A stretch of 64,000 nt of DNA, from assembly GCF_001078375.1 (NCBI RefSeq), contig NZ_DF967922.1, forward strand, positions 1 to 64,000, read 5' to 3'. The translations under genes and the position numbers were made by a program. The notes under the pieces are model-generated. The model saw nothing but the letters and a program-made list of their open reading frames with translations. It was not told the origin of the DNA and made no database searches. The number at the start of each line of letters is the position of its first letter. Position 1 is the first letter of the stretch. This DNA is from Veillonella tobetsuensis (GTDB lineage Bacteria > Bacillota > Negativicutes > Veillonellales > Veillonellaceae). Below are positions 1 through 64,000 of the stretch, in pieces.

Positions 1-619
1 TATCACGAACTGGAGTTGGGATGTAGGAGTCTACAGCATCCATCAATTCGTCGATTTTAGCTACATATTGAGCATCGCCTTCCAAAGCTTTCAACGCAGA
101 ACCTACAACGATAGGTACTTCGTCGCCAGGGAATTCGTAGGAAGAAAGAAGTTCACGAACTTCCATTTCTACCAATTCGATTAATTCTTCATCGTCAACC
201 ATGTCAGCTTTGTTCAAGAATACTACGATTGCAGGAACACCAACTTGGCGAGCCAACAAGATGTGTTCGCGAGTTTGTGGCATAGGGCCGTCAGCTGCGG
301 AACATACCAAGATAGCGCCGTCCATTTGAGCCGCACCAGTGATCATGTTTTTAACATAGTCAGCATGGCCTGGGCAGTCAACGTGTGCATAGTGACGGTT
401 AGCAGTTTCGTACTCAACGTGTGCAGTGTTGATTGTGATACCGCGTTCACGTTCTTCTGGAGCTTTATCGATCATGCTGTAATCTTGGAAGTCAGCTTGG
501 CCTTTTTCAGCCAATACTTTTGTGATTGCAGCAGTCAAAGTAGTTTTACCATGGTCAACGTGACCGATAGTACCAATGTTAACATGCGGTTTCGTACGTT
601 CAAATTTTTCTTTTGCCAT
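1..619 (-). CDS. tuf: Elongation factor Tu, N-terminal part (cut by window edge)
   Basis: EF-Tu is the GTPase that brings aminoacyl-tRNA to the ribosome. About 206 N-terminal codons are present and the gene runs off the left edge. The G1 motif GHVDHGKTT lies just after the start, followed by the switch II region and the NKxD motif ([10 protein letters not shown]), all as expected for the G domain. The ATG at 619 is preceded by AAGGAGG at good spacing. It lies downstream of a tRNA operon in the same orientation, an order like the E. coli thrU-tyrU-glyT-thrT-tufB cluster, but a terminator and a separate promoter lie between. Confidence 0.98.
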
Positions 620-665
620 TAGGAAATAATCCTCCTTCACAAAAACAAAATACTTTTATAGTAAT

Positions 666-694
666 ACTATAATATAATAACCTAATTTAATCAA
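666..694 (-). promoter_or_regulatory. Candidate tuf promoter
   Basis: On the minus strand, TTGATT (694-689) and TATAGT (671-666) are separated by 17 bases, about 45 bases before the tuf start. The surroundings are AT-rich and another TATAAT lies slightly upstream, so the exact start site is uncertain. Confidence 0.5.
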
Positions 695-811
695 CGGAAT
701 ATACATTCCTACAGAATATTATATCATAATCTATAAAGATCAATAAACAAAAAATCATATCTAAGTTACAAATGTGTGTAGTTAGATATGATTCATTATT
801 TAAATATAGAT

Positions 812-840
812 ATAAAAAAAGCCTCACCAACGTGAGGTTT
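812..840 (-). terminator. Rho-independent terminator of the tRNA operon
   Basis: A stem CCTCAC/GTGAGG with a four-base loop is followed on the minus strand by a run of seven T. It separates the tRNA operon from tuf. Confidence 0.8.
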
Positions 841-842
841 AA

Positions 843-919
843 TGGTGGCGGCACACGGATTTGAACCGCGGACACACCGGGTATGAACCGATTGCTCTAG
901 CCAACTGAGCTATGCCGCC
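843..919 (-). tRNA. tRNA-Met (CAT), elongator
   Basis: A 77-base cloverleaf with encoded CCA (843-845). The acceptor stem GGCGGCA/TGCCGCC is fully paired and the anticodon loop TTCATAC gives CAT. Position 1 pairs normally, and the anticodon stem lacks the three G:C pairs of the initiator, so this is elongator Met. It is the last tRNA of the operon. Confidence 0.93.
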
Positions 920-924
920 ATGTA

Positions 925-1000
925 TGGAGCTAGTGACCGGGATTGAACCGGTGACCTTATCCTTACCAAGGATACGCTCTGCCGACTGAGCTACACCAGC
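925..1000 (-). tRNA. tRNA-Thr (GGT)
   Basis: A 76-base cloverleaf with encoded CCA. The anticodon loop TTGGTAA gives GGT. The acceptor stem holds one G-T wobble. Fourth in the five-tRNA operon. Confidence 0.95.
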
Positions 1001-1032
1001 ACAATGAACGTTCACTTCACTGCGAATATTTG

Positions 1033-1108
<76 letters not shown>

Positions 1109-1113
1109 ATAGA

Positions 1114-1198
<85 letters not shown>

Positions 1199-1208
1199 AG
1201 AAATAAAA

Positions 1209-1284
1209 TGGAGCTGGCGATAGGAATTGAACCCACAACCTGCTGATTACAAGTCAGCTGCTCTACCTATTGAGCTACGCCAGC
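1209..1284 (-). tRNA. tRNA-Thr (TGT)
   Basis: A 76-base cloverleaf with encoded CCA; anticodon loop CTTGTAA gives TGT. First gene of the operon, 12 bases after the predicted transcription start. Confidence 0.95.
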
Positions 1285-1302
1285 ATCATTACGACAAAAT
1301 GT

Positions 1303-1331
1303 ATTGTAACATCCGCCTCACTAAGTGTCAA
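1303..1331 (-). promoter_or_regulatory. Promoter of the Thr-Tyr-fMet-Thr-Met tRNA operon
   Basis: On the minus strand a perfect -35 TTGACA (1331-1326), a 17-base spacer and -10 TACAAT (1308-1303) lie directly before the first tRNA. This near-consensus match fits a strong stable-RNA promoter. Confidence 0.85.
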
Positions 1332-1696
1332 GAACTTTTTAAAAACTTTTTTAAAGTTTTTTCGTTCATTGCGGTGTCCCTTAGTGCTATATCAATATAT
1401 CATGAAAGTTTTTTCGATGCAAGTATTTTTTTGAATTTTATTCAATTTCATTTTTCCCTCATAGGAAATCATAAATACAGGTGCATAATCGCTAATATAG
1501 GCACTATAATTCTATAATATCCAAAAGTAGATAAAGACGAACGGTTAAGGTACCACAAGAATACACTCTGTTATACCTTCTATAATACCTAAAATAAGGG
1601 CAATTATATATTAATCCATGATATCCACCCACCTTTTTATATGCGGTCATAACTCATGGCAATATATAATGCCCTCATCAATCAATATAACTGTAA
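1332..1696. other. Intergenic, nothing recognised
   Basis: AT-rich spacer between the tRNA promoter and the end of the brxF-like gene. I see no conserved gene, no clear terminator and no RNA here. A possible open frame running in from the tRNA region has no ribosome binding site and no family resemblance. Confidence 0.5.
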
Positions 1697-2161
1697 TTAG
1701 TCAATAACCATGACACGCTCAGGTTTTGTAATAGTAACCACTGCATGTTTTGGATCATTATTGTGTTCTAAGTACAATTGGTCACCTTCAAGATGACCAC
1801 GCCAACCTACAACAATCGGATATGTTTTACTAATGGTCTTTAATAGTTCAAGAGGATTTAAGTTTAAAATAGGAGCAAATAATACATTAATGCCATCTAA
1901 AAGAAGTACTTCCGTATCACTACGACTTAATGCACGGCGAATAACATCTTCTGCAAGTTTTGGACGTTCATCACGAGGAACCAACAAAAATTCTTCTTCA
2001 ATAAGTTGTTTTGCTTCTAAATATTTCCACCCTTTTTGCTCTGATAACTCACGAATTAACAAACTTTTACCAGAACCAGGGCCACCAACGATGAACAATA
2101 TACGCTCATCACCATTTTGAATTTGTTCCCACCGTTCTTTCACATCTTGTACAGTAACCAT
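1697..2161 (-). CDS. BrxF-like P-loop NTPase, outside a BREX locus
   Basis: A small single-domain P-loop protein of 154 residues. Walker A (GGPGSGKS, residues 26-33) and a Walker B-like VLLLDG (85-90) are visible, with a WRG motif at 120-122 and a C-terminal strand ending in VMVID. Length and layout resemble BrxF, the small P-loop protein of type 3 BREX phage defence, but no brxC/pglY, pglX, pglZ or brxL is in the window. It is the last gene of the folD-hypA-hypB unit, 26 bases after a secreted protein, with a good GGAGG site before ATG 2161. Family assignment is by recollection of motif order, not a search. A housekeeping ATPase linked to HypB-type chemistry is an alternative. Confidence 0.6.
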   Translation of the reverse strand: MVTVQDVKERWEQIQNGDERILFIVGGPGSGKSLLIRELSEQKGWKYLEAKQLIEEEFLLVPRDERPKLAEDVIRRALSRSDTEVLLLDGINVLFAPILNLNPLELLKTISKTYPIVVGWRGHLEGDQLYLEHNNDPKHAVVTITKPERVMVID

Positions 2162-2187
2162 ATCCTTGCCTCCTCACTTAAGATGAC

Positions 2188-3522
2188 CTACTTAACAGGT
2201 CGGTCAGATAACATCACTGATTTGATATATTGATTTTTATCATCTAAGGCGAACTGTAAATAAGAATTACTCGACCTTGGATTTTTATACTCATACACCG
2301 TTGCAGTGCCTGTATTTGTTGCAGACTCCACTATACGCGTCGGCATACCATATACAAATAGCAATAGATATTTTGTATCACCCATGGCAATACCACGACG
2401 TGTCGGTGTATAGACGTTTAACAACACACGATTGATAAGCGACTTATCATCTACGCTAACGCCATACTCATTATAGCCAATGAATGTAGCACCAAATAGC
2501 ATTCCTTGAGTTCTCCACTCTGCATCCGCATCATTCACAAAATGTTGATTCAATCGTAAACCACGCAACACAAAATCATCGTCACTCAATTGCCCAGCAT
2601 GGAAATGATACATCGGAGCCTTTGGCAATCCGAAACGGGTCCAAACCTGTCCATCCAAAATATCAACAGCCTCTATCACATTATTTTTAACGGTGAAAGC
2701 CACATAGGATTTTCCGTTTTGAATAGAATCTGGAGATTGGCTATTATTATTTGTATTCGCTACGAGAGAAGTAAATTCCTTTTTTTCTGTCCATGAATTT
2801 TCCGCATGACCTTCATATAAAAAGATATATGATTCATCGGATTGGTTCCGCCACATCGCATTAGGACTACCATAAGAGAAAATCATCTCCATGCGGGAAC
2901 TACCTACACCAATATCACGAACAGTAACCAAACCTTTTTCTGTAGTATGTAAATTAGTAATAGTACCTACAGGAAATAAGTATGTAGCACCTTGTCCACG
3001 CAACTGATTTCCTTCTAGACGTGATTTATCCGGTCCAGTATACACCGTTATATCCATATCTTTTTCATGATACGTTGTAAATACACCTTTCACGGTCTTT
3101 TTAGTAGTAGCACTAGGCTTATATACATCACCAACGCGATATACAGGACCTATACTCGCAGTATCCTCGTCCGATTTCAAAGCTAAACTGTAGTCATCTT
3201 CTACACCAAGAGCTGGTAAATTATTAGATGTATACGAATGTCCTATATCAGATAAATTATTTTTTGAATCCTGTGGCATAACACCATCATTTTCGCTAGC
3301 AGCCTGCCAATATTGCAAAGAATCACCAAAAGCAGTAACTGCTAATTGTTCAGCTAGCCATCCACTTTTTGAGCGACTATCTGCAGCAGGTTCTTTCACA
3401 ACAACTATAGTATTCTTGATTTCTGGCACCGTTGTTTCTGCATCAACAGCCCCTACCGATACAGTTCCCATTGCACTTAGCACGGTTATAGTCAATGCTG
3501 CATGAGATAAGATTTTTTTCAT
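2188..3522 (-). CDS. Secreted protein with possible BamE/SmpA-like repeats
   Basis: A protein of 444 residues beginning with a classical signal peptide (MKK, hydrophobic core, AXA-like cleavage near residue 28), so exported to the periplasm or cell surface. After a low-complexity linker, segments around 200-290 and 365-440 share a pattern of small polar turn, hydrophobic helix, YGxP (YGSP, YGMP), then an aromatic strand and a second strand. This recalls the BamE/SmpA fold (GMxxxxVxxxLGxP) and is an inference. No lipobox is seen. The ATG overlaps the hypB stop and has its own GGAG. Function unknown; position in the hyp operon is not explained. Confidence 0.55.
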   Translation of the reverse strand: MKKILSHAALTITVLSAMGTVSVGAVDAETTVPEIKNTIVVVKEPAADSRSKSGWLAEQLAVTAFGDSLQYWQAASENDGVMPQDSKNNLSDIGHSYTSNNLPALGVEDDYSLALKSDEDTASIGPVYRVGDVYKPSATTKKTVKGVFTTYHEKDMDITVYTGPDKSRLEGNQLRGQGATYLFPVGTITNLHTTEKGLVTVRDIGVGSSRMEMIFSYGSPNAMWRNQSDESYIFLYEGHAENSWTEKKEFTSLVANTNNNSQSPDSIQNGKSYVAFTVKNNVIEAVDILDGQVWTRFGLPKAPMYHFHAGQLSDDDFVLRGLRLNQHFVNDADAEWRTQGMLFGATFIGYNEYGVSVDDKSLINRVLLNVYTPTRRGIAMGDTKYLLLFVYGMPTRIVESATNTGTATVYEYKNPRSSNSYLQFALDDKNQYIKSVMLSDRPVK

Positions 3523-4172
3523 TATCGACTCTCCATTTGTTTTCTAAGCCATGTTAACCATGGTACCAGACCATCTTTAACGGTACAACTGATTTCAAAC
3601 ACTTGGCCTTGAGGATTTAAATTACGAATATCTTTGATTGCCTTTTCCTTATCGAATGGTACATATGGTAAAAGATCAATCTTATTGAGCAATATAGCCT
3701 TTGATTCTTTAAAGATAAGTGGATATTTTAAGGGCTTATCTTCACCTTCTGTAACAGACAACACTGTGACTTTCACAGCCTCACCTATATCGAATTCTGC
3801 AGGGCATACTAAATTCCCAACATTTTCTATAATTATCATATCTAATGCATCAAGATCTAAATCAGATATAGCATCTTGAATCATATTAGCATCTAAATGA
3901 CAGCCGCCTACCGTGTTGATTTGAATGACAGGCACTCCAAGAGCATGAATGCGCTCAGCATCTTTAGAGGTAAATAAATCGCCTTCAATAACAGCCACAT
4001 TATAATCTTTTGCTAAATCTTGTAATGTTGCTTCTAATAACGACGTCTTACCCGCACCTGGAGAGCCCATTAAATTAAATACAAAGATATGTTTTTCTTT
4101 AAATATTTGTTGCAACGATGATGCAATGGCATCATTTTTTGCCAATACATTTGTTTTTACTTCTACTTGCAT
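3522..4172 (-). CDS. hypB: Hydrogenase/urease nickel incorporation GTPase HypB
   Basis: HypB is the SIMIBI-class GTPase that, with HypA, delivers nickel to hydrogenase apoprotein in the cytoplasm. The 216 residues hold the P-loop GSPGAGKT (36-43), the metal-site pair C91-H92 and C123 at the dimer interface, and the guanine motif NKID (163-166). The N-terminus has neither a histidine-rich nickel store nor the CxxCGC high-affinity site of E. coli HypB, so it is the minimal form. It follows hypA by seven bases and overlaps the next gene, indicating one operon. Only hypA and hypB are here; hypCDEF and the hydrogenase must lie elsewhere. Confidence 0.95.
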   Translation of the reverse strand: MQVEVKTNVLAKNDAIASSLQQIFKEKHIFVFNLMGSPGAGKTSLLEATLQDLAKDYNVAVIEGDLFTSKDAERIHALGVPVIQINTVGGCHLDANMIQDAISDLDLDALDMIIIENVGNLVCPAEFDIGEAVKVTVLSVTEGEDKPLKYPLIFKESKAILLNKIDLLPYVPFDKEKAIKDIRNLNPQGQVFEISCTVKDGLVPWLTWLRKQMESR

Positions 4173-4179
4173 ATATACC

Positions 4180-4521
4180 TCAATCTATATCAATAGATGT
4201 CACTTGTAGTTCTCGACCACCTATAGTGTTCACAAGACGACTTTCACAATGAGGACAGATAAATTTATAGTCTTGCACATCAAAGATAGTATCACAGTCT
4301 AAACATTGTCCTGTAATAGGGATGGTGTGAATATCGATTTTAGATGTTTCTGCCGGAGTACCTTTTGTTACCGCATCCCAGCAAAAGAACAATGCATCAG
4401 GTTCTACGCCACTCATTAAACCTAAATCAAGTTGTACGGAATGAATGATAGATGCATCATTATTTCTCATTGTTTCTAAAGCGATATCTAAAATCCCCTC
4501 AGCGATTGACATTTCGTGCAT
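4180..4521 (-). CDS. hypA: Hydrogenase nickel metallochaperone HypA
   Basis: A 113-residue zinc protein that binds nickel through its N-terminus and passes it to the hydrogenase large subunit with HypB. The start at 4521 is chosen because HypA proteins begin M-H-E and His2 is the nickel ligand; an ATG four codons upstream would bury it. The structural zinc site is C73-x2-C76 and C89-x2-C92. The first 23 bases overlap the end of the upstream folD-like gene, so translation of the two is probably coupled. Confidence 0.95.
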   Translation of the reverse strand: MHEMSIAEGILDIALETMRNNDASIIHSVQLDLGLMSGVEPDALFFCWDAVTKGTPAETSKIDIHTIPITGQCLDCDTIFDVQDYKFICPHCESRLVNTIGGRELQVTSIDID

Positions 4522-5341
4522 GATACGCCTCATAAACTGCTTCCAACATCATCGTCGTTGTAACGGAACCAACGCCACCAGGAACCGGTGTCATAGCAGA
4601 TGCAACACTACTCACCGCATCATAATCAACATCGCCTACTGTTTTACCATCTAGCTCATTGATACCTACATCAATAACAACGGCACCAGCCTTTACCATG
4701 TCTGCTGTAATCATATGTGCACGACCAGCTGCAGCGATTACGATGTCCGCCTCTTTAACATGACACGCCAAATCAGTCGTACGCGAATGACAGATGGATA
4801 CTGTAGCATGACGTTCAAGAGCCATCAACGCTACTGGTTTACCAATAACTTGACTTCGACCCACAACAACTACATGTTTTCCTTCTAAAGAAATCCCATA
4901 ATGATCTAATATAGCTAAACAAGCCTTAGCTGTACAAGGTGCAAAACCACCTTTACTAGCTGTTACGAGACCAATATTATAGGTCGTAAGACCATCGATA
5001 TCTTTTTTAGGACTTAAAGCATCAATTAATTGCTCCGTATCGATATCCTTTGGCATCGGCATAAGTGGCAAAATACCATGTACTGCATCATCGTTATTTA
5101 ATGACATCAATGCTTCATATACCTCTTCGTGACTTGCCGTACTAGGTAGTTGAGTGCGCACAAATCCATAGCCAAAATTCTTGGCTGTTTTTTCCATAAA
5201 ATCAGCATACATGTTTGCACCATGATCATCACCAACAAGTAATACCGCCATTGTAATAGTACCCGCTTCAAGGTTTGTCATTTTTTCTTGCAAAATAGCT
5301 TTATGTGCATCAGCTACAGCTTTACCACGTAATTCAATCAT
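4499..5341 (-). CDS. folD: Divergent FolD family protein (methylene-THF dehydrogenase/cyclohydrolase-like)
   Basis: FolD normally oxidises 5,10-methylene-THF and hydrolyses the product to 10-formyl-THF. The 280 residues align along the whole family: Y45, KKDIDG (112-117), APCT (134-137), GRSQVIGKP (161-169) and CHSRT. Two catalytic positions are changed: the lysine four residues after the tyrosine (YxxxK) is M49, and the glutamine of the VQLPLP motif is L93 in LPLMPMP. In known enzymes these residues are needed for the cyclohydrolase step, so this may be dehydrogenase-only or have another role. Start 5341 has GGAG six bases upstream; an ATG four codons earlier is less likely. First gene of an operon with hypA and hypB. 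Confidence 0.85.
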   Translation of the reverse strand: MIELRGKAVADAHKAILQEKMTNLEAGTITMAVLLVGDDHGANMYADFMEKTAKNFGYGFVRTQLPSTASHEEVYEALMSLNNDDAVHGILPLMPMPKDIDTEQLIDALSPKKDIDGLTTYNIGLVTASKGGFAPCTAKACLAILDHYGISLEGKHVVVVGRSQVIGKPVALMALERHATVSICHSRTTDLACHVKEADIVIAAAGRAHMITADMVKAGAVVIDVGINELDGKTVGDVDYDAVSSVASAMTPVPGGVGSVTTTMMLEAVYEAYHARNVNR

Positions 5342-5383
5342 AGTTATCTCCATTCTATTATACGCTATACAGAATTCTTATAT

Positions 5384-5409
5384 AAAAAGGTGCCTATAGA
5401 GGCACCTTT
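5384..5409 (-). terminator. Rho-independent terminator after the PBP gene
   Basis: A 10-base stem AAAGGTGCCT/AGGCACCTTT with a four-base loop, running into TTTTTAT on the minus strand. It closes the cca-PBP unit just before the folD-like gene. Confidence 0.85.
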
Positions 5410-5480
5410 AGTAATCTCTTATTCTATTATATAACGCTTTGTCTATAGTTGTAGGTTTAATTCCTATACTATATAAGTCA

Positions 5481-7430
5481 TCAGTGACTAAATTGGACGA
5501 CAATAGCGGTACCGGGAGACACCACTGTTCCTGGCAGTTGCTCTTGTGAAACCGCAGTCCCTGTACCATCAGGTTTAAAGTACAAGCCTGCCGTATGCAA
5601 CCAATCGCGTACCTCCCCAAATGTATATCCTCTAAAGTCTGGCAATACTACATCACCATCACTATTTGGTTTTACTGACGGAAGTTTTGCTACTGGCGAG
5701 GCCACAACTGTAGCACCATCTTTAACAGATGGCGACATTTGATAGTATCTAACCAATTGAGACATGATATTTTTAAATACTGGGGCCGCAATTTGACCAC
5801 CATAGATAGAACCTTTTTGAGGGTCATCAATAGCAACAAGAACTACAAACTTAGGATCTTCTACTGGGCCAAATCCAATAAAGGATGCTATATAATGGCC
5901 TGCTAAATAGCCTCCTCGTTTAGTATCGAGCTTCTCGGCAGTACCTGTTTTACCTCCAAAGTGATAGCCTTCTACCAAAGCTTTTGAACCGCCCCCCTCA
6001 GACACTTCTTTTTCAAGAATATCCGCAATTGTTTTTGCCGTTTCCTCTGGTATCGGTTGCCCCACTACTTCTGGATCAGTAGTACTCGTAATATCTCCCT
6101 TAACATTACTATAGGATTTAATAATGTGAGGCCGCATCATCTTACCACCATTAGCTACAGCTCCAAAAGCACGTACCATTTGTAACGGAGTAACCGCAAT
6201 CCCTTGTCCAATAGACATAGTAGCTACGTCAAGCTTACTCATGTCTTCTGGTTCGTACAAGATACCTGCACCCTCACCAGGCAATTCAATACCTGTTGTA
6301 GAACCAAATCCATAATCACGAACATATTTAGACAATATATCTGCACCAGTAGTCGTACCGATTTCAGCCATACCGGTATTAATGGAGAACTTCAAAATAT
6401 CGACCAATTTAACAGGGCCATAACCTTCACCATTCCAGTTTTGCATCACATGTCCATTGGCTACAAAGGCGCCCTTATCGTTATACACTTGATCTAGTTT
6501 CCATTTGCCAGATGCTAATGCGGCAGAGGCGATAAGAGGCTTAAATGTGGAACCTGGTTCATACAAATTAGTTACCGCAATATTCTTAAACGCTTCGTCA
6601 GAACTTTGACTATAATGATTAGGGTCATATGTAGGGCGATTGGCCATCGCTAAAATCTCCCCTGACTTAGGGTCCATAACAATAACACTCGCATGTTTAG
6701 CCCCCGTATCCTCCATCGCTTTATCCAGAGCTCGCTCTGCAATAAATTGAATACTTGCATCGATAGTTAAGGTCACACTTTTACCCTTATCAGGCAAATA
6801 TTTGGACAACACGGAGCCAAAAATAGCATTCCCGTTTCTATCGGTCGCAACGAGTTCCTTTTGAATACCGCCTTTTAATTCATCGTCAAGTACCATCTCA
6901 AGACCATCAAGACCTTTATCATCGGTTCCAACAAAGCCTAATACTTGAGCTGCTAAATTACCATTTGGATAATATCGCTTTGATTCCTCTACGAAATTAA
7001 GACCTTTTAGCTTTTTCTCCTTAATCAACTGAGCTATAGCCTTCGATTTTTCTGGTTCCATCATACGGTCAATCCACACAAAGGCAGTATCCTCTTGTAA
7101 GGATTTTACAATATCCCCTTTTGCCATCGTTACATAAGGCTCAATAAGGTCAGCAATTTCATCGGGGGGTCTATCAATCATCTTCGGATCTGCATACAAG
7201 GATTTTGTAACAACGCTCATCGCTAATGGTCGGCCATTACGGTCATAAATCGTACCGCGAGGAGATTGTAATTTTCTATCCACCTGTACTTGGCTCAAAT
7301 TCTTAGCCTGCAAATCAGACTTATCTATAATTTGTAAAAAGAATAAGCGCCCTACCAAAACAACGGCAATACATAGGAGTACGCGCACCGTATATTCAAT
7401 TCGCTTATTATCATTCCCTGAAATATTCAT
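5481..7430 (-). CDS. Class B penicillin-binding protein (FtsI/SpoVD type) with PASTA domain
   Basis: A peptidoglycan transpeptidase of 649 residues, anchored in the cytoplasmic membrane by one segment (about 15-34) with its body outside. The PBP dimerisation region begins at SPRGTIYDRNG (56-66). The transpeptidase motifs are S294-x-x-K297 (STFK), S349-x-N351 (SIN) and KTGT (493-496). A single PASTA domain occupies about 592-647. The architecture matches septal PBP2/FtsI or SpoVD; PASTA favours a SpoVD/FtsI-type septal enzyme. It starts 21 bases after cca and ends at a terminator. The neighbouring mraZ-mraW-ftsL cell-wall cluster is not here, so this may be a second class B PBP. Confidence 0.9.
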   Translation of the reverse strand: MNISGNDNKRIEYTVRVLLCIAVVLVGRLFFLQIIDKSDLQAKNLSQVQVDRKLQSPRGTIYDRNGRPLAMSVVTKSLYADPKMIDRPPDEIADLIEPYVTMAKGDIVKSLQEDTAFVWIDRMMEPEKSKAIAQLIKEKKLKGLNFVEESKRYYPNGNLAAQVLGFVGTDDKGLDGLEMVLDDELKGGIQKELVATDRNGNAIFGSVLSKYLPDKGKSVTLTIDASIQFIAERALDKAMEDTGAKHASVIVMDPKSGEILAMANRPTYDPNHYSQSSDEAFKNIAVTNLYEPGSTFKPLIASAALASGKWKLDQVYNDKGAFVANGHVMQNWNGEGYGPVKLVDILKFSINTGMAEIGTTTGADILSKYVRDYGFGSTTGIELPGEGAGILYEPEDMSKLDVATMSIGQGIAVTPLQMVRAFGAVANGGKMMRPHIIKSYSNVKGDITSTTDPEVVGQPIPEETAKTIADILEKEVSEGGGSKALVEGYHFGGKTGTAEKLDTKRGGYLAGHYIASFIGFGPVEDPKFVVLVAIDDPQKGSIYGGQIAAPVFKNIMSQLVRYYQMSPSVKDGATVVASPVAKLPSVKPNSDGDVVLPDFRGYTFGEVRDWLHTAGLYFKPDGTGTAVSQEQLPGTVVSPGTAIVVQFSH

Positions 7431-7451
7431 TATGGTCTCCCACTAAAAGTA

Positions 7452-8864
7452 TTAATATGATGTGCGTTGCAACTTGTGAATAATTGCATCATACAAATCA
7501 TCAGGTTCATTTTTAACAACGCCATTTTGTACTTGTTGCATCAAATACTGTAGACATTGCGCTATATTTTCACCACACGCTGCAAGAACGCGCTTATCAT
7601 ATCGTAAATCCTTTGTATGAACAGGCATCTCCAAGCTCAAATCCGCCATACATTCTCCAAAGGCCAAAGTACCATCTGTAACGGAATACGGTTTCCCACA
7701 ACCGAGAACATCGGCTGCACACACCTTAGCCAACTGTTGCCACGCTTCACGCATGCCTTGACTATCCCTAAACTCACCGCTACGAGCTTCCTTGCGAATC
7801 CATTTTTTCTCATCTGCCTCTTCATTTTGAACAAAGAAATGAAAACGCATATGATTCTTAACAATCCAAGATACACGACTGGCAAATTTTTTATTATACC
7901 CAAGGCGAATCAATATGTCATAAGCCATCTGAGATCCTAGATTATCATGTCCACGATCCGTATAACGTCCATTAATAACTTGTCTAATACTAGGCATCCC
8001 CTTTGCTACATCATGCAACAAAGCACCCCAACGGAGTGTCAAATCAGGTTCTGTTTCAGATACGACTGCTAATGTATGATACCATCCATCAAACTCATGA
8101 AATGCCTTTTCTTGTGGCAAACCCACTAGATGATATAACTCAGGTAAAATAGGAATTTCTCTACTTTCCCCATTTTCCACCATGCGACAGGTACATTCAG
8201 CCAAATGAGATTGTACGAATACATCTAAACCCTTTGCCACTGCAGGTTCTAATAATAGACGATCTATTTCACTTCGCACGCGTTCTAGTGAAAGTCCCGA
8301 TACACGATGAAATGCTGTTGGCATTGCCTTTAATAATGCTTTATCAGGCATAAAATCGAGTTTTGCGATAAAGCGACAAGCTCTAAACAAACGCAACGCA
8401 TCCTCTTGAAAACGTTCCTCAGGATTACCGATAGTGCGTAGCACCTTATGTTTAATATCATGACGTCCGCCAACAAGGTCAATAATCTCCTTATAGCGAT
8501 TCATAGCCATACCATTAACAGTGAAATCACGACGCTTTACATCTTCTTCGAGTGTATCTGCATAGACGATTTTCTCTGGACGATGACTATCCACTCCATA
8601 CCGTTCACTACGATACGTAGCAACTTCATAATGTTTATCCCCCACAGTAGCCACTACTACGCCGAACGTTTTCCCTATTAGACCCTTTGTCTCAATACCA
8701 GCATTAGCTAAAACAGACATAACCTGTTCTGGTCGGGCAGATGTAACGATGTCAAAATCGTGAGGCTCCACATGCATGAGCATATCTCGTACTGCACCGC
8801 CGATAATAAAAGCCTCAAAGCCCGCTTCTTCTAAAATTGTCAGCAAACGGATAGCCTGTTCCAT
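7452..8864 (-). CDS. cca: CCA tRNA nucleotidyltransferase / poly(A) polymerase family, with HD domain
   Basis: Adds or repairs the 3' CCA end of tRNA. In 470 residues: nucleotidyltransferase signature GGAVRD (22-27) and catalytic D36-x-D38 (HDFD), an RNA-binding middle region, and a central HD motif (LHDVAKG) with NHMRFH further on. Class II enzymes include both CCA-adding and polyadenylating members and sequence alone does not split them; all tRNAs in this window encode CCA, so repair is the likely main role. The start at 8864 is favoured by AGGGAGGGTGG five bases upstream; an ATG eight codons earlier has no such site. Confidence 0.9.
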   Translation of the reverse strand: MEQAIRLLTILEEAGFEAFIIGGAVRDMLMHVEPHDFDIVTSARPEQVMSVLANAGIETKGLIGKTFGVVVATVGDKHYEVATYRSERYGVDSHRPEKIVYADTLEEDVKRRDFTVNGMAMNRYKEIIDLVGGRHDIKHKVLRTIGNPEERFQEDALRLFRACRFIAKLDFMPDKALLKAMPTAFHRVSGLSLERVRSEIDRLLLEPAVAKGLDVFVQSHLAECTCRMVENGESREIPILPELYHLVGLPQEKAFHEFDGWYHTLAVVSETEPDLTLRWGALLHDVAKGMPSIRQVINGRYTDRGHDNLGSQMAYDILIRLGYNKKFASRVSWIVKNHMRFHFFVQNEEADEKKWIRKEARSGEFRDSQGMREAWQQLAKVCAADVLGCGKPYSVTDGTLAFGECMADLSLEMPVHTKDLRYDKRVLAACGENIAQCLQYLMQQVQNGVVKNEPDDLYDAIIHKLQRTSY

Positions 8865-8916
8865 ACATCCACCCTCCCTTCTATTCATCTTTTTATTGTA
8901 CTACAAATACGATAAC

Positions 8917-8977
8917 GAAAAAAGGTTCACATGGTCTATGTAAGACAGTTTTTATCTTACCCAAACTATGTGAACCT
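8917..8977 (-). terminator. Terminator of the serine dehydratase operon
   Basis: Outer stem AGGTTCACAT/ATGTGAACCT (8923-8932, 8968-8977) and an inner stem GTAAGA/TCTTAC (8940-8945, 8955-8960), followed on the minus strand by six T. Confidence 0.8.
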
Positions 8978-9006
8978 ATATATTATATAGTAGTTTATAC
9001 TAGCTT

Positions 9007-9879
9007 TTATAAAGAACGCACCTTTTCAGCTATTGCTAAGCCAGTTTCCGTAACGGCCAACCCTCCATCACTAGTTTCACGAAGAGCTGCTGGCATTGCA
9101 CGCCCAATATTATTCATGGCCTCAATAACCTCATCCGGTGGAATTTGACTTTCAATACCAGCCAATGCAAGCTCAGCCGCTGTAATGGCATGAACAGCAT
9201 AGACACCATTCCGTTTAACGCAAGGCACCTCGACGAGACCTGCCACTGGATCACATGCAAGGCCTAATAAATTTTTCATACAAAGTGCAACAGCATGACC
9301 AACCTGACGAGCAGTCCCACCCATCATTTCTACTATAGCAGCGGCAGCCATACAAGCTGCAGTACCAACTTCGGCTTGGCACCCACCGACCGCACCTGCT
9401 ACACAAGCTCGATTGGACACCACATTACCTACGCCTGCTGCAGCAAGAAAACCTTTCACCAATGTAGGTGTATCTAGTTCATAATGCTCCGCTACAGCCT
9501 GAACCGCACCTGGCATGACACCACAAGAACCAGCCGTAGGACAGGCTACGACCTTAAACATCTTCGCATTAGCTTCATTGACCGCAATAGCATACGACAT
9601 AGCTTTATACGAAATATCACTCATGAATAGTGGTTTTCTTGCAATTAAACGAGCGGCCTCACCACCGGACATATTGGATTGGGTTCGTTTCAAATTACGT
9701 ACCCCATCCTTGATAGAAGCCTTAAAAATATCTAAGCGATGTTTGATTTCTTTAGTAATCTCCTTTTCATTACGATCATACTGTTCCAATTCAGTGCGCA
9801 TAACCACATCTCCAAAAGACAGGTTATGCTCTTCGCTAAGTCGGATAATATCAGCTATCGTTTCATAAGCGTAACTCAT
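9007..9879 (-). CDS. sdaAA: L-serine ammonia-lyase, iron-sulfur-dependent, alpha subunit
   Basis: Converts L-serine to pyruvate and ammonia using a 4Fe-4S cluster. The 290 residues contain CPTAGSCG (113-120) and three cysteines C167, C209 and C220 spaced 42 and 11 apart, the same spacing as the cluster ligands of the one-chain Legionella enzyme. ATG 9879 is preferred over the adjacent ATG 9882 because AGGAGG then sits five bases away instead of two. It follows the beta subunit by nine bases, its ribosome site overlapping the sdaAB stop. Serine-derived pyruvate fits an organism that lives on organic and amino acids. Confidence 0.95.
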   Translation of the reverse strand: MSYAYETIADIIRLSEEHNLSFGDVVMRTELEQYDRNEKEITKEIKHRLDIFKASIKDGVRNLKRTQSNMSGGEAARLIARKPLFMSDISYKAMSYAIAVNEANAKMFKVVACPTAGSCGVMPGAVQAVAEHYELDTPTLVKGFLAAAGVGNVVSNRACVAGAVGGCQAEVGTAACMAAAAIVEMMGGTARQVGHAVALCMKNLLGLACDPVAGLVEVPCVKRNGVYAVHAITAAELALAGIESQIPPDEVIEAMNNIGRAMPAALRETSDGGLAVTETGLAIAEKVRSL

Positions 9880-9888
9880 CATCTCCTC

Positions 9889-10551
9889 CTACAAAGCCTC
9901 AAAGGTCATTACATCTTGAATGCCTGGACACTCACGCATAAACTGTACAGTAATAGGGTTAACAACAGAATCGGTGGTAATAACCATAACCGCATCTTTA
10001 TATTTACCCTTTCTAAAAACACGCATAGACGCAATATTGATGTCAGATTCACTTAAAGCCTGACTAATGAGCGAAATGGCACCAGGCTTGTCCTCATGAA
10101 ATACAACAAGTGTAAATTCATCGCCTGTAATAGACATATCATTGCCGTCTACTTCAGTAATCATAATTTGACCACCACCGATGGAACGTCCTACTACAGA
10201 CATATGACGCTCTTTTTCACCATACAAATCAAACTTCACTACATTAGGATGACCTATATCGAGTGGTGATTCGATGAAAGTATAATCTAAACTAGCTTCA
10301 TCAGCTAATTCCTTCCCATTACGAATTCGCTTGTCGTCCTCTTTAAAACCTAATAATCCACCTAACAAGGCACGATCTGTACCGTGACCTTTATATGTTT
10401 TCGCAAATGACCCATACAAGGTCATCTCTACCTTTTTCGGCACACTCCCAAATATACAACGAGCCATCTTGCCAAGCCGCGCCGCACCAGCGGTGTGCGA
10501 GCTAGACGGACCAATCATAACGGGGCCGATAATATCAAAAATACTGTTCAT
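9889..10551 (-). CDS. sdaAB: L-serine ammonia-lyase, iron-sulfur-dependent, beta subunit
   Basis: The regulatory/substrate subunit, 220 residues. The signature IGPSSSHTAGAARLG lies near the start (12-26), and an ACT domain fills about 147-219. Split alpha/beta enzymes of this kind are typical of Firmicutes. First gene of the two-gene operon. A dyad about 100 bases upstream (10649-10673) may regulate it. Confidence 0.95.
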   Translation of the reverse strand: MNSIFDIIGPVMIGPSSSHTAGAARLGKMARCIFGSVPKKVEMTLYGSFAKTYKGHGTDRALLGGLLGFKEDDKRIRNGKELADEASLDYTFIESPLDIGHPNVVKFDLYGEKERHMSVVGRSIGGGQIMITEVDGNDMSITGDEFTLVVFHEDKPGAISLISQALSESDINIASMRVFRKGKYKDAVMVITTDSVVNPITVQFMRECPGIQDVMTFEAL

Positions 10552-10648
10552 ATTGAACCTCTATACATACATAAATAAAGAAATAATTCACTTCTTAGCT
10601 ATAGTATAGCAATCAATATTCATAGATGTCTATATACACAATAGAGGT

Positions 10649-10673
10649 ATGTTTGTCCACTGTTGACAAACAT
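10649..10673. promoter_or_regulatory. Inverted repeat, candidate operator for sdaAB-sdaAA
   Basis: Arms ATGTTTGTC and GACAAACAT are perfect over nine bases with a seven-base spacer, followed by a third partial copy (GTTTGTT). It lies between the hcp terminator and sdaAB, about 100 bases before the gene. The binding protein is unknown. Confidence 0.4.
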
Positions 10674-10727
10674 GTTTGTTCACCCTCTCCATTAAAACCT
10701 TTATATACAATTTTATATGATTGAGAC

Positions 10728-10762
10728 AAAAAAGGCTATACCATCAAAAGATGGCATAGCCT
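10728..10762 (-). terminator. Terminator of hcp
   Basis: Stem AGGCTATACCATC/GATGGCATAGCCT with a single mismatch and AAAA loop, then TTTTTT on the minus strand. Confidence 0.85.
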
Positions 10763-10835
10763 AATTTATATAGCAACAGCCCGAATCATATAAGAGAGAG
10801 GGGATTAGGGCCGCTGTTATTAAGATTTAATCCGA

Positions 10836-12401
10836 TTAGCCCAAGATAGCTTTCATATCAGCTTCTGGAGTTGTAATTGGATGTAATTGGAATTTTTCTA
10901 CCAAAATGTTCAATACATTGCTGGAGAAGAATTTAGGCAAGGAAGGTCCGATGTAGATGTTGCGGATACCCAATGCCAACAATGTTAACAAGATACATAC
11001 TGCTTTTTGTTCGTACCAGGACAATACCAATGTTAATGGCAAGTCGTTTACATCACATTCAAAGGCACCAGCCAAAGCTACTGCTACTTGAATAGCGGAG
11101 TAAGCATCGTTACATTGGCCCATATCAAGGATACGAGGGATACCACCGATTTCACCGATGTTAAGGTCGTTGAAGCGGAATTTACCACAAGCCAATGTCA
11201 ATACTACAGTATCATCTGGAGTTTGTTTTACGAATTCTGTGTAGTAGTTACGGCCTACTTTAGCACCGTCGCAACCACCAACTAAGAAGAAGTGTTTGAT
11301 TGCACCAGCTTTTACAGCGTCGATTACTTTATCAGCAATCCCCAATACTGTACCATGACCGAAACCAGTAGTTACTTCGTGACCACCGTTGATACCAGTG
11401 AATTCTTGAGCTTCTTTGTAGCCGCCCAATTCGATTGCGCGTTCAATAACAGCGGAGAAGTCTTTAGTGCCATCAGCTTTTTCTTCTACATGTGCACAGC
11501 CGTCGAAACCTACCATATCTGTAGTGAAGATATTTGCTCTGTAGTTTTCTTTTGGTGGCATAATGCAGTTTGTAGTGAACAAGAATGCGCCAGGAACGTC
11601 AACGAATTCTTTTTGTTGATTTTGCCATGCAGTACCGAAGTTACCTTTCAATTGAGGATGTTTTTTCAATTCAGGGTAAGCGTGACAAGGTAACATTTCA
11701 CCATGAGTATAGATGTTTACACCTTTACCATCAGTTTGTTCCAATAATTGATTCAAGTCGTGAAGGTCATGACCAGTTACAACGATGAAAGGACCTGGTT
11801 CTACAGTCAAAGGTACTGTAGTTGGTACTGGAGTGCCATATGTTTCAGTATTAGCTTTATCAAGAATAGCCATACATTTCAAGTTGATTTCGCCGAATTC
11901 CATCAAAAGACCAAGCCATTCTTCAGCGCTGTGATCTTTCGCCATTTCTACTAAACCTTTAACAAACCAAGCGTCAACGTCAGCATCGTGGAAACCAAGG
12001 CGAGCAGCATGCCATGCGTATGCAGCCATACCACGCATACCTAACAATAATGTGGAACGAAGGGATACGATATCTTCTTCACCTTTCCACAATTGTTCCC
12101 AATCGAAGTTTTGTTGAGTGCTGTCCACTTGTGCATGGTAAGCGTTTACTTCGTCGATGAACGCTTGAACGCGGTCTTCAGAGAAGTTAACGTTTGTTAC
12201 ACACATGAACAAACCACGCATTAAATAATCGATACCTTCTTTAGTGTGGCCTTTTACGTCTAAAGCGCGAGCCAAGCCCACCAAAGCAGCAGTTAATTCG
12301 TCTTGTAAGTTTGCAACTGGTGCAGTTTTACCGCATACACCTTGTACTGTACAACCAGCTGGTGCCGCAGATTGTTCGCATTGATAACAGAACATGCTCA
12401 T
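10836..12401 (-). CDS. hcp: Hydroxylamine reductase / hybrid cluster protein Hcp
   Basis: Hcp reduces hydroxylamine in vitro and nitric oxide in vivo and protects anaerobes from nitrosative stress. The 521 residues begin with the proximal cluster ligands C5, C8, C17 and C23 (C-x2-C-x8-C-x5-C), the pattern of 4Fe-4S-type Hcp. Hybrid-cluster ligands appear later in GHDLHDL, CHAYPEL, TNCIMPP, LACGKF and GQCND. No hcr reductase gene is adjacent. It is monocistronic and divergent from a Crp/Fnr regulator; a -10 TATACT lies at 12510-12505 with only a weak -35, and a partial Fnr-like dyad TTG-N6-CAA at about 12537-12548 sits roughly 44 bases before the start site, which suggests activation. Confidence 0.97.
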   Translation of the reverse strand: MSMFCYQCEQSAAPAGCTVQGVCGKTAPVANLQDELTAALVGLARALDVKGHTKEGIDYLMRGLFMCVTNVNFSEDRVQAFIDEVNAYHAQVDSTQQNFDWEQLWKGEEDIVSLRSTLLLGMRGMAAYAWHAARLGFHDADVDAWFVKGLVEMAKDHSAEEWLGLLMEFGEINLKCMAILDKANTETYGTPVPTTVPLTVEPGPFIVVTGHDLHDLNQLLEQTDGKGVNIYTHGEMLPCHAYPELKKHPQLKGNFGTAWQNQQKEFVDVPGAFLFTTNCIMPPKENYRANIFTTDMVGFDGCAHVEEKADGTKDFSAVIERAIELGGYKEAQEFTGINGGHEVTTGFGHGTVLGIADKVIDAVKAGAIKHFFLVGGCDGAKVGRNYYTEFVKQTPDDTVVLTLACGKFRFNDLNIGEIGGIPRILDMGQCNDAYSAIQVAVALAGAFECDVNDLPLTLVLSWYEQKAVCILLTLLALGIRNIYIGPSLPKFFSSNVLNILVEKFQLHPITTPEADMKAILG

Positions 12402-12572
12402 TTAAAATCCTCCTTTGCGAGACTTTCTCGCATTCAAGCTAGATAATATAAAACCTATACATTACACTGATGAATTATCAGGTGTCTGATTGATTACATT
12501 TGAAAGTATAACGTAAAGGTGGTACAATTTCTGTAGCTTGAGCAACAATTAAAAACTTTTTCATTTTTTTGC

Positions 12573-12600
12573 TTTAATCCAACATTTATATTGGATTAAA
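12573..12600. promoter_or_regulatory. Perfect 10+10 inverted repeat, candidate operator between hcp and the Crp/Fnr gene
   Basis: TTTAATCCAA and TTGGATTAAA are exact complements around an eight-base spacer. The right arm contains the -35 element of the regulator promoter, so binding here would block that promoter. This is not the classical Fnr box TTGAT-N4-ATCAA. Confidence 0.55.
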
Positions 12601-12619
12601 TGCTCATTTGAGCTATATT
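12591..12619 (+). promoter_or_regulatory. Candidate promoter of the Crp/Fnr regulator
   Basis: -35 TTGGAT (12591-12596), 17-base spacer, -10 TATATT (12614-12619). The spacer holds a small dyad GCTCA-TT-TGAGC. Confidence 0.55.
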
Positions 12620-12700
12620 ATTATACAATAATCATTACAATTTGCCTATAACAATCATCACAATCCAAGGATGAAATACTATGCTATCTAGGAGGTATAT

Positions 12701-13426
12701 ATGATCAAACAAGTTTTATCAGATGATATCATCAAACAATATCTACCTGTTTTAACAGCATGTCCTCTATTCAATACATTAGGGACTTCGGAATTAACAA
12801 GCTACTTACACAATGCAAAGGTCATTATAAATAACTATAAAAAGAATGACTTTATCGCCATATCTGGAGACCCTATGGAAGGTATCGGCATTATATTGGA
12901 AGGCAGTGCCATGCTAACTCGTGAAAATGTTCTCGGACAGCGTGTTATTATGGCAAATCTAGAAGCATCGTCCCTCTTTGGAGAAGCGCTTCTATTTAGT
13001 AAACGACCTCTCTGGCCTGCTACTATAAAAGCAATGAAGTCTACCAAAATCATGTTCATCCCACTAGAAACATTCATTGAAACATTGCCAGATTGCCACC
13101 AATGCCAAACAAAAATCCTTTCAAATTTATTAGAAGATTTATCTGAAAAAGCAATACTCCTCACCAAGAAGGTTCACTATTTAACATTAAAAGGGATGCG
13201 AGAAAAGATTTACGCTTACCTTACTGATATTTATACGATGCAACATACGGAAAAACTCCTTCTACCACATAACCGAGAACAAATGGCAGAAGCCCTTAAT
13301 GTATCTCGTACAGCATTAAGTCGTGAACTTGGCCGACTACGTGACGAAGGTATCATCGAAATCAACGGACGCCATGTTACATTATTGGATCCACAAGAAA
13401 TTATAGAATTCGGCTTTAATAATTAA
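12701..13426 (+). CDS. Crp/Fnr family transcription regulator
   Basis: A 241-residue regulator with an N-terminal cyclic-nucleotide-binding-like barrel (about 20-140; GDPMEGIGIILEG marks the turn) and a C-terminal winged helix (about 165-230) whose recognition helix reads ALNVSRTALSRELGRL. There is no Fnr-type N-terminal cysteine cluster: its few cysteines (C21 in ACPLF and a CHQC pair in the linker) do not match it. A heme or redox sensor of the DNR/HcpR type is plausible because it is divergent from hcp, but the sensor is not shown by sequence. AGGAGG lies before ATG 12701. Autoregulation through the palindrome at 12573-12600 is likely. Confidence 0.9.
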   Translation: MIKQVLSDDIIKQYLPVLTACPLFNTLGTSELTSYLHNAKVIINNYKKNDFIAISGDPMEGIGIILEGSAMLTRENVLGQRVIMANLEASSLFGEALLFSKRPLWPATIKAMKSTKIMFIPLETFIETLPDCHQCQTKILSNLLEDLSEKAILLTKKVHYLTLKGMREKIYAYLTDIYTMQHTEKLLLPHNREQMAEALNVSRTALSRELGRLRDEGIIEINGRHVTLLDPQEIIEFGFNN

Positions 13427-13448
13427 ACAATAAGATTTACATAACACA

Positions 13449-13484
13449 AAACCGCCCAAGACTTACCTGGGCGGTTTGTTTTAT
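13449..13484. terminator. Terminator between convergent genes
   Basis: Stem AAACCGCCCA/TGGGCGGTTT with T-rich flanks on both strands; serves the Crp/Fnr gene and probably the minus-strand gene ending at 13497. Confidence 0.8.
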
Positions 13485-13496
13485 ATATAAATGTAA

Positions 13497-14963
13497 TTAG
13501 AACCAATGAGATAAATCAAATTCTTCTCCAATGGTAGCTTTCACATGAGCTCGACCTAAATAGAGGCCTAGCAAGGTAAGTGAAATAGAGCACATAGGAC
13601 TCGCATCATAGACGCTAGCTAAATCTGAAAGAACTGGACTAATATCATCCATGATTTGACGAGCCTCTTCACCTCTAAACGCAGTAGGCTTACTCTTCAT
13701 CAAAGCTAGGAGATCACGTTGTATCATCGCATCAGAAATACGTGCTTCTCTAAAGAAGCGCGGTGCTAATGATTCATCAACGACAGCGAGTTTATACAGA
13801 TTAGAATTTAAGCTACGTACCACAAATCGTGGATCTACACCGCGACCATCAGTAGCACGAAATAATTCTTCCTTCGTAAAACCACGATAGTTAAATACGA
13901 ATGGATACGAATTTCCCAACAGTTGCGTCAAGGACACCGGTTCGCGTTCTTGCTGTGTACAACGCAAATAATCAAGTTGACGATAGAACGATTGATCATA
14001 AGGCAAATCAGAAATAAATGGCTCAATATATTTCTCTACATAATGTTGGAAATGAATACGACCATAATTGTTAGAGTTTCTAGAGTACTGCAACAGCAAA
14101 GTCAATGCCATGACTTGGAAGTGGCCAAGTGTAAGATGTGGCAAGACACGCAATGCATCAAAGGCCACCAAATACGGCGTGCTAGACTTAGGCGATTGTA
14201 CTACATCTAAAAAAGCCTCTAGAGCAGCCGTCTTCATCCATGGAGTTGGAGTACCCGCATAGGCTTTTTGCATCGACATTAACGCTTCTTGAATTACAAT
14301 ATTTTGCAATAGTAAATTAACTTCACTGCCTTTAGTGATTCCTAATGCAATTAAAGCATCTCGTGTAATCTCACTAACAACATGCATCGTATCATTTTGA
14401 ACAACACCAAAAGCATGAACAAAAGGCTCGACCGCCATAGCGACACGTTTATCCTCTTGTGCAATTTGAGCCCATGGGCCACTCACCTCTGGCTCTACCT
14501 CTTCTTCTATATTACCCAAATGTTCATTGATTTCATCAGCATTAAACATTCTTGTTTCTTCTAAAGCAGATGGGCCTTGTGGTTGTGCAACCTCGCTAGA
14601 CTCATTGCCAAACATTTGCGTTGCATCCGCTTCAAATTGACTGGTAGCAGACATCATATCTGGAGATTCACCTAAGGCAATCGTATCCTCTGTAAAACTA
14701 TCGACTACAGGAATTTCCAATGTTTGCTCTGTAATAATTTCATCCTCAACAGCATATACGTCAACGCCATCATGGGGTTGTTTTTGCGTTACATGTATTG
14801 TTTCTTCTTCATATACATTTTGCTTACGCACATCTTTGTGTGAAACATCTTTTTCTAGATTTGTTTCATTATCACTTTCACTCTTATTAAAAACTGCATA
14901 ACACACAGCAAAGAAACCGAGTATCACAACAGCTAATACAACATATGGAATAATCCCAGACAT
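13497..14963 (-). CDS. Membrane-anchored protein of unknown function
   Basis: A 488-residue protein. One membrane segment (about 5-25) is followed by a long acidic, low-complexity stretch to about residue 160 (rich in E, D, T, Q), then an ordered, mostly helical region of about 320 residues. I recognise no family. With only a short N-terminal tail before the helix and no cleavage site, the bulk could face either side. The downstream boundary is a terminator; the upstream neighbour is a YwlG-family gene 12 bases away, so the two are co-transcribed. A GGAG site precedes ATG 14963. Confidence 0.6.
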   Translation of the reverse strand: MSGIIPYVVLAVVILGFFAVCYAVFNKSESDNETNLEKDVSHKDVRKQNVYEEETIHVTQKQPHDGVDVYAVEDEIITEQTLEIPVVDSFTEDTIALGESPDMMSATSQFEADATQMFGNESSEVAQPQGPSALEETRMFNADEINEHLGNIEEEVEPEVSGPWAQIAQEDKRVAMAVEPFVHAFGVVQNDTMHVVSEITRDALIALGITKGSEVNLLLQNIVIQEALMSMQKAYAGTPTPWMKTAALEAFLDVVQSPKSSTPYLVAFDALRVLPHLTLGHFQVMALTLLLQYSRNSNNYGRIHFQHYVEKYIEPFISDLPYDQSFYRQLDYLRCTQQEREPVSLTQLLGNSYPFVFNYRGFTKEELFRATDGRGVDPRFVVRSLNSNLYKLAVVDESLAPRFFREARISDAMIQRDLLALMKSKPTAFRGEEARQIMDDISPVLSDLASVYDASPMCSISLTLLGLYLGRAHVKATIGEEFDLSHWF

Positions 14964-14975
14964 TATCTTCTCCTC

Positions 14976-15527
14976 TTACAATAATGCGTCATTATAAACG
15001 GCACGACTACCGCCAATACTCTTAGGTCGAACGCGACAAGCTGTCACATGAGCTTCCCCAATTTTCTTAATGTCTAAACGCACAGGAACTGCTACATGTT
15101 TCATATGCATACCTATGAAAGTATCCCCAATATCAATACCAGCATCAGCTTGTACAAATTCAACAATAACAGGGTCTTTAAAGCGATTATAAGCCGTCAT
15201 TGCCATAGCACCACCTGCATGAATTTGAGGTATTACATTACATTCTTCTTCCCAAGTTAGCGCATCTCGTTCCATTACTAGCGCACGATTCAAATGTTCA
15301 CAACATTGAACAGCTAAGTGTAACCCTTTATCTGTTACAAGCTTGTATATTTCATCAAATAATACAGCAGCTACATCCTCATGTGAATCTGTGCCAATCT
15401 TTTTACCACACACTTCACTAGTCGAACAACCAACTACCAATAATTGTCCTTCACGTACCTTTGCTACTGTTAATAGTTCATCTATAGCAGCATGCACCTC
15501 TTGTCTAATTGATTCAATAGAATGCAT
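14976..15527 (-). CDS. YwlG/UPF0340 family protein (TIGR01440 type)
   Basis: A 183-residue cytosolic protein of the uncharacterised UPF0340 family found across Firmicutes. Family features seen are the VVGCSTSEVCG motif (31-41), CCEHLNRA (about 101-108), PQIHAGGAMA and DAGIDIGDTFIGMH near the C-terminus. The conserved Cys/His/Glu residues suggest a metal or cofactor site but no reaction is known. AGGGG precedes ATG 15527. It leads a two-gene unit with the anchored protein at 13497-14963. Confidence 0.85.
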   Translation of the reverse strand: MHSIESIRQEVHAAIDELLTVAKVREGQLLVVGCSTSEVCGKKIGTDSHEDVAAVLFDEIYKLVTDKGLHLAVQCCEHLNRALVMERDALTWEEECNVIPQIHAGGAMAMTAYNRFKDPVIVEFVQADAGIDIGDTFIGMHMKHVAVPVRLDIKKIGEAHVTACRVRPKSIGGSRAVYNDALL

Positions 15528-15675
15528 TATATCGCCCCTTTTTTAATATTCAAATATATAAATATATTATCATAAAAAATATGTCTTTTATAGACCAAAC
15601 TATGTTGTAACTGTGTGAAATTCCTTTAATAAACCTGATATATCCTGTAACTATACGGTTTTATACGAAAACAAC

Positions 15676-15706
15676 AAAAAGAGGCTCGCGAAAGCAAGCC
15701 TCTTTT
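15676..15706. terminator. Terminator of the fumarase operon
   Basis: Stem AAAAAGAGGCT/AGCCTCTTTT with an inner GC-gaaa-GC cap; T-runs on both strands. Confidence 0.8.
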
Positions 15707-15725
15707 AATCGCTCAATGGCGAATA

Positions 15726-16286
15726 TTAGATTCTTCTGTAAGGTTTTTGACCTTCTTCGTAGAAGTTGTTACCTTCAGTATCACCAACTACGATGCATGG
15801 GAAGTCTTCAACTGTCAATTCAGCCAAAGCTTCTGGACCAAGTTCACCATATGCAAGTACTTCGTATTTTTTGATGGATTTTGCAATCAATGCTGCAGCG
15901 CCACCAACTGCTGCGAAATATGTGCAACCATTTTTCTTCATGGATTCAACTACTTCTGGTTTACGGGAACCTTTACCAATCATGCCTTTGATACCTTGAT
16001 CAAGCATTGTTGGTGTGTAAGCATCCATACGACCGGAAGTTGTAGGACCAGCGGAACCAATTGGATCACCAGGTTTTGCAGGTGTTGGGCCAAGATAGTA
16101 AACGAATTTATTAGTCCAATCGATTGGTAATTTTTCACCACGTGCCAAAGCTTCAGTCATAACTTTATGAGCAGCGTCACGAGCGGAGTAAATTTTGCCA
16201 GTGATAAGAACGCTATCACCAACTTTTAATTTACGGGAAAACTCTTCATTATATTCTTCAGTATTAATGCGAATTGTTTCAGACAT
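15726..16286 (-). CDS. fumB: Class I fumarate hydratase, beta subunit (Fe-S hydro-lyase C-terminal type)
   Basis: The 186-residue beta subunit of an iron-sulfur hydro-lyase. The swivelling-domain motifs are GPTTSGRMD (about 80-88), the substrate loop GKGSRKPE and AVGGAAALIAKS. By sequence this family also includes L-tartrate dehydratase; fumarase is preferred because the organism type runs a malate-fumarate-succinate branch. It starts 19 bases after the alpha subunit with AGGAGG before the ATG. Confidence 0.88.
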   Translation of the reverse strand: MSETIRINTEEYNEEFSRKLKVGDSVLITGKIYSARDAAHKVMTEALARGEKLPIDWTNKFVYYLGPTPAKPGDPIGSAGPTTSGRMDAYTPTMLDQGIKGMIGKGSRKPEVVESMKKNGCTYFAAVGGAAALIAKSIKKYEVLAYGELGPEALAELTVEDFPCIVVGDTEGNNFYEEGQKPYRRI

Positions 16287-16305
16287 ATTATTTACCTCCT
16301 ATCGA

Positions 16306-17148
16306 TTAAAGTTCTACGTGAGCATGACGAGCAGCATGACACATAATAGTAACTGCAACAGGAAGACCTGCGATATGAGTTGGGCCCCATTCGATGTTTA
16401 CACCAAGGCAAGTTGTAGTACCGCCCAATTGTGGTCCGATACCAGTTTTGTTAACCATTTCCAAAATTTCTTCTTCCAATTTTGCATAGTCTGCATCTTT
16501 GTGAGGTGTGCTAATGTCGCGAAGCAAAGCTTTTTTGGACAATACAGCAGCTTGGTCCATAGTACCACCGATACCTACGCCAAGTACGATTGGAGGGCAT
16601 GGGTTAGGGCCAGCTTTTTTAACGATTTCAAGAACCGCATTTTTAACGCCTGCAACGCCGTCAGCTGGAACAAGCATAGCTACGCCAGATTTGTTTTCGG
16701 AACCGAAACCTTTAAGTTCTACTTGGATATCTACTTTATCGCCAGGAACGATGTCTGTGTAGATGATAGCAGGTGTATTGTCTTGTGTGTTTTTACGGTT
16801 GAACAATGGTTCACCTACAACGGATTTACGAAGGTAACCTTCGATGTAACCAGCTGCAACACCAGCATTGATAGCTTCAGTAAGATCGCCACCAACGAAA
16901 TGTACATCTTGACCTACTTTTAGGAATACCATTGTCATACCAGTATCTTGGCAGTATGGACGATCTTCTTTATCAGCAATTTCTGCATTTTCGATAAGTT
17001 GATCAAGAACAATACGACCTACTGGAGACTCTTCTGTTTCGCGGCCTTTTTTCAAGCCTTCATAAATGTCTTTTGGCAAGTGGTAAGCTGCATCCATACA
17101 TAATTGACGGATTGTTTTTGTGATTTCAGATACATTAATCTCGCGCAA
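16306..17148 (-). CDS. fumA: Class I fumarate hydratase, alpha subunit (4Fe-4S)
   Basis: The catalytic 280-residue alpha subunit interconverting malate and fumarate. Cluster-ligand cysteines fit C66 (YCQDTGM), C184 (NPCPP) and C247 (TTTCLG). The start is TTG at 17148, supported by GGAGGG seven bases upstream; there is no better ATG. Two-chain fumarases are oxygen-sensitive and common in anaerobes. A promoter candidate lies about 100 bases upstream. Confidence 0.9.
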   Translation of the reverse strand: MREINVSEITKTIRQLCMDAAYHLPKDIYEGLKKGRETEESPVGRIVLDQLIENAEIADKEDRPYCQDTGMTMVFLKVGQDVHFVGGDLTEAINAGVAAGYIEGYLRKSVVGEPLFNRKNTQDNTPAIIYTDIVPGDKVDIQVELKGFGSENKSGVAMLVPADGVAGVKNAVLEIVKKAGPNPCPPIVLGVGIGGTMDQAAVLSKKALLRDISTPHKDADYAKLEEEILEMVNKTGIGPQLGGTTTCLGVNIEWGPTHIAGLPVAVTIMCHAARHAHVEL

Positions 17149-17244
17149 GATAATCCCTCCTCAGGAAAATAATTGGATATTAACTCTAATACCATGAGAT
17201 ACATTTTTCTCAAAGCGTTAAGCTAAGATTAACTCTATGCCTCC

Positions 17245-17273
17245 ATACTAGCACACTACTGAAAGGCTTTCAA
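17245..17273 (-). promoter_or_regulatory. Candidate fumarase promoter
   Basis: TTGAAA (17273-17268), 17-base spacer and TAGTAT (17250-17245) on the minus strand, leaving a leader of about 90 bases. Another TATAAT farther upstream lacks a good -35. Confidence 0.45.
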
Positions 17274-17763
17274 CGCTTTACCTATACACTTTTCACAATG
17301 AAATTTATCGATTTGATAATTATTTTCACTGATTAATTATACCAAATTTATGCACTTTAATAACTATCTCGAGACCCTTTAAAAGCCTGTTTAACGCGTT
17401 ATATCTGTAACTAATATCACATATTACACTTGTATATGATTCGTTACCAATCATTAGATACCTTATCTATGAACCATATTTCATCAATTAATGAGATTAG
17501 CTATCAATTTAGAGAGAAAAGATTTTAATTATGAGTGCATATAATATCTATGCTCAATACAATTTATTTACTAACTTACCTCTATTCCAACAGCATAAAA
17601 AAGCCAGGAATACGCTTAAACACTGAATTTATGGTTACACAATATGTTTATCATATTTTATTGCTAACTCATCAATTTTATTTATCACGTTAAAAACTCA
17701 TTGTATTATGTGTTTTAGTTATAGCATATGCTAAAAATTTTTAACTTTTTATATCATTTCCTC
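17274..17763. other. Intergenic, AT-rich, nothing recognised
   Basis: About 490 bases between the fumarase promoter and the tRNA-Asn promoter. I see no open frame with a ribosome site, no strong hairpin and no conserved RNA. Confidence 0.5.
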
Positions 17764-17792
17764 TTGCTATTCTTGTACGGTTCATTTATAAT
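17764..17792 (+). promoter_or_regulatory. Promoter of the Asn-Glu-Val tRNA operon
   Basis: TTGCTA (17764-17769), exactly 17 bases, TATAAT (17787-17792); the first tRNA starts 15 bases later. Confidence 0.8.
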
Positions 17793-17806
17793 AATCACTA
17801 TATTAT

Positions 17807-17882
17807 TCCTCGATAGCTCAGTCGGTAGAGCAATCGGCTGTTAACCGATCGGTCGTAGGTTCGAGTCCTACTCGGGGAGCCA
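17807..17882 (+). tRNA. tRNA-Asn (GTT)
   Basis: A 76-base cloverleaf with encoded CCA; anticodon loop CTGTTAA gives GTT. Confidence 0.96.
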
Positions 17883-17887
17883 ATATT

Positions 17888-17962
17888 GGCCCGTTGGTCA
17901 AGCGGTTAAGACACCGCCCTTTCACGGCGGTATCCCGGGTTCGATTCCCGGACGGGTCACCA
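17888..17962 (+). tRNA. tRNA-Glu (TTC)
   Basis: A 75-base cloverleaf with encoded CCA; anticodon loop CTTTCAC gives TTC. Five bases after tRNA-Asn. Confidence 0.95.
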
Positions 17963-17965
17963 CAT

Positions 17966-18041
<76 letters not shown>

Positions 18042-18045
18042 CATT

Positions 18046-18076
18046 AAGAAGCAAGCTGAGGCTTGCTTCTTTTTTA
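18046..18076 (+). terminator. Terminator of the Asn-Glu-Val tRNA operon
   Basis: An 11-base perfect stem AAGAAGCAAGC/GCTTGCTTCTT, TGAG loop, then TTTTT. Confidence 0.9.
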
Positions 18077-18138
18077 TTATAACTATGGTATACTGTTACA
18101 TATAGTTAAAGATTTATTCATCTCAAGGAGAGTTTGAC

Positions 18139-18990
18139 ATGAAATTAAGAGAAGTCACAACGCGTGTCAGTCTCTGTCTAGCACTAGCTTTTGTTTCTAC
18201 TTTTACAATTGCTAACGCTGCACAAAATGACACACAATCTAAAAACACTCGTTCTATTCCTATTGCACCAGTAAAAATTATTCCCGCGCCTAGTACAATT
18301 GGTACTTCATCTATTCAAATTACATCTACAACATCTAATACACCTTCAACAATTGGAAAAGCCAATTATGATGGTCATCTAGATAATTTTCCATCCCGCA
18401 AAGCAACACTTGTAGTACCTACTACACTACGTAATGAAAGCACAGCAGCTTTTAGGAAATATTTATCTGATTCTGTAGCAAGTGTATTACGCTACCCTTA
18501 TTATGATACGGTTGTAGTTAGTACAAACACTCCTCTCAGCCAAATTACAGCTGTTGATTTAGCTGAAATTGCAGCTACGCAACAATCTGAAATCGTAATC
18601 ATGCCGGTTCCTATGCAAGATATTTATGTTCAATTACCTGTAACATATCTTAGCCAATACCACCGCGATGATAGTGATGATATTCACATCCAAGCAAAAG
18701 TAAATGCTATGATTTATTACTACGATACTAACGAGGGTATTGTGCATACCATTCGCAGCGGTTTTAATCAAGTAGATGATTCTCTCACTATGCCTACCCA
18801 TAAATCTGTATGGAATAAGGTTATCAAGGATCTACTCGACAAACTACCATACAAACGTGTTCCTACAGATCGTGACCGTTATCAATCTCCTGGTATCAAC
18901 GCGGAAATGCCTGTTGTACCAGACTATGAATTCCAAGTTGAACAACCTAAAAATACCGCTTACTCCTTAAGAGGCGTTAGCGTATTATAA
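18139..18990 (+). CDS. Secreted protein of unknown function
   Basis: A 283-residue protein with a signal peptide (hydrophobic 11-25, cleavage near ANA-AQ at 27-28), then a Ser/Thr/Pro-rich linker to about 75. The mature domain starts with a strand reading ATLVVPTTLRNES and includes an alternating helix/strand region with DLAEIAATQQSEIVIMPVP. This resembles periplasmic proteins that bind and sense envelope state, but I cannot name a family. AAGGAG precedes ATG 18139 and a short promoter-like TATACT lies upstream. It is a single-gene unit ending at a shared terminator. Confidence 0.6.
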   Translation: MKLREVTTRVSLCLALAFVSTFTIANAAQNDTQSKNTRSIPIAPVKIIPAPSTIGTSSIQITSTTSNTPSTIGKANYDGHLDNFPSRKATLVVPTTLRNESTAAFRKYLSDSVASVLRYPYYDTVVVSTNTPLSQITAVDLAEIAATQQSEIVIMPVPMQDIYVQLPVTYLSQYHRDDSDDIHIQAKVNAMIYYYDTNEGIVHTIRSGFNQVDDSLTMPTHKSVWNKVIKDLLDKLPYKRVPTDRDRYQSPGINAEMPVVPDYEFQVEQPKNTAYSLRGVSVL

Positions 18991-19000
18991 TAAAAACGAA

Positions 19001-19045
19001 AAAAGCAGATATAGCATGCCTATTAGGCATGCTATATCTGCTTTT
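19001..19045. terminator. Strong bidirectional terminator
   Basis: A perfect 20-base stem with a five-base loop (TATTA), bounded by A and T runs. It ends both the secreted-protein gene on the plus strand and the atp operon on the minus strand. Confidence 0.9.
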
Positions 19046-19061
19046 ATTTGTAATTGCATAA

Positions 19062-19469
19062 TTATATGCGTTTTGTTACTTTTAAGCGAAGCAAAGCTCG
19101 AGCTAACGCATGTTCAGCACGTTCTACATCAATATCCGGTGTCGGATTCGACAAACGACCTTCTGCACGTTCTTTTGCACGTTCCGCACGATCTATATCG
19201 ATGGCTTCAGGACTTTCACAATTTGGTGTAATGATACTTACCTTATTGTTTTCAATCTCAACAAATCCACCAAAAACAGCGAAGGTTTGTTTTTTCCCTT
19301 CAGGGTCATCAATGCGTAATGGCGCCACATCAAGGGCGATAATCATAGGTGCATGATTTGGTAAAACACCAAATTCACCATCAATAGCACGTCCCACGAA
19401 AAAATTAGCTTTACCATCATATACAACCGCATCAGGTGTAATTATCGTTAGGGTCATAGGTTCCGCCAT
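19062..19469 (-). CDS. atpC: F1Fo ATP synthase epsilon subunit
   Basis: A 135-residue central-stalk subunit that couples F1 to the c-ring and can inhibit ATP hydrolysis. N-terminal beta-barrel (to about 85; GEFGVLPNHAPMI is the family signature) and a C-terminal helical hairpin. Last gene of the atp operon, three bases after atpD. Confidence 0.96.
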   Translation of the reverse strand: MAEPMTLTIITPDAVVYDGKANFFVGRAIDGEFGVLPNHAPMIIALDVAPLRIDDPEGKKQTFAVFGGFVEIENNKVSIITPNCESPEAIDIDRAERAKERAEGRLSNPTPDIDVERAEHALARALLRLKVTKRI

Positions 19470-19472
19470 GGA

Positions 19473-20915
<1,443 letters not shown>

Positions 20916-21770
20916 CTATTGCAAGGCATTTGCACCGCCAACAATTTCAGAAATTTCATTAGTAATACTGGATTGACGTAACTTGTTGTATTCAAGGCCT
21001 AAGGAGCTAATGAGTTCCCCAGCATTATCGGTAGCAGATGTCATAGCTGTCATACGAGCACCTAATTCACTAGCCGCCGCTTGTAATAATCCATTATATA
21101 AAGTAATTTCTAAATATTTTGGCAATAGTGCATCCAAAACTGATGCAGGATCTGGCATGAATTCATATTCTTCACCCTTAACCTCATCATCTGGTTGCTC
21201 TAACGGTAGAATGCGCTCTGCCTGTGCAATTTGCGTCATAGAATTTACAAAACGCGTATAAATCATGATAACTTCGTCAACTTCATGACTTTCGTACATT
21301 GAAAGTGCATGTTCCATGATAGATCGCGAATGTTCGTAACTCGGTTTATCGGAAAAACCACTGTACGATTTATCAATATGATAGTGACGTGATTTCAAGC
21401 TATCCTTTGGTTTTCGTCCAGTTGTAATAATGCAATATTCATCAGGTGTTTTTTGTCCGATTTGTTCTATTGCCATTTTTAATACATTGGACGAGTAAGC
21501 CCCTGCCAAACCTTTATCAGCACCGATAACGATATAACAAGTGCGTTTTACAGGTCTAGTTTCAAGGAGAGGACTTACGTAATCTTGTAAATCACTACTG
21601 GAGATATGACGCAAGATTTGCCCTATTTTTTCTGCGTACGGCCGCGTTGCATCAGCTTTCGCTTGAGCCCTACGAAGACGAGCAGAAGCTACCATCTTCA
21701 TCGCTTTTGTAATTTGTTGCGTATTGGTAACACTCTTTATGCGCTTTCGCAAATCTTGTGCACTAGCCAT
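20916..21770 (-). CDS. atpG: F1Fo ATP synthase gamma subunit
   Basis: The 284-residue rotor shaft. Long N- and C-terminal helices and the conserved ITKAMKMVASARLRRAQ region near the start identify it. The ribosome site AAGGAGG lies inside the end of atpA, four bases before the atpG start, indicating coupled translation. Confidence 0.97.
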   Translation of the reverse strand: MASAQDLRKRIKSVTNTQQITKAMKMVASARLRRAQAKADATRPYAEKIGQILRHISSSDLQDYVSPLLETRPVKRTCYIVIGADKGLAGAYSSNVLKMAIEQIGQKTPDEYCIITTGRKPKDSLKSRHYHIDKSYSGFSDKPSYEHSRSIMEHALSMYESHEVDEVIMIYTRFVNSMTQIAQAERILPLEQPDDEVKGEEYEFMPDPASVLDALLPKYLEITLYNGLLQAAASELGARMTAMTSATDNAGELISSLGLEYNKLRQSSITNEISEIVGGANALQ

Positions 21771-21773
21771 ACA

Positions 21774-23312
21774 TTACGCCTCCTTACGGGAAACTAATGT
21801 ATGTGTAGCACCAAAGGCTTCTACACATTCTGGAATAGCTTGTTTCAACAAGTTTTCAGTTGCTTCATCAAGTTTATTTGTAGTTTCAATATTACTGATG
21901 ATTTCAGGATAATTAGCACGAATAAAGCGTAATAATTCAGATTCAAAAGCTAATACATCAGCAACTTGAATATTGGCTAAGTACCCTTTTGTACCAGCAT
22001 ACAAATTAATAACCATTTCAGCCACACTCATTGGTTCGTATTGACCTTGTTTTAACATTTCAGTCAATCGTTCACCACGGTCTAACTGTGCTTTTGTAGC
22101 TGCATCAAGATCGGAGCCGAACTGAGCAAAAGCAGCCAATTCACGATATTGTGCAAGGTCCAAACGCAATTGGCCTGCAACTTGTTTCATCGCTTTAGTT
22201 TGCGCACTACCACCTACACGGGATACGGACAAACCAACGTCAACAGCTGGACGAATACCAGAATAGAACATATCTGTGCCCAAGAAAATTTGACCATCAG
22301 TGATGGAAATTACGTTTGTTGGAATATACGCAGATACGTCACCCGCTTGTGTTTCAATGATAGGCAACGCCGTAATTGAACCACCACCTAGTTCAGGTGA
22401 TAACTTAGCAGCACGTTCTAATAGACGGCTGTGTAAGTAGAATACGTCGCCTGGATACGCTTCGCGCCCTGGTGGACGGCGTAATAATAGGGACATAGCG
22501 CGGTATGCAGCCGCTTGTTTAGTTAAGTCATCATATACACAAAGTACATGTTTACCTTTGTACATAAAATATTCGCCCATCGCAACACCTGCATATGGGG
22601 CGATATATTGTAATGGTGCCCCTGTAGAAGCACTAGCAGAAACTACGATTGTATAGTCTAATGCACCAGTTTCTTCTAATTTTTGTACTACACGAGCTAC
22701 GGTAGATTCTTTTTGACCAATAGCTACATAGATACAAATAACATCTTTACCCTTTTGGTTGATGATTGTATCGAGAGCGATTGCTGTTTTACCTGTGCCA
22801 CGGTCACCGATGATAAGCTCACGTTGGCCACGGCCAATCGGTACCATGGAGTCAATTGCTTTCAAACCAGTTTGTAATGGTTCATTAACAGATTGACGAT
22901 CCGCAATACCAGGCGCTGGATGTTCTACAGGACGACGTTCTGTAGATTGAATAGCACCCTTGCCATCAATAGGTTGACCCAATGGGTTAACAACACGACC
23001 AATGAGGGCATCCCCTACTGGTACATCCATAATTTTGCCAGTCCGACGTACTTCGTCGCCTTCTTTAATCAAGAAGTCGTCACCAAGTAGTACGGCACCA
23101 ACATTATCTAATTCCAAGTTCAAAACCAAGCCATATACGCCGTGTGGCAATTCTAACAATTCACCGGCCATGGCTCTTTCAAGACCATAAATATGGGCGA
23201 TGCCATCCCCCACGTCAAGGACAGTACCCACGTCATCGACATTAAGGTCAACATCATAGTCCTGAATCTGCTGTTTGATTATAGCAGTGATTTCTTCAGG
23301 CTTCATTTTCAT
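21774..23312 (-). CDS. atpA: F1Fo ATP synthase alpha subunit
   Basis: A 512-residue non-catalytic nucleotide-binding subunit: barrel domain, Walker [11 protein letters not shown] (about 169-178) and the [14 protein letters not shown] signature near 360-375. Third from the end of the operon. Confidence 0.98.
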
Positions 23313-23322
23313 ATATACCCAT

Positions 23323-23880
23323 TCACCCCAATCTAATAGAGTCAGTTCGTACTAACGTTTTTTTCAATTCGTCTAAGCGACGTGCAATCGAGCCATCAAT
23401 GCGTTTATCACCAATTTGAATGATAATACCACCCATGATTGTAGAATCTTGACGCATCGATATAATGACATCTTTGCCAGTCATCGCTTGTAATTTAGCT
23501 TGTACATCATCACGCAATGTATCAGTTAACGGTTCTGCTACAGTAACAATAGCCTCCAAAATTCCACGTGCTTCGCGAGATTTTTTTATGAAAGCTCTAA
23601 TTGTATCTTGCAAATAACGATATCTACCACGTTTAACCATGACATACATAAAATGAAGTACTGTCTTTTCTACAGCAGTATCAAAGACCTTTCCAAGTAG
23701 AGAAATCTTTGCATCTGCTTCTACAATAGGATTATTAATAAACCCTACCAATTCTGGTTGTTCATTAAGAACAGAGGCCACATATAAAAGATTTTCTTCT
23801 GTAGTTACTAAATTACCTTGTTCTTGAGCTAGCTCTAACATAGCTGAACTGTATTTATCTGCTACAATTTCTGTGCTCAT
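23323..23880 (-). CDS. atpH: F1Fo ATP synthase delta subunit
   Basis: A 185-residue peripheral-stalk subunit connecting F1 to b. N-terminal helical bundle followed by the conserved C-terminal [15 protein letters not shown] region. Weak ribosome site; four bases separate it from atpF, so coupling is likely. Confidence 0.95.
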
Positions 23881-23884
23881 AATA

Positions 23885-24382
23885 TCACAACCCTATCGTT
23901 TTACTATCAAGTTTCGCAATAGCGTCTTCAATTAGTTTTGTATTAGTTTCGCTGTCCATATCTTTTGCCACAACTTTAGTCGCCATTGCAACAGATAAGG
24001 AAATAACTTCGTTGCGCAAATTATTCATAGCACGATCACGTTCATTTACAATATCTTGACGAGCTCGTTCTTTCTCACGTTCAATTTGTTCACGAGCTGC
24101 TGCCAATTGTTCACGTGTAGTCGCTTCTGCTTGTTGCACCGCCTTTTCAACGATTTGTTGAGCCTCTTGGCGAGCATTTGCAATTTGCGCAGCATAATCA
24201 GCTTTGAATTGTTCCGCTTCAGTTCGAGCAGCTTGAGCATCTGCTAAATCCTTAGCAATGCGTTCTTTGCGCTCTTGCATCATAGAAACCAATGGTTTAT
24301 ATGCAAAGCGTGCTAAAATCCAAACTAATATAAAAAAGTTTAGCATTTGAGCAAGAATTGTCCCTAGCGTTAAATCTACCAA
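23885..24382 (-). CDS. atpF: F1Fo ATP synthase b subunit
   Basis: A 165-residue stator subunit. One membrane helix (about 6-26) then a long charged coiled coil rich in A, E, Q and R to about residue 135. The start codon is TTG at 24382, with AGGAGG seven bases upstream; no ATG fits. Confidence 0.94.
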   Translation of the reverse strand: MVDLTLGTILAQMLNFFILVWILARFAYKPLVSMMQERKERIAKDLADAQAARTEAEQFKADYAAQIANARQEAQQIVEKAVQQAEATTREQLAAAREQIEREKERARQDIVNERDRAMNNLRNEVISLSVAMATKVVAKDMDSETNTKLIEDAIAKLDSKTIGL

Positions 24383-24400
24383 GGTCGTTCCTCCTCGCTA

Positions 24401-25322
<922 letters not shown>

Positions 25323-25552
25323 AAACTCAACCCCTTTCTCACGTAGCAATATAAATTTTATATATATCCCTATAATATATATCTATGTATTATCATACCT
25401 CTTTATAGGTATATAATCAACACTTCTAGAGTAAACAATTCATAAATTACATACCAAAAATGCATTTTACGCATTCAAAAAAATTATGTTAGAGGTATGT
25501 TTAGCCCTTATATCATGCGTTTTAACCTCATCATTCAATGTAATAAATTTTA

Positions 25553-25915
25553 TTACTTACTTAATCGCCAAAATATGATATACAAGATAGGCTGTATAAG
25601 TACAATTGCAATGAATAAACTCTCAACTTTTACACCAGGCATTTGTAACCCTATAACGACAAATGCGCCAATCAGCGTAAATCGCCACATCATTTGACGA
25701 CGCGCCTTTGCCACAGCCTGATGTGGGTTTCCATAGGCCAATCCTTTATTATGTAAACCTAATAGCACTAAATAAACCATCATGGTCAACATGCCCCACA
25801 ACCAACCGAGCATATACTGATTCCATCCAACTACATATTGGATAAGTAGGCCTAAAAAGGTAACAAAAAAACAGGCCCATAGTACATGACGTATGAATTT
25901 AATGTATTGATTCAT
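25553..25915 (-). CDS. atpI: ATP synthase subunit I (AtpI family)
   Basis: A 120-residue four-helix membrane protein just upstream of atpB. Members of this family help c-ring assembly. It has no strong motifs; the call rests on position, size and topology. The gap of about 230 bases to atpB contains only AT-rich sequence. Confidence 0.7.
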   Translation of the reverse strand: MNQYIKFIRHVLWACFFVTFLGLLIQYVVGWNQYMLGWLWGMLTMMVYLVLLGLHNKGLAYGNPHQAVAKARRQMMWRFTLIGAFVVIGLQMPGVKVESLFIAIVLIQPILYIIFWRLSK

Positions 25916-25925
25916 AAATACCTCA

Positions 25926-26120
25926 CTATTTAACCTGTTTATATAACATATAAAAGCCTGTTACAGCACCGATTAAACCAAGAATAACCATGCATAATGG
26001 CATAGTATCCATCCAGGTATCCAGTTTATATCCTATCCAGATAAATCCACCGATACAAAATAGAAGGGTCAGCCCTGCCGATGTAGCCATCGCCAGAGCT
26101 TTCACCATATCCTTGTCCAT
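25926..26120 (-). CDS. AtpZ-like small membrane protein
   Basis: A 64-residue protein with two membrane helices (about 8-30 and 42-60), the size and topology of AtpZ/AtpI-type proteins that precede atp operons. The start at 26120 is one base after the wecB stop; a longer frame reaching 26408 would overlap wecB for nearly 290 bases and is rejected. Translation probably depends on wecB termination because no good ribosome site is visible. Confidence 0.7.
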   Translation of the reverse strand: MDKDMVKALAMATSAGLTLLFCIGGFIWIGYKLDTWMDTMPLCMVILGLIGAVTGFYMLYKQVK

Positions 26121-26121
26121 A

Positions 26122-27264
26122 TTATTTACCAAATCGATCTGGTCGATTAGCATCGCCCAAGAATTCATGACGCAAAGCTTGTAAAATCCGTTCAGATGCC
26201 TTGCCATCACCATATGGATTGACGGAATTAGACATCGTTTTATATGCCTCTTCGTCATGTAACAGCTCATATGCAGCCTTATACACGGCATCTTTATTGG
26301 TACCCACAAGACGAACTGTGCCCGCATCAACAGCTTCTGGGCGCTCTGTAGTATCACGCAATACAAGAACTGGTTTACCAAGAGCAGGCGCTTCCTCTTG
26401 AATGCCACCGGAATCAGTTAAAATCAAGTAAGACTTAGCCATTAAATTTGCAAATGGTTCATAGTCTAAAGGATCAATTAATATTACACGATCAACATCA
26501 CCTAGTTCCTCTTGTACCACTTGACGTACCTTAGGATTCTTATGCACAGGAAATACCACTTGAATATCAACAAAATCATTTAGTAAATCGCGAATAGCTT
26601 GATATACGTGACGCATAGGTTCCCCTAGATTTTCACGACGATGAGTTGTAACAAGTACAGTTCTTTTATTTGAATCAAGCGCATTGATTGCGGCATCGCT
26701 AAATATGTAGTTATCTTTTACAGTTGTATCTAATGCATCAATTACAGTATTACCTGTTACATATAGATGGTCTGTATTAATATTTTCTCGTTTCAAATTC
26801 GCTTCAGAACTAGCAGTAGGAGCAAAATGATAGGTTGCCAAAGAACCGGTCAACTTGCGGTTCATTTCTTCTGGGAATGGAGAGTAAATATCACCTGTAC
26901 GAAGACCAGCTTCAACATGACCTACAGGAATCTCTTGATAAAAAGATGCTAATGCACCAGCGAAAGTAGTCGTCGTATCACCATGAACGAGTACTACATC
27001 GGGTTTAGCCTCTTCTAAAACAGATTTCAACCCCATCAATGCACGATTGGTTACATCATAAAGAGTTTGACCTTGACTCATGATATTCAAATCATAATCA
27101 GGTGTAATATCAAATAAGCGCAACACTTGATCGAGCATATCCCGATGTTGTGCTGTTACAGTTACAATCGGTTCCATATCAGGTGCTGCCTCTAAGGCCT
27201 TTACAAGAGGAGCCATTTTGATTGCCTCTGGTCTAGTACCAAAGATTGTCATTACTTTTAACAT
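26122..27264 (-). CDS. wecB: UDP-N-acetylglucosamine 2-epimerase (non-hydrolysing)
   Basis: Interconverts UDP-GlcNAc and UDP-ManNAc for surface glycans. The 380 residues contain [12 protein letters not shown] near the start, the catalytic-site motif [11 protein letters not shown] and [16 protein letters not shown] lies before ATG 27264. It is separated from the wecA-like gene by a terminator and leads directly into atpZ and atpI, an unusual start for an atp operon. Confidence 0.94.
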
Positions 27265-27290
27265 TTACTCATCCTCCACGGAGTCTAATA

Positions 27291-27313
27291 AAAAAGGGGC
27301 GCTAAGCGCCCCT
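27291..27313 (-). terminator. Terminator after the wecA/tagO-type gene
   Basis: Stem AGGGGCGCT/AGCGCCCCT (with AA loop, one base skew) followed by TTTTTTA on the minus strand. Confidence 0.8.
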
Positions 27314-27320
27314 ACAGTGG

Positions 27321-28475
27321 TTACTCTTTTTTAGAATCATCCTCTGAATGTTCTAATACTTTCGCCAATTCTTCGCGATCAAAGGAAATCGTTTCATCTA
27401 AATCGCTACGTTCAATTGTAGGGCTTGGTAATGGGTGCCCCGCCGCATCACTGTGCGTAATAACACCCAAGCGACGAGCCACATAGATACTACATAGGAA
27501 AATAGCTAAGACTAGTACGCAACCAATCCAAGCATTAACCTCTGCTACGATAACAGAAACACCGCCAAAGAGCGCTGTAACTGCATACATCATAAGCACA
27601 GCCTGTTTTTGAGATAAACCTTGTGCTAACAAACGATGATGCACATGACCTTTATCAGGTTTAAAGATAGGTCGTCCACTAATCTTACGACGTACGATAG
27701 CAAACAAAGTATCTAGTATTGGTAAACCAAGAACAATAGCGGGAACCACTAATGCTATAGTAGCCGCTGTCTTAACAGCGCCCATCACAGATATAGCAGC
27801 TAAGGTATATCCTAATAGCATTGAACCAGTATCACCCATAAATATTTTAGCGGGATTAAAATTATAACGCAAGAAACCTACAGTAGCACCAGCTAATGCT
27901 AATGCAATACAAGCTAAATCAATTTGACCTAATTGCAATGTCATAGCACATACTGCGACACAAGCGATGAAAGAAATCCCCGCCGCTAATCCATCAAGTC
28001 CATCGATAAGGTTGACGATATTCGTAAATCCTACAATCCAGAAAATCGTCAATGGAATAGCCCAGTATTTCAAATATACAACGCCACCCCATGGTAAATT
28101 GATAAAATCAACGCGAATATCATAGGCCACGAGAATAGCAGCCGCAATAATTTGCCCCATCAACTTAGTCTTTGGTTCGATTTGTCGGATATCATCCCAA
28201 ATACCAACGAGTACCAAAATAACGGTACCTAGCACGAACCCAAATAATTTATGGTCATGAGGAATACTATCATTGAATAATACAGACCCCATATACCCAA
28301 GAAAAATCGCTAACCCGCCAAGGCGTGGTATAGCCCCTTGATGCACTTTACGAGCATCAGGTTTATCAATGGCCCCTACGGCAACCGCAAAGCGTTTCAC
28401 CAAAGGGGTAAGTGCATAAGTTATGACGAGAGCCAACACAAAGGCCCACACATAATCAGGCACATACTCACTCAT
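27321..28475 (-). CDS. wecA: Undecaprenyl-phosphate GlcNAc-1-phosphate transferase (WecA/TagO family)
   Basis: Starts lipid-linked glycan synthesis by moving a sugar-1-phosphate onto undecaprenyl phosphate. The 384-residue polytopic protein has DKPDARKVHQGAIPRLGG (about 37-54), NLIDGLDGLAAG (catalytic Asp), FMGDTGSM and the HVHHRL loop for UDP-sugar binding; the C-terminal 40 residues are an acidic tail. WecA and TagO are not separable here. A wecB-type epimerase is adjacent, which fits an enterobacterial-common-antigen-like or teichoic-type glycan. Confidence 0.9.
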   Translation of the reverse strand: MSEYVPDYVWAFVLALVITYALTPLVKRFAVAVGAIDKPDARKVHQGAIPRLGGLAIFLGYMGSVLFNDSIPHDHKLFGFVLGTVILVLVGIWDDIRQIEPKTKLMGQIIAAAILVAYDIRVDFINLPWGGVVYLKYWAIPLTIFWIVGFTNIVNLIDGLDGLAAGISFIACVAVCAMTLQLGQIDLACIALALAGATVGFLRYNFNPAKIFMGDTGSMLLGYTLAAISVMGAVKTAATIALVVPAIVLGLPILDTLFAIVRRKISGRPIFKPDKGHVHHRLLAQGLSQKQAVLMMYAVTALFGGVSVIVAEVNAWIGCVLVLAIFLCSIYVARRLGVITHSDAAGHPLPSPTIERSDLDETISFDREELAKVLEHSEDDSKKE

Positions 28476-28521
28476 AAGTACACCTCCAACAACTCGAATT
28501 CACTAAATTCGAGGTTTCAAC

Positions 28522-29880
28522 TTAGTTTGTTAAGCTGCGAATAGGTGCTGGGATACGACCACCACGAGCAATAAATTCAGCTGCACTATAAGGGCTTACT
28601 TCAATGATTGGCGCATAACCTAAAAGACCGCCAAATTCAACAACTTCGCCCACAGTTTTACCAGGAACTGGAATAACACGTACAGCTGTCGTTTTATTAT
28701 TAATCATACCAATTGCAGATTCATCAGCGATGATTGCAGAAATTGTATCTGCTGTTGTATCACCAGGAATAGCAATCATATCTAAACCTACAGAGCATAC
28801 ACAAGTCATAGCCTCGAGTTTATCAAGCGATAAACTACCACAAGCTACTGCATCAATCATACCCGCATCTTCAGATACAGGAATGAAAGCACCACTCAAA
28901 CCACCTACGTGAGAAGACGCCATAAGGCCGCCTTTTTTAACCGCATCATTCAAAAGAGCTAATGCAGCCGTAGTACCATGGCAACCACAAGAGGATAAAC
29001 CCATTTCTTCAAGTACATGAGCTACGGAGTCACCTACTGCAGGCGTTGGTGCCAAGGACAAGTCGATAATGCCAAATGGTTTACCAAGGCGACGAGAAGC
29101 CTCTTGTGCCACCAATTGACCAACACGAGTAATTTTAAAAGCAGTGCGTTTAATCGTTTCCGCTACTACATCAAATGGTTCGCCACGAACAGCTTCAAGA
29201 GCATGTTTTACAACACCTGGGCCAGATACACCTACGGAAATAGCGCTATCACCTTCGGTTACGCCGAAGAAAGCACCTGCCATAAATGGATTATCTTCTA
29301 CAGGATTACAGAAAATAACGAGCTTAGCACAACCAAGTGCATCATTATCTTTAGTAAGGTCAGCCGTCTTTTTAACGATAATGCCCATATCACGAACCGC
29401 ATCCATATTGATGCCCGTTTTAGTGGAACCAACACCTACAGAACTACATACGATATCTGTAGTTGCCAATGCTTCTGGAATAGAGTCGATAAGAATGCGA
29501 TCAGCCTTTGTAGCACCTTTTGTAACAAGAGCAGAAAAACCACCAATAAAGTTAACACCTACGGTTTTAGCCGCACGATCAAGTGCCTCAGCGATTGGCA
29601 CATAAGATGTCAAATCACTACCACCGGCCACTAAGGAAATTGGTGTAACGGAAATACGTTTATTAATGATAGGTACACCGAACTCACGTTCAATATCTTC
29701 ACCGGTCCTTACCAAGTGCTCTGCCTCTTTAGTAATGCGATCATAAATGCGGTCACATAGTTCTTTGCCAGAGCTAGATGCACATTCTAACAAGCTAATC
29801 CCCATTGTAATGGTCCGCACATCGAGCTTGTTGTCGTGAATCATCTGATTTGTTTCAAGAATATTGTCGATAGATAACAT
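28522..29880 (-). CDS. PFL/UPF0210 family protein (DUF711)
   Basis: A 452-residue cytosolic protein of the UPF0210 family, almost always paired with a UPF0237 ACT protein as here. The conserved glycines and the [12 protein letters not shown] segment place it; biochemical activity is not established. It follows the ACT gene by ten bases, with AAGGAGG before ATG 29880. Confidence 0.9.
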
Positions 29881-29890
29881 GGGCGCCTCC

Positions 29891-30166
29891 TTATCCTACG
29901 CGATGCATGCTAAGGAAGATATCAGCATGTTGTGCACGAATTTCTACGCCCAATGTATTACCTAGTTGAGTTAAAGCGTCTTGAATTGATGTTAAGTCCT
30001 TCGCTTCTTCTGTTTCAGTCTCACACATCATAATCATATTAAATAAACCGTCTAGAATGGTTTGATTAATAGATAAAATATTCACTTTATGTTCAGCTAA
30101 TACAGTGCTAACACCTGCGATAATACCTACGCGGTCTACACCCACTACGGTAACTACTAATTTCAT
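29891..30166 (-). CDS. ACT domain protein (UPF0237)
   Basis: A 91-residue stand-alone ACT domain (beta-alpha-beta-beta-alpha-beta; [20 protein letters not shown] at the start of the fold). The partner of the UPF0210 protein; ACT domains bind amino acids, so an allosteric role is likely but not shown. Confidence 0.9.
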
Positions 30167-30312
30167 AAAATCACCTTTTCTGACTCACTACAAACTATGC
30201 AAATGTAAATCCATGCAAACTAAGCACATGGAAATCCATTCATTCTATAAACTATATTAATATATTATATCATATATATCACAATAACAGCGTGAAAAGT
30301 TTATGAGAATAC

Positions 30313-31959
30313 TTACTCAGCGTCTATCTTTCCATTCAGGGCAGCATTAACGATTTCTTCTCCAGCTGTTAGCAACGCAACGAGACCTAAATCGCCTTTA
30401 TAGCTTTCACCATAAATTTTGTATAAATCTTCCGTACCTGAAGGTCTTGCCACAAACCATCCTTTATCGGTTTCAACCCGGACACCATCAATTGGCATAT
30501 TATTATACATTGATGTGGTACGAATACCAGTAATAGGGTCTCCATCAACCGATGTGGCAGTAATCAATTCTGCACTCAATTGTTTTAAAATTTGCTTTTG
30601 CTCTTTTTTGCACGGTGCATCGATACGACCGAAGCGTGGTTCCCCATAGTTCTCAGCAAAATCATCTGCCATTTTCAATGCAGATTTCCCCATAACAGCC
30701 ATGATTTCCATGCCGAGCAAAGCCATAATGATACCATCCTTATCAGTGGTCCATACAGTTCCATCCTTCTTCAAGAAAGAGGCCCCTGCACTTTCTTCTC
30801 CACCAATACCAATGACACCATCAAATAAAAGTTGTGAGAAATATTTAAAGCCTACAGGCACTTCAAAAACCGGAATTTCAACACCTGCAGCCCATTTGTC
30901 TATCATCGTAGTACATACAACAGTTTTACCAATGCCTTTATTTTTCCATCCGCGCGTTGTAAATAAATAGCGTGCTGCCATTGTGAGAAATGAATTAGCG
31001 GAGACTAAACCACTAGATATAACAATGCCATAGCGATCATAGTCCGGATCATTACCAACGGCTAAATCAAAATCGCCAATTCTATTAATAACCGACTCCA
31101 TTACATATGGAGAAGAGCAATCCATTCGCACCTTACCATCATGGTCATAGGTCATAAAACTAAAGGTTGGATCATATTCGTCATGAATAATCGTTAAATC
31201 AAGACCATATCGTTCCTTAATGGCCTTCCAATACGAAGCCCCACTACCGCCTAATGTATCAACTAAGGTCTTAGGACCAGCCGCTTTAATGGCCTCCATA
31301 TTAATGACTTCGCTCAATTCCTCTACATAAAGACCTTTATAGTCATACGGAACTTGAGCCGTAGGTTCAATATTATCTACGCTAATGCGCTTGAAATTTT
31401 CACTTTCACAATAAGCAGTCAAATACTCATTCGCACGCATTTCAATCCATTTTGTAACTACCGTATCAGCAGGTCCGCCGATAATCGTGTTATATTTGAT
31501 GCCCCCATTATCGGGAGGATTATGAGATGGTGTAATAATAATGCCATCCGCCTTAACATCATGTTGTATATTATAGCGAATAATAGCGCGCGACACCGAT
31601 GGTGTAGGTACAAAATCCATGTCACAATCAACCATAGCTGTCACACCATTACCCGCTAACACCTCAAGCACGGTTACAAGCGCGGGTTGCGACAAAGCAT
31701 GTGTATCTTGTCCTACAAACACAGGCCCCGTAGCACCAAATTGCTTACGGCCATCGCAAATAGCTTGTGTTATAGCCGCCACATGAAGATCCGTAAATGT
31801 ACCATCCACGGATGTACCACGGTGCCCAGACGTACCAAAGGACACTAACTGTGTGGGATTTGTCATATCTGGAACATTGTCAAAATAGGCATCTACAATC
31901 GTTTGAATATCTATAATATCTTGTTCACGAACAGGAGTTCCTGCTAATGCATGAGCCAT
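30313..31959 (-). CDS. pgm: Phosphoglucomutase (alpha-D-glucose phosphate-specific)
   Basis: Interconverts glucose-1-phosphate and glucose-6-phosphate. The 548 residues contain the phosphoserine loop TPSHNPPDNGG (about 142-152), the Mg-binding DPDYDR, sugar loop GGEESAG and phosphate-binding RPSGTED near the C-terminus. The size matches the single-domain bacterial Pgm and not phosphomannomutase-type GlmM. It follows YitT by 15 bases. AAGGAGG precedes ATG 31959. Confidence 0.95.
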   Translation of the reverse strand: MAHALAGTPVREQDIIDIQTIVDAYFDNVPDMTNPTQLVSFGTSGHRGTSVDGTFTDLHVAAITQAICDGRKQFGATGPVFVGQDTHALSQPALVTVLEVLAGNGVTAMVDCDMDFVPTPSVSRAIIRYNIQHDVKADGIIITPSHNPPDNGGIKYNTIIGGPADTVVTKWIEMRANEYLTAYCESENFKRISVDNIEPTAQVPYDYKGLYVEELSEVINMEAIKAAGPKTLVDTLGGSGASYWKAIKERYGLDLTIIHDEYDPTFSFMTYDHDGKVRMDCSSPYVMESVINRIGDFDLAVGNDPDYDRYGIVISSGLVSANSFLTMAARYLFTTRGWKNKGIGKTVVCTTMIDKWAAGVEIPVFEVPVGFKYFSQLLFDGVIGIGGEESAGASFLKKDGTVWTTDKDGIIMALLGMEIMAVMGKSALKMADDFAENYGEPRFGRIDAPCKKEQKQILKQLSAELITATSVDGDPITGIRTTSMYNNMPIDGVRVETDKGWFVARPSGTEDLYKIYGESYKGDLGLVALLTAGEEIVNAALNGKIDAE

Positions 31960-31974
31960 ACTAGCCTCCTTAGA

Positions 31975-32901
31975 TTAATTCTTATCTTTTCCTTCTATAT
32001 AATTAGCATTCTCCTCACATTCTTTAACAAGATTTTCTATAGACGTCGGTACTATCGGTGTAGTAAACCCTTTGCCAATAACCTCTTGCGCATCTGTGAT
32101 GAGAATGAAAGCCTCATTATCGACCTCTTCGATAGCTTCTTTCAATTTATTAACCTGTAGTAAATTAACAGCTACCATAACGATTTGCTTCGGCGTTCTT
32201 GTATACGCACCAATGCCATTAATAATCGTAGCGCCGCGACCCACCTTACTGATAACTGCATTACATACGTCATAAGTTCTGTAAGTAATGATGAAAGCTA
32301 CCTTTCGTTGATTAAAGCCAATAACGACCTTATTAGTAATAATCGTATACACATAAAGCGATACCAGTGTTACCGCTACAGCTTCAAAACCAACAACCCA
32401 AATAGCGGCAGCTAAAATGATACCATTAATAGCACTATTGATAGACCCCATTTGAAGGCCGTAATATTTTCGTACAATAAGGGCTATTGGATCAAGCCCC
32501 CCCGTATTACCGCCAACTCGATAAACAATTCCAAGGCCAACCCCAGTAGTAACACCAGCCATCATAGAACTCAGTAAAGGATCAGATATGACCATATCAT
32601 ATTGAAGAAAGTCAAAGGCATCGACCATCCAGGACAACATAACCGTGCCATATAATGTATTGATAATGACCTTCTTACCTAGCCAATGCCAAGCGGCCCA
32701 GAAAATCGGTATGTTCAAAACTACGTTCCACGTACCAATGGATAAACCGGTAAGATAATAAAGGATAAGTCCAATCCCACTAATACCAGTACTAACCAAT
32801 TTATGAGGTAGCACAAAAGCATCAAGACCGGCACCAAAGATAGCACAACCAACAGCAACCATTACACATTGGTATAGAGTATCTTTATATTTAGACCACA
32901 T
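31975..32901 (-). CDS. YitT family membrane protein (DUF161/DUF2179)
   Basis: A 308-residue protein with about five N-terminal membrane helices (10-200) and a soluble C-terminal domain of the DUF2179 type (about 215-295). Transport activity in this family has not been settled. First gene of a pair with pgm; AGGGAGG precedes ATG 32901. Confidence 0.85.
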   Translation of the reverse strand: MWSKYKDTLYQCVMVAVGCAIFGAGLDAFVLPHKLVSTGISGIGLILYYLTGLSIGTWNVVLNIPIFWAAWHWLGKKVIINTLYGTVMLSWMVDAFDFLQYDMVISDPLLSSMMAGVTTGVGLGIVYRVGGNTGGLDPIALIVRKYYGLQMGSINSAINGIILAAAIWVVGFEAVAVTLVSLYVYTIITNKVVIGFNQRKVAFIITYRTYDVCNAVISKVGRGATIINGIGAYTRTPKQIVMVAVNLLQVNKLKEAIEEVDNEAFILITDAQEVIGKGFTTPIVPTSIENLVKECEENANYIEGKDKN

Positions 32902-33097
32902 ATAGGCCTCCCTAAATTGCTATTTCACTATAAATATTTTATAATTAACTAATTAGATATACAGCAAAAACGCGGTATATTTACATACACATACAATTTC
33001 ATCATAAACTACTTAATGTATATTTTCAATCACTTTTCATCATATGTACGACCTCTACATAGATTCGTACAATATCATGTAAAACATCGAGGATTTT

Positions 33098-33994
33098 ATG
33101 TCAAAAAGTATCGAACAACTGGGTTTTAGCAAAATCAATATCGGCCTTGCTATTACAGGCAAACGCGATGATGGCTATCACAATATCGACAGTATTTTCC
33201 AGTCCATCCGACTCGCGGATTCCATCTATTTTGCAAAACATCATTCCGTCGTATTCTCCGGTATAGCACCTGAGCTACCACAATACATTCAAGACCTCAT
33301 TCCCTATGACGAACGCAACTTGGCACTAAAGGCATTGCGTGAGCTTCAAGCCTATACAGGGTGTAAGGCTGGTGCCGCCATCCATTTGTTAAAACGCGTA
33401 CCTGCCGCAGCAGGTCTTGGCGGTGGCAGTGCCGATGCAGCTGCTATGTTATTAGGTCTCAACAAATTTTGGGATTTACGCCTTACAACAGATGAACTGA
33501 TGACACTAGGTGCTAAACTAGGTTCAGATGTACCATTTCTATTAAAAGGTGGTACTGCTCGCGGCACAGGGCGCGGCGAAAAACTTATGTATCATTCATC
33601 CCCAGAACCTCATTGGTTATTACTTGTTAAGCCAGAAGTATCCGTATCTACTGCGGCCGCCTATGGACATTACAAGGGACAATCAAAAGCATCGTCTGAC
33701 ACAATTACAACTGTATTATCACACTTAAAAAATAATGATTTATATGCTGCTTTTACGAGTAGTGCCAATACCTTCGAAGAGTTGCTATTCCCTGATCACG
33801 AAGAACTCATTTCATGTAAAGAATTCTTCACAAGTCGTGGGTACCCTACTATCATGACCGGCAGCGGTCCAACTATGGTCGTTTTATTAGATAAGGCAAC
33901 TCAAGCATTAGCCTTACAAGAGGAAATTAAAAACGCCGGCCATAATTGGCTTTCACTCATCACCAAAACATGCACACAGGAGGATGTTCAATGA
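33098..33994 (+). CDS. ispE: 4-diphosphocytidyl-2-C-methyl-D-erythritol kinase
   Basis: The GHMP kinase of the non-mevalonate isoprenoid pathway. The 298 residues hold FSKINIGLAI with the catalytic Lys/Asn (10-19), the ATP loop PAAAGLGGGSADAA (about 100-113) and the C-terminal GSGPTMVVL. It overlaps the following regulator gene by four bases (ATGA), and the regulator's AGGAGG site lies inside its end. Confidence 0.96.
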   Translation: MSKSIEQLGFSKINIGLAITGKRDDGYHNIDSIFQSIRLADSIYFAKHHSVVFSGIAPELPQYIQDLIPYDERNLALKALRELQAYTGCKAGAAIHLLKRVPAAAGLGGGSADAAAMLLGLNKFWDLRLTTDELMTLGAKLGSDVPFLLKGGTARGTGRGEKLMYHSSPEPHWLLLVKPEVSVSTAAAYGHYKGQSKASSDTITTVLSHLKNNDLYAAFTSSANTFEELLFPDHEELISCKEFFTSRGYPTIMTGSGPTMVVLLDKATQALALQEEIKNAGHNWLSLITKTCTQEDVQ

Positions 33995-34686
33995 CAAAAC
34001 GATTACAACCTATACGCTTAGATGCATATAAGCCATTGAGCGAAGTGGTAAGCGAAACACTACGCCAAGCCATTCAAGATGGTACCCTCAAACCTGGTGA
34101 GCGTTTGATGGAAATCCCCCTTGCCGAAGAACTCGGTGTTAGTCGTACACCGATTCGCGAAGCTATTCGCAAGCTCGAGTTGGAGGGATTTGTCGTTATG
34201 GTTCCACGACGTGGTACCTATGTAGCCAATATTTCATTAAAAGATATTACTCAAGTATTTGAAATTCGTTCAGCCCTTGAAGAATTAGCAGCAGGTCTTG
34301 CAGCAGAGCGCATTACGAGCGAAGAAATTGAAACTTTGGAGCGCATGCTTGTAGAAATTGGCGATTACATGGAAAACAAAGATATGGAAAGCGTAGTGGC
34401 CGCTGATGTGGCATTCCATGAAGTGCTCTACAAAGCGTCCCGTAACGAACGTCTAGCAGATATCGTCCATAATTTACGTGAACAAACCTATCGCTTCCGC
34501 AGTTTTTCCATGAATCAACCAGGACGCTTGCGTAAAACTTGGGAGGAACATCGTCAATTAGTAGAAGCGATTGCAGCTCATAATGCAGTGCAAGCCCGTA
34601 AACTCGCACAAATTCATATGGAACATTCCGAGCAAACCCTATTACAAGGTATGGAGAATGCTGAATCCTTCAACACTGATCTATAA
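33991..34686 (+). CDS. GntR family regulator, FadR/FCD subfamily
   Basis: A 231-residue regulator. Winged helix about 15-75 (EELGVSRTPIREAIRKLELEGF is the recognition region), then an all-helical FCD effector domain (about 85-215) containing the metal-ligand histidines of this subfamily. The start at 33991 is set by AGGAGG six bases before it; a frame-start earlier is out of ribosome reach. Translationally coupled to ispE; operon partners give no hint of ligand. Confidence 0.9.
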   Translation: MTKRLQPIRLDAYKPLSEVVSETLRQAIQDGTLKPGERLMEIPLAEELGVSRTPIREAIRKLELEGFVVMVPRRGTYVANISLKDITQVFEIRSALEELAAGLAAERITSEEIETLERMLVEIGDYMENKDMESVVAADVAFHEVLYKASRNERLADIVHNLREQTYRFRSFSMNQPGRLRKTWEEHRQLVEAIAAHNAVQARKLAQIHMEHSEQTLLQGMENAESFNTDL

Positions 34687-34719
34687 CCTATTCCAATACA
34701 TACGAATAGATTAATATAT

Positions 34720-34764
34720 AAACCGCATGCATGGTGCTAATTTTCTACCATATATGCGGTTTTA
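34720..34764 (+). terminator. Terminator of the ispE-GntR operon
   Basis: Interrupted stem: AAACCGCAT/ATGCGGTTT outer and ATGGT/ACCAT inner with a T-rich tail. Confidence 0.75.
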
Positions 34765-34845
34765 TTATATTCTATAGAACTTTCCCTCATTTTCTGATAC
34801 AATAGATACACATTTTATGATTTTATTTAGCGAAAGGTGAGTTTT

Positions 34846-36306
34846 ATGGAAACCCTACTTAATAATGCAGTCTCCACGGTCAATACCTATCTGTGGAACT
34901 ACTTAATCATCTTCATTCTCATCGGTGCAGGTCTATTCTTTACCATGACTACTGGCGCCGTACAAGTTCGTATGTTCAAGGAAATGGTGCGCCTCGTTGC
35001 ATCGGGCGCAGGTTCAAAAACAGAAAAGAACCATGTTTCTTCCTTCCAAGCATTCTGTGTTAGTACCGCATCCCGCGTAGGTGTAGGTAATATCGCAGGT
35101 ATCGCTATTGCCGTTGTACTTGGCGGCCCTGGTGCTGTCTTTTGGATGTGGGTGATTGCCTTCATCGGTTCCGCTACTGGTTTTATTGAAAGTACACTAG
35201 CTCAAATTTACAAGGAACCAGTTGCTAAAGGCGGTTTCTATGGCGGCCCTGCGTACTACATCCGCTACGGTCTTAACAACAAATCGCTAGCTGTTTTATT
35301 TGCTATTTTGATTAGTATTACATATGGCTGGATTTATAATTCTGTACAAGCTAATACATTAGCTGCGTCTCTTCAAATCTTTAATTTTGATGTATCCTAC
35401 ACAGGTGCCATTGTAGCTGCTCTTGTAGGTATTATTATCTTTGGTGGTATCCATCGCGTTGCTAAAGCATCTGAAGTTATCGTTCCAATCATGGCTGTGC
35501 TTTATATTGCTACCGCATTATTTGTAGTCCTCATGAACATTGAGCACTTCCCACATGTAATCTATACAATCATTACATCTGCCTTTGATTCAACTGCAGC
35601 AGGCGGTGGTCTCTTGGGTGCAACCATCATGAACGGTATCAAACGTGGCCTCTTCTCCAACGAAGCCGGTGAAGGTTCTGTACCAAATGCAGCAGCCACA
35701 GCAGCTGTTAATCACCCAGTTGAACAAGGACTTGTTCAAGCCTTTGGTGTATTCCTTGATACATTTATCATCTGTACTGCGTCTGCTTTTATCGTTCTCA
35801 TAGTAGGCGACTATAGCACAACGGGCCTTACAGGTGTAGCCCTTGTACAACATAACCTAGCACAACAATTAGGCTCTTGGGCGCCTGCAGCAGTAGCTAT
35901 TTTCATCGTTATGTTCTCCTTTAGTTCCCTTATCGGTAACTATTATTATGGGGAAATCAATATTAGCCACTTAACTGACAAAAAATATTGTCTCCATTTA
36001 TTCCGTATTGGCGTAATTCTTATGACATTTGTTGGCTCTATCGCATCCCTCGACCTCGTATGGAACCTAGCCGATTTGTTCATGGCATTTTTAGTGCTCA
36101 CAAATGTTAGCTCCATCGTACGTATGGGCCGCACAGCAGGTCTTGCACTCGACGATTACATCAAGCAACGTAAAGCTGGTATCGAAACACCAGTGTTCAA
36201 CCGTTCTGTCCTAAATCATACCTATGGTATTGTATGGTGGGGTGACGGTCAAACTACAGACTCCTCTGTACCGGCTACACCTGTAGAAGATACAGTAGAA
36301 AAATAA
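34846..36306 (+). CDS. Sodium:alanine symporter family (AGCS) transporter
   Basis: A 486-residue polytopic carrier of about ten to eleven helices. The AGCS signatures GNIAGIAIAVVLGGPGAVFWMW, GFIESTLAQIY and the FSNEAGEGSVPNAA segment are present. It takes up alanine or glycine with Na+; substrate cannot be fixed from sequence. ATG 34846 has GAAAGGTGAG at proper spacing; a GTG nine bases earlier is within that site. Single-gene unit. Confidence 0.88.
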   Translation: METLLNNAVSTVNTYLWNYLIIFILIGAGLFFTMTTGAVQVRMFKEMVRLVASGAGSKTEKNHVSSFQAFCVSTASRVGVGNIAGIAIAVVLGGPGAVFWMWVIAFIGSATGFIESTLAQIYKEPVAKGGFYGGPAYYIRYGLNNKSLAVLFAILISITYGWIYNSVQANTLAASLQIFNFDVSYTGAIVAALVGIIIFGGIHRVAKASEVIVPIMAVLYIATALFVVLMNIEHFPHVIYTIITSAFDSTAAGGGLLGATIMNGIKRGLFSNEAGEGSVPNAAATAAVNHPVEQGLVQAFGVFLDTFIICTASAFIVLIVGDYSTTGLTGVALVQHNLAQQLGSWAPAAVAIFIVMFSFSSLIGNYYYGEINISHLTDKKYCLHLFRIGVILMTFVGSIASLDLVWNLADLFMAFLVLTNVSSIVRMGRTAGLALDDYIKQRKAGIETPVFNRSVLNHTYGIVWWGDGQTTDSSVPATPVEDTVEK

Positions 36307-36322
36307 AATCTATTGATTTCAT

Positions 36323-36357
36323 GAGGATGATGAAAACGTTTTTCATCGTCCTCTTTT
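36323..36357 (+). terminator. Terminator of the AGCS transporter gene
   Basis: A 14-base stem GAGGATGATGAAAA/TTTTCATCGTCCTC with one wobble and a three-base loop, then TTTTATTTT. Confidence 0.85.
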
Positions 36358-36360
36358 ATT

Positions 36361-36388
36361 TTGAAACCATTTAACTATAGAATATAGT
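36361..36388 (+). promoter_or_regulatory. Candidate gdhA promoter
   Basis: TTGAAA (36361-36366), a 16-base spacer and TATAGT (36383-36388), about 100 bases before the gene. Confidence 0.45.
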
Positions 36389-36488
36389 TCTTATTTCATG
36401 TAGGTTATTCGATAGCCAATGTCGAATATAGTAAGTAGCAAGGCTTTTAAACTATCAATTCAATTCTGAAATCTCAGGAGGAACTTAT

Positions 36489-37745
36489 ATGCAAAATTAT
36501 AATCCATACGAAAACATGTTAAACACACTTGATGTAGCTGCTGAAAGACTTGGCTACACAAGAAATGATTACGAAGTATTACGCCATCCAGAGAGGGAAC
36601 TCAAGGTGGCTGTTCCATTACAATTAGACAATGGCGAAGTTCGCGTATATGAAGGTTATCGTTGCCAGCACTCCACATTGCGTGGTAGTGCGAAAGGCGG
36701 GCTTCGTTTCCATCCAGATTCTGATGAAAACGAAGTACGTGCATTAGCTGCTTGGATGACAATCAAAAATGCTATTGCCAATATCCCTTATGGTGGTGGT
36801 AAAGGCGGTATCAAGGTTGATCCTAAAACATTGAACCCTCGCGAATTAGAACGCTTAACACGTAACTTCGTTCGTCGCATTGCGCCTATCATCGGCGTTA
36901 ATACAGACGTTCCTGCACCAGATGTAAATACTAATGCGCAAATCATGAGCTGGATTGCTGATGAATACAGCACATTAAAAGGTGAATGGAGCCCTGGCAT
37001 CGTTACAGGTAAACCTATCGAAGTAGGTGGCTCCCTAGGTCGTAACGAAGCAACTGGTCGTGGTTGCCTCATCGCATTGCAATGCTACTTAGCTAAAAAA
37101 GGCTTAGATATTAAAAATATGACAGTTGCGGTTCAAGGTTTCGGTAATGTAGGCTCCGTAGGTGCTCGTCTTATCGCAGAAGCAGGTGCTAAGGTTGTCG
37201 CAATTGGTGACGTAGCTGTTAACCTTTACAATCCGAATGGTCTTGATGTAGAAAAAGCATATGAATACGCTAACTCTCATGGTCGTTCTTTAGTAGGTTA
37301 CTCCGAACCAGGAATGACAACTATTTCTGGTCAAGAATTATTAGCACAAGATGTAGATATACTCTATCTTGCAGCTCTTGAAAACCAACTCAACAAGGAC
37401 AACATGGAAAATGTACGAGCTAAGATTATCTTAGAAGGTGCTAATGGCCCTACGACAAATGATGCAGACAAATACTTCTTCGAAAAAGGCATCGATATCA
37501 TTCCTGACGTACTTGCTAATGGCGGTGGTGTAGTTGTATCCTACTATGAATGGGTCCAAAACAAGGCAGGATTCTACTGGTCCCTTGAAGAGGTTAATGA
37601 ACGCCTCACTAAGAATATGCAAAACAGCTTTGAAGCAGTATGGCAAATGCAACAAAAATACAATGTTGCGCCTCGCTTAGCTGCATATATGGTAGCCCTC
37701 GAAAGACTTGTCATTGAAACAACACTTCGCGGCTACAATTGCTAA
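36489..37745 (+). CDS. gdhA: Glutamate dehydrogenase
   Basis: Oxidises glutamate to 2-oxoglutarate with NAD(P). The 418 residues contain KGGLRFHPD and YGGGKGGIKVDP with the catalytic lysines (about 80-115), and the Rossmann motif QGFGNVGSVG (about 217-226). Length fits the 420-residue Firmicute NAD-type. AGGAGG lies before ATG 36489. Confidence 0.96.
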   Translation: MQNYNPYENMLNTLDVAAERLGYTRNDYEVLRHPERELKVAVPLQLDNGEVRVYEGYRCQHSTLRGSAKGGLRFHPDSDENEVRALAAWMTIKNAIANIPYGGGKGGIKVDPKTLNPRELERLTRNFVRRIAPIIGVNTDVPAPDVNTNAQIMSWIADEYSTLKGEWSPGIVTGKPIEVGGSLGRNEATGRGCLIALQCYLAKKGLDIKNMTVAVQGFGNVGSVGARLIAEAGAKVVAIGDVAVNLYNPNGLDVEKAYEYANSHGRSLVGYSEPGMTTISGQELLAQDVDILYLAALENQLNKDNMENVRAKIILEGANGPTTNDADKYFFEKGIDIIPDVLANGGGVVVSYYEWVQNKAGFYWSLEEVNERLTKNMQNSFEAVWQMQQKYNVAPRLAAYMVALERLVIETTLRGYNC

Positions 37746-37773
37746 GGTTTTTCTCCCAAAATTTCATATAACG

Positions 37774-37809
37774 AAAAGGACTGGCTTTCATTTGAAAGTC
37801 AGTCCTTTT
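37774..37809. terminator. Terminator between gdhA and queT
   Basis: Stem AAAAGGACTGGCTTTC/GAAAGTCAGTCCTTTT with ATTT loop and T-rich flanks on both strands. Confidence 0.85.
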
Positions 37810-37827
37810 CAGTTACATATTATGTAA

Positions 37828-38319
37828 TTATTTAATAGAGCCCATCAAAGCAACCATTGTGCGACGAGATACGAGTGCTTTCACCAAAGTGGCCCCTACT
37901 ACGCCAGGAATCGTTTGACCAATTAATAAATTGATTACCAATGCCCAATACGGCACACCAATAAGTGGGCTAAGCCATAATGGTACGCATAGAGCTGGTA
38001 CCAAGATGATTGGAATCATCGCCCACCATGCGCTAAAACCAGCGCGACGCATCAATACGATGATTCCCGTCGTCAATATACCGACACCAAAGCCGCCTAC
38101 CATATCAAGGATACCAAGTCCGCCGAATAAAAAGTTAGAAATGAGGTTACCTATGCCCATAGGAACGATTAAGAACGGAAAGGCATAAGCAAGTGCATAT
38201 AAAGATGTGGCTATACGAATTTGGTACGCCCCAAAGGAAATACCTTGAGTAATATAAATAAGAACAATATACAATGCTACTACCATAGCAGAAATCGTTA
38301 ACTTTCGTGTAGAAATCAT
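37828..38319 (-). CDS. queT: QueT family queuosine-precursor transporter (ECF S component)
   Basis: A 163-residue membrane protein with about six helices and no ATPase of its own, the size and pattern of QueT (DUF988), the specificity subunit that works with a shared ECF energising module. The substrate is probably preQ1 or a related 7-deazaguanine. The leader upstream (38338-38427) has the parts of an attenuator and a preQ1-I-like aptamer. AAAGGAGGTGA precedes ATG 38319. Confidence 0.85.
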   Translation of the reverse strand: MISTRKLTISAMVVALYIVLIYITQGISFGAYQIRIATSLYALAYAFPFLIVPMGIGNLISNFLFGGLGILDMVGGFGVGILTTGIIVLMRRAGFSAWWAMIPIILVPALCVPLWLSPLIGVPYWALVINLLIGQTIPGVVGATLVKALVSRRTMVALMGSIK

Positions 38320-38337
38320 GCACTCACCTCCTTTTCA

Positions 38338-38369
38338 ATAAAAAAGAGCATGGCAAAACTACCATACTC
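38338..38369 (-). terminator. Attenuator terminator before queT
   Basis: Stem GAGTATGG/CCATGCTC followed by TTTTTTA on the minus strand. Its loop GTAGTTTTG is fully complementary to CAAAACTAC in the aptamer tail (38389-38397), so the tail acts as an antiterminator if not used in the aptamer. Confidence 0.7.
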
Positions 38370-38386
38370 GAATGTGCTTATGTTTT

Positions 38387-38427
38387 CCGTAGTTTTGTTT
38401 AGAGACAGGATGGTTTCAAACTGTCTT
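38387..38427 (-). promoter_or_regulatory. preQ1-I-like riboswitch candidate
   Basis: Minus-strand RNA with a five-base stem GACAG/CTGTC around a loop containing ACCATC, then an A-rich single strand TCTAAACAAAACTACGG that could fold back in a pseudoknot. The arrangement (small stem-loop, A-rich tail ending in GG, then terminator) is that of preQ1-I riboswitches, whose tail in Thermoanaerobacter reads AACAAAACAAGG. Loop residues do not match the consensus fully. Downstream gene is queT. Confidence 0.5.
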
Positions 38428-38458
38428 ATGTAGTTTTTGGCCTTTCGGCAACACGTCT

Positions 38459-38487
38459 ATAATATCATATATTTACTGCTATAGCAA
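38459..38487 (-). promoter_or_regulatory. Promoter of the queT leader
   Basis: TTGCTA (38487-38482), 17 bases and TATTAT (38464-38459); transcription would begin near 38452, about 25 bases before the aptamer stem. Confidence 0.65.
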
Positions 38488-38494
38488 TAAAGCA

Positions 38495-38597
38495 GGGGCC
38501 GACTAGGTCCTCCCCAAAGCCTCCACCGGCCGGGTCTGACTTCGGCCTACGGCCTTCGCAGGGCCAAAGTCGTTTTGGGAAAGACCTAGTCGACCTC
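38495..38597. repeat. GC-rich structured inverted-repeat element, unassigned
   Basis: A roughly 100-base element between queC and the queT promoter. Outer arms CGACTAGGTC (38500-38509) and GACCTAGTCG (38583-38592) are perfect, then CCCAAA/TTTGGG (38513-38518, 38574-38579) and an inner hairpin GACTT-C-GGCC / GGCC-A-AAGTC (38538-38547, 38562-38571). Base composition is much richer in GC than the adjoining spacers. It has no open frame and no terminator tail. It could be a small RNA, a mobile miniature repeat or a boundary element. Confidence 0.6.
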
Positions 38598-38701
38598 ACT
38601 CTATACGTATAGCAATCATAATCTATGATTTTCTATCCACGTACTCGAAAGGCTACAAACTACAAAGCTAGCAATTTCTCGTAGAAGAAGGCCTTAACCT
38701 G

Positions 38702-39391
38702 CTAATTTGCAGGGTCTTCTACACCGTTTGCGCGGAAGGCTTCTAACCGGTCGATGCAGGTGCCGCAATGACCGCATGGGTGGTCGCCGCCTTCGTAGCA
38801 GGACCAAGTGAGTTCGTATGGCACGCCTAGGCGCAAGCCCTCGCGGACTATGTCGGCTTTGTTGCTATTAATAAATGGTGCCTCTAGAGAGCATTCTTTG
38901 TCGGAGCCTTCAAAGATGGCATTACCCATAAATGCGTAGAATGTTTCTGTGCAGTCTGGGTATGCATTGCCAGCTGCATCATCGGCATGGGCGCCATAAT
39001 AGATATAGCCACAATCGAGGGATAAGGCTAAGGATGCCGCAGCGGATAGGAATAGGCCGTTTCTAAATGGTACATAGGTGCTAACGGGTCCGTCCCCATG
39101 TTCATCTTGTTGTTCCTTGTAGGAACCAGTAGGGACGTCCTCTGTAGACTGCTTCAATAGGGATGAATTACTGAATGCAAACAGTTTTGTTACATCCATC
39201 GTTTTGCCTTCTATGCCGTAGTATGATAATACGTTGGCTGCAGCCTCTAATTCCTTGCTATGTTTTTGGCCGTATTGTATGGATAAGGGCACTACATTTT
39301 CTTTCCCAAATCGCTCAATGGCGAGCGCCAAACAGGTTGTGCTGTCTACGCCGCCACTAAATAATACAACGGCTTTTTGCTTTTGTGCCAT
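38702..39391 (-). CDS. queC: 7-cyano-7-deazaguanine synthase
   Basis: Makes preQ0, the precursor of queuosine. The 229 residues contain the PP-loop SGGVDSTT (13-20) and the zinc site formed by C-x7-HPCGHCGTC near the C-terminus. The other queD/E genes are not here. AGGAGG precedes ATG 39391, and an 11-base perfect hairpin lies just upstream of that site. Confidence 0.96.
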   Translation of the reverse strand: MAQKQKAVVLFSGGVDSTTCLALAIERFGKENVVPLSIQYGQKHSKELEAAANVLSYYGIEGKTMDVTKLFAFSNSSLLKQSTEDVPTGSYKEQQDEHGDGPVSTYVPFRNGLFLSAAASLALSLDCGYIYYGAHADDAAGNAYPDCTETFYAFMGNAIFEGSDKECSLEAPFINSNKADIVREGLRLGVPYELTWSCYEGGDHPCGHCGTCIDRLEAFRANGVEDPAN

Positions 39392-39405
39392 CGTTCCTCC
39401 TTATG

Positions 39406-39431
39406 AAAGCCTCATCCGCAGATGAGGCTTT
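39406..39431. other. Perfect 11-base hairpin before queC
   Basis: AAAGCCTCATC/GATGAGGCTTT with CGCA loop, directly before the queC ribosome site. There is no T-run on the queC strand, so it is not an ordinary terminator there; a role in queC translation or in ending xth is possible. Confidence 0.5.
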
Positions 39432-39480
39432 GTTAGTTAATTTAGACATCTATGAAATTATACTTTCACTATGCCACATA

Positions 39481-40236
39481 TTATAGTTCAATATCGAGTT
39501 CTACTGGACAGTGATCGCTGCCAAATACTTGTTGATGGATTTTAGCCTCTTTAATCTTATCATCTAAGCGTTTAGATGTAATAAAGTAGTCAATTCTCCA
39601 TCCTACGTTTCTATCGCGGGCTTTCCCCATGTAGGACCACCAGCTATATTCATCAACCGCATCAGGATAGAGATAGCGGAATGTGTCGGTAAAACCAGAC
39701 TCTAACAATTCTGTCATCTTAGCCCGTTCTTCATCGGAGAAGCCAGCGTTTTTCCGATTTGTTTTAGGGTTCTTCAAGTCGATTTCATTGTGAGCCACAT
39801 TGAGGTCACCGCAAAGAATAACAGGTTTCTTTTTATCTAATTCTAATAGATATTCGCGGAAAGCATCTTCCCAGGACATACGATACTCAAGACGCGCTAA
39901 TTCACGTTGGCTATTGGGCGTATAGCAGCAAACGAGATAGAAATTATCGTATTCAGCAGTAATAACGCGACCCTCTTGATCATGCTCTTCAATGCCAATA
40001 CCATTCGTTACGGCAATCGGTTTAACACGCGTGAACACAGCCGTTCCACTATAGCCTTTTTTTACGGCACTATTCCAAAATTGTTCATAGCCCGGTAATT
40101 CTAATTCGATTTGATGAGGTTGTAATTTTGTTTCTTGTAAGCAGAAAATATCTGCATCTAATTGATTAAAGGAGTCCATAAAGCCTTTTGTTACGGCTGC
40201 ACGTAATCCATTTACATTCCAAGATATTAATTTCAT
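39481..40236 (-). CDS. xth: Exodeoxyribonuclease III (apurinic endonuclease)
   Basis: A 251-residue base-excision-repair nuclease of the AP endonuclease 1 fold. Motifs are KLISWNVNGLRA at the start, CLQETKL (about 32-38), GDLNVAHNEID (about 143-153) and GSDHCPVEL at the end, covering metal and catalytic residues. TAAGGAG precedes the ATG. Confidence 0.95.
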   Translation of the reverse strand: MKLISWNVNGLRAAVTKGFMDSFNQLDADIFCLQETKLQPHQIELELPGYEQFWNSAVKKGYSGTAVFTRVKPIAVTNGIGIEEHDQEGRVITAEYDNFYLVCCYTPNSQRELARLEYRMSWEDAFREYLLELDKKKPVILCGDLNVAHNEIDLKNPKTNRKNAGFSDEERAKMTELLESGFTDTFRYLYPDAVDEYSWWSYMGKARDRNVGWRIDYFITSKRLDDKIKEAKIHQQVFGSDHCPVELDIEL

Positions 40237-40281
40237 AAATACTCCTTATTAGGTATATAAACATTATTATTTTTGTGAAAG

Positions 40282-40518
40282 TTAGCTTTCACGAGCACGT
40301 TTATGTTTTCGATCATGCTTAGCTTGAGCACGGGCTTGGCGAGCCGCTTCATTGGCTTTCAGCTCATTTTCCTTGCGATATCTAAAATAATTCGCCACAA
40401 CGGATAGTAGGAAAATAACCATAACGGTTACATTAAACAATCCGGGGCCATAGGTGTACAGATGGTAACATAAATACGAAAAAGCAATGACAGATAATAT
40501 ATGGTTTAACATTCTCAT
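40282..40518 (-). CDS. Small membrane protein of unknown function
   Basis: A 78-residue protein with two helices (about 5-22 and 28-44) and a highly basic C-terminal tail rich in R, K, A and H. It overlaps the upstream sulfurtransferase by four bases (ATGA), so the two are coupled. I recognise no family; YrhC/DUF-type assembly factors have similar size. Confidence 0.5.
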   Translation of the reverse strand: MRMLNHILSVIAFSYLCYHLYTYGPGLFNVTVMVIFLLSVVANYFRYRKENELKANEAARQARAQAKHDRKHKRARES

Positions 40519-41330
40519 AGCGTTTCAACCCCCGTTTGAATTGGGAAATCATCGTAGGTTACCCAATCACTGGAACTACCCACATATAAGGCAGACGCAA
40601 GACCAACCTCACTCATAACGAGCAAGGTGTTACAAGCGGTAACACCAGAACCACAATAGCTAACTATAGGCTTTTGCTGATGAAGTTCCTTCTCGAATTC
40701 AATTTCTAAATCCTTAATAGGACGTGGTCCTTCAGCGGTATAACCACTTTCATAAAAATGATTAATAGCACCTGGTATATGTCCGGTCATGCCGTCCATT
40801 ACATCTATTACAGATCCATCATAGCGTTCAGGCGCACGAGCATCGATAATAACATGAGAACCGGATTGGCTCGCCGCCAACACCTCGTCACGACTCATAG
40901 TCATATGTGTTTGCAATGTATAGTTGAAAGTTGTCGTTTCCACAGGCAATGGTGTAGGATCCTTAGTAAGCAAATGACCTTCCTTAACCCATCTTTCAAT
41001 ACCACCGGATAAAACTCGTACATCTGTAAGCCCTAGATAACGTAAGGTCCACCAAAGACGTCCAGCCAAGAATAGCCAAGAATCATACACAACAACCTTA
41101 GCATGCTCATTAACGCCAAATGCTTCTAAGGTTCTAGCCAACTGGTCCATATCTGGCAATGGATGGCGACCACCATGCTCACCGATAGGCCCCGTTAAAT
41201 CCTTAGTTATATCCACGGGGAAAGAACCCGTAATATGCCCTCGTTCATAATCTTGAAAGCCTCTTGCATCGAGGATGATAACCTCATCCATGATAGGTAA
41301 TAATTCGTTAGGAGTAATGAAATTAGACAT
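40515..41330 (-). CDS. sseA: Sulfurtransferase (3-mercaptopyruvate type, two rhodanese domains)
   Basis: A 271-residue enzyme with two rhodanese domains (about 10-130 and 150-265); the first is degenerate. The active-site loop CGSGVT in the second domain is the mercaptopyruvate sulfurtransferase form, as opposed to CRKGVT of thiosulfate sulfurtransferase. The start 41330 has AAAGGAG upstream; an earlier in-frame ATG five codons before is outside a ribosome site. Provides sulfane sulfur or detoxification. Confidence 0.88.
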   Translation of the reverse strand: MSNFITPNELLPIMDEVIILDARGFQDYERGHITGSFPVDITKDLTGPIGEHGGRHPLPDMDQLARTLEAFGVNEHAKVVVYDSWLFLAGRLWWTLRYLGLTDVRVLSGGIERWVKEGHLLTKDPTPLPVETTTFNYTLQTHMTMSRDEVLAASQSGSHVIIDARAPERYDGSVIDVMDGMTGHIPGAINHFYESGYTAEGPRPIKDLEIEFEKELHQQKPIVSYCGSGVTACNTLLVMSEVGLASALYVGSSSDWVTYDDFPIQTGVETL

Positions 41331-41428
41331 AATGACTCCTTTCATGTGATTATATCGAAAAATACAAATCTGTTAATACCATTATATACGAGGGGAGTAT
41401 AGAATACAATCTGCAACGATTATTACGT

Positions 41429-41454
41429 AAAAAAGAGGCTATAAAAGCCTCTTT
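41429..41454 (-). terminator. Terminator of the restriction-modification operon
   Basis: Stem AAAGAGGCT/AGCCTCTTT with five-base loop, then TTTTTTA on the minus strand, just past the methyltransferase stop. Confidence 0.8.
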
Positions 41455-41458
41455 AATA

Positions 41459-42751
41459 CTACATCTTATCTATTTTCTGTAATTCATCGCCAATGCGTTT
41501 AACAATACCAGTTACTAGTGCATTTCCCATAAAGAACATTCTCATTCGATCTGATACTTCTTCAACTTCACCCTTAGCATTAAGTTTGAACTTGGTCCAG
41601 TCATCAGGAAAATCTTGTAATCGTTCAGCTTCAATTGGTGTAATCAAACGATAATTTCCATTAATTTTTAATAGATGAGTCGAGCGATTGACACTACCTT
41701 CCGATGTGAGCATGGTTCTTCCAGGTAATTCCAATGAGTCATAATCACTCATGCCACCTTCAGCATAAGTATATTCATGACCATCCGCAGAAGTTCGCGT
41801 TATTTTTTTTGGACCTCGAAGATATTTGAACTTTTCAAGCTTTTCACCTATAATATAATATTTCGCATCAACTGTATCTTCTGGAACTACTATATCCCCC
41901 ATTGTAATTGGATTTTCAACAATTGGATCTGTTTCAATAGTATAATAATATCCATTTGTCATAAGCCCAGAATTCCAAAACTTACCATCATTAAATGTTT
42001 CAGAAACCTCTGCAATATCGCCTATTAAGTGATTAGCGTTAATACGTTTTTTAACAGCCATATCCTTTACTGGAAACTGGCGTCCAAATAAACCATCTGC
42101 AAAAATATAATTCTGGTATTGTGCTAAGCGTTCTTCTGTAGTTGCTTTTTTAGGTAGATTAGACTCATATGTCTTATGTAATCGTTTTCCCCATTTTGTA
42201 TCATTTCTAAATACAAAGAAGAAAACCCGACGACGTCTTTGTGCACGCCCATAATCAGCTGCATTAATAACACGCCACTCAACAGAATATCCCAACTCAT
42301 TAAATGCGGCTAACATAACAGCAAAATCTCTACCGCGCTGACTAGAGGGAGCCTTTAATAATCGGTCTACATTTTCGAGGATTAAATATTTAGGCTTAAT
42401 AACCTCGGTCGCACGGACAATCTCCCAAAAAAGGACCCCCTTTTTTCCTTCAATGCCAAGTTCATTCTTTTTACTTCGCGCAACAGAATAATCCTGGCAT
42501 GGAAATCCACCTACAATCATATCTACACCATTTTTGCCCATCTCTTCAAATTTTTCATTTGAAATTAGTGCAACATCGGTACCGATATGTTCCATATTAG
42601 GAAATCTATATAGGCCTACTTCGTAAGCATCTTGTATCTTTCTTGATGGTTCATACTGATTAGAATATAGTGTTTTAAAAATCTCTTTACTTGAGTTTTC
42701 TAGACCGACTATAAACCCACCAACGCCATCAAACATAGAAAATATCTTCAT
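41459..42751 (-). CDS. DNA (cytosine-5) methyltransferase of a GATC-type R-M system
   Basis: Methylates cytosine in the recognition site to shield the host DNA. The 430 residues carry motif I FSMFDGVGGF (4-13), the catalytic GGFPCQDYS (motif IV), ENVDRLL (VI), QRRRRVFFF (VIII) and a C-terminal GNALV (X); between VIII and IX lies a long target-recognition region. Preferred start is the second ATG (42751), five bases from AAGGGG. The neighbouring nuclease is of the Sau3AI/MutH type, so GATC methylated on its cytosine is expected. Third gene of the operon. Confidence 0.93.
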   Translation of the reverse strand: MKIFSMFDGVGGFIVGLENSSKEIFKTLYSNQYEPSRKIQDAYEVGLYRFPNMEHIGTDVALISNEKFEEMGKNGVDMIVGGFPCQDYSVARSKKNELGIEGKKGVLFWEIVRATEVIKPKYLILENVDRLLKAPSSQRGRDFAVMLAAFNELGYSVEWRVINAADYGRAQRRRRVFFFVFRNDTKWGKRLHKTYESNLPKKATTEERLAQYQNYIFADGLFGRQFPVKDMAVKKRINANHLIGDIAEVSETFNDGKFWNSGLMTNGYYYTIETDPIVENPITMGDIVVPEDTVDAKYYIIGEKLEKFKYLRGPKKITRTSADGHEYTYAEGGMSDYDSLELPGRTMLTSEGSVNRSTHLLKINGNYRLITPIEAERLQDFPDDWTKFKLNAKGEVEEVSDRMRMFFMGNALVTGIVKRIGDELQKIDKM

Positions 42752-42824
42752 CATAACCCCTTATCAATAAATTACTCGAACATATTATATCAGATTTTAG
42801 AGATAAGATCAAGATCTATTTCTA

Positions 42825-43565
42825 TTATTTATCTAATCTTATGGGTCCTTTTCTCGTTACTAACCAATGCGATTTGGCTAATTTTTCTAATTGATTCTTA
42901 TAAAGAAGTATATTTAAAGGTTGCTCTGATAATATATTCCCGCCAGTTAAATACCACTTTGGATATGTCTCTTCCCCTACAGGTTCAGAAATTTTATCAA
43001 GTGCTTTTTGCAAGATTTTTTCTTCTAAACTTACTCTTTTATCAGAAACTACAGCATGAAACTTTACGATATCTGTATCAGCAGTGACTATTTCCATAAT
43101 ATAGTTTTGAATATCAGCCTTTTCAAAAAACATAGCTTCAATTTGAACAATGTCATCATACTTTATACGCCATTTATTCGTGCCATCCTGAACCCATAAC
43201 CAACACAATAAATATCTTTGTGTTGAACTATATTTAGAGTTAGTCAACCAGCCCTCTTTTAATTGACCATTATGCATATACGATACTTCAAAGGCAAATG
43301 TAGGCATAGCTTTTTCTTTTAAATTAGTCTTAGCATAATGGATAGCTGCTTTTTCATCTACAACAAGACTTTTTCCACTCTTAAGAGTAAGAATAACATC
43401 ACTACCTGCATGTTGTTTATTTAACTCTCTCGAAACCTCAAAATCAATAATATCGCCTTTTTCTTTGAGTTTTTCATAAAAAAAATCTACCAAAAATTTA
43501 TTTACAGCCTGTTCACCCAATAGATCATCTGTAAAATTAAATCTATCTTTCTTATTAAAATTCAT
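42825..43565 (-). CDS. PD-(D/E)XK-like protein of unknown role in the R-M operon
   Basis: A 246-residue protein between the nuclease and methylase genes. A nuclease-fold core is suggested by D56 (GSDVILTL), then D70-E71-K72 (VVDEKAA), the spacing and strand context of a PD-(D/E)XK site, with E43 before it. The C-terminal half (about 150-246) holds no known motif. I do not recognise the family. It lies three bases after the Sau3AI-type gene with a weak ribosome site and 73 bases before the methylase, so co-transcribed. It may be a second nuclease, a nicking partner or a control factor. Confidence 0.6.
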   Translation of the reverse strand: MNFNKKDRFNFTDDLLGEQAVNKFLVDFFYEKLKEKGDIIDFEVSRELNKQHAGSDVILTLKSGKSLVVDEKAAIHYAKTNLKEKAMPTFAFEVSYMHNGQLKEGWLTNSKYSSTQRYLLCWLWVQDGTNKWRIKYDDIVQIEAMFFEKADIQNYIMEIVTADTDIVKFHAVVSDKRVSLEEKILQKALDKISEPVGEETYPKWYLTGGNILSEQPLNILLYKNQLEKLAKSHWLVTRKGPIRLDK

Positions 43566-43568
43566 AAA

Positions 43569-44954
43569 TTATAACCCGCGCACTATCTCTGCAATATACT
43601 CTCGATTTAACCAATAGGTTTGTTTCGTAATCATTTGCCCATCAGGCAACTGAACTTTATCAGCAGCATTAGCCGCTTTTGGTCTAATATGGCACACTCC
43701 ATTAAATTTAGATCCTGGCAAATTGTTTTTGACACCTCTTGGTGTTTGTGTTAGTTCAACCCCAGCCTCTAATATGTCATGCACAGTTTTCCATAAATCT
43801 TTTAATTCAGTATCAATAACTTGCTCTGGCATATTCCACAGCTTAATACCTTTTAAATAAGGTACTCTATTAGGATTCTCTCGTTCGGCCTCAGTAAATT
43901 GAAAAACAACAAATAAGAATTTAGTATTTTCAAATGTTTCATATACTTGAGATTCTTCCCATGATGCATCAAGCCATCTATCAAAATCAATCTGTTCAAA
44001 TGACATATGCTCACGAGGGACACCATTAGGTTCTAATCGAATTGTTTTAAATTTTATATTAGCCTTAGCAAACTCCTCTGTATCATCTAAATTTGTACCT
44101 TTAATTCCTAACAGATCACTAATAAGACTTGCATACATTGCTTTATTCTTATTTTCTGCAAGATTAATATGTTTTTTTAATTCATATATAGTGCGACCAA
44201 TATAAGGTGCAAACCGTTCTTGTAATAAAGCTTCAACTGATTTGGACTGTAATTCTTCTGGTTTAAAAACGGATATAACATCCTCATCCATAAGAATTCG
44301 CCGTGCATAAGCAGTCATATATGAGCTTTTTAAAGAATAGGCTCTCTGTTTTGCTGGTATGTCCGAAAAAGGTTGTTGACGCATAGACTTTGCATTAGCG
44401 CCCTTAGTACAAGCAGCAAGATACATCGTATCGCTCTCTGAAATCTCATGAGCCTTACCCGCTTTGATTTTGTCTATGATAATTTGCCAATCTTGCTTAA
44501 CAACAGCTAAATCTGCATCTGTAAACTGGTGAATCACTGATTTAAGTATAGGAAAATCTCCTTTACTTATCTCATCAATCCATTGATAAAACATGATAAG
44601 AATATTTTTATTCTTATGCCATAAAGAAGACTCTTCAAAGATATGCTTATACTCTTCCATATAATCAATTATATTAAGTACAAGGCGCTCTTTTGCAGAA
44701 AAAGAAGTTTGCTTTGCATTACTTTTTAAACCAGTTACCTTCAATTCAAGATCTAAATTCGCAAAATCTGCTTCAGCACGACTATTAACAGCTCTCTGAA
44801 AAAGACCTTCTTCAATAATTTGACCTATGCCACCCTTATTCTTTTTACTTTCTAGTCGATTGTTTACATCAAATTCTTTAACAAGTTTCCCCTCTGCAGA
44901 TTTTGCAACTTCTAATACTTCTTCAATAGAATTATAATGACGTTCAAACTCCAT
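43569..44954 (-). CDS. Sau3AI/MutH-type restriction endonuclease
   Basis: A 461-residue nuclease. The N-terminal motif set is KGGIGQIIEEGL (40-51) followed by D63-x6-E70-x-K72 (ADF...LELK), the same D-x6-E-x-K spacing as MutH and Sau3AI, which act at GATC. Length matches Sau3AI (about 490), in which a second, degenerate MutH-like lobe binds DNA. Start 44954 has GGGAGG at eight bases; a GTG three codons earlier overlaps it. Opens the operon. Its promoter lies in the AT-rich 44955-45100 region; no control gene (C protein) is seen. Confidence 0.88.
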   Translation of the reverse strand: MEFERHYNSIEEVLEVAKSAEGKLVKEFDVNNRLESKKNKGGIGQIIEEGLFQRAVNSRAEADFANLDLELKVTGLKSNAKQTSFSAKERLVLNIIDYMEEYKHIFEESSLWHKNKNILIMFYQWIDEISKGDFPILKSVIHQFTDADLAVVKQDWQIIIDKIKAGKAHEISESDTMYLAACTKGANAKSMRQQPFSDIPAKQRAYSLKSSYMTAYARRILMDEDVISVFKPEELQSKSVEALLQERFAPYIGRTIYELKKHINLAENKNKAMYASLISDLLGIKGTNLDDTEEFAKANIKFKTIRLEPNGVPREHMSFEQIDFDRWLDASWEESQVYETFENTKFLFVVFQFTEAERENPNRVPYLKGIKLWNMPEQVIDTELKDLWKTVHDILEAGVELTQTPRGVKNNLPGSKFNGVCHIRPKAANAADKVQLPDGQMITKQTYWLNREYIAEIVRGL

Positions 44955-45130
44955 GCTGACCACCTCCCATTTATTAATTTGATTATACCAATATACGAAT
45001 ATGAAATAAACTTACATTGTACTGCATATCAATAAATACTTTCACATACAACATTGCTAAACAGCATCCTTAATTTATATTTATTTAATAATTTATCATT
45101 TATATGTATCTTTTTTGCCCCCTGATTCTA

Positions 45131-45139
45131 TGCTATAAT
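45131..45139 (+). promoter_or_regulatory. Extended -10 promoter candidate
   Basis: TG-C-TATAAT at 45131-45139 with only a weak T-rich -35 17 bases upstream. It would give a leader of about 85 bases before the next gene. Confidence 0.45.
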
Positions 45140-45229
45140 AAAGGTACTATCGAGTATATAGAATATATAAAATATAGATATATTTACAAAAATACTTACA
45201 TAAACGGATTTTACAAGGAGTATAGGCAA

Positions 45230-46162
45230 TTGAAAAAGGGTTATATTAAATTAATCTTAGCCATAATTCTAGGGATTGCTGTAATTAGTGGCGGGATTTA
45301 TTGTGCATATCACTTCCTCTCTAATAAATCAACGACAATATTATATCGTTCTACTATCGAGGATAAAATTAATGCCTTACGACCTTATATTGAGGCAGCC
45401 GATACGTTTAATATGAATAGTGTTGCCTATACATATCAATTACAACCAACCCTTGAAGAATTACGTAATCATTCGCACAATACGACTGTAACATTACCTA
45501 ATTACAAAGAGTTAAAATCTCAACTCGAAGCAGCAAAACAAGAAAGCTCTACACCTTATGAGGATGTTAATAAAGCGACCGATGAATTGCTTGCTATTTT
45601 AACACAATTAATTCCTGTATCCGAGCAAATCCAAAATTACTATACAGACCGTACCTTTGAAAAGGACAATTATGTGGGTAGTGATAATTTAGCAAATCAA
45701 TATGTTCCACTTGCAGACCAATTCAATGCAGCTTATAACGCCTTTGATTTAACCCTTGAAAATCGTAACAATGAATTGTACTCTGAGCGTATGAAAGAAT
45801 TTGCTAAAGAAAATCGTGTCAATGCAGTTAACTTCATTGAGCTCAATATCCTATTATCTCAAACAGTAGATATCATCGATCCTGATGGTAATACAGATAC
45901 ACAAAAGGTAGAAACAAATCTACAAGATATTACTAAACGCATAAACGCATTACAACCAGGTACTAAACCTGAAACGCAAGCCGCTGTTAAACTATACCAA
46001 GATGCAGTAAAGGAATTTATTGCAGAAGCAAGAAATTACATCATTATTAACTCCTCCTATGGCGAAGCATATACACAATTATATGTAAAATATAATCGTA
46101 TGATTAGTCGTGCCAACGAGGTTGATATGAATGATCTTGATGCGGTAGATAGTAAAAAATAA
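45230..46162 (+). CDS. DUF3829-like membrane-anchored protein
   Basis: A 310-residue protein with one N-terminal membrane segment (about 7-28) and a long all-helical outer part resembling the YiiG/DUF3829 family. The TTG at 45230 is chosen because AAGGAG lies nine bases upstream and a membrane segment follows at once; the longer frame from 45104 begins with sequence of no coding character. Start codon is therefore non-ATG. Function unknown. Confidence 0.6.
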   Translation: MKKGYIKLILAIILGIAVISGGIYCAYHFLSNKSTTILYRSTIEDKINALRPYIEAADTFNMNSVAYTYQLQPTLEELRNHSHNTTVTLPNYKELKSQLEAAKQESSTPYEDVNKATDELLAILTQLIPVSEQIQNYYTDRTFEKDNYVGSDNLANQYVPLADQFNAAYNAFDLTLENRNNELYSERMKEFAKENRVNAVNFIELNILLSQTVDIIDPDGNTDTQKVETNLQDITKRINALQPGTKPETQAAVKLYQDAVKEFIAEARNYIIINSSYGEAYTQLYVKYNRMISRANEVDMNDLDAVDSKK

Positions 46163-46176
46163 TATTTGCACAGCAC

Positions 46177-46205
46177 AAAGGACTAGTCCAAAGACTAGTC
46201 CTTTT
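46177..46205 (+). terminator. Terminator of the DUF3829-like gene
   Basis: A perfect 12-base stem AAAGGACTAGTC/GACTAGTCCTTT with four-base loop and TTTTATTG tail. Confidence 0.85.
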
Positions 46206-46227
46206 ATTGCATTATAAATAGTAAACC

Positions 46228-47784
46228 TTATTCTTTTTTCAAGTCTTTTGTAATGATGTAATATTCACTAGGTGAAATCTTAAGCCCTTTTATATAGCTT
46301 TTACAAATCATATTAATCTTAGGATAACCTAAGAACAAGGATGCACTATCGTCTAACAAAATCTGTTGTGCCTCAACAATCGCATTATATCGTTGTGTAT
46401 CATCAACAGTAGTTTCAGCCAAAGCTAGTAATTCATCATATTTAGGATTACTAAAACCAGACACATTGGTCGGATTTGAGCCATCTATGTTGCTCCCCCA
46501 ATATTGTTTTAAGAACCATACAGGACTACCAGTGCTAGCAGTTGAAACACTGGTTATTGCCAAGTCATAATCACCAGAACGTGTCACCTTATCCACTACA
46601 CTAGAATCAACAATCTCTACATTAACATCTATACCAATTTTTTTATAATCAACCTGCAATGCTTCTGCATATAAGATAACCTCAGGTCTAGCTGTGTAGG
46701 TATAGAAATTAAGGCGTAATTTCTTGCCATCCTTATCTACATAACCATCTCCATCAGTATCTACCCATCCAGACTGTGCCAATAAAGCTTTTGCACGTTC
46801 TACATTATACGTTTCAGGAATTTTAATGTCGTTATATCCATAATTTAAACTTGGTGGCAACGGAGTTCTCCCCGCTACAAAAGTATCTTTAAATAGTTTT
46901 TTTGCATAATTCTCACGATCTGCTCCTGCCACTAAAGCACGTCTTACATTAATATCGTTCAAATATCCATTATGATTCATTCGAACCATAACAACACGCA
47001 ATGATGGGGTTTCTTCAATAATATAATCCTTATTATCTTTAAATAATCCATACTCACCAGCGGCGATATTAACAGCCATATCAATATCCCCTGCTTGCAA
47101 CGCCATAGCACGAGAATTTACATCATTAATAGAATCTACCACTACATGTTTAAATCCCACATCACCATCCCAATAATTTTCGTTCTTATCTAACTCAATG
47201 CGTTCTTTAGTAAAAGATATAGGCACATAAGGGCCCGTAGCAATAGGGCCTTCTTTACTAAAATCACGGCCATCTCGTTCTGATTGAACATCTACAATTA
47301 AAAATAAAGGATCCCCTAGTAGTCCGGGTAGATTAGGATACACCTTATCGGTGTGAATGGTTAAAGTCTGTCCATTTGCTTCCATGGAGTCATAGGCAAA
47401 AAAGGATTTTGCCCGTTTACTTTTTTCAAATGTACGCTCTAAGGATTCCTTAACAGCTTGTGCCGTAACCTTACGACCATTAGAGAAATTTACCTTATCA
47501 TTGATAGAAAAAGTCCAAGTCTTGTAATCATCTCCGACTGACCACGAAGACGCAATCCATGGTTGTGGTTTCATAGAATCATCAAATTTAACGAGATTCT
47601 CTCCAATTCCATAACGAACAATTCCCCAACTAAAGTAATTCTCCGTAGGCTCTAAAGTCTCTGCATAGGACATAGCACCTACTTTTAATGTATCTTTATT
47701 CGTATCTTTTCCACATCCTGAAAAGATTAAAGCTCCCACTAATAATATGAAAGCACCAAACAATGAATACTTTTTAAACCCCAT
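46228..47784 (-). CDS. ABC substrate-binding lipoprotein, family 5 (nickel/peptide/opine type), second copy
   Basis: A 518-residue lipoprotein (signal peptide with lipobox FSGC, Cys near 24) whose body has the family 5 fold: PQPWIASSW near 75, long central domain with CDDYD-like strand pairs and a C-terminal LFLGYPKINM segment. It is clearly paralogous with the protein at 50051-51619; both start with TLEPTENxFxWxxxRYGxGE. It has its own promoter region and no ABC genes downstream, so it is probably an alternative receptor for the same transporter. Substrate unknown: Ni2+, Co2+, metallophore or peptide. Confidence 0.88.
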   Translation of the reverse strand: MGFKKYSLFGAFILLVGALIFSGCGKDTNKDTLKVGAMSYAETLEPTENYFSWGIVRYGIGENLVKFDDSMKPQPWIASSWSVGDDYKTWTFSINDKVNFSNGRKVTAQAVKESLERTFEKSKRAKSFFAYDSMEANGQTLTIHTDKVYPNLPGLLGDPLFLIVDVQSERDGRDFSKEGPIATGPYVPISFTKERIELDKNENYWDGDVGFKHVVVDSINDVNSRAMALQAGDIDMAVNIAAGEYGLFKDNKDYIIEETPSLRVVMVRMNHNGYLNDINVRRALVAGADRENYAKKLFKDTFVAGRTPLPPSLNYGYNDIKIPETYNVERAKALLAQSGWVDTDGDGYVDKDGKKLRLNFYTYTARPEVILYAEALQVDYKKIGIDVNVEIVDSSVVDKVTRSGDYDLAITSVSTASTGSPVWFLKQYWGSNIDGSNPTNVSGFSNPKYDELLALAETTVDDTQRYNAIVEAQQILLDDSASLFLGYPKINMICKSYIKGLKISPSEYYIITKDLKKE

Positions 47785-48048
47785 GTTAACCTCCTACTAT
47801 ACGTTTAACTTTTTCAATAATTATCGATATAAATAAATTATTATATCAGTATAAAAACACTATAATCTATAATATTTAGTTAAGCAAATGAGAACTATTT
47901 ATATAATTATAACTGGGATAAATAATTTGTTACGCAAAACACTCATTAATATAAAATAACGCATAACAAAAAGACTATACCATAATACAGTTTAAGTGCA
48001 TTATAATATAGCCCCACAAGTATCATAAATACTAACTAAGAGATGCGA

Positions 48049-48327
48049 TTATTTTCGTTTTAAATCTTTCGTAATCATATAGTATTCGAATGGTGTTATC
48101 TTAATACCATCGATGTGTTTATTGCCTACGATATTAATTTTAGGATATCCAAGGAACAATGCTACAGATTCATCTAGCATAAGTTGTTGCGCATTAATAA
48201 CGGCATTACGTCGTATAACTGGATCGGCCCCGCTTTCACCAAGAGCTATCAATTCATCAAAGCGCGGACTGGAGAAACCAGAACCATTATATTCAACGCC
48301 TGTGCCCCAATATTGTTTTAAGAACCT
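48049..48327 (-). pseudogene. Remnant of a third family 5 substrate-binding protein
   Basis: Ninety-two codons and a stop matching the C-terminal end of the two intact binding proteins (FLKQYWG near its start, LFLGYPKINI and YYMITKDLKRK at its end). It has no start codon or ribosome site; homology ends abruptly at 48327, inside the FLKQYWG segment, next to a terminator. It is a decayed or truncated copy and cannot make a working protein. Confidence 0.85.
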
Positions 48328-48344
48328 TTATTATAGAGCCTGAA

Positions 48345-48380
48345 AAAATAGCAGTTAGCCTCTCAACTAACTGCTATTTT
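48345..48380 (-). terminator. Terminator of the ABC transporter operon
   Basis: A 14-base stem AAAATAGCAGTTAG/CTAACTGCTATTTT, followed by TTTTTTCAGG on the minus strand. Confidence 0.85.
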
Positions 48381-48432
48381 ACTTAACCTATACACTTTAA
48401 TTTATTTTAAAGTGAGCCTCATGCATATACTA

Positions 48433-49248
48433 TTATGCCTCTAATGCAGCTTCTTCTAATGTAAGTGGTTTATGATCTTGACCAATTTCAAAGATAGAAC
48501 TCAATAGAACCTTTGTATAAGGATGCTTCGCATCAGCTAAATGGAATGCATCTAATTCTTCAACGATAGCACCTTTGTACATAACAACCACTTTGTGGCA
48601 CATTGTACGAATGAAAGCAATATCATGAGCAATAAATAGGTATGTTAAATTTTTCTTTTTTTGTAAGCGAGCCAATAGGTACGCTATGGAATCCTGTACG
48701 GATACGTCAAGAGCACTTGTTGCTTCATCTAATACTAGGATTTCAGGTTCTAATACGATAGCACGAGCAATGGCTACACGTTGACGTTGACCACCAGACA
48801 TTTCATGTGGGAATCGATGCATAAACTCACGCGGTAAATCTACCATTTCAAGGTAATCCCCAGCGATTTGTTCTTCTTTTCCCTTTTCAAGAAGCCCAAA
48901 ATTATATAGTGGTTCAAGAATAATATCCTTAACCTTCATACGTGGATTAAAAGCTGCCGATGGATCTTGGAATACCATTTGAATTTTTTGACGATATTCT
49001 CTAGTTTGTTCTGTATTCATGTGTTGAATCTCAACACCATCAACGTAGATTTCACCTTCTGTAATAGGTAACATCTTCATAATCATACGAACCAATGTTG
49101 TTTTACCAGAACCAGATTCACCTACAATACCAAGAGACTGCCCTTTTTCAAGGGTAATGTTGATATCTTTACATGCTTCTAGCTCTCCGCCAGTCGGAAG
49201 AGGGAATCGTTTGTATACATTTTTAATTTCTACAGCGTATTTAGTCAA
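48433..49248 (-). CDS. ABC transporter ATPase (OppF/NikE type)
   Basis: A 271-residue ATPase energising a peptide/nickel-type importer. Walker A GESGSGKT (about 40-47), signature SGGQRQRVAIARA and Walker B ILVLDEAT are present. The start is TTG at 49248 with GGAGG upstream, overlapping the preceding ATPase by eight bases. It is the last gene of the operon. Confidence 0.93.
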   Translation of the reverse strand: MTKYAVEIKNVYKRFPLPTGGELEACKDINITLEKGQSLGIVGESGSGKTTLVRMIMKMLPITEGEIYVDGVEIQHMNTEQTREYRQKIQMVFQDPSAAFNPRMKVKDIILEPLYNFGLLEKGKEEQIAGDYLEMVDLPREFMHRFPHEMSGGQRQRVAIARAIVLEPEILVLDEATSALDVSVQDSIAYLLARLQKKKNLTYLFIAHDIAFIRTMCHKVVVMYKGAIVEELDAFHLADAKHPYTKVLLSSIFEIGQDHKPLTLEEAALEA

Positions 49249-50038
49249 TGTAACGACCTCCTCCCAATGTCGGCACAGCGTCTTTCAACTGTTTCGTATA
49301 TTCGTTAGAAGGATTTTCTAAGATATCCTTTGGAGCACCTGCATCAACAACACGGCCCTTTTTCATAACGATGATGTAATCAGACATATAGGCAGCTACA
49401 CCAAGATTATGCGTTACCATAACGATAGCTGAGTTATGTTCTCTAGACAATTCTAACATTTGCATAACAACTTGAGATTGAGTCGTTACATCTAGTGCTG
49501 ATGTTGGTTCATCACCAATGAGCAATGCTGGGTCCAAGGCTAACGCCATGGCAATACCGACACGTTGGCGTTGACCACCAGATAACTCATGGGGGTAACG
49601 ACAAAGAATATCCGCACCATTAGGAAGGGAAACAGATTCTAATAACTCAATAGCACGACGATCACATTCGTCATTATCGATTTCTATGTGAGACTTATAT
49701 AATTCTCTGAACTGTTTACCAATGCGTACAATTGGATCTAGTGCACTACCACTATCTTGGAAAATCATGGCCATATCTTTGCCACGAATAGAACGCCATT
49801 CATCTTTAGAAAGGTTACGCAAGTCCTGACCATTAAATAATAGTTTTCCTTCTGTCACCTCACCACCGACTGGTAATAACCCCATAAGGGCCCGGATTAC
49901 AGTGGTTTTACCGGATCCGGATTCCCCTACGATAGTCAATACCTTACCGCGTTCCAAGGTAAAATTCACATCCATAACAGCAGGCACGCCTTGATACGCG
50001 ATACTAAGGTTTTCTACTGTGAGTACGTTTTCTGCCAT
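49241..50038 (-). CDS. ABC transporter ATPase (OppD/NikD type)
   Basis: The partner ATPase, 265 residues. Walker A GESGSGKT (about 37-44), signature SGGQRQRVGIAMA and Walker B ALLIGDEPTSALD. AAGGAG precedes the ATG. The C-terminal oligopeptide-binding extension present in OppD (with an Fe-S cysteine region) is absent, as in NikD. Confidence 0.93.
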   Translation of the reverse strand: MAENVLTVENLSIAYQGVPAVMDVNFTLERGKVLTIVGESGSGKTTVIRALMGLLPVGGEVTEGKLLFNGQDLRNLSKDEWRSIRGKDMAMIFQDSGSALDPIVRIGKQFRELYKSHIEIDNDECDRRAIELLESVSLPNGADILCRYPHELSGGQRQRVGIAMALALDPALLIGDEPTSALDVTTQSQVVMQMLELSREHNSAIVMVTHNLGVAAYMSDYIIVMKKGRVVDAGAPKDILENPSNEYTKQLKDAVPTLGGGRYID

Positions 50039-50050
50039 TATAGCTCCTTA

Positions 50051-51619
50051 TTATTTAGAAATTTTGTTTGTAATCCAGTAGTAATCACTTGGGTACATGA
50101 CTGCACCTTTCAAGTAAGAACCAGTAACGATATTAGTTTTAGGGTAACCTAAGAATAAAGCAGCGCCATCATTCATCAATAATTGTTGAATTTGAATTGC
50201 ATATTCACGGCGTTTAGCAGGATCGAATTCTGTTTCAGCTGCATCTAACAATTGGTCAACTTGAGGATTAGAGTAACCAGAACCATTTTGTGGGTTGGAA
50301 CCATCGATATTAGTATGCCAATAGTTAGCCAAGAACCAGATTGGGTCACCTGTATTAGCTGTTACGATATTGGAGATAAGCATATCATAGTCGCCTTCTT
50401 GGCCCATTTTATCAATCAAGTTATAGTCAACTGTTTGAATTTTCATATCGATACCAACTTTTTTGAGGTCAGCTTGAACGGCTTCTGCATAAAGTGGTAA
50501 TTCTGCACGAGAATTATATACTACGAAGTTGAATGTTAATGGTTTGCCATCTTTATCAAGAATGCCGTCGCCATCAGTATCTTTCCAACCATCTTCGGCT
50601 AACAATTGTTTAGAACGTTCAGGATTGTACGCATTAGGATCTTTCAAATCTTTGAAACCATAGTCCATGGATGGTGGAATTGGAGCGGAACCAGGAATGA
50701 ATGTACCTTTAAGCAATACATCTGCATAATTTTTGCGATCTGTTGCGGAAATAACAGCTGCACGAACTTTGTCATCACCAAGAACGCCTTTTTGGTTAAT
50801 ACGAGCCAATACTACGCGAAGGGATGCGATTTCATCAACCTTAAACTTATTGTTATTTTGGAATAAGCCCATTTCACCAGGACCGATGTTAACCGCCATA
50901 TCAACATCGCCAGATTGCAAGCTCATAGCACGCGTATTAGGATCGTCGATAGAAGGAATTTCTACAGTTTTGAAAGGTACTGTGCCATCCCAGTAGTTTT
51001 CGTTGGCTGCCATATCAGCACGTTCTTTTGTGAAAGATTTAACTACGTATGGGCCTGTACCGATAGGACCTTCTTTAGCAAAGTTACGGCCATCTTTTTC
51101 AGCTTGTACATCAACAATTAGGAACAATGGGTCAGCTAAAAGACCAGGCATATTAGGATATTCTTTCTTCGTATGAATTACCAATTGTTGGCCATTTGCT
51201 TCGATGGAATCATATTCGAAGAATGTTTTTGCACGATTGGATTTTTCAAAAGCCCGTTCGATAGATGCTTTTACAGCTGCTGCATCAACCTTTTTACCGT
51301 TGGAGAATTTTACCTTATCATTGATAGTAAACGTCCACGTTTTATGGTCTGGGGATACTTCCCATTTAGATGCAATCCATGGTTGAGGTTTCATTTGTTC
51401 GTCAAACTTAGCCAATGTTTCACCCACACCATAACGCATAACAACCCATGCAAAGAAGTTTTCTGTAGGTTCTAATGTAGATGCAAAGTTAGTTACACCA
51501 ACTTTTAAAACGTCCTTATTAGCAGCACCATTATTATTGGAACCACAACCTGCGATGAAGGAACCCATCATCACAACACTAAGACCTGCTAAAAGAGCCT
51601 TTTTCCAAGATTTTTTCAT
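50051..51619 (-). CDS. ABC substrate-binding lipoprotein, family 5 (nickel/peptide/opine type)
   Basis: A 522-residue lipoprotein: signal peptide with lipobox IAGC (Cys near 25), then a family 5 fold with PQPWIASKW, DxDGDGILDKDGK linker and the C-terminal LFLGYPKTN segment. It lies between the permease genes and the ATPase genes of the operon and is the main receptor. Substrate is not shown; B12-riboswitch control suggests cobalt, nickel or a related complex. Confidence 0.92.
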   Translation of the reverse strand: MKKSWKKALLAGLSVVMMGSFIAGCGSNNNGAANKDVLKVGVTNFASTLEPTENFFAWVVMRYGVGETLAKFDEQMKPQPWIASKWEVSPDHKTWTFTINDKVKFSNGKKVDAAAVKASIERAFEKSNRAKTFFEYDSIEANGQQLVIHTKKEYPNMPGLLADPLFLIVDVQAEKDGRNFAKEGPIGTGPYVVKSFTKERADMAANENYWDGTVPFKTVEIPSIDDPNTRAMSLQSGDVDMAVNIGPGEMGLFQNNNKFKVDEIASLRVVLARINQKGVLGDDKVRAAVISATDRKNYADVLLKGTFIPGSAPIPPSMDYGFKDLKDPNAYNPERSKQLLAEDGWKDTDGDGILDKDGKPLTFNFVVYNSRAELPLYAEAVQADLKKVGIDMKIQTVDYNLIDKMGQEGDYDMLISNIVTANTGDPIWFLANYWHTNIDGSNPQNGSGYSNPQVDQLLDAAETEFDPAKRREYAIQIQQLLMNDGAALFLGYPKTNIVTGSYLKGAVMYPSDYYWITNKISK

Positions 51620-51705
51620 TTAAAATCTCCTTGTTAACACAATATACAAAGCTTATATATCATTATTACGCCGCAAAGGCCTAATAAAGATTCCAAAAAC
51701 TAAGA

Positions 51706-52527
51706 TTAACCTTGATTCTTAGGATCCACTACATCGCGTAAAGAATCAGACCAAAGATTGAAAATAGCTACTACGATTAAAATAGACATACCAGGGAAGG
51801 CCATGAGCCAAGGACTTGTTTGCAAGTATTGACGACCTTCATTTAGCATAAGCCCCCATTCTGGTGTAGGTGGCTGTGCACCAAAACCAAGGAAGGAAAG
51901 ACCTGCTACTTCAATCATAATCGCCCCAATATCGAGGGCCCCTGTTGTAACAACGAGTGGCATAATATTAGGAATAATATGGCGACGTAAAATAGTCGAT
52001 GTGGATGCGCCCATCATAACAGCTGCTGTTACATATTCTTCACCGCGTACTTTCAATGTCATGGAACGTACGAGACGAGCATATTTCGCCCAACCTACAA
52101 CAGATAGTGCAAGAATGGTATTCACAATACTACCACCTAAGATACCGGCAATAGCAATGGCGAGCACAACACCTGGGAAGGATAACATAATATCCGCCAA
52201 GCGCATAAGAACCATCTCAACCTTACTGCCAAAATAGCCCGCTACGGCACCAATAACAGTACCAATAGACACCATAATCACTACAATGGATACGCCCATA
52301 AACAAGGATAATTGAGTGCCATAAATGATACGAGATAATACGTCACGACCCAATTTATCAGTACCAAACCAATGTTGACTACTTGGCGCTTGCAATGCTT
52401 GACTCATATTGGAGGTGAACGCATCACCTGGTGCAAGCCATGGTGCAAATATGGCGATGAATACAATAATAAGCATCAGAATTGTATAGAAAGAGAACAA
52501 TCTATTTTTTTGAATAAATTTTTTCAT
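51706..52527 (-). CDS. ABC transporter permease (OppC/NikC type)
   Basis: A 273-residue inner-membrane permease with an N-terminal helix, a soluble periplasmic loop with GTDKLGRDVLSRI and four to five core helices; the EAA loop is GASTSTILRRHIIPN. ATG 52527 directly overlaps the upstream permease stop by one base. Confidence 0.93.
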   Translation of the reverse strand: MKKFIQKNRLFSFYTILMLIIVFIAIFAPWLAPGDAFTSNMSQALQAPSSQHWFGTDKLGRDVLSRIIYGTQLSLFMGVSIVVIMVSIGTVIGAVAGYFGSKVEMVLMRLADIMLSFPGVVLAIAIAGILGGSIVNTILALSVVGWAKYARLVRSMTLKVRGEEYVTAAVMMGASTSTILRRHIIPNIMPLVVTTGALDIGAIMIEVAGLSFLGFGAQPPTPEWGLMLNEGRQYLQTSPWLMAFPGMSILIVVAIFNLWSDSLRDVVDPKNQG

Positions 52528-53465
52528 TATGCTCTCTCCCTTTTTAATCTAGGGTCTAATAGAACATATGATGCATCAACAAGTGCATTGATACACATGT
52601 ATGCTAAGGCAACCCATAACACAAACCCTTCGATCAACGGATAGTCACGCATGGTGATGGCATAGATCGCCATGTTTCCTAGACCCGGCCAAGAGAATAC
52701 CATTTCAACTACCGCTACACCACCCAATAACCAACCAATGAGAACACCTAAGATAGTAATCAATGGCAATACAGCATTAGGTAATATATGACCGAATAAA
52801 ATCTTCATTTCACTCACGCCACGTGCCCTTGCACCAATAACATAATCCTTTTGCATTTCTTCAAGGATAACGAGGCGAACCTGGCGCATATATTTAGAGC
52901 CTACAACAATCGCCAATGTAACGGCTGGCAAAATAACGCCTGTCGCTGTTACACGAGATGATGCAATTGGCACCAAACCTAGTTTTAAACCGAAAATGTA
53001 GATTAATACGAGTCCTAACCAGAATGTCGGCATAGATACACCTACAAAGGAAAGGCTTCTCAGCACATAATCTATCCATTTATTTCGATTGTACGCGCTC
53101 AGTATCCCCGCTGGCAAAGCATAGATAATGGTAAATACCAATGCAGTACCTGCTAACGCAAGTGTGCCAGGTAATGATTCTAGCATACGGTCTACTACAG
53201 GTTTTTTAGCAGAATAACTCATCCCTAAATCACCTTGAGCTGCATTGACCACCCAGTTTGCATACTGTACAATAAACGGCTTGTCTAACCCTAATTGAGC
53301 ACGGGTTTCATCAATCAGTTCTTGAGATACAATAGTATCTGCCGTTTCCAATAGCATGGTAACCGGATCCCCTGGAGCTAAATAGGTGAGACAAAATGTC
53401 AAAAATGTGATGCCAAACAGAGTGACAATAAATTGCCCCAATTGCTTGACAAAGCGTTTGCCCAT
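52527..53465 (-). CDS. ABC transporter permease (OppB/NikB type)
   Basis: A 312-residue permease with six helices; LAPGDPVTMLLE follows the first, and the EAA loop GVSEMKILFGHILPNA lies near 200. ATG 53465 is set by AGGAGG five bases away; a start two codons earlier is a GTG within the site. First gene of the five-gene operon. Confidence 0.93.
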   Translation of the reverse strand: MGKRFVKQLGQFIVTLFGITFLTFCLTYLAPGDPVTMLLETADTIVSQELIDETRAQLGLDKPFIVQYANWVVNAAQGDLGMSYSAKKPVVDRMLESLPGTLALAGTALVFTIIYALPAGILSAYNRNKWIDYVLRSLSFVGVSMPTFWLGLVLIYIFGLKLGLVPIASSRVTATGVILPAVTLAIVVGSKYMRQVRLVILEEMQKDYVIGARARGVSEMKILFGHILPNAVLPLITILGVLIGWLLGGVAVVEMVFSWPGLGNMAIYAITMRDYPLIEGFVLWVALAYMCINALVDASYVLLDPRLKRERA

Positions 53466-53570
53466 AGGCACCTCCTATACCCTTTTCAAATAAAAACACA
53501 TAATAGTGAATAAACATAAACACGCATAAAAGCCAACAATAACATTATGGTGCCATATAAGAAAATAGCG

Positions 53571-53600
53571 AAAAAAAGATTAGCCTACCTGACTAACCTA
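53571..53600 (-). terminator. Attenuator terminator downstream of the cobalamin riboswitch
   Basis: Stem GGTTAG/CTAATC (with a G-U pair and eight-base loop, 53578-53598) followed by TTTTTTT on the minus strand. It lies between aptamer and first gene and would stop transcription when ligand is bound. Confidence 0.65.
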
Positions 53601-53639
53601 AACAAAAGATAGCACACAAATGTATACTATTCTATTAGA

Positions 53640-53800
53640 TTGAGCAGGCTTTCTGACTATTGATTCATCACAACATCTCTGCCTTCCCAGTTTCCCAGTG
53701 ACACTAAAATGAAATATTGCTCCTCATTACAGCTACTTTCATAGTATAGGATTTACACCCATTTTCCTCTTTTACGCTCGGTAAAACCGACACTCAGTTT
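53640..53800 (-). ncRNA. Cobalamin (adenosylcobalamin) riboswitch
   Basis: Minus-strand leader with conserved class features: GGGTGTAAATCC (53760-53749), GTAGCTGTAATGAGGAGC, GTCACTGGGAAACTGGGAAGGC, a GATG...GAATCAATAGTC stretch, and the terminal B12-box AGTCAGAAAGCCTGC (53658-53644). The order fits the AdoCbl aptamer core. It sits upstream of a nickel/peptide-type ABC operon and a terminator. Confidence 0.85.
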
Positions 53801-54135
53801 ATTCACTTTTATTAATTATAAATATACTATATTTATGATTTACTAACAATACATATACCCCCTATGGTAATAAATAATAAATAAATAATAAATAGATAAT
53901 ATTCTCATAATTATACGCGCAAAAAATACAAAGTCGCATTTCACATTACAATTCTGTATGAAACATCACTATATATTATATTAAGAATACATATCTTCAA
54001 ATATATATAAGTATCTATGCATATGCATACCAAACTTATAGAATATATTTTCTTCATAAGTTTTAAGAATTAGCCTATATTTCTAAGTTATTTTAATACA
54101 CTCATAACTTTAAGTATGTCAAATAGTCATCAAGA
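53801..54135. other. AT-rich spacer with the riboswitch promoter
   Basis: Holds the promoter at 53821-53849 (separate entry). The rest, to the potE terminator, is strongly AT-rich with no open frame or stable hairpin. Confidence 0.5.
53821..53849 (-). promoter_or_regulatory. Promoter of the cobalamin-riboswitch ABC operon
   Basis: TTGTTA (53849-53844), 17-base spacer and TATATT (53826-53821); transcription would start near 53814, at the beginning of the aptamer. Confidence 0.6.
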
Positions 54136-54168
54136 CAAAAAGAGACTATTACCGAAGTAATAGCCTCT
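54136..54168 (-). terminator. Terminator of potE
   Basis: Stem AGAGACTATTAC/GTAATAGCCTCT with one mismatch, CGAA loop, then TTTTTG on the minus strand. Confidence 0.8.
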
Positions 54169-54190
54169 ATTAGACGAGAGAAATATTCAA

Positions 54191-55522
54191 TTAATCGATA
54201 CTTTGTTGTAGTCTTTGAGCTCGGTATGCTAACCAGCCTTTACGCACTACATAGATGCACATACCAATAACTACCGCAACAGTACTACCAACCATCGCTT
54301 CAACACCACACGCATATACTGCATAAGCACAGTATACTACGCCGATACCAGCAACGATGTAGAAACGTTCAATGCGGCGCTCTGCAACGCCAGACATTTG
54401 CATCATAGTTGGTACTGCAAGAATGCAGAGGATATAAGGTACAACATTAGTTACAACCGCAAGGTTTACCAATGTTTCGAATTGACCGCGTAAGGAGTCA
54501 TTTGCTGTGAACAATGTAAGAATTGTTTCGATAGCAAGTAAGATGAATACGCCACGAACAGGAGCATCCTTGCTGTTTACACGAGCAAATACTTTAGGGA
54601 AGTAGCCTGCTTCTGCAGCATTTTTAAATACGCGAGACAATGTGAATTGCCAACAAAGCAAAGCACCACAGCAAGAAACAATCATAAGCGCCATAATAAC
54701 ATTTGCGATTGTATCATTGAACATATATGCGAATGTTAGACCAAATGGTGCATTAGAATTTAGTAATTCAGCGTTAGGCACAATGCCGGCCATAACGTTT
54801 GTGGACAAGATGTAAATCACCGCCACTGCTAATGTACCTGCAAAAGTTGCAATCGGCACATTTTTCTTTGGATTTTCTACAGCATCTGCATTTGCTGCTG
54901 CTGATTCAAATCCTAGGAAGCCCCACAATGTTAAAGCAATAGATTGTTTAATTGCTTCAAAGAACGGCAAGTCGTTTGGATTCCATGCCGCCAAGTACGT
55001 ATCTGGGTTAAACCAGAACCAACCAATTGTACCGATTAGAAGAACCGGCACAACACAACCCCAAATCGTAATATTGCTGAGCTGACCTGTAAAGCGATTT
55101 CCTCTAAAATTCAAAATCGCTGCAAACCATAACAAAACGATTGTTACTTGACTTGTTTGCGTTGCATTTAGATCAACACCAAAGAATTCTGAGCCATAGC
55201 CAACTGCAGACACTGCAATAGCTATATTAGCAATGATGAGAGATATGCTGTAAGCATAGCTCGCCATAAAATGTCCAGTTTTACCGAAGCGATGTTCTGC
55301 ATAACCGCCCATGCCGCCCTTAATTTGGGAGAACATACCCGCTTTAGCAAAAATATACGCTAATAAAAGCGCACCCACAGCTGTCACGAGCCAAGACAAA
55401 ACTGAAATAGTACCAACTTGAGCCAAATTAGTTGGTAACATAATGATTCCAGCTCCTAGCATATTGGCTGCTACCATTGTGGTTAGCTGGAATACAGACA
55501 TTTTTTTAGCGGTGGTTTTCAT
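54191..55522 (-). CDS. potE: Putrescine:ornithine antiporter PotE (APC family)
   Basis: A 443-residue, twelve-helix exchanger. It matches E. coli PotE closely by recollection: NMLGAGIIMLPT (20-31), KGGMGGYAEHRFGK, SAVGYGSEFFGV, ENPKKNVPIA and MIVSCCGALLCWQFT. It moves putrescine against ornithine or takes up putrescine. No ornithine decarboxylase is adjacent. Monocistronic, with a long leader. Confidence 0.9.
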   Translation of the reverse strand: MKTTAKKMSVFQLTTMVAANMLGAGIIMLPTNLAQVGTISVLSWLVTAVGALLLAYIFAKAGMFSQIKGGMGGYAEHRFGKTGHFMASYAYSISLIIANIAIAVSAVGYGSEFFGVDLNATQTSQVTIVLLWFAAILNFRGNRFTGQLSNITIWGCVVPVLLIGTIGWFWFNPDTYLAAWNPNDLPFFEAIKQSIALTLWGFLGFESAAANADAVENPKKNVPIATFAGTLAVAVIYILSTNVMAGIVPNAELLNSNAPFGLTFAYMFNDTIANVIMALMIVSCCGALLCWQFTLSRVFKNAAEAGYFPKVFARVNSKDAPVRGVFILLAIETILTLFTANDSLRGQFETLVNLAVVTNVVPYILCILAVPTMMQMSGVAERRIERFYIVAGIGVVYCAYAVYACGVEAMVGSTVAVVIGMCIYVVRKGWLAYRAQRLQQSID

Positions 55523-55916
55523 GTATCAATCCCCTTTCGTAAGGTGAATTTTTTCTCGTCCATAATTCACTTGTAATATATATTAAACCGCTAAGTACAT
55601 TCAGTTCCTGCTGTAATGGGCGGGAATGTGAAAGTACCGTTTTTATTTTTATTTCGAATTAATAATAACACCATAAGAGTTAAATGAAAAGTACTTTATT
55701 GGTGGACAAAGTATATTACACGAATTGAATAAAATTATAGTAATAATATATTTTTTCCGGTAAGAAATGGTATGAAAACGGTAAGACTATCATTTTCTTT
55801 CAGTTTAATCAATTAATTATATAGAAAACCCCTATCTATTCAAATTATAGTTTCGTACTACAAGACCATTTTCCAGTATAAGTCCACTCAATAAGGACAA
55901 ATTTTAAATGAGAAAT
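55523..55916. other. Long leader/spacer upstream of potE
   Basis: About 390 bases of AT-rich sequence between potE and the argH terminator. It contains a palindrome AAAGTACTTT near 55688-55697 and short dyads but no riboswitch or gene I can recognise. The potE promoter must lie here. Confidence 0.4.
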
Positions 55917-55952
55917 ACAAAAAATTTGGCCCCACCAAATGGTGGAGCCAAA
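55917..55952 (-). terminator. Terminator of argG-argH
   Basis: Stem TTTGGCCCCACC/GGTGGAGCCAAA with one mismatch and AAAT loop; TTTTTTG tail on the minus strand. Confidence 0.85.
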
Positions 55953-55995
55953 TGATATATCGTATATAAGATTAAGTTGATTTTAAATGGAACTG

Positions 55996-57423
55996 TTACT
56001 CCTGTACAGAGTTCACAATAGCTTTCCAACTATCAATCTGTACTTCTTCATTAGCAATAACTTGCTTGCCATTATTACGTTGTCTTTCAACACATTCTGG
56101 AGCTGTGCCGGAGTAATTGTTACGACCTGCTACACAAGCTTCGATAGAAATGGCATCTAGAATATCCGCATCAAAGTGATTAGAGATAGCTTTGAAGTCC
56201 TCAACAGATAGATCAAGCAATACACAACCTTTTTCGATACAATGATGTACGGCATTGCCTACAATTTCGTGCGCTTCACGGAATGGAACGCCTTTTTTCG
56301 CAAGGTAATCGGCCATATCTGTAGCATTAGAAAAATCATCATCGAGGACAGCTTTCATATGCGCCCCATTGACCTTCATACCACGGACCATAGCCGCATT
56401 AATGGATAATGCAAAGTGTACTGTATCAATAGCATCAAAAATGCCCTCTTTATCCTCTTGCATATCTTTGTTGTAAGTAAGTGGCAAGCCTTTTAATGTA
56501 GTTAATAAACCTAATAAATGTCCATAGGTACGACCTGTTTTACCACGTACCAGTTCACATACATCAGGGTTTTTCTTTTGTGGCATGATGCTAGAACCCG
56601 TACAGTGAGCATCATCAAGCTCAATAAAATTAAACTCATTAGAGGACCACAAAATTAACTCTTCACTAAGGCGACTTAAATGCATCATCACTATAGATGC
56701 AAAGGATAAGAATTCTACTACATAATCACGATCGGATACAGCATCCATACTATTTTCGTAAATACGAGAGAATCCTAACAATTCTTGTGTATACGTTTGA
56801 TCGATACCATAGGTAGAGCCAGCTAATGCACCTGCCCCAAGAGGCATAATGTCTGCATGCTTAAATACCATCAACAAACGATCAAAGTCACGTTCTAGCA
56901 TAGAGAAATAGGCCATCATATGGTGACCAAATAATACTGGTTGTGCCCGTTGCAAATGGGTATAACCAGGCATAATAACATCACTGTATTTTTCAGCTGT
57001 TTCAATGAGTGCCTTTTGCATATCTACAATAAGCTCACCCATCTCGATAACGGCCTTACGTACATACATATGTAAATCTACCGCACATTGGTCATTACGG
57101 CTACGGCCTGTATGTAGACGGCCACCAGCCTCACCGATATCATCGGTTAAATGTTTTTCAATATTCATATGAATATCTTCAAGAGCTACAGAGAATGGGA
57201 ATTCACCTTTGTCGATTTGCCCCTTAATCTTTGTTAAGCCAGCCACAATAGCATCGCAATCCTCTTGAGAGATAATATTTTGTTTTGCTAACATCTTAGC
57301 ATGCGCTTTACTGCCCGCAATATCTTCGGCGTACATTCTAGCATCAAAAGCGATAGAGGATGTAAAATCCTCTACCGCTTTATCTGTGCCTTTTGTGAAA
57401 CGCCCGCCCCACAATTTAGCCAT
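55996..57423 (-). CDS. argH: Argininosuccinate lyase
   Basis: Final step of arginine synthesis, splitting argininosuccinate to arginine and fumarate. The 475 residues have the fumarase-superfamily signature GSSIMPQKKNPD (about 280-291), and HTGRSRNDQ (about 103-111). It overlaps the argG stop by one base (TAATG), giving translational coupling. Confidence 0.97.
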   Translation of the reverse strand: MAKLWGGRFTKGTDKAVEDFTSSIAFDARMYAEDIAGSKAHAKMLAKQNIISQEDCDAIVAGLTKIKGQIDKGEFPFSVALEDIHMNIEKHLTDDIGEAGGRLHTGRSRNDQCAVDLHMYVRKAVIEMGELIVDMQKALIETAEKYSDVIMPGYTHLQRAQPVLFGHHMMAYFSMLERDFDRLLMVFKHADIMPLGAGALAGSTYGIDQTYTQELLGFSRIYENSMDAVSDRDYVVEFLSFASIVMMHLSRLSEELILWSSNEFNFIELDDAHCTGSSIMPQKKNPDVCELVRGKTGRTYGHLLGLLTTLKGLPLTYNKDMQEDKEGIFDAIDTVHFALSINAAMVRGMKVNGAHMKAVLDDDFSNATDMADYLAKKGVPFREAHEIVGNAVHHCIEKGCVLLDLSVEDFKAISNHFDADILDAISIEACVAGRNNYSGTAPECVERQRNNGKQVIANEEVQIDSWKAIVNSVQE

Positions 57424-58634
57424 TATTTACCTGCCTTTTCTTTCATTAATGCATTAATTTTAAGAGGTAAACCAAACAAGTTGATAAAACCAGCCGCATC
57501 AGCTTGGTTATATACATCATCTTCTTCGAATGTTACAAAATCTTCGCTGTACAAGGAGTATGGAGATGTAGCACCAGCAGAGATAATGTTACCTTTGTAT
57601 AATTTAAGTTTTACATCACCAGTTACAATTTTTTGAGTTTCATCGACGAATGCTTGCAACGCATACATCAATGGTGCGAACCACATGCCATCGTATACAA
57701 GTTCAGCATATTTGTTAGCAATGAGCTCTTTATAGTGGAATGTAGCTCTATCGAGGCAGAGGTATTCAAGTTCTCTGTGAGCATACATGATGATGGATCC
57801 ACCTGGGTTTTCATACACGCCACGGGATTTCATGCCAACCAATCTATTTTCAACGATATCTACAACGCCTACGCCATAGTGTGCACCGATTTCGTTGAGT
57901 TTTTCTAACAATTGTAGAGGAGTACCTTCTTGACCATCAACAGCTACAGGTACGCCGTCTTTGAAAGTTACAGTTACATAACCAGCTTCATCAGGAGCTT
58001 GTTCAGGTGTGTGTGTTACCAAATATACATCATCTTTAGGAGCATTTGCTGGATTTTCTAAGTCCCCGCCTTCATGGGATAAATGCCATACGTTTTGGTC
58101 CATGGAATATGGATGGGATTTCGTAGCTACAACTGGAATATCATGTTTAGCTGCATATTCCATGCAGTCTGTTCTAGATTTCAAATCCCATTCTCTCCAA
58201 GGAGCGATGATTTTCATATTCGGAGCTAATGCTTTGATAGCTAACTCAAAACGAACTTGGTCATTACCTTTACCAGTCGCACCATGAGCGATGGCATCAG
58301 CGCCTTCTTTCTCAGCAATATCTACAAGGATTTTACCAATCAAAGGTCTAGCGAAGGAAGTACCTAATAAATATTTACCTTCATAAATTGCACCTGCTTT
58401 TACTGTAGGCCATACATAATCTTTAACGAATTCCTCTTTAGCATCAACGATGTACGCTTTAGATGCACCAGATTTAATTGCTTTTTTCTCAACTGCATCA
58501 TAATCTTCTGGTTGACCTAAATCTACGCAAACAGCGATAACTTCAGCGCCATAGTTTTCTTTTAACCAAGGAATGATAACAGATGTGTCCAAACCGCCAG
58601 AATATGCGAGTACAACTTTATTTGCTTTGCCCAT
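57423..58634 (-). CDS. argG: Argininosuccinate synthase
   Basis: Joins citrulline and aspartate with ATP. The 403 residues start with [11 protein letters not shown] (9-19; ATP-binding) and contain [14 protein letters not shown] and the citrulline-binding region. First gene of the argGH operon, with GAGGTG before ATG 58634. Confidence 0.97.
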
Positions 58635-58698
58635 GATAACACCTCATAAACTAAATTATACTAGGTATGAATTATACCAATTACTATTATTATACTAC

Positions 58699-58715
58699 GA
58701 ATTCATTATGAATTC
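58699..58715. promoter_or_regulatory. Palindrome resembling an ArgR operator
   Basis: GAATTCAT-T-ATGAATTC is a perfect palindrome; ARG boxes have TGAAT-N4-ATTCA. It lies about 20-35 bases past the argG transcription start. A second TGAATTATACC lies slightly downstream. Confidence 0.4.
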
Positions 58716-58741
58716 CTCATGTCTTATCGACTACAGGTGTT

Positions 58742-58770
58742 AGTATATCATTGTATATTTATAAATGCAA
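58742..58770 (-). promoter_or_regulatory. argG promoter
   Basis: TTGCAT (58770-58765), 17-base spacer and TATACT (58747-58742) on the minus strand. Confidence 0.6.
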
Positions 58771-58903
58771 GTAGAAATTTTATTCATTTTAATTATATAT
58801 TTCGAAACCGAAAAGACTCTCCTAGAATCCATATCTAATTGAAATCTAATAAGCACACAGCCATTTCACTTTATAGATTCTTTGAAAGTCCACCGTTTTA
58901 TAT

Positions 58904-59707
58904 TTAATTGTCTAAACCTAAATCTTGTGTATACGCATAATCAGCCTCAGCTTGTGTAATCATGCCTTGGTCTACCATTTGTTCGAGCACCAGCTTTTGG
59001 CGAGCCTTCGCCCCTTTATAGTTTGTATAAGGGTCTAAATAGGATGGTGCATTAGGTAAGGCTGCCAGCATAGCACATTGACCTAATGTCAAACGGCTAG
59101 GGCTTGTTCCAAAATATCCTTCAGCAGCTTCTTTTATACCATAATAATTATGACCATAATAAACCGTATTCAAATACATCGTCAAAATTTCATCCTTACT
59201 ATAGTAATGTTCCATCTCAATAGCAAGAATGGCCTCCTCTGCTTTGCGGGTCATAGTTCTTTTAGAAGACAAGAACAAATTTTTTACTAATTGTTGAGTT
59301 ATCGTGCTGCCCCCCTCAACTGTTTCTCCAGCCACAGCGTTTACATAGAGAGCACGGGATACACCGAGTACATCGATAGCACCATGTTTGTAATAGCGCT
59401 TGTCCTCTATAGCGATGAGTGCCCGTTTTGCATTATCTGGAATAACATCCGATTTTACCCATGTATCCTTTGAAACTCGTTGATACAGTGCAATTTCAAC
59501 CTTTTCTTTAAAGGTAAGCATGCGATATATACGTTCCCAACGGCTTAAGGTATCTTCATTTTTTTCAATCGTCTGTTCTACAGTTGTGTGCGCCTTACTG
59601 ACACGATTTGTACCTTGATAGCTTTGATACGCATCATATGCGTATATAGCACCCAAGATTATACAGATTATAAGAACCAAACGGCGTAATAGTCGAAATA
59701 TAAACAT
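58904..59707 (-). CDS. mtgA: Monofunctional peptidoglycan glycosyltransferase (GT51)
   Basis: Polymerises lipid II into glycan strands. About 267 residues: one membrane helix (3-21), then a GT51 domain with EDKRYYKHGAIDV (catalytic Glu), GGSTITQQLVKN, RKAEEAILAIE and YLNTVYYG. There is no transpeptidase domain and no carboxyl tail. Start is ambiguous between ATG 59707 and one four codons earlier; 59707 leaves GGGTGA as ribosome site. A penicillin-binding-protein GT domain cut short is an alternative but it ends in a normal stop. Confidence 0.85.
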   Translation of the reverse strand: MFIFRLLRRLVLIICIILGAIYAYDAYQSYQGTNRVSKAHTTVEQTIEKNEDTLSRWERIYRMLTFKEKVEIALYQRVSKDTWVKSDVIPDNAKRALIAIEDKRYYKHGAIDVLGVSRALYVNAVAGETVEGGSTITQQLVKNLFLSSKRTMTRKAEEAILAIEMEHYYSKDEILTMYLNTVYYGHNYYGIKEAAEGYFGTSPSRLTLGQCAMLAALPNAPSYLDPYTNYKGAKARQKLVLEQMVDQGMITQAEADYAYTQDLGLDN

Positions 59708-59907
59708 ACATTCACCCATATCTGTGTCATAACAGATTTCTGATTATATATACTTTCACAAATAAAATGTCTATAATACAACTCATTATATATTGATTGT
59801 ATTGTATCACAAGTCATCTATTTTATGCATGGTTATATATTGTAATTAATGTATATAATAGCGTATAATGAATAGGATGATAAAACATGCCCAATTGGAG
59901 GAGTATT

Positions 59908-60186
59908 ATGAAACAGTGTATGGATTCAGACAATCTACATCGTCGATTGCGAAAAATTTTAGGTCAAGTGCAAGCTATTGATCGAATGATTGAAGAAGAC
60001 ATTCCTTGTGAAGACGTGCTATCCCAAATCAATGCTGCAAAGTCTGCATTGCATAAGGTTGGCCAAGTGGTTCTTGAAGGACATATCAATCACTGTGTAC
60101 GTGATGGCATTCAACATGGTGATGTAGATAAAACAATAAATGATTTTACACTCGCCGTGGAGCGTTTCGCTAACATGGGAAAATAA
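59908..60186 (+). CDS. CsoR/RcnR/FrmR family metal- or formaldehyde-sensing repressor
   Basis: A 92-residue all-helical regulator. Ligand positions C34, H59 and C63 (PCEDVL, EGHINHC) fit the W-X-Y-Z set of CsoR-type copper or nickel/cobalt sensors. GGAGGAG lies before ATG 59908, so the earlier in-frame start is rejected. No metal pump is adjacent; with the nickel/cobalt-type importer in this window, a metal sensor is plausible but the ligand is unknown. Confidence 0.85.
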   Translation: MKQCMDSDNLHRRLRKILGQVQAIDRMIEEDIPCEDVLSQINAAKSALHKVGQVVLEGHINHCVRDGIQHGDVDKTINDFTLAVERFANMGK

Positions 60187-60226
60187 AAAGAGGCAATATC
60201 CTAAATTCTGGATATTGCCTCTTTCG
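60187..60226. terminator. Bidirectional terminator between the CsoR-family gene and ptsH
   Basis: Perfect 15-base stem AAAGAGGCAATATCC/GGATATTGCCTCTTT with eight-base loop. Confidence 0.85.
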
Positions 60227-60232
60227 TTTGTA

Positions 60233-60493
60233 TTAGTCGTGGTTTGTTGTTAAGAACTCACTAAGTGCTGCCAACGCGTCATCTTCATCTGCGCCATCAG
60301 CAGTTAATACTACGGATGTACCTTTTGTAGCGCCCAATGTCAATACAGTCAAAATGGATTTAGCATCTGCAGTTTTGCCATTAGCTGCGATTGTCAATTT
60401 GGATGCGAATTTAGCAGCCAATTGTGTGAATGCCGTCGCAGGGCGAGCATGTAAACCAGATTCGTTTGTAATTTCTACTGTTACTTCTTTCAT
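60233..60493 (-). CDS. ptsH: PTS phosphocarrier HPr
   Basis: An 86-residue carrier passing phosphate from enzyme I to sugar permeases. The His15 site is LHARPA (14-19) and Ser46 region KSILTV is present, so HPr kinase control is possible. It follows ptsI by 115 bases; order ptsI-ptsH is the reverse of E. coli and B. subtilis. AGAGG precedes ATG 60493. Confidence 0.96.
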   Translation of the reverse strand: MKEVTVEITNESGLHARPATAFTQLAAKFASKLTIAANGKTADAKSILTVLTLGATKGTSVVLTADGADEDDALAALSEFLTTNHD

Positions 60494-60513
60494 GAGTTAC
60501 CTCTTTCTACTCA

Positions 60514-60527
60514 GCGTGCTAGCACGC
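60514..60527. repeat. Perfect 14-base palindrome between ptsI and ptsH
   Basis: GCGTGCTAGCACGC lies in the 115-base gap, about 20 bases before ptsH. It can form a hairpin in RNA but has no T-run; it could be an operator or processing site. Confidence 0.4.
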
Positions 60528-60608
60528 CTTATACCTTTGCTTATTAATATAGGTATTGTATCAATTTATACATATTAAATTCAAGTTTGTTTTTATGAAA
60601 GCTACCGA

Positions 60609-62336
60609 TTATGCTAATCCTTTTTCAGCAAGTACCGATTTTGCATAAGCTGTTATTTCTTCTGCTGTATCCATGGACAATGCTTTTTGAGCGAGTTCTT
60701 CACATTCTGCCTTTGTAACAGAGCGCAAAATACTTTTAATCAATGGAATAGACGAAGCAGTCATTGAGAATTCATCAAGTCCTAAGCCCAATAAAATCAT
60801 TGTAGCTACTGGATCGCCAGCTAGCTCACCACACATACCGGTAAATTTACCTTGCTCATGGCTCGCATCGATAACATGTTTGATGAGACGCAATACAGCA
60901 GGATGCAATGGTTGGTATAAATTACCAATTGCTTCATTCATACGGTCTACGGCCAATGTATATTGACAAAGGTCATTGGTACCAATGCTAAAGAAGTCAA
61001 CGTATTTAGCCAAGATTGGGGAAATCACCGCCGCTGCAGGAACCTCAATCATGATACCTACTTTAATATCTGTATTGAAAGCTACACCTTCAGCAATCAA
61101 TTCTTCTTTACATTCGTCAAGCATCTCGTTGGCTGCTTTCACCTCTTCTACAGAAGTAATCATAGGATACATGATATGAATATCCCCAAAAGCACTAGCA
61201 CGAAGAAGTGCACGTAATTGAACCTTGAATATGTCGGGGCGATTTAGGGAAATACGAATCGCACGATAGCCGAGGAATGGATTCATTTCCTCTGGTAAAT
61301 CAAGATATTTCAATTCCTTATCGCCACCAATATCCATGGTGCGGATGATAACAGGATTGCCATGCATCGCCTCAGCTACTTTTTTATATTCCTCGAATTG
61401 CACATCTTCTGTAGGCAATTCATCGTTTTCCATATAGAGGAATTCGGTACGATATAAACCAATACCTTGAGCCCCCATCGTCAATGCATGGTCTGCATCC
61501 TTAGATTTGCCGATATTGCCAAATAAATCAACATGATGGCCGTCTTTTGTAACAGCTTCTAAATTTGCAGAGTCTTTTAGACGTTTCAATTCCTCTTGGA
61601 ATAACGCTGCTTCTTTTGTATAGCGGTCCCATTCCTCATCAGATGGTTCCGTAATCACTTCACCATCAGTGCCAAGTACAACAGCACGCACATCGTCAGC
61701 AAATCCTTCAATATCACCAACGCCCATAACAGCAGGAATCTCCAAGGTGCGAGCCATGATAGCCGCATGAGATGTAGGGCCACCAGCCGCTGTGACAATC
61801 CCTTTTACCACGGATTTATCGAGTGATGCTGTATCAGACGGAGCTAAGTCTTGAGCGACAATGATAACCTCGCCAGAGATATGAGATAAACCACGAGGGT
61901 TCATACCGAGCATATTTCGCATCAAGCGGTCACCAATATCTTTGATATCTGCACCGCGTTCACGCATATATAGATCATCCATACCTATAAAAATAGCCGC
62001 AAACGTTTCAATGGTTTGTGCTGTAGCAGCTACAACATTCATCTTTGATGATTCTACTAGGGCTTTAATACCATCTGATAAAGACGGGTCTTGAGCGATT
62101 TGCATATGTGCTTCAAAAATAGCGGCCTCATCAGCCCCCATATCAACTAATGCTTTTTGTCGAATGGTATCCAATTGCTTGAGTGTAGCCGCCATAGCAG
62201 TGGCAAACTTAGCAATCTCGGCCTCTACTTGGTCTTCTGCTACCTCATAATCAGGTATAACTATTTCTTCTTGTATATATTTGTACACATTGCCAACGGC
62301 AACACCTCGAGATCCAGAAATCCCTTGAATTCGCAT
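60609..62336 (-). CDS. ptsI: PTS enzyme I (phosphoenolpyruvate-protein phosphotransferase)
   Basis: Takes phosphate from PEP to HPr. The 575 residues have the active-site histidine motif GGPTSHAAIMAR (about 185-196), PEP-binding region GIGLYRTEFLYM and C-terminal GTNDLCQYTLAVDR. AGAGG precedes ATG 62336. Confidence 0.97.
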   Translation of the reverse strand: MRIQGISGSRGVAVGNVYKYIQEEIVIPDYEVAEDQVEAEIAKFATAMAATLKQLDTIRQKALVDMGADEAAIFEAHMQIAQDPSLSDGIKALVESSKMNVVAATAQTIETFAAIFIGMDDLYMRERGADIKDIGDRLMRNMLGMNPRGLSHISGEVIIVAQDLAPSDTASLDKSVVKGIVTAAGGPTSHAAIMARTLEIPAVMGVGDIEGFADDVRAVVLGTDGEVITEPSDEEWDRYTKEAALFQEELKRLKDSANLEAVTKDGHHVDLFGNIGKSKDADHALTMGAQGIGLYRTEFLYMENDELPTEDVQFEEYKKVAEAMHGNPVIIRTMDIGGDKELKYLDLPEEMNPFLGYRAIRISLNRPDIFKVQLRALLRASAFGDIHIMYPMITSVEEVKAANEMLDECKEELIAEGVAFNTDIKVGIMIEVPAAAVISPILAKYVDFFSIGTNDLCQYTLAVDRMNEAIGNLYQPLHPAVLRLIKHVIDASHEQGKFTGMCGELAGDPVATMILLGLGLDEFSMTASSIPLIKSILRSVTKAECEELAQKALSMDTAEEITAYAKSVLAEKGLA

Positions 62337-62372
62337 GTGTGATCCTCTTTCTATACTGATAAACTACATTAC

Positions 62373-62402
62373 ATTATATTTTAACATTTTTACATGGAAC
62401 AA
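62373..62402 (-). promoter_or_regulatory. Candidate ptsI promoter
   Basis: TTGTTC (62402-62397), 18-base spacer and TATAAT (62378-62373) on the minus strand. Confidence 0.5.
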
Positions 62403-62463
62403 TAAAGAGAACTACTATTATATAATATATTCTGTGATATAATGTTATATTATATATTTAACC

Positions 62464-62497
62464 GTAGACTTTCACGAGCATCATAGTGAAAGTCTAC
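62464..62497 (+). other. 12-base hairpin in the dapF leader
   Basis: GTAGACTTTCAC/GTGAAAGTCTAC are exact complements around a ten-base loop, about 55 bases before dapF. It has no T-run. It could stabilise or control the dapF leader, but is not a known riboswitch. Confidence 0.45.
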
Positions 62498-62551
62498 TCT
62501 ATTCTAAGGAAAATGTCGCTAATTAAAATGCGACTGTGAATAGGAGAATTT

Positions 62552-63385
62552 ATGAAATTAACAAAGATGCATGGTCTCGGAAATGATTTTATCCTCTTTT
62601 CTGATCCACAGGGAAAAACTAAGGATTACACAGACCTCGCTATTCGCCTATGCGACCGCCGCACCGGTATCGGTGCTGATGGTCTTGCTATCCTAGTTCC
62701 ATCCGACACATGTGATGTGCGTATGCGTATCATTAACTCTGATGGTAGCGAAGCCGAAATGTGCGGTAATGCCATTCGTTGCTTTGCCAAATATGCCTAT
62801 GAGCACGGTGAAACTACAAAAGAAACTTTCACCATCGAAACCTTAGCAGGGGTCATGAAACCTACACTGACCATTGATAATGGTGTGGTTACCCAAGTAA
62901 CTGTAGACATGGGGAACCCATTCTTTAATAGCCACGATATTCCGATTAATGTAGAAATGGACAAAGTTATTGATGTGGACCTCGATGTAAATGGTGAAAC
63001 AGTCACTGTTAGTTCCGTTCTTCTCGGTGTACCTCATACTGAGGTTTTCATTGACGATATTACTAAAGCACCAGTAACAACACAGGGTCCTATCCTTGAA
63101 AAACACGATGCATTTCCGGCCAATACGAATGTAAACTACATCGAGGTGGTCAACGACCATCACATCAAAGTTCGCACTTGGGAGCGCGGTGCTGGTGCTA
63201 CACTGGCATGCGGTACTGGTTCTTGTGCATCTGCGGTCATGGCTCACGAAAAAGGTCTTACAGGTCGTGAGGTAGATGTAGAATTATATCTTGGTACATT
63301 GCATATCAGTTATTTAGAGGATGGCACGGTTCTTATGACAGGTCCGGCTGAGGAAGTATTCGAAACAGAACTTCCTATCGAATAA
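62552..63385 (+). CDS. dapF: Diaminopimelate epimerase
   Basis: Interconverts LL- and meso-diaminopimelate for lysine and peptidoglycan. The 277 residues have the two catalytic cysteines in EMCGNAIRCFAKY (about 71-83) and ACGTGSCAS (about 217-225). GGAG precedes ATG 62552. Confidence 0.97.
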   Translation: MKLTKMHGLGNDFILFSDPQGKTKDYTDLAIRLCDRRTGIGADGLAILVPSDTCDVRMRIINSDGSEAEMCGNAIRCFAKYAYEHGETTKETFTIETLAGVMKPTLTIDNGVVTQVTVDMGNPFFNSHDIPINVEMDKVIDVDLDVNGETVTVSSVLLGVPHTEVFIDDITKAPVTTQGPILEKHDAFPANTNVNYIEVVNDHHIKVRTWERGAGATLACGTGSCASAVMAHEKGLTGREVDVELYLGTLHISYLEDGTVLMTGPAEEVFETELPIE

Positions 63386-63386
63386 T

Positions 63387-64000
63387 ATGAAGTGGTTACA
63401 ATTACTATTACAGGCATACCTAAAATATAAACAAGGGCGCACCATGATGCCAAATAATATGGGACTACTGATATCATTAATCGTTTCTATCATCATTATT
63501 CTAGCATCTGTCATGTTTAGTGTTCCCATCGGCTACGCATTAATCCTCGTATGGTTGTGCTTCGCTTACGCTCTACATCGACAAGGATATAATCCAAAAG
63601 ACTTACTCCGCATGTCCTGGACGAGTGCTAAAACCTCAATCGTGGTTATGCAAATCTTTTTGCTCATCGGCTGGCTCATAGCCATGTGGCAAGCATCAGG
63701 GATTATTCCCATGATTATTGCGTCTGGTATTGAATTGATTAATCCAAATCTTTTCATAATCTGCGCATTTTTAATTACATCCTGCGTGAGTATGTTACTT
63801 GGTACATCGTTCGGAACAGTGGGCACCATCGGTATTGTACTAATTACAATTGCCAAAGCAGGTAATCTGCCTATTGATATTGTAGCAGGTGCCATTATAG
63901 CAGGCGCCTATTTAGGAGACAGAAACTCACCTCTATCCTCTAGCGCCTCTCTCGTAGCTGCTCTAACACACACCAAAGTAAATAGCAATATACCAATCAT
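63387..64000 (+). CDS. NhaC family Na+/H+ antiporter, N-terminal part (cut by window edge)
   Basis: The first 204 codons of a polytopic carrier that runs off the right edge. GTSFGTVGTIGIVL and GDRNSPLSSSA match the NhaC/MleN signature. ATG 63387 begins one base after the dapF stop; an ATG pair at 63444 is another possible start. May exchange Na+ for protons or, as in MleN, malate for lactate. Confidence 0.82.
   Translation, partial: MKWLQLLLQAYLKYKQGRTMMPNNMGLLISLIVSIIIILASVMFSVPIGYALILVWLCFAYALHRQGYNPKDLLRMSWTSAKTSIVVMQIFLLIGWLIAMWQASGIIPMIIASGIELINPNLFIICAFLITSCVSMLLGTSFGTVGTIGIVLITIAKAGNLPIDIVAGAIIAGAYLGDRNSPLSSSASLVAALTHTKVNSNIPI

Follow-up and report, generated by a model that had tools for sequence, protein, structure and literature searches.

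The folD-like gene that lies ahead of hypA and hypB in the window (the whole 64,000-nucleotide stretch of DNA analysed here) very probably encodes, to judge from sequence comparisons, a dehydrogenase-only FolD that works with a separate cyclohydrolase, FchA. Methionine and leucine stand in this protein where bifunctional FolD enzymes have the lysine of the YxxxK motif and the glutamine of the VQLPLP motif. A dehydrogenase-only enzyme was one of the roles offered by the first-pass annotation of this DNA, and it is well supported by comparison: the genome has a single FolD together with FchA and Fhs, and the loss of the two residues co-occurs with FchA across the clade. The window FolD would interconvert methylene-THF and methenyl-THF using NAD(P) and would no longer hydrolyse methenyl-THF to formyl-THF. 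FchA, encoded beside fhs elsewhere in the genome, would take over that hydrolysis, and Fhs would make formyl-THF out of formate. The hydrophobic side chains of Met49 and Leu93 may exclude the water or proton relay that hydrolysis needs. Of the two predicted activities, the dehydrogenase is probably present and the cyclohydrolase probably absent.

Results and Discussion

A predicted FolD fold in which the catalytic Lys and Gln are replaced

The folD open reading frame (Table 1) runs to a stop at 4499 and has candidate ATG codons at 5353 and 5341 on the minus strand. A GGAG read six bases ahead of the ATG at 5341 favours that start, so the numbering Met49 and Leu93 is right; the alternative start would give M53 and L97. 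The annotation had placed these two residues at the motif lysine and glutamine, and both assignments were confirmed, pairwise against solved FolD sequences (the best four and the best five of 27) and in two multiple alignments (221 and 309 rows). Thus, of the features of bifunctional FolD, the YxxxK lysine and the VQLPLP glutamine are absent from the window protein, and Tyr45 and Asp114 are present. Every one of the 28 genomes in f1, the family to which the window belongs (taken as Veillonellaceae from named loci), has the identical Met/Leu pair, and so do nine named Veillonella-type loci (L006-L014, which overlap partly with the sampled genomes and are kept out of the 200-genome counts below), ruling out chance or assembly error as its source. 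A lysine supplied from a nearby position was also sought in the sequence. The candidate, K51, lies two residues past Met49 (Y+6) and is no replacement, since lysine or arginine is equally usual there in canonical FolDs (59 of 67 representatives) and in those without the catalytic pair (90 of 93).

Table 1. Positions of features in the window
Feature	Position	Strand	Description	Basis
folD-like gene	4499..5341	minus	280 aa; 284 if start is 5353	
Met49 codon	5195..5197	minus	YxxxK lysine position	Sequence and multiple alignments
Leu93 codon	5063..5065	minus	VQLPLP glutamine position	Sequence and multiple alignments
Tyr45 codon	5207..5209	minus	Substrate-stacking Tyr, kept	Alignment; invariant in A1
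Asp114 codon	5000..5002	minus	Pterin-binding Asp, kept	Alignment; invariant in A1
hypA	4180..4521	minus		PF01155, 111.4 bits (cut-off 28.9)
hypB	3522..4172	minus	7 bases past hypA	TIGR00073, 271.5 bits (cut-off 121.2)
444-residue protein	2188-3522	minus	Overlaps hypB end	
Small P-loop ATPase	1697-2161	minus	Downstream of hyp operon	NCBIfam, 97.6 bits (cut-off 50); PADLOC BrxF
Terminator-like hairpin	5385..5409	minus	GGTGCC-loop-GGCACC, then TTTTT	By eye; not listed by scan
Promoter-like site	5357..5386	minus	TTTATA-18-TATAAT, just upstream of folD	10/12 matches

The remainder of the protein is that of a FolD. It matches PF00763 (91.4 bits) and PF02882 (204.3 bits), both above the curated cut-offs, and the multiple alignment shows that cofactor and substrate residues are retained in FolDs lacking both the catalytic Lys and Gln (hereafter noKQ; canonical FolDs keep both). 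In the AlphaFold model the mean pLDDT is 96.8, and the whole length superposes on the MTHFD of T. thermophilus (Z 41.1, 1.1 A over 275 residues); on these grounds the modelled protein keeps the FolD fold intact and differs in its catalytic pair. It reaches the cut-off of none of the 25 listed of 33 matched NCBIfam 'bifunctional' FolD models (best 270.8 against 421), a result that is weakly telling because L041, a canonical FolD from the window's class, reaches the cut-off of 3 of the 25 listed of 30 such models.

The rest of the folate pathway in the genome

The first-pass annotation had raised the matter of a second folD and of fhs and fchA. There is no second folD: the window gene accounts for the one PF02882 match in the whole genome, ruling out a canonical copy elsewhere. 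Both fhs and an FchA-type gene were found. The one Fhs of the genome is encoded at C17:45504-47165, and the fchA candidate directly downstream (C17:44854-45396) specifies a standalone FTCD_C protein of 208 residues that matches PF04961 with 220.3 bits (cut-off 24.5). Its sole NCBIfam match at E <=1e-10 is FchA (E 1.1e-61), with a score below the cut-off of that model (208 against 275). With FchA in the cell, cyclohydrolase activity would not be needed in FolD.

Loss of the lysine and glutamine co-occurs with FchA

For the window's class, Negativicutes to judge from named relatives, FolD residues were compared with FTCD_C matches in a sample of 200 genomes, a match with E under 1e-40 being termed strong FchA. 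Strong FchA is present in 106 of the 107 noKQ-bearing genomes, that is, in 103 of 104 with noKQ FolD only and in all three that also have a canonical copy, and in 14 of the 81 canonical-only genomes, or 29 of 81 if the 15 with weak matches (1.4e-4 to 4.1e-38) are counted. All four genomes of the class with other departures from the Lys/Gln pair have strong FchA. A readable FolD is absent from eight of the 200 (G037, G051, G102, G142, G144, G154, G166 and G190), seven of which have strong FchA; also dropped from the count were one of two gene fragments in G136, a partial sequence (L147), the weak second match of G075, and L225, which duplicates L027.

The pattern recurs outside the class. In a clostridial sample (the class of G211, the genome of L018, an uncultured Eubacteriales member; 91 of 118 genomes read), FchA accompanies noKQ FolD in 38 of 39 genomes (35 strong, three weaker, one none), FolD with Lys replaced by Gln in three of three, and canonical FolD in one of 49. 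One of the 39 noKQ assignments, L301, has a masked Lys column and was omitted from the representative alignment and tree. The sample includes seven genomes without a FolD match, two of which, G299 and G313, have FchA; 20 genomes with solely high-scoring matches were left out, among them G285, which has FchA, and a second, high-scoring FolD of G222 lies outside the residue reading. Among other named genomes (L015-L025, of which L018 belongs also to the clostridial sample), an FTCD_C match is found in four of four noKQ members, two of these matches being gene pieces at contig ends, and in none of seven canonical members; the four are uncultured Eubacteriales, Bacillota, Coriobacteriales and a Spirochaetaceae bacterium. 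When sequences were reduced to representatives below 75% identity (n=165), strong FchA was present with 92 of 98 departed and 8 of 67 canonical FolDs, or 97 of 98 and 12 of 67 including weak matches. Two genomes, G134 and G251, are exceptions that carry noKQ FolD with no FTCD_C match. The control genomes for the FTCD_C search, T. maritima and D. chartae, have both the FolD and the FTCD_C families.

Within the fetched flanks, fchA adjoins noKQ folD in 12 of 107 genomes and canonical folD in none of 81. It lies directly downstream of folD in all three loci of family f29 (L044, L051 and L095), where Lys is kept and Gln has become Glu; these FolDs are a second, separate departure that likewise goes with FchA. 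In four further sequences (L146; L268, L273 and L275) Lys has become Gln and Gln is kept, and all four genomes have strong FchA.

Origin and nature of the substitutions

Two trees were built, both by quick searches and both with long branches, and each places the noKQ proteins in a single clade. In the 94-row tree the 59 noKQ rows share a branch (SH-aLRT 97), and a single change accounts for the 93 noKQ rows of the combined tree (support 82). The combined tree has two changes between canonical and departed states and gives two independent pairs, with FchA on average going in the same direction in 1.9 of the two. Two pairs are not enough for a sign test; the 94-row tree gives one, with FchA differing in about 0.2 of random pairings. 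The statistics are limited because noKQ forms a single clade with few origins, and Fisher tests were not relied upon because they treat genomes as independent and so overstate the case.

The replacing residues are of few kinds. At the Lys column, 163 sequences without Lys have Leu (57), Met (48), Ala (37), Ile (11), Val (6) or Gln (4); at the Gln column, 162 without Gln have Leu (66), Met (51), Phe (41), Glu (3) or Thr (1). The 159 noKQ sequences have Leu, Met, Ala, Ile or Val at the first site and, except for one Thr, Leu, Met or Phe at the second. Both columns, as aligned, are thus held hydrophobic in the noKQ clade and are not drifting, and the keeping of a hydrophobic pair suggests a site reshaped so that methenyl-THF would escape hydrolysis. 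Two genomes have two different noKQ FolDs each (L057 and L204 in G119, L215 and L216 in G095); one copy carries Ala/Phe or Ile/Phe, the second Leu/Leu.

Evidence from mutant enzymes

Sah and Varshney, in 2015, reportedly found that the K54S form of E. coli FolD is a dehydrogenase without cyclohydrolase activity. The first-pass annotation took Lys and Gln to be needed for cyclohydrolase action in the enzymes studied, and this stands for E. coli and fails for silkworm single mutants. In the accessible text of PMC5688156, E. coli K54N keeps about 19% of dehydrogenase activity with undetectable cyclohydrolase, and Q98H keeps about 8% and about 1%, respectively. The excerpted data of PMC6443876 give silkworm K53A and Q97A cyclohydrolase kcat/Km values of 0.097 and 0.22 (wild type 0.13); both mutants retain both activities, and the table has no double mutant. 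Loss of one residue therefore need not abolish the cyclohydrolase. A computational study of human MTHFD2 doubts, in its available portion, that Lys or Gln is the catalytic base, and a role for the lysine is still possible there (PMC9173628).

On these data the residue argument alone is not decisive, and the co-occurrence with FchA weighs most. The active silkworm mutants favour the view that the window FolD is still bifunctional, with bound water or other residues sustaining a weak cyclohydrolase and FchA serving just as extra capacity. So does the presence of FchA beside canonical FolD, in 14 of the 81 canonical-only genomes of the class and in one clostridial genome, which is a point against the dehydrogenase-only reading. 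We consider continued bifunctionality improbable, however, given the inactivity of E. coli K54N as a cyclohydrolase and the existence of an entire clade that lacks both residues and nearly always has FchA. FchA itself is perhaps not strictly required, since E. coli strains without cyclohydrolase grow and the step also occurs spontaneously, according to the portion of PMC5688156 available.

Linkage to hypA and hypB

The folD and hypA genes overlap by 23 bases when measured from the MHEMSI start of hypA, as the first-pass annotation had it. HypA scores just under its NCBIfam cut-off (84.3 against 88.1). Upstream, a terminator-like hairpin separates folD from a penicillin-binding protein gene; the promoter-like site listed in Table 1 is one of 15 in the region, against 16.4 expected by chance. 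Downstream, the protein of 444 residues has an N-terminus that by eye resembles a signal sequence, and it matches nothing in Pfam or NCBIfam; its gene follows hypB in 24 fetched loci, all of family f1 or of named Veillonella type. Beyond it, the small P-loop ATPase matches BrxF of BREX-3, and a BrxF-like gene occupies the same place in 10 fetched loci.

Neighbours were sought with phmmer, using the window's own proteins, in fetched flanks of about 1.5 to 5 kb. The pairing of folD with hypAB is real and recurs in relatives, in 6 of 35 families (f1, f6, f10, f11, f27 and f28). In family f1, folD adjoins hypA in 28 of 28 genomes, with an overlap of 8, 23 or 35 bases in 22 of them, the hypA start motif not being found in the other six. 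The two FolD types have opposite gene orders around fhs: in 75 of 81 genomes, as at locus L041, canonical folD immediately precedes fhs, and in 46 of 107 noKQ folD lies directly downstream of it.

HypA and HypB handle nickel, not the CO ligand of hydrogenase. The linkage nevertheless invites the proposal that the window FolD supplies one-carbon units for hydrogenase maturation, as the first-pass annotation suggested, or even that this is its main role. In its favour, folD adjoins hypA in 35 of 107 noKQ-bearing genomes from six families and in none of 81 canonical-only genomes, 68 of which have HypA; and in family f6, where the order is fhs, folD, HycI-type protease, hypA, hypB, a hydrogenase protease lies between the two. 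But 48 of the 104 noKQ-only genomes keep the FolD without a HypA above the cut-off (47 of these 48 with strong FchA), and 22 more have HypA away from folD. Gene neighbourhood is moreover a weak guide, because a penicillin-binding-protein homologue is close to folD in 70 of the 107 noKQ-bearing genomes, and folD may also follow fhs, as described above. Nor was a HypX-like fusion of formyltransferase and enoyl-CoA hydratase found in the genome, whose two PF00551 open frames, of 211 and 358 aa, read as PurN and Fmt, the second lying beside def (by eye). The [NiFe] hydrogenase large subunit is encoded on another contig than folD. A hydrogenase-specific role is therefore unsupported, and a main role in maturation is very unlikely. 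The gene order fhs-folD-(HycI protease)-hypA-hypB could still mark a dedicated C1 branch in hydrogenase hosts, with FolD and Fhs feeding the anaerobic source of the CO ligand; that source is unknown and may be C1 metabolism, according to the text accessible in PMC12134894, so a link is conceivable, though we give it very little credence. In our reading, folD-hypA-hypB is an old arrangement retained as an operon, whose neighbouring genes would be co-transcribed with no shared pathway.

Least credible of all is the loss of both activities, which would make the protein a pseudoenzyme: a part in hydride transfer has also been proposed for Lys56 and Gln100, in the accessible part of PMC3368264, but this is the sole FolD of the genome, FchA would have no obvious use if the dehydrogenase were missing, Rossmann and substrate residues are conserved over a divergent clade, and dehydrogenase activity survives in the E. 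coli and silkworm single mutants.

Relation to known systems

The nearest parallel to the proposed dehydrogenase-only enzyme is C. perfringens FolD, which Aluri et al., in 2016, are said to have found to be dehydrogenase-only and to work with separate FchA and Fhs. As in the window's genome, there is reportedly one FolD with separate FchA and Fhs. We know of no hypAB link for the C. perfringens gene. The bifunctional FolDs (E. coli 1B0A, human MTHFD1 1A4I, T. thermophilus 6V6Y) share with the window protein the fold, both Pfam domains, the substrate Tyr and Asp and the cofactor residues; unlike them, the window FolD has Met/Leu for Lys/Gln and a separate cyclohydrolase in its genome. Yeast Mtd1 (1EDZ) is a distant, eukaryotic relative (Z 30.5, 24% identity) that, by the title of Barlowe and Appling 1990, is a monofunctional NAD-dependent dehydrogenase of the superfamily, like the role proposed here; a passage citing that paper says 'only cyclohydrolase function', contradicting the title.

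In acetogens with fhs-fchA-folD clusters, as in the window's genome, fchA accompanies folD, whether in one operon or in the same genome. The available sections of two papers report fchA with folD, in a syntrophic acetate oxidiser, where folD is called a plain dehydrogenase (PMC3584212), and in most of a set of acetogens, where it is called bifunctional (PMC10103890); the catalytic residues are left undiscussed in those sections. HypX, by whose route the hydrogenase CO ligand is made from formyl-THF, ties folate C1 units to [NiFe] maturation in the excerpt of PMC12134894; unlike such systems, the window's genome yielded no HypX, and its two formyltransferases read as PurN and Fmt. No statement of a rule that joins Lys/Gln loss to FchA was found in the literature searched, which covered few subscription papers, and the accessible parts of PMC6529473 (Veillonella RNA-seq) and PMC12844395 hold nothing bearing on it.

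Implications

By its sequence, the window FolD belongs to an ordinary type of enzyme, and it is the family name that misleads; the present comparison contributes the residue signature, shows how widely it occurs, and records hypAB as a recurring neighbour. Since carolacton binding to E. coli FolD needs Lys54 (PMC5688156, accessible text), we predict that the Met/Leu enzyme, in which the counterparts of E. coli K54 and Q98 have changed, is insensitive to this compound. A large clade that lies nearest to the curated 'bifunctional FolD' models is probably not bifunctional, and if so, metabolic models of Veillonella and of many other sampled genomes would be affected. The two residues together with FchA would make a simple annotation rule.
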